This document shows, piece by piece, positions 1 through 10,339 of a stretch of 10,339 nt of DNA. This DNA comes from CAYFZR01 sp046760505 [NCBI: Candidatus Hydrothermarchaeota archaeon] (lineage in GTDB: Archaea; CAYFZR01). Below the pieces are notes generated by a model. The model worked only from the letters and a program-made list of their open reading frames with translations. It was not told where the DNA came from and did no database searches. Numbering within the stretch: position 1 is the first letter of the stretch; every line of letters begins with the position of its first letter. The position numbers and the translations under genes were made by a program. The DNA is taken from the NCBI GenBank assembly GCA_046760505.1, contig JBHIEG010000044.1, positions 1 through 10,339 of the forward strand, in the 5' to 3' direction.

Positions 1-59
1 CTTTCAAAATTACAGAAAAGGGAATTGTAGTCTTTCCGGAGGAAAGAGTCTTTGACTAA
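1..59 (+). CDS. KaiC-like ATPase, C-terminal end only (5' truncated by window)
   Basis: Reading from base 3, the frame encodes FKITEKGIVVFPEERVFD and then stops at TAA 57-59. This is the typical tail of single-domain KaiC/RecA-like archaeal ATPases (PFxIT..GIVV). It matches, with a few changes, the tail KITDKGIVVFPEEKVFGA of the KaiC-like gene at 9046-9849. The ATP-binding part lies outside the window, so catalytic competence cannot be judged. It is followed after 18 bases by another KaiC-like gene on the same strand, which indicates a tandem KaiC pair at the head of, or inside, the KaiC-MinD-secretion ATPase operon. The call rests on about 18 residues, but the match to a complete paralogue in the same window makes it fairly safe. 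Confidence 0.75.
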   Translation, partial: FKITEKGIVVFPEERVFD

Positions 60-65
60 GAATAT

Positions 66-71
66 GGAGGT
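66..71 (+). promoter_or_regulatory. Ribosome binding site GGAGGT deciding a TTG start
   Basis: GGAGGT lies six bases upstream of TTG at 78-80. The nearby ATG at 64-66 is in another frame and would overlap this site. The Shine-Dalgarno match, and the fact that the KaiC motif (xKVxTGIxGxDEIL) begins right after TTG, support TTG as the true start. Confidence 0.75.
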
Positions 72-77
72 CAATTC

Positions 78-794
78 TTGGAGAAGGTTAACACCGGGAT
101 AAAGGGTTTCGATGAAATCTTGGGAGGAGGTCTTCCAAGAGAGTCAAACATCCTGATAGTTGGCGGTCCTGGCACCGGTAAAACGATGTTTTGCCTTCAG
201 TACCTGTACAAAGGCGCCTATGATTATAATGAGCCCGGAATATACATATCATTGGAAGAAAGAGAAAAAGATCTTAAAAGAAATGTGGAATCATTTGGCT
301 GGGACCTTGATAGTCTCATTAATCAAGGAAAACTTGAGATAATGGATGTGAGCACCACGCTAGTAGATGAGTACGAGGGATCCGATATTTCTCTCAGGGT
401 CATAGACATAGGTTCTCTCATAAATATTATCTTCGAGAGAGTTAAAAGCTTAAAAGCTCAAAGAGTTGCGATCGACTCAATTCCCACTCTTTTCTTACAA
501 TACGATAATCTCTCTTCTGTTAGAAATAATATTTTCAGACTTTGCAATCTATTATTAACAATCGGCTGCACCACCCTTTTATGCTCTCAAGCCGGTATCG
601 GTCAAATTGGAAAGTTTGGAATTGAAGAGTACATTGCTCAAGGAGTAATCGTGCTGAATCTCCAGAGATCCGGTGATAAGCTTGTACGATCTCTTTATGT
701 TCGTAAGATGCGCGGATGTGACCACAGTATGTATGTACATCCCTTTGAGATCACTCCTGAAGAGGGAATCGTTCTGGAGAAGATCATAAGGTGA
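78..794 (+). CDS. KaiC-like single-domain RecA-fold ATPase (ArlH/GvpD/KaiC superfamily)
   Basis: This 238-residue protein is a one-domain KaiC-type ATPase. The N-terminal family motif VNTGIKGFDEILGGGLP (4-20) leads into Walker A GGPGTGKT (29-36). The tandem glutamates characteristic of KaiC follow at 60-61 (SLEERE). Walker B is VAIDS (130-134, Asp133), and the late KMRG plus PFEIT..GIV motifs lie at 210-232. All residues needed for ATP binding are present. It starts at TTG behind GGAGGT. The stop is four bases from the next gene, whose ribosome binding site (AGGTGA) overlaps this stop. The single-domain architecture and the downstream MinD-type and secretion ATPase genes recall ArlH beside ArlI in archaellum operons, so a regulatory or assembly partner of the motor ATPase is a reasonable inference. 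It is not ArlH by identity as far as I can tell. Confidence 0.9.
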   Translation: MEKVNTGIKGFDEILGGGLPRESNILIVGGPGTGKTMFCLQYLYKGAYDYNEPGIYISLEEREKDLKRNVESFGWDLDSLINQGKLEIMDVSTTLVDEYEGSDISLRVIDIGSLINIIFERVKSLKAQRVAIDSIPTLFLQYDNLSSVRNNIFRLCNLLLTIGCTTLLCSQAGIGQIGKFGIEEYIAQGVIVLNLQRSGDKLVRSLYVRKMRGCDHSMYVHPFEITPEEGIVLEKIIR

Positions 795-798
795 GATT

Positions 799-1506
799 AT
801 GGGAAGATCACTTTCTTTAATTTCAATGAAAGGAGGCGTCGGCAAGACCTTTCTTACATTAAATCTAGGAGTAATTCTCTCAACCACTGGTAAAAATGTA
901 ACTATACTCGATGCGGACTTAAAAAAGCCTGATTTAGCATCTTTCTTAGACATAAAGGTTTCTACCTCCTTGCACGATGTTCTAAAAAACACAGCCTCCT
1001 TAAAAGATGCAATCTACGATGGTCCTAGCGGGGTTAAATTAGTCTGTGGATCTCAAATGCTAGAAAAAATATTTAATGCCAACTCTGAGCAGTTGAAGGA
1101 GGTCATCACAAATCTCCAATCTACATGCGATTATCTCTTAATTGATACTTCTTCCGGATTCGGAAGAGATACGATTTATTCGATTTCAGAATCAGATTTG
1201 AGCCTTTTAGTCGCGGTCCCTACGATTTCTTCCCTGTACGATTGCATTCGAGTAAACAAGATACTCAAGGATCTCGATTCGAGGCCGATAGGATTCGTCC
1301 TCAACAGATTCAAACGAACTGCAGGATCAACGTTCAATGAAAAGAGTATTAGAGAAATCTTAGAAATTCCTTTACTCGGCGTAGTCCCTGAAAACGAGGA
1401 TGTAACGATTGCAGAGGAGTTTGCAAAACCGGTGGTGACTCATCGTCCAAACTCTCCACCTTCACAGGCACTGGTGAAAATAGCTCAAGAATTATCGAGA
1501 TGGTAA
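799..1506 (+). CDS. ParA/MinD-family ATPase
   Basis: This 235-residue protein is a deviant-Walker A P-loop ATPase. KGGVGKT (11-17) carries the signature lysine (Lys11). The switch DADLKKPD follows (38-45), Walker B is YLLIDTSSG (112-120), and the base-recognition motif is VLNR (167-170). In most MinD/ParA proteins the Walker B region reads IDTPAG; here the Pro-Ala pair is replaced by Ser-Ser. Family members form ATP-dependent dimers that position cargo on membranes, poles or the nucleoid. The C-terminus (ALVKIAQELSRW) is short, with no obvious amphipathic membrane-targeting helix beyond the fold. It lies four bases after a KaiC-like gene and one base before a secretion ATPase gene. This resembles the TadZ/CpaE-CpaF pairing of Tad pili and the role of archaeal MinD proteins in placing surface machines, so a positioning role for the downstream motor is inferred. 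Confidence 0.9.
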   Translation: MGRSLSLISMKGGVGKTFLTLNLGVILSTTGKNVTILDADLKKPDLASFLDIKVSTSLHDVLKNTASLKDAIYDGPSGVKLVCGSQMLEKIFNANSEQLKEVITNLQSTCDYLLIDTSSGFGRDTIYSISESDLSLLVAVPTISSLYDCIRVNKILKDLDSRPIGFVLNRFKRTAGSTFNEKSIREILEIPLLGVVPENEDVTIAEEFAKPVVTHRPNSPPSQALVKIAQELSRW

Positions 1507-1507
1507 T

Positions 1508-3046
1508 ATGATTGAAAAATGGCTTTTTTCCTTGGAGTATGACTCCAAGGAACTTAAAGAGATGCCAGACGTCAAAGCCACGGACGTCTCCGGTGAAGTT
1601 TTATTCTCGTCAGGTGATGTCGAAATAGTCAAACAACCTAGGGATCCATTACCGAGATACATTGTAAAATCACCTGAGTTGAGTAAAAAAGAAAAAGAAA
1701 TGATGGAAGCGATATTTGAGAACTTCTTAAGCGATTCTCGTATTAACATAGATAAGATACCAGAAGAGAGGCTTGAAAAAGCAGTGAAAGAAGAAATAAA
1801 GAGAATTTATCTTGAACTTTACCCCGGGTCCCCAATAAACGAAACTATAGTCCATCAGATAATGAAAAAAACTATAGGATATGAGTTTCTGGACGATCTC
1901 CTGAGAGATGAAAACTTGGAAGAAGTAATGGTCAACGGAGCAGATAATAATGTATTCGTGCTCCATCGGAAGTTTGGAATGTGTGAAACTAATATAACAC
2001 CTCCCAATGATGATGCCATCAAAAGAATAATTGATAAAATCGCAAGGAGGGTAGGAAGGAAAATAGATCACGCGAATCCTTTATTGGACGCTCGACTTCC
2101 TGATGGTTCGAGGGTAAATGCTACCCTTCCTCTAGTAACCCTGAGAGGTCCTACCATTACAATAAGAAAATTTAAAGCCGATCCTTTAACCATAGTAAAC
2201 CTAATTAACTTTAACACGGTACCCCTTGATTTTGCTGCTTTTCTGTGGCTATGTGTTGATGGATTAGGTATCAGACCTGCAAACATTATCATATCCGGTG
2301 GTACGGGATCTGGTAAGACCTCCACCCTAAATTGCTTGGCCATGTTTATACCTGAAAACGAAAGGATAATCACCATCGAAGATACTGCGGAGCTGCAAAT
2401 CAGGCATCGGCATTGGATACAGATGGAGTCTAAGCCACCTAACATAGAGGGGCGCGGAGAGGTTAAAATGGATGCTCTTGTCAAGAACTGTCTTAGAATG
2501 AGACCTGACAGGATCATAGTTGGAGAGGTAAGAGGTGCTGAGGCAACAACCCTGTTTACAGCAATGAACACAGGTCATGACGGGTGTATGAGCACTTTGC
2601 ATGCAAATACAGCAAGAGAGACTATCACACGTTTGACCAATCCTCCAATGAATGTGCCGCAAATTATGATCCCTGCCCTAGACATCATATTGATGCAAAG
2701 CAGATTCAGACATCGTGAAATAGGCACTGTTCGCAGAATTACTGAAGTATCTGAAATTGCTGGAATTGAAGAGGGCAAAATACAGTTAAACACCATCTAC
2801 AAATACGATCCCATAACAGACACGTTAAAGGAAACTGGCGTTCCCAGTAGAGTAAGGATGCAACTTGCAGAAAGTTCTGGTTTCTCTGGTGCCGAGATAA
2901 ACAAGGAACAGAAGATAATGGAAATTGTTTTGAACTATATGGTGATTAGAGGTATAACCGATTTGGAAAGTGTTCGAAGCGTGGTAAGGGAATACTACAC
3001 TGACAGACACTCTTTAATCGAGAAAATTCAAAGAGAGATACGATGA
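1508..3046 (+). CDS. Type II/IV secretion system ATPase (VirB11/ArlI/TadA-like motor)
   Basis: This 512-residue hexameric-type motor ATPase would power assembly of a pilus, archaellum or secretion fibre from the cytoplasmic face. A charged N-terminal region (1-130) precedes the VirB11-type N-terminal domain (about 131-240, including EEVMVNG and LPDGSRVNATLP). The ATPase core has Walker A GGTGSGKT (264-271), an Asp box ITIEDT (288-293), Walker B RIIVGEVRG (335-343, Glu340) and a His box GHDGCMSTLHANT (356-368). The NPPMNVP..MIPALDIILMQ stretch (378-397) is typical of archaeal ArlI/TadA-like members. A C-terminal tail of about 90 residues follows. It begins one base after the MinD-like gene, so translation is probably coupled. 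No ArlJ/TadC-type multi-spanning partner follows: the next gene converges from the other strand after 23 bases, and no strong oligo-T terminator is visible there. The partner must lie upstream, elsewhere, or be shared. Confidence 0.93.
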   Translation: MIEKWLFSLEYDSKELKEMPDVKATDVSGEVLFSSGDVEIVKQPRDPLPRYIVKSPELSKKEKEMMEAIFENFLSDSRINIDKIPEERLEKAVKEEIKRIYLELYPGSPINETIVHQIMKKTIGYEFLDDLLRDENLEEVMVNGADNNVFVLHRKFGMCETNITPPNDDAIKRIIDKIARRVGRKIDHANPLLDARLPDGSRVNATLPLVTLRGPTITIRKFKADPLTIVNLINFNTVPLDFAAFLWLCVDGLGIRPANIIISGGTGSGKTSTLNCLAMFIPENERIITIEDTAELQIRHRHWIQMESKPPNIEGRGEVKMDALVKNCLRMRPDRIIVGEVRGAEATTLFTAMNTGHDGCMSTLHANTARETITRLTNPPMNVPQIMIPALDIILMQSRFRHREIGTVRRITEVSEIAGIEEGKIQLNTIYKYDPITDTLKETGVPSRVRMQLAESSGFSGAEINKEQKIMEIVLNYMVIRGITDLESVRSVVREYYTDRHSLIEKIQREIR

Positions 3047-3069
3047 CTCCCGATAACTCTAAATATAAA

Positions 3070-3546
3070 TTAGACTCTTAATCCGGGCTTGAGGAGGATT
3101 TCACATTCTTCTCCAAAAATCTTCAGTTCATGACGATAATCTTTATCGCAGGCTAATTCGATGGCAACACAGAAAGGAACTGCCCTGCCACACTGAATTG
3201 GAATGTTAGATTCTTTCATCCAAGTACAAGCCTGTCTGTAAGGACATTTGCCTCCCACTTTTATGTGTACAGTATCATTCTCTTTTTTAATCTCGAAGTC
3301 GTCTTTATCAAGAAGACCTTCCTTATCAAATATCTCTACATAGTCTCTACAAGCATTGGTAGGATCATCGGTAGGATCAAGTCTTAATCCTCTTTTTTTC
3401 AAGTAAATTTTCACTCCTTCCGACTCAACTAAATGAAAGTATAGTTTTAGGTTTCCAAGTTGTTTGCCTGCATTTGCAATGCCCCATATCCATGCATTCA
3501 TTACATTGAGCACTCCTTCAAGAGTTTTAACCATGGCCCTCACCAT
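3070..3546 (-). CDS. Cysteine-rich protein of uncertain family, possibly a V4R-like or methanogen-output-type sensor domain
   Basis: This soluble 158-residue protein has seven cysteines at 66, 101, 107, 119, 126, 133 and 148. Four sit in a CPYRQAC...CGRAVPFC cluster (101-126), which suggests metal, Fe-S or heme ligation or redox chemistry. The N-terminus is helical, and IANAGKQLG (23-31) resembles the xYNVGxExGR helix of V4R domains encoded upstream in the same operon. It may therefore be a divergent V4R relative, or the 'methanogen output domain' type found in archaeal sensors. I cannot confirm either by eye. The start ATG is fixed by AAGGAG six bases upstream. It is the last gene of the minus-strand cluster and faces the secretion ATPase gene tail-to-tail. 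No signal peptide or membrane segment is seen. Confidence 0.75.
   Translation of the reverse strand: MVRAMVKTLEGVLNVMNAWIWGIANAGKQLGNLKLYFHLVESEGVKIYLKKRGLRLDPTDDPTNACRDYVEIFDKEGLLDKDDFEIKKENDTVHIKVGGKCPYRQACTWMKESNIPIQCGRAVPFCVAIELACDKDYRHELKIFGEECEILLKPGLRV
3358..3379 (-). repeat. Short 12-base tandem duplication inside the Cys-rich gene
   Basis: GGTAGGATCA occurs twice with a period of 12 bases (plus-strand reading). It encodes the doubled DPT in LDPTDDPTNAC. It is in frame, so it looks like a small replication-slippage duplication and not a regulatory site. Confidence 0.6.
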
Positions 3547-3552
3547 CTTTTT

Positions 3553-3558
3553 CTCCTT
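3553..3558 (-). promoter_or_regulatory. Ribosome binding site AAGGAG for the Cys-rich protein
   Basis: On the minus strand AAGGAG is followed by six bases (AAAAAG) and then ATG at 3546-3544. This favours that start over the second in-frame ATG four codons later. Confidence 0.75.
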
Positions 3559-3601
3559 AAGTTTGTGTTGGAACTTCTCATCCTACTTCGCTAATAACGA
3601 A

Positions 3602-3895
3602 CTATACTGGCTTCAGTATATCGACTCTGGTGAGAAATGAAAATCCAAGCCAAAACGATACAGATGTGAATATGAATACCAATTCCAACTGCTCCATCAA
3701 ATCCACATAGATATCAAGCCACTCTATAGTCACGCAAAGCCGTAGTACTGTTAGCGCAATTAGTGCGGTTAACGCAAAAAACCATATCGGGCTTGCTATA
3801 TAAGTTTCTCTATAAATCATTGACGCATAAATTGCTGCTATCAATGATGCTGTGAAACCAATAAATTCTATTCCCGCGATAATAGTTATGTTCAT
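3602..3895 (-). CDS. Small membrane protein, three predicted helices (second of a pair)
   Basis: This 97-residue protein is mostly hydrophobic, with likely membrane helices at about 5-27, 35-55 and 66-88. The short polar segments include YRETYIAS (28-35) and an acidic stretch EWLDIYVDLMEQLE (58-71). I do not recognise the family. It starts with ATG overlapping the stop of the preceding gene in an ATGA arrangement (bases 3892-3895), so the two small membrane proteins are probably made in a coupled way and may form a complex. The helix number, the loop between helices 1 and 2, and an acidic residue near helix 3 are shared with the upstream partner, hinting at an old tandem duplication. A role as membrane anchor or sensor for the GTPase/V4R proteins is inference from position only. 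Confidence 0.82.
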   Translation of the reverse strand: MNITIIAGIEFIGFTASLIAAIYASMIYRETYIASPIWFFALTALIALTVLRLCVTIEWLDIYVDLMEQLELVFIFTSVSFWLGFSFLTRVDILKPV

Positions 3896-4158
3896 TTTAT
3901 CTTCCTCATTTTTTTATGGGAGGTATAACATGCCATTGCGAATATTATACAGCCGATCATTGCGCTAAAATGTTCTAAAAAATTAAATCCCGTTTCCCAT
4001 ACAAAATCCTCAACTATTGTAAAAATACTTTCCAGTAAGAGAAAGGTATACCCGGCAGTTAACCATCTCCATTTTTTATCCGCCTTTACAGTCTGTATCA
4101 TAAAAATAAAACCGGTTGATACCATTGCTAAGGCGAGAACTTCAGCTATTTCCACCAT
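3892..4158 (-). CDS. Small membrane protein, three predicted helices (first of a pair)
   Basis: This 88-residue protein has likely membrane helices at about 4-23, 32-50 and 62-80. There is a basic loop KADKKWR (25-31) between helices 1 and 2 and a strongly basic tail HKKMRKIK (81-88). By the positive-inside rule these place the loop and C-terminus in the cytoplasm. Helices 2 and 3 carry conserved-looking acidic or His residues (LLESIFTIVEDFVW; FLEHF), unusual for a simple anchor and suggestive of a ligand, ion or partner interface. The family is not recognised. ATG is preceded by AGGTGA at a good distance. It lies 31 bases after the small GTPase gene and overlaps the next gene by ATGA. The hydrophobic coding pattern supports a real gene even though it is small. 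Confidence 0.82.
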   Translation of the reverse strand: MVEIAEVLALAMVSTGFIFMIQTVKADKKWRWLTAGYTFLLLESIFTIVEDFVWETGFNFLEHFSAMIGCIIFAMACYTSHKKMRKIK

Positions 4159-4164
4159 TTGCCT

Positions 4165-4170
4165 TCACCT
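4165..4170 (-). promoter_or_regulatory. Ribosome binding site AGGTGA for the first three-helix membrane protein
   Basis: On the minus strand AGGTGA is followed by AGGCAA and then the ATG at 4158-4156. It is a near-ideal match to the anti-Shine-Dalgarno, in the 31-base gap after the GTPase gene. This suggests independent ribosome loading for the membrane pair. Confidence 0.7.
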
Positions 4171-4189
4171 GTCCATGTTCGTCCGCAAA

Positions 4190-4678
4190 TCATTCGATGA
4201 GTTTTAATAAAGCAGCCAGTAACTCTTCTACACCCTCTGCTTCGGTTGCAACGGTTCCTATAACTGGAATTTCTTCTGAAAGATTCATTTGGTCTCTAAC
4301 CAACCAAGGTTTCAAGGCTCCGTGCATATCTTGTTTGTTAGCAGCCACTACAAAGGGAACTTTTCTTTTCAATTCTATTTTATCAAGAATTTCTAACGCC
4401 TCTTGAAAGCTATCGGGGTCAGTGCTATCTACCACAAGTATTATTCCATGGATTCCCATGGAAAGAATCTCATGCATAAATTCAAATTCCCTTCTGCTCG
4501 GAGTACCAAATAAACGCAGTTCTAAGGAGTCAATTTTCCTGTCACCATAGTCAAAACCAATTGTAGTACCTAAACGCTCAACATGTAGGACTTTCTTGGT
4601 TAAAGATTCTACTAAGGTTGATTTTCCCGATCTATAGGTGCCGATCACTATTATCTTTATATCTTGCTTCGATCTCAT
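4190..4678 (-). CDS. Small Ras-like GTPase of the SRPRB/COG2229 type with altered switch II
   Basis: This 162-residue protein (from the ATG) is a Ras-fold GTPase. G1 is GTYRSGKST (13-21), G2 TTIGFDYG (38-45), G4 NKQD (114-117) and G5 GTVATEAEG (141-149), so guanine-nucleotide binding should be intact. The G3/switch II reads FGTPSRREF (57-65). The fused GTPase at 7202-8332 has FGTPGQERF at the same place, so the usual Gly and catalytic-type Gln are replaced by Ser and Arg. Intrinsic hydrolysis may be poor or depend on a partner such as the roadblock protein encoded nearby. Start choice: the frame is open to a GTG at 4717, but ATG 4678 gives the normal short N-terminus. Either start overlaps the V4R gene (by 47 or 86 bases), and no clear Shine-Dalgarno is seen for either. 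Confidence 0.88.
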   Translation of the reverse strand: MRSKQDIKIIVIGTYRSGKSTLVESLTKKVLHVERLGTTIGFDYGDRKIDSLELRLFGTPSRREFEFMHEILSMGIHGIILVVDSTDPDSFQEALEILDKIELKRKVPFVVAANKQDMHGALKPWLVRDQMNLSEEIPVIGTVATEAEGVEELLAALLKLIE

Positions 4679-5222
4679 TTTTTTTAAATTTTCTAAATCT
4701 TTTAACCTCAATCTCACAGTGTGAATCTTTTATTGCTCTACATTTGTTTTCAATGCCGTCTAAGTCTGTTTCAAATGTCTCAATTGCAACGCCTGTGATT
4801 AACCCTCGGAGGATATTGTCAGCAGGATATTTAGTCTTTTGAGATGTCTCTTCCAAAAAATAATCTGCTTCAGGTGGATTTGAAGACCTAACGATTAGAT
4901 GTTTCTCGTCAATGCTCAGCTTCACTATATCCAACAAGCCCCATCCTGCACTTGTTAGATATCTCAAAACAGTCCTTAACAGCTCTTCTGGATCATCTAT
5001 TTTTTTTCCTAACACTGTACCATCTTTGAATTTTCTCGTTAAATACTTGCCATCTTCAATTCCTGCGCTGTACAACACTGCTGCTGCACCTCTTCCCATA
5101 ATTTTTTCCACTTCGGTACAGAGAGTTCCCAAGCCCCCGGTTGAAATCACTATCGATCTAATTCCACCGACTCTTATAACTCCGTTTTTGCTCTCTTCGA
5201 AATTTATTAATTTTTCGATCAT
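4632..5222 (-). CDS. V4R-domain protein (putative small-molecule sensor)
   Basis: This 196-residue protein is essentially a stand-alone V4R (4-vinyl reductase-like) domain. GRGAAAVLYSAGIEDGKYL (43-61) is the helix that matches GTGAAGVLYNVGHESGRR in the V4R of the sensor gene two positions upstream. RGLITGVAIETF (139-150) and cysteines 161 and 169 match the end of the fold. V4R domains are known as ligand-binding modules (for example the phenol/xylene-binding part of XylR/DmpR-type regulators). The frame is open 44 codons further upstream, but that part is the reverse-frame shadow of the roadblock gene. ATG at 5222, eight bases after the roadblock stop, is the sensible start. The charged tail (KKNEIEARYKDNSDRHL) overlaps the start of the GTPase gene. 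Encoded between roadblock and GTPase genes, it is likely an input or adaptor to that switch (inference). Confidence 0.87.
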   Translation of the reverse strand: MIEKLINFEESKNGVIRVGGIRSIVISTGGLGTLCTEVEKIMGRGAAAVLYSAGIEDGKYLTRKFKDGTVLGKKIDDPEELLRTVLRYLTSAGWGLLDIVKLSIDEKHLIVRSSNPPEADYFLEETSQKTKYPADNILRGLITGVAIETFETDLDGIENKCRAIKDSHCEIEVKRFRKFKKNEIEARYKDNSDRHL

Positions 5223-5230
5223 TTTATCGC

Positions 5231-5614
5231 CTATAACGCCTTTAGTATTTCTTCTACTCGCTTTGCAGTTCTTTCCATTTGAATTAGTACCAATCCAAGG
5301 TTTGCATCCTTTTCTACCAACGTTACAAGTAAAGCCTCTTCTCCCGCTCCACATGAAACTATCTTTCCCTGATCACATTCTATTACTGTCTGAGAAAATT
5401 CTCCTTGCTCAAGTTCCTGAGCAGCCATCTCGCTTGTTCCTACTATAGCAGCTGTCATAGCAGCTATCCTTCTTGGATCTACGCCACCGGGTAAATCGTG
5501 AGCAATGATTAAACCGTCTCTTCTCACGATTCCGACCGCTATAATATCTGATAGCTTCCGTAGATCCTTTATCGCACCTTTAAGTTTTACCTTAGGGTCT
5601 CCTACCATTTTCAT
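5231..5614 (-). CDS. Roadblock/LC7-domain protein (MglB-like)
   Basis: This 127-residue protein is a single roadblock/LC7 domain. A first helix with IKDLRKLSDIIAVGIVRRDGLIIAHDLP (15-42) is followed by the diagnostic long helix VDPRRIAAMTAAIVGTSEMAAQEL (45-68). The strands carrying VIECDQGKIVSCGAGEEALLVTLV come next (77-100), then NLGLVLIQM and a final helix. Roadblock proteins dimerise and bind or regulate Ras-like GTPases; bacterial MglB is the GAP for MglA. Two small GTPase domains are encoded in the same cluster, so they are the obvious partners. The start is ambiguous: ATG 5614 overlaps the upstream TGA (TGATG), while GTG 5623 and ATG 5608 are also possible. I chose 5614 for the coupling arrangement. 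No clear Shine-Dalgarno site is seen. Confidence 0.93.
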   Translation of the reverse strand: MKMVGDPKVKLKGAIKDLRKLSDIIAVGIVRRDGLIIAHDLPGGVDPRRIAAMTAAIVGTSEMAAQELEQGEFSQTVIECDQGKIVSCGAGEEALLVTLVEKDANLGLVLIQMERTAKRVEEILKAL

Positions 5615-7146
5615 CAAAACCACTTTTTAATCATAAACTCGCAAAAATCATCACCTTTTCCCTGACATTTTGGCTCTCTACAAACCAGTTCTTCTAGTCC
5701 CAATGCACACTCTGTAAAACCACTCAAATACCCCCTTAGAAAGTGACATACGGACGATTCGGCCCTTCCTTTATAGGGGGCTGTCTCGAAATTGTTCTTC
5801 ACTCTAAGGTCTACAATATTTTTCTCTTTGTCAACGTTTATTTTATCGAGGTCAAACCATGATATTTGGGAAAAGTGAGATTTATAAGCGTTAATTTTCT
5901 CTTCCTCTTTCATTTTACTCCATACTTCTAATAGATAACCGAAACTTCTTCTTCCGCTTTCATGACCCACGTTATACAAAACTCCCGCTGCTCCCGTGCC
6001 GAGAGTTTGAGTTAGTCCTTCATGTAAGGATTCCAGAAAACCTCTAATTTCTTCTGCTGTTTGTCTGAGTTTTTCTTTTGATGCTTTCAACTCCTTCTCT
6101 GCTCGCTTGCGTTCTGTAACATCTAATAAAGAGGCTACGCTCTTTTTTGTTCCGGGAATCATAGCAACAGTTAGAAAGATGTCTTTAATCCTACCATGTC
6201 TGTCAATAAAGCGGAATTCATAGTTTCTCGGCGCAGCATCCTCATCAATCCTTCGAAGACGGTGATACTCTTTCATTTTCTCCAGATCATCTTTCAGGAC
6301 AAATTCAGTCCAGCTCTTTTTACCTTCTATTTCCTCTCTTGAATATCCACTGAGCTCTTCAAATTGGGAGTTAACCATGGAGAGAGTCGTATCTTCTTCG
6401 ATGATCACCGTCGCCGTTCCAGTTGATTCAAAAATTGCGCGGTATTTTTCTTCGCTCTCACGCAACGCCTCTTCCGACAACTTGCGCTCGATGATTTCAG
6501 CCTGTAATATCTCATTGATTTTTTCAAGCTCTACGGTACGCTCCTGAACCCGTATTTCTAACTCCTCGTGAGCTTTCCGCAGTGCTTCTTCCGCCCGCTT
6601 GCGATCTCTCTCCTCTCTATCTCTTTGTAGTCTCGCATGTAGCACAGGAGCTATGTGAGTAGCAATGGTTTCCAACATCTTCTGGTCTTTCTCGGTATAG
6701 TCAGTAGCCTTATTGGCGACCGCGAGAATCCCGATGACATTTTCTTGATGAATTATTGGGACAACTAGAACTCTGAGAATAGGAATATGTCCTTCAGGTA
6801 CACGCAAAGGCTTGTTCGAACAGAGAGTCTTCTTTTCTATGAGAGCCCGGCCCCAGATGCCTCTCCATGCATCGCGGGGGAATACGATGTCCTTGTCGGG
6901 AACTTTGCACTTTTCCCAGATTTCTCTGGTCATGGAGGGGCAGACTAAGGCTCCATCTTCATCAATGTATCCGAAGATCCCGTACTTGCTTTCAACGACT
7001 TGCAGAATGACCTGCAACACTTCTCCGTACATTTCCTCGTCTGGAATAGTGAGAAAGATATTTGCGATCTGGTTCCTTATTGCTAGCTCTCGCTCAGATT
7101 CCAGCAACTGATCCGTCTGCTTCATGTTTTTCTCAATCCTTTTCAT
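5614..7146 (-). CDS. GAF-PAS-V4R sensor protein without a kinase domain
   Basis: This 510-residue cytoplasmic sensor has these domains in order: GAF (about 28-172, with GIWGRALIEKKTL and PIIHQENVIGILAVANK); a charged coiled coil (173-232, with DRKRAEEALRKAHEEL and ERTVELEKINEIL); PAS (233-347, with SEEKYRAIFESTG and ending SLLDVTERK); a short coil (348-368); and V4R (about 369-508, with GTGAAGVLYNVGHESG and terminal Cys489, Cys494, Cys502). No histidine kinase, GGDEF or HAMP module is present, so output must run through V4R or protein contacts. GAF and PAS typically bind small molecules or cofactors; the ligand here is unknown. The start ATG has GGGGGT five bases upstream. The stop overlaps the roadblock start (TGATG), suggesting a sensor-to-roadblock link. 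The GAF/coil/PAS coding region looks richer in G+C than the V4R end, possibly a domain acquired from elsewhere. Confidence 0.92.
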   Translation of the reverse strand: MKRIEKNMKQTDQLLESERELAIRNQIANIFLTIPDEEMYGEVLQVILQVVESKYGIFGYIDEDGALVCPSMTREIWEKCKVPDKDIVFPRDAWRGIWGRALIEKKTLCSNKPLRVPEGHIPILRVLVVPIIHQENVIGILAVANKATDYTEKDQKMLETIATHIAPVLHARLQRDREERDRKRAEEALRKAHEELEIRVQERTVELEKINEILQAEIIERKLSEEALRESEEKYRAIFESTGTATVIIEEDTTLSMVNSQFEELSGYSREEIEGKKSWTEFVLKDDLEKMKEYHRLRRIDEDAAPRNYEFRFIDRHGRIKDIFLTVAMIPGTKKSVASLLDVTERKRAEKELKASKEKLRQTAEEIRGFLESLHEGLTQTLGTGAAGVLYNVGHESGRRSFGYLLEVWSKMKEEEKINAYKSHFSQISWFDLDKINVDKEKNIVDLRVKNNFETAPYKGRAESSVCHFLRGYLSGFTECALGLEELVCREPKCQGKGDDFCEFMIKKWF

Positions 7147-7165
7147 TCTTTACCCCCGTCACTTC

Positions 7166-7180
7166 ATTATTTTTTATTTT
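7166..7180 (-). promoter_or_regulatory. Possible internal TATA-like element before the sensor gene
   Basis: The 55-base gap after the fusion gene contains an A-rich run on the minus strand (AAAATAAAAAATAAT). It ends 19 bases before the sensor ATG. It could serve as an archaeal TATA element giving a short leader, but the GGGGGT Shine-Dalgarno at 7152-7157 would then sit at the very 5' end. It may be only A+T-rich spacer. Confidence 0.22.
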
Positions 7181-7201
7181 AGAGATTTTGGATGAATTTT
7201 G

Positions 7202-8332
7202 CTAGTCGATTTTCATTATCTCGTGAACCAGCCTCTGAAGCACCTCCTCAACACCTTTAGCTTGAGTGGCAACAGTTCCAATTACAGGGACATCAAGTCC
7301 TATTCTCTCAGTGATCTCCTCTATCGATAGGGCATTGGGTAAATCTTGTTTATTCGCTGCTATTACAAGGGGCTTATCTTCTTCAGCAAGTTTTATCATC
7401 TCTTTGGCCCTTTCAAAACTCTCTGGGTCCGTGCTGTCTACTACGAGGACTATCCCCGAGATATCTTTCGCGAAGATATTAAAAATGAATTCAAAACGTT
7501 CCTGGCCTGGAGTACCGAATATTTCAGCCTCGATTTCACTTATCTCCGTGTAACCATGATCGAATGCTATTGTGGTACCCATTCTATCGATGCTAATCGA
7601 GTTAGGACATAGTGCTCTTATAAAAGTAGATTTTCCTGAGTGATATGGTCCGGTAACCAAGATTTTTGGTATATAGGGTACCAATCCATATTTCTCCTTG
7701 AGAATATAGGGTATCCAGCTGGTTCCCGGGATTAGATCGGTTTGTTCTATCCTGAACATGTCAAACCGAATTCCTCCTTTGTAAAATGACTTAAACTCGA
7801 TTACTCCATCAAAAAATTTCTTTATTCTATTCATATCGTTTTGATTCAAGCTCCAATTAGAGAATTTATAAATAGGAGAAAAACCACGATCCTTTGCTAC
7901 CTTATTTGCTAATTGAATAAACTCATCAAGATCGATATCCAAGTCGATGAAGAACTCGAGCGAATTAAAAACGATTCTTCCATTTTCATTCTTGCTAACA
8001 ATCTCAGAGAGTGTTGACAAAAGTTCAGAGGGGTCTGATGGATCTACAGCATATTTTTCCTGGGAAGGCTGTTGCATGCGTGGAGATAAACAATCGATTA
8101 CTAGGAGGGAATCGGTTATTTTAACACCAAAGCGCTCAAAATTCTCTTTAACTCTGTTTGGCCATCGGTAAAAATCAAGATAAATACTGGGCTCATTGTT
8201 TTTAACTCCTTCAGCAATAAATTGTTCTGCGAAAAGAGTTTTTTCAGCAGGGCCGTCACTATATAACAAAAGAGAACAGGGTCTTGGTAAATCACCTATC
8301 CGCTCATCAAGAGCTCGAATGCCTATTCTCAT
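7202..8332 (-). CDS. Fusion: degenerate KaiC-like domain plus Ras-like (SRPRB/COG2229-type) GTPase
   Basis: This 376-residue protein has two P-loop domains. Residues 1-215 follow a KaiC-like layout but with lost catalysis: the Walker A position reads SDGPAEKT (25-32), with the Gly before Lys replaced by Glu, and the Walker B position reads IVFNS (120-124), with Asn for Asp. GTSWIPYI (203-210) matches STSWIPFEI in the preceding KaiC gene, so the domain probably arose from that neighbour. Residues 222-376 are a complete GTPase: G1 GPYHSGKST (228-236), G2 MGTTIAFDHG (251-260), G3 FGTPGQERF (272-280), G4 NKQD (327-330) and G5 GTVATQAKG (352-360). It begins one base after the preceding KaiC stop. 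A likely role, by inference, is that the inactive KaiC half docks on an active KaiC hexamer or ring and links its state to GTPase signalling. The long uninterrupted frame and intact GTPase motifs argue against a pseudogene. Confidence 0.9.
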   Translation of the reverse strand: MRIGIRALDERIGDLPRPCSLLLYSDGPAEKTLFAEQFIAEGVKNNEPSIYLDFYRWPNRVKENFERFGVKITDSLLVIDCLSPRMQQPSQEKYAVDPSDPSELLSTLSEIVSKNENGRIVFNSLEFFIDLDIDLDEFIQLANKVAKDRGFSPIYKFSNWSLNQNDMNRIKKFFDGVIEFKSFYKGGIRFDMFRIEQTDLIPGTSWIPYILKEKYGLVPYIPKILVTGPYHSGKSTFIRALCPNSISIDRMGTTIAFDHGYTEISEIEAEIFGTPGQERFEFIFNIFAKDISGIVLVVDSTDPESFERAKEMIKLAEEDKPLVIAANKQDLPNALSIEEITERIGLDVPVIGTVATQAKGVEEVLQRLVHEIMKID

Positions 8333-8333
8333 G

Positions 8334-9056
8334 TTATATCTCCATGACTATCCCATTATCCGTTATCTCGAATGGAATCCATGAGGTACTATGCTTTACC
8401 CCTTTTAGACTAAAAATGCGGAAAGCGCGCTTTATTCCACTTTCACTTTCGCTCAGCCTTAATTCAAAGATACCATCAGCCATGTACCTGAGAGTTTGAA
8501 CTGTACGTTCATCATGGACTCCTGATTGCAGTACGCATAATCCCGTCATGCCTGATCTTTTAACTCTCGCTGAAAGTATCTCAAAGAATTTTATTATCGA
8601 TTGGGAGCCTGTATCGATCATGAGGTTTGAAAGGCAATCAAATACTAGTCGAGCGTTCTTCAATCCTTGTCTTGCGTCTTCGATTGTTAGGCTAACCTCA
8701 CTCAGATTTGAGGGGCTGTCCACGTAATATTTGGATGTTCTTTTGGATGAAACACGCCAAGAATAGCAGTCAACGAATCTGATCATGTTTTTATCAATGT
8801 ATTGAGATATATCCCACCCGAAAGACCTCATACCTGCTTCTATCGAGTCTATCGGCTCGTCAGTATGCACATACACCGCTGGATATCCTTGAGATAGACC
8901 ATGATACAAGAATTGCTGACAAAAGACAGTCTTTCCTGAGCCAGGAGGGGCTAAGAGCAAAATGAATAACCCTCTGGGCGGATCCCCTTCGATCAGATTA
9001 TCTACATGGGGGAATATAAGTGGTTTTTTATCCTTTCTTGCGTGTTTAAGCGCCAA
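8334..9056 (-). CDS. KaiC-like single-domain ATPase (second of the right-hand pair)
   Basis: This 240-residue protein (from TTG 9056) has Walker A APPGSGKT (36-43) and Walker B RLVFDCLS (136-143, Asp140). The region that carries two Glu in most KaiC proteins reads VHTDEP (63-68), with a single Glu, so hydrolysis may be altered. The N-terminus lacks the usual TGIxGLDEIL motif and has IFPHVDNLIEGDPPRG instead, and the end is PFEITDNGIVMEI. The start is uncertain: TTG at 9080 gives 248 residues, whereas TTG at 9056 is preceded by GGAGG nine bases away and gives an 11-base overlap with the upstream KaiC gene; I prefer the latter. It is followed after one base by the degenerate KaiC-GTPase fusion, which shares its TSWIP-type C-terminal motif. 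The two proteins are probably paralogues acting together. Confidence 0.88.
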   Translation of the reverse strand: MALKHARKDKKPLIFPHVDNLIEGDPPRGLFILLLAPPGSGKTVFCQQFLYHGLSQGYPAVYVHTDEPIDSIEAGMRSFGWDISQYIDKNMIRFVDCYSWRVSSKRTSKYYVDSPSNLSEVSLTIEDARQGLKNARLVFDCLSNLMIDTGSQSIIKFFEILSARVKRSGMTGLCVLQSGVHDERTVQTLRYMADGIFELRLSESESGIKRAFRIFSLKGVKHSTSWIPFEITDNGIVMEI

Positions 9057-9849
9057 ACACCTTTTCCTCCGGAAAGACAACTATCCCTTTATCGGTGATT
9101 TTTAAAGGAAATAGACCTTCTCTAAATTTCATTCCTCTCATTTTGAGCACTTCGATGGCACGCATGCGTTTGTCGTTATGCCTAAAATTGTAAAGCACTA
9201 TGACTCCTTCTGTCATGAATTCTTCTATGCCAAAACGAGAGATCTTATCGCTCCCATAGGGCATTTCAGTGGTTACTAAAGTAGTACATCCAAGATCCTC
9301 GAGTAAATTAAACAAGCCTAGCAACTCCTGCCTTATTATAAAATCATCACTTATCTGAAGTTCCAGGGACGAGAGAGAGTCAATAACGATCCTCTTTGCT
9401 CTTGTTTTCTTTACTTTTTCTGTTATAATCTCAGTAACCGTATCTATATGGAACGGTTCACTGACGGTAAAAACAGACTTTGGTGCTCCAAGAGCCTCTG
9501 CAATAAGGGATCCATCGGGCTGAGTCTCTTTTTCAACCTGATATTGTTTTTGAGGTAATGGTGTTTTTCTCTTGGGTATCAGGCTCAACAAACCTAATTT
9601 GCCCATTCCTTCCAATTTTTCAAGGTCCCAACCAAAAGTCTTCATGTTCCTCTTAATTTTCTCAATTCTCTCTTCAAAAGTAACATATACGCCGTTTTCA
9701 CCTGAATTTATTCCAGCAATTAGAAACTGAACGCAGAATATGCTCTTGCCCGACCCTGGACCGCCGGATATGAGTATAATAGATTTTTCTGGAATGCCTC
9801 CATCAAGGATTTCATCTAACCCATCTATACCTGTGGATACCTTTTTCAT
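9046..9849 (-). CDS. KaiC-like single-domain RecA-fold ATPase (first of the right-hand pair)
   Basis: This 267-residue protein has all KaiC hallmarks: VSTGIDGLDEILDGGIP (4-20), Walker A GGPGSGKS (29-36), tandem Glu59-Glu60 (TFEERIEK), Walker B IVIDS (154-158, Asp157), KMRG (236-239), and PLKITDKGIVV near the C-terminus. An insertion of about 45 residues (90-135, polar and proline-rich at its start) between the core strands is longer than in the plus-strand KaiC at 78-794 and may be a partner-binding loop. The C-terminal tail closely matches the fragment at the left edge of the window. ATG 9849 lies about 26 bases downstream of a TATA-like element, with only a weak Shine-Dalgarno (AGGCAA), compatible with a short-leader or leaderless transcript. 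It appears to be the first gene of the long minus-strand operon. Confidence 0.92.
   Translation of the reverse strand: MKKVSTGIDGLDEILDGGIPEKSIILISGGPGSGKSIFCVQFLIAGINSGENGVYVTFEERIEKIKRNMKTFGWDLEKLEGMGKLGLLSLIPKRKTPLPQKQYQVEKETQPDGSLIAEALGAPKSVFTVSEPFHIDTVTEIITEKVKKTRAKRIVIDSLSSLELQISDDFIIRQELLGLFNLLEDLGCTTLVTTEMPYGSDKISRFGIEEFMTEGVIVLYNFRHNDKRMRAIEVLKMRGMKFREGLFPLKITDKGIVVFPEEKVFGA
9066..9070 (-). promoter_or_regulatory. GGAGG supporting a TTG start for the second KaiC-like gene
   Basis: On the minus strand GGAGG (9070-9066) is followed by nine bases and then TTG at 9056-9054. It lies inside the end of the upstream KaiC gene, where it also encodes the PEE part of the conserved tail. The alternative TTG at 9080 has no good site before it. 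Confidence 0.5.
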
Positions 9850-9875
9850 AGTCTTTGCCTGATTTCAGTATTTTG

Positions 9876-9885
9876 AAATTTATAG
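9876..9885 (-). promoter_or_regulatory. Putative archaeal TATA element for the KaiC/GTPase/sensor operon
   Basis: On the minus strand CTATAAATTT ends 26 bases before the KaiC ATG. This would place transcription start within about ten bases of the start codon. It lies in the 73-base gap after the DUF835 gene, the widest gap in the minus-strand cluster. No clear purine-rich BRE is seen just upstream, so this is a pattern call only. Confidence 0.5.
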
Positions 9886-9922
9886 GTTATGAAGCTTGTG
9901 GGTAAATCGATAAAGATAACCT

Positions 9923-10339
9923 CTAATTTTCTAAAATTCGTAGTTCGGTTTCCAAAAGAGCCAACTCCTTTTTGTCCAAAGCCTCAAAGTCTAATGGAAC
10001 TATAAGGTTTGTATTTCTTTTAGAGACCCTGTCACGTTGGATTTGGAGAAATCTGAGCACTGATGTAAAGCCAATGTTTGTAATCAGATATTCCAAGCCA
10101 TCCAGCAGAATTATGGGGCCCTGACATGCTGCATGGGTTATAAAGCCACTAATTGCCATTGAAATCTCGTGTAGATTGAGTCCGACCGTCATTTCATCCT
10201 TGATCTTCATCTCAGTAAGCCAAAGGATAGGTGTTTTCTCTAGTCCATATGTTTTCCTCACCTTATTTGGCTTGGTCCTTGTAATAACTAAACCACATCT
10301 TCCAGAGGTAACATAATCAAAGAAAACGCCGTAAGCCTT
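9923..10339 (-). CDS. DUF835-domain protein, C-terminal part (5' truncated by window)
   Basis: The frame is open from the right window edge to TAG at 9925-9923, giving 138 residues without a proper start; the GTG at 10261 is internal. The sequence has the DUF835 pattern: a GLVITRTKPNKVRKTYGL region (25-42), TPILWLTE (46-53), LHEISMAISGFI, then PIILLDGLEYLITNIGFTSVLRFL, in which LLDGLEYL is a Walker B-like strand, and a closing LDKKELALLETELRIL. DUF835 is common in archaeal signalling proteins, often behind PAS, GAF or receiver domains, and looks like a RecA/KaiC-type fold without a P-loop. The N-terminal part outside the window could hold sensor domains. It precedes the KaiC/GTPase operon on the same strand with a 73-base gap containing a promoter-like element, so it could be co-regulated. 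Confidence 0.88.
   Translation of the reverse strand, partial: KAYGVFFDYVTSGRCGLVITRTKPNKVRKTYGLEKTPILWLTEMKIKDEMTVGLNLHEISMAISGFITHAACQGPIILLDGLEYLITNIGFTSVLRFLQIQRDRVSKRNTNLIVPLDFEALDKKELALLETELRILEN

What the first reader, a model, noticed from the sequence alone, without database searches (positions are those of the whole stretch)
3070..9849. Kinase-independent signalling cluster: KaiC ATPases, GTPases, roadblock, V4R sensors and membrane pair
Ten consecutive same-strand genes combine two ATP-competent KaiC-like proteins, a pseudo-KaiC-GTPase, a kinase-less GAF-PAS-V4R sensor, a roadblock protein, a free V4R, a second GTPase, two tiny membrane proteins and a Cys-rich protein. Most junctions overlap or are within a few bases, so the products are probably made together. 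The set suggests sensing routed to a GTPase/roadblock switch (like MglA/MglB polarity control) and KaiC rings rather than to two-component phosphorelay. I do not recognise it as a named system.
Basis: partly seen in the sequence, partly recalled or inferred. Interest (0 to 1): 0.8.

Follow-up and report, generated by a model that had tools for sequence, protein, structure and literature searches.

The report
Archaeal GTPase–KaiC–roadblock signalling operon
A tightly packed archaeal gene cluster encodes a small switch protein (GTPase) welded to a dead KaiC domain, together with its likely control protein, sensor proteins and working KaiC motors; the welded protein and its control protein travel together in many groups of archaea, so this looks like a widespread, little-studied signalling module.

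Summary
A DUF835 gene lies upstream, cut by the window edge.

The core is conserved. The pseudo-KaiC–GTPase K has 45 full-length relatives in archaeal genomes of at least five phylum sets, on one side of a 99/97 branch with window K. None of the 45 has GK[ST] in the KaiC loop; all keep the GTPase loop, 44 the catalytic Gln. A same-strand roadblock gene lies within 100 bases in 44 of 45; in the 45th a contig end cuts it. A KaiC gene lies within 900 bases in 30 of 45.

V4R joins roadblock elsewhere in fusions and neighbouring genes, but is directly beside only 1 of 45 fusions. The H model resembles MopR/PoxR sensors most, Bet3/TRAPPC3 less. D, E, F and G are not shown to belong.

Best reading: a roadblock-controlled GTPase on a KaiC platform, fed by V4R sensors; pilus-type output is weakly supported. 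New variant of a known kind.

The parts
9923..10339 (-). N: DUF835 (PF05763) gene, 5' end cut by the window; 73 bases upstream of M, same strand; possible first gene of the operon
   Evidence: Pfam 99.3 bits, cut-off 33.1; spacing. PMC5847659 (passages) lists DUF835 as an inactivated KaiC-like domain.
9046..9849 (-). M: KaiC-family ATPase, Walker A and B intact
   Evidence: Pfam KaiC 233.7 bits; GPGSGKS, IVIDSL, TFEE. A KaiC gene of A/M type lies upstream of the fusion within 144 bases in 7 of 45 relatives.
8334..9080 (-). L: KaiC-family protein, Walker A intact; TTG start uncertain (alternative TTG 9056)
   Evidence: Pfam KaiC 137.9 bits; PPGSGKT, LVFDCL, no match to the catalytic-Glu pattern used. 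KaiC genes that match L best lie beside many relatives of K.
7202..8332 (-). K: pseudo-KaiC domain fused to a small GTPase of MglA group 2-5 type; core of the module
   Evidence: Pfam KaiC 2-128 and Arf/Ras 223-371; 45 full-length relatives compared, all on one side of a branch with K.
5614..7146 (-). J: GAF-PAS-V4R sensor protein without kinase domains
   Evidence: Pfam GAF_2 70.0, PAS_3 37.8, V4R 45.4 bits, no HisKA/HATPase; no H-box or D.G.G match to the patterns used.
5231..5623 (-). I: roadblock/LC7 (MglB-like) protein; GTG 5623 start, or ATG 5614 or 5608
   Evidence: Pfam Robl_LC7 61.1 bits, cut-off 23; NCBIfam MglB of Thermus E 1.7e-6, far below its cut-off; roadblock chains in PDB from E 9.2e-16, MglB 3t1s at E 0.0048.
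4632..5222 (-). H: free V4R-like protein, 196 aa from ATG 5222
   Evidence: Pfam V4R 20.4 bits, below cut-off 31; AlphaFold2 model pLDDT 88.9; VIA-align Z about 20 to MopR/PoxR/DmpR, 13.8 to MJ1460, about 12 to Bet3/TRAPPC3.
4190..4717 (-). G: stand-alone Arf/Ras-like GTPase with degenerate switch II (GTPSR in place of GTPGQ); start GTG 4717 or ATG 4678
   Evidence: Pfam Arf 62.9 bits; motifs; outside the fusion group in the tree, place unsure.
3892..4158 (-). F: small membrane protein, 88 aa
   Evidence: Weak 7TMR-DISM_7TM match, 18.9 bits, cut-off 29; overlaps E by 4 bases.
3602..3895 (-). E: small membrane protein, 97 aa
   Evidence: Hydrophobic by sequence; no family.
3070..3546 (-). D: protein with 7 Cys, 158 aa, no family
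   Evidence: No Pfam match; AlphaFold2 without alignment failed, pLDDT 36.9; loose resemblance to the V4R Cys pattern in an alignment, not significant.
78..794 (+). A: KaiC-family ATPase (convergent cluster; possible output side, inference)
   Evidence: Pfam KaiC 246.8 bits
799..1506 (+). B: MinD/ParA-family ATPase (convergent cluster)
   Evidence: Pfam CbiA 72.8, ParA 66.5 bits
1508..3046 (+). C: type II/IV secretion (TadA/PilB-like) ATPase (convergent cluster); stops 23 bases from the end of D
   Evidence: Pfam T2SSE 173.9 bits; 50-52% identical to ATPases in G270, G370 and 11 genomes whose fusion loci are of one type (nine of those loci have a prepilin-like gene).

Best explanation
The operon encodes a sensor-controlled GTPase switch built on a KaiC platform. 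K is the switch: its GTPase half cycles between GTP and GDP, and its dead KaiC half docks it to the KaiC ATPases L and/or M, probably as mixed rings or stacks. Roadblock I, as a dimer like MglB, sets the nucleotide state of K. The V4R proteins J and H bind a small molecule (or, in J, read Cys/metal redox state) and act on roadblock I. G, whose switch II has lost Gly and Gln, is probably a slow or locked partner or competitor on the same roadblock. E and F may tether the complex to the membrane. A possible but unproven output is a type IV pilus-like machine, of which an ATPase, a MinD and a KaiC are encoded convergently. Shown: gene content, conserved K-roadblock linkage, dead KaiC motifs and mostly intact GTPase motifs, modelled sensor fold of H. 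Inferred: every contact, the direction of signalling, and the output. Likelihoods: K-I switch about 0.8; KaiC half as docking part 0.6; V4R input through roadblock 0.5; pilus-type output 0.3.
For: Roadblock gene on the same strand within 100 bases of the fusion in 44 of 45 loci, and a partial roadblock match at the contig end in the 45th (G106). KaiC gene within 900 bases in 30 of 45. Window K and the 45 fusions lie on one side of a branch with 99/97 support. In 45 of 45 relatives the KaiC loop lacks GK[ST] while G1 is intact, and 44 of 45 keep PGQ, against TPGQ in 12 of 42 other GTPase rows, of which two are contig-cut fusions, two bacterial and a few distant GTPases. Roadblock I resembles MglB-type proteins. 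V4R-V4R-roadblock in one frame in two genomes (L145, L146); V4R next to a roadblock gene in L147 and L148; V4R beside the roadblock of a contig-cut fusion in L022 and beside a full fusion in L057. H model matches aromatic sensor domains at Z about 20. Pilus link: T2SSE ATPase within 10 kb in L060 and L079; prepilin-like genes within 5 kb in 10 of 45 loci, none in 229 kb farther out or 397 kb of other loci. In Myxococcus MglA and SgmX recruit PilB to the leading pole (PMC11580455, abstract).
Against: J separates K from I in the window; in the relatives K and roadblock are adjacent. V4R was found within 10 kb of only 2 of 45 fusions. 15 of 45 fusions have no KaiC gene within 900 bases. Many KaiC genes beside the fusion themselves lack the standard loop, so live rings are not assured, and L lacks a clear catalytic Glu. 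10 of 45 fusions depart from NKxD in G4 (five read ANFQN, five NKxN), so guanine preference may differ there. T2SSE within 10 kb of 2 of 45 is about what a few ATPase genes per 1-1.5 Mb genome would give by chance (my estimate). 9 of the 10 prepilin loci are of one type, and the prepilin pattern was chosen after some of these genes had been seen. H lacks the first Cys and the Gly of the V4R signature. No transcript, binding or biochemical data exist here.
Confidence: 0.5

Rival explanations
1. KaiC hub reading: M and L are the signalling core (as in proposed archaeal KaiC hubs), and the GTPase, roadblock and V4R genes are inputs that tune KaiC ATPase or phosphorylation state; the GTPase half is subordinate.
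For: Four KaiC-type genes lie in the window besides K's KaiC half, counting the DUF835 gene; in L114 the order is KaiB-like, KaiC, fusion, roadblock, KaiC; PMC5847659 (passages) cites KaiC ATPases as a proposed archaeal signalling hub.
Against: 15 of 45 fusions stand without a KaiC gene within 900 bases, while a roadblock gene is there in all 45, counting one cut, so GTPase plus roadblock is the more constant part.
Confidence: 0.25
2. Membrane-shaping reading: the GTPases, roadblock and TRAPPC3-fold V4R proteins recruit one another to a membrane site (vesicle or envelope remodelling), an archaeal counterpart of TRAPP/Ragulator-type control, with E/F as the anchor.
For: H model matches Bet3/TRAPPC3 and the Thorarchaeota TRAPPC3 at Z about 12; PMC10933270 (passages) says TRAPPC3-like and V4R-like domains are likely to share an ancestor; stand-alone GTPases of the type nearest to K by identity (up to 53% over 158 columns) lie near VPS28 and a ubiquitin-conjugating-domain gene in L120.
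Against: PoxR/MopR sensors match far better (Z about 20); no longin domain in the ten proteins; the DUF2073 and DUF2072 partners of the known archaeal vesicle GTPase were not found.
Confidence: 0.15
3. Chance packing: only K, I and KaiC genes form a module; J, H, G, F, E and D are unrelated passengers in a compact archaeal genome.
For: D, E and F have no relatives in 64 related loci; small membrane genes not enriched; V4R near 2 of 45 fusions.
Against: All gaps are 55 bases or less; V4R-roadblock fusions and neighbours recur elsewhere; J lies between K and I without breaking the run.
Confidence: 0.1

Closest known systems
MglA/MglB polarity switch (Myxococcus, Thermus)
   Same: MglA-type small GTPase plus roadblock protein; K has the GTPGQ motif and a Thr where group 1 has Arg, as PMC4316618 reports for groups 2-5 (passages)
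   Different: GTPase fused to a dead KaiC domain; V4R/GAF/PAS sensors in the operon; no receiver-domain protein among the genes scanned
Actinobacterial conservons (CvnA-D)
   Same: Sensor, roadblock and Ras-like GTPase encoded together (abstract start of PMC13343842 in a listing)
   Different: No histidine-kinase-like CvnA and no DUF742 protein found; KaiC and V4R instead. That CvnC is DUF742 is recalled; a DUF742 gene was seen under a GTPase match
MglA-type operon on Thermus brockianus plasmid pTB1
   Same: Small GTPase, roadblock and protoglobin sensor genes side by side
   Different: Haem-type sensors, DUF4388 and EAL proteins; no KaiC in the 6.5 kb shown
Archaeal KaiC-like ATPases and pilus-associated KaiC/roadblock genes
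   Same: PMC4858521 (passages; section 14) reports KaiC families and roadblock arCOG02603 near archaeal pilus loci
   Different: Its main text has no 'V4R' and one 'GTPase', an FtsZ-family one, so no such fusion is described there; the 2017 KaiC survey (mBio 8:e01959-17) was not held
ArvABC vesicle GTPase operon (Haloferax)
   Same: Archaeal small GTPase in an operon with two partners (PMC10927574, passages)
   Different: Partners are DUF2073 and DUF2072 proteins, not roadblock, V4R or KaiC
PoxR/MopR sensor domains; MJ1460; TRAPPC3/Bet3
   Same: Fold of the H model
   Different: No regulator domains attached in H; ligand and any GEF role untested

Membership tests
MglA family, groups 2-5 | G1, G2 Thr, GTPGQ in G3, NKxD in G4 | tested here: met
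   K: GPYHSGKS, MGTTIAFD, FGTPGQERF, ANKQD; definition from PMC4316618 passages. G fails at G3 (GTPSR).
MglA family, groups 2-5 | Coupled roadblock/MglB gene | tested here: met
   I in the same run of genes; 45 of 45 relatives counting one cut gene
MglA/MglB | Roadblock stimulates GTP hydrolysis or exchange | not testable with these tools
   needs protein
Roadblock/LC7 (PF03259) | Score above Pfam cut-off | tested here: met
   61.1 bits against 23
Thermus MglB equivalog (NF052242) | Score above NCBIfam cut-off | tested here: not met
   28.2 bits against 200
KaiC ATPases | Walker A and B in M and L | tested here: met
   the catalytic-Glu pattern matched M only
KaiC ATPases | Walker A and B in the KaiC half of K | tested here: not met
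   Window loop shortened (Lys-Thr kept), Walker B Asp to Asn; GK[ST] absent in 45 of 45 relatives
V4R (PF02830), protein J | Score above Pfam cut-off | tested here: met
   45.4 bits against 31
V4R (PF02830), protein H | Score above Pfam cut-off | tested here: not met
   20.4 bits against 31; fold agrees, so a V4R-like fold rather than a curated member
Two-component histidine kinase | HisKA/HATPase domains in sensor J | tested here: not met
   none
TRAPP complex | TRAPPC3-type fold | tested here: inconclusive
   Z about 12, below PoxR/MopR at about 20
TRAPP complex | Longin heterodimer subunits | tested here: not met
   no longin family in the ten proteins; the roadblock fold is related
Actinobacterial conservon | CvnA kinase-like protein and CvnC (DUF742, recalled) | tested here: not met
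   absent
ArvABC | DUF2073 and DUF2072 partners | tested here: not met
   absent; definition
Type IV pilus locus | Secretion ATPase, TadC platform, prepilins | tested here: inconclusive
   ATPase present; no TadC or prepilin among the window genes scanned; the plus-strand cluster runs off the window

The most novel reading that the evidence does not exclude
Archaea of several phyla share a GTPase switch whose effector arm is a dead KaiC subunit that joins live KaiC rings, with a roadblock protein as its constant regulator; in this lineage it has joined TRAPPC3-fold V4R proteins, giving an operon-encoded small GTPase + roadblock + V4R set that could be a sensory forerunner or cousin of TRAPP/Ragulator control.
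Probability: 0.2. Interest if true: 0.85.

Novelty: new variant of a known kind. Interest (0 to 1): 0.6.

Why it matters
Small GTPases with roadblock partners, and KaiC ATPases, are two archaeal signalling families with few known outputs. A conserved protein that joins them physically, found here always next to its likely regulator, gives a defined set to purify and test. PMC10933270 (passages) says that in the Asgard archaeon MK-D1 small GTPase genes generally do not lie in operons with roadblock, longin or TRAPPC3 genes, which makes partners hard to match; here the operon names candidates.

Tried and rejected
Finding the window's organism: no whole genome is held; searches with K in the phylum sets of G001, G278, G370, G041, G158 (227 genomes, which include G462-G469 of the G278 set) and G198 gave no close copy. 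The best full-length K match is 39% identical. Only 5 or up to 8 candidates per genome were scored, so counts are lower bounds.

First scans of genome contigs and viral contigs with K found nothing; an alignment of K with G found L001 only. A plasmid search gave 67 records, the named organisms all bacterial, none covering 80% of K.

Homology of E and F to tandem small membrane genes in L075, L083 and L161: not supported, no significant match, and no enrichment near the fusion. D as a V4R protein: not supported. Whole-cluster conservation: not shown; only K plus roadblock, and partly KaiC. Separate origin of the window fusion: not favoured by the tree, although K's highest identity is to a stand-alone GTPase. 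A note said 13 of 29 genomes in the first phylum set; the listing gives 12 of 29.

Not in print: seven library searches listed no paper whose title or abstract start describes the pseudo-KaiC–GTPase fusion. I saw listings, passages and one section only; the 2017 KaiC survey most likely to mention it was not held. So novelty of the fusion is not established.

Full report
WHAT IS THERE. The minus strand from 9849 to 3070 carries ten genes in one run: KaiC ATPase M, KaiC-family L, pseudo-KaiC–GTPase K, GAF-PAS-V4R sensor J, roadblock I, free V4R-like H, GTPase G, small membrane proteins F and E, and Cys-containing D. Gaps from stop to next start lie between -86 and 55 bases. Domain calls rest on Pfam. 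A DUF835 gene lies 73 bases upstream on the same strand and runs off the window. The plus strand carries KaiC A, MinD-type B and type II/IV secretion ATPase C, ending 23 bases from D; the first bases of the window read as the end of another KaiC-like protein, FKITEKGIVVFPEERVFD.

THE FUSION IS A FAMILY. Searching archaeal genomes with K gave full-length relatives in 12 of 29 genomes of the first phylum set, in 38 of 394 genomes of a wider kinship set that includes those 12 (G370 has a fragment only), and in 7 of 227 genomes of another phylum set. Smaller phylum sets gave 3 of 34, 3 of 10 and 1 of 23 plus a fragment; those hits were already found. Only the best 5 or 8 candidates per genome were scored. 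L120, from the 227-genome set, has VPS28 (60.4 bits, cut-off 24.5) and a ubiquitin-conjugating-domain protein with weaker UEV and Vps23-core matches near a stand-alone GTPase, which suggests that this set is Asgard archaea (inference). The 45 full-length copies (38 + 7) were compared. None has GK[ST] in the KaiC loop; all 45 keep GxxxxGK[ST] in the GTPase; 44 keep the Gln of G3, L079 being the exception; 10 depart from NKxD in G4. The window copy keeps Lys-Thr in a shortened KaiC loop, has Asn for the Walker B Asp, and has all G motifs. In a tree of 89 GTPase domains window K, the 45 fusions and two contig-cut pieces lie on one side of a branch (99/97); G lies outside with an unsure place, and the tree warns of long branches.

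THE ROADBLOCK PARTNER. A same-strand roadblock gene lies within 100 bases in 44 of 45 loci. In L060 the contig ends 454 bases after the fusion, and a partial roadblock match (24.4 bits) sits at that end (G106). The order differs: downstream of the fusion in most loci, upstream in L059, L062-L066, L068, L069, L071-L073 and L079, on both sides in L061, so the link has survived rearrangement. In the window J lies between K and I. A KaiC-family gene lies within 900 bases in 30 of 45, on the same strand in 27; of the 15 without one, ten are in the first phylum set, four are in genomes of 0.6-0.9 Mb (L076, L077, L078, L080), and one is L060. In L114 a KaiB-domain gene (29.7 bits, cut-off 27) precedes the set.

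THE V4R LINK. V4R genes are common in these genomes (41 of 47 have a match) but were found within 10 kb of only 2 of 45 fusions: L057, directly upstream, and L074, 3.8 kb away (own profile, many contigs short). A contig-cut fusion in L022 is followed by roadblock and V4R. Independent support: two proteins with two V4R domains and a roadblock domain in one open frame (L145, L146), and V4R genes next to a roadblock gene in L147 and L148. The model of H (pLDDT 88.9) matches the phenol sensors MopR, PoxR and DmpR at Z about 20, the archaeal V4R protein MJ1460 at 13.8, and Bet3/TRAPPC3, including Thorarchaeota TRAPPC3, at about 12; Foldseek also puts MopR, PoxR and DmpR first. By profile the V4R alignment finds MJ1460, PoxR and MopR first and Thor TRAPPC3 at E 0.0037. 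A ligand sensor is therefore the first guess for H, a TRAPP-like role the second. H lacks the first Cys of the signature (PAD for PVC); J has it.

THE SECOND GTPASE. G keeps G1, G2, G4 and G5 but reads GTPSR in G3. Loss of the Gln alone is common in the other GTPase rows (TPGQ in 12 of 42, a set that holds two contig-cut fusions, two bacterial proteins and a few distant GTPases; many of the rest read GTPGL or GTPGH), so G may belong to a class that switches without its own Gln. GTPSR was not seen among the 30 other stretches printed.

OUTPUT. The case for a type IV pilus-like output rests on the convergent A-B-C set in the window, on T2SSE ATPases within 10 kb of the fusion in L060 and L079, MinD genes in L061, and prepilin-like genes within 5 kb in 10 of 45 loci (11 genes in 370 kb) against none in 229 kb farther out and 397 kb of other loci. 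Against it: ATPase neighbourhood is near chance by my estimate, nine of the ten prepilin loci are of one type, the pattern was chosen after seeing some of them, Pfam named none of the six prepilin-like proteins sent as pilins, and no such gene was found near the fusion in the fetched loci of the first phylum set. I put this output at about 0.3.

WHAT IS NOT SHOWN. D, E and F have no phmmer relatives in the 64 loci searched. Tandem small membrane genes stand next to roadblock, V4R or KaiC genes in L075, L083 and L161, but are unlike E and F in sequence, and such genes are not enriched near fusions. D has no fold assignment.

LITERATURE. PMC4858521 (passages; section 14) links KaiC families and a roadblock arCOG to archaeal pilus loci. 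PMC4316618 (passages) describes group 4 MglA proteins as almost exclusive to methanogenic Euryarchaeota and GTPGQ as shared by groups 2-5. PMC5847659 (passages) treats inactivated KaiC domains. PMC10933270 (passages) gives the TRAPPC3–V4R relation. PMC10927574 (passages) gives ArvABC. PMC11580455 (abstract and outline) gives MglA control of PilB. None of the passages read describes the fusion; the main KaiC survey of 2017 could not be read.

VERDICT. It is a new variant of a known kind, worth testing because the likely partners are encoded together.

Noticed in passing
window 1-60, +: The first bases read FKITEKGIVVFPEERVFD-stop, very like the C-terminus of M, so another KaiC gene probably precedes A and the plus-strand set would have two KaiC genes.
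   Followed up: partly
L120:2330-13471; similar gene starts in L123-L125: Stand-alone GTPases of the type nearest in identity to K's GTPase half stand near VPS28, a ubiquitin-conjugating-domain gene, an AN1 zinc finger and an ABC transporter set (only L120 was scanned with Pfam).
   Followed up: partly
L145:6739-7989 and L146:6407-7879: Proteins with two V4R domains and a C-terminal roadblock domain in one open frame.
   Followed up: partly
L059:9888-10646: One open frame of 252 aa holds both a prepilin-like start and a roadblock match; whether this is a true fusion was not decided.
   Followed up: no
L026:11118-11642, with genes of similar start in L027, L028, L030-L032: A gene of this type follows the fusion-roadblock pair, or is close to it, in several loci of the first phylum set; the L026 copy is DUF2226 by Pfam.
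   Followed up: no
L114:8077-8367: KaiB-domain gene at the head of a KaiC-fusion-roadblock-KaiC set; genes with similar sequence starts stand at the same place in L115, L116, L118 and L122.
   Followed up: partly
L126:8113-9972, L127-L130: A stand-alone GTPase with GTPGH in G3 (printed for four of the five) is preceded by two genes of about 170 aa that look like membrane proteins (in L127 the first is cut); five loci of five genomes.
   Followed up: no
L166:2345-6477 (Thermus brockianus pTB1): DUF4388, small GTPase, two protoglobin-domain genes, roadblock and EAL genes in a row: a bacterial sensor-roadblock-GTPase set.
   Followed up: no
L062:6215-7105 and genes of similar start in loci of that type: A TPR-repeat protein follows the roadblock-fusion-KaiC-KaiC set in this type of locus (only the L062 copy was scanned).
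   Followed up: no
Fusion GTPases in L074, L076, L077, L078, L080 and in L001, L023, L030, L032, L070: Unusual G4: the first five read ANFQN, the other five NKxN, so nucleotide preference may vary in the family.
   Followed up: no
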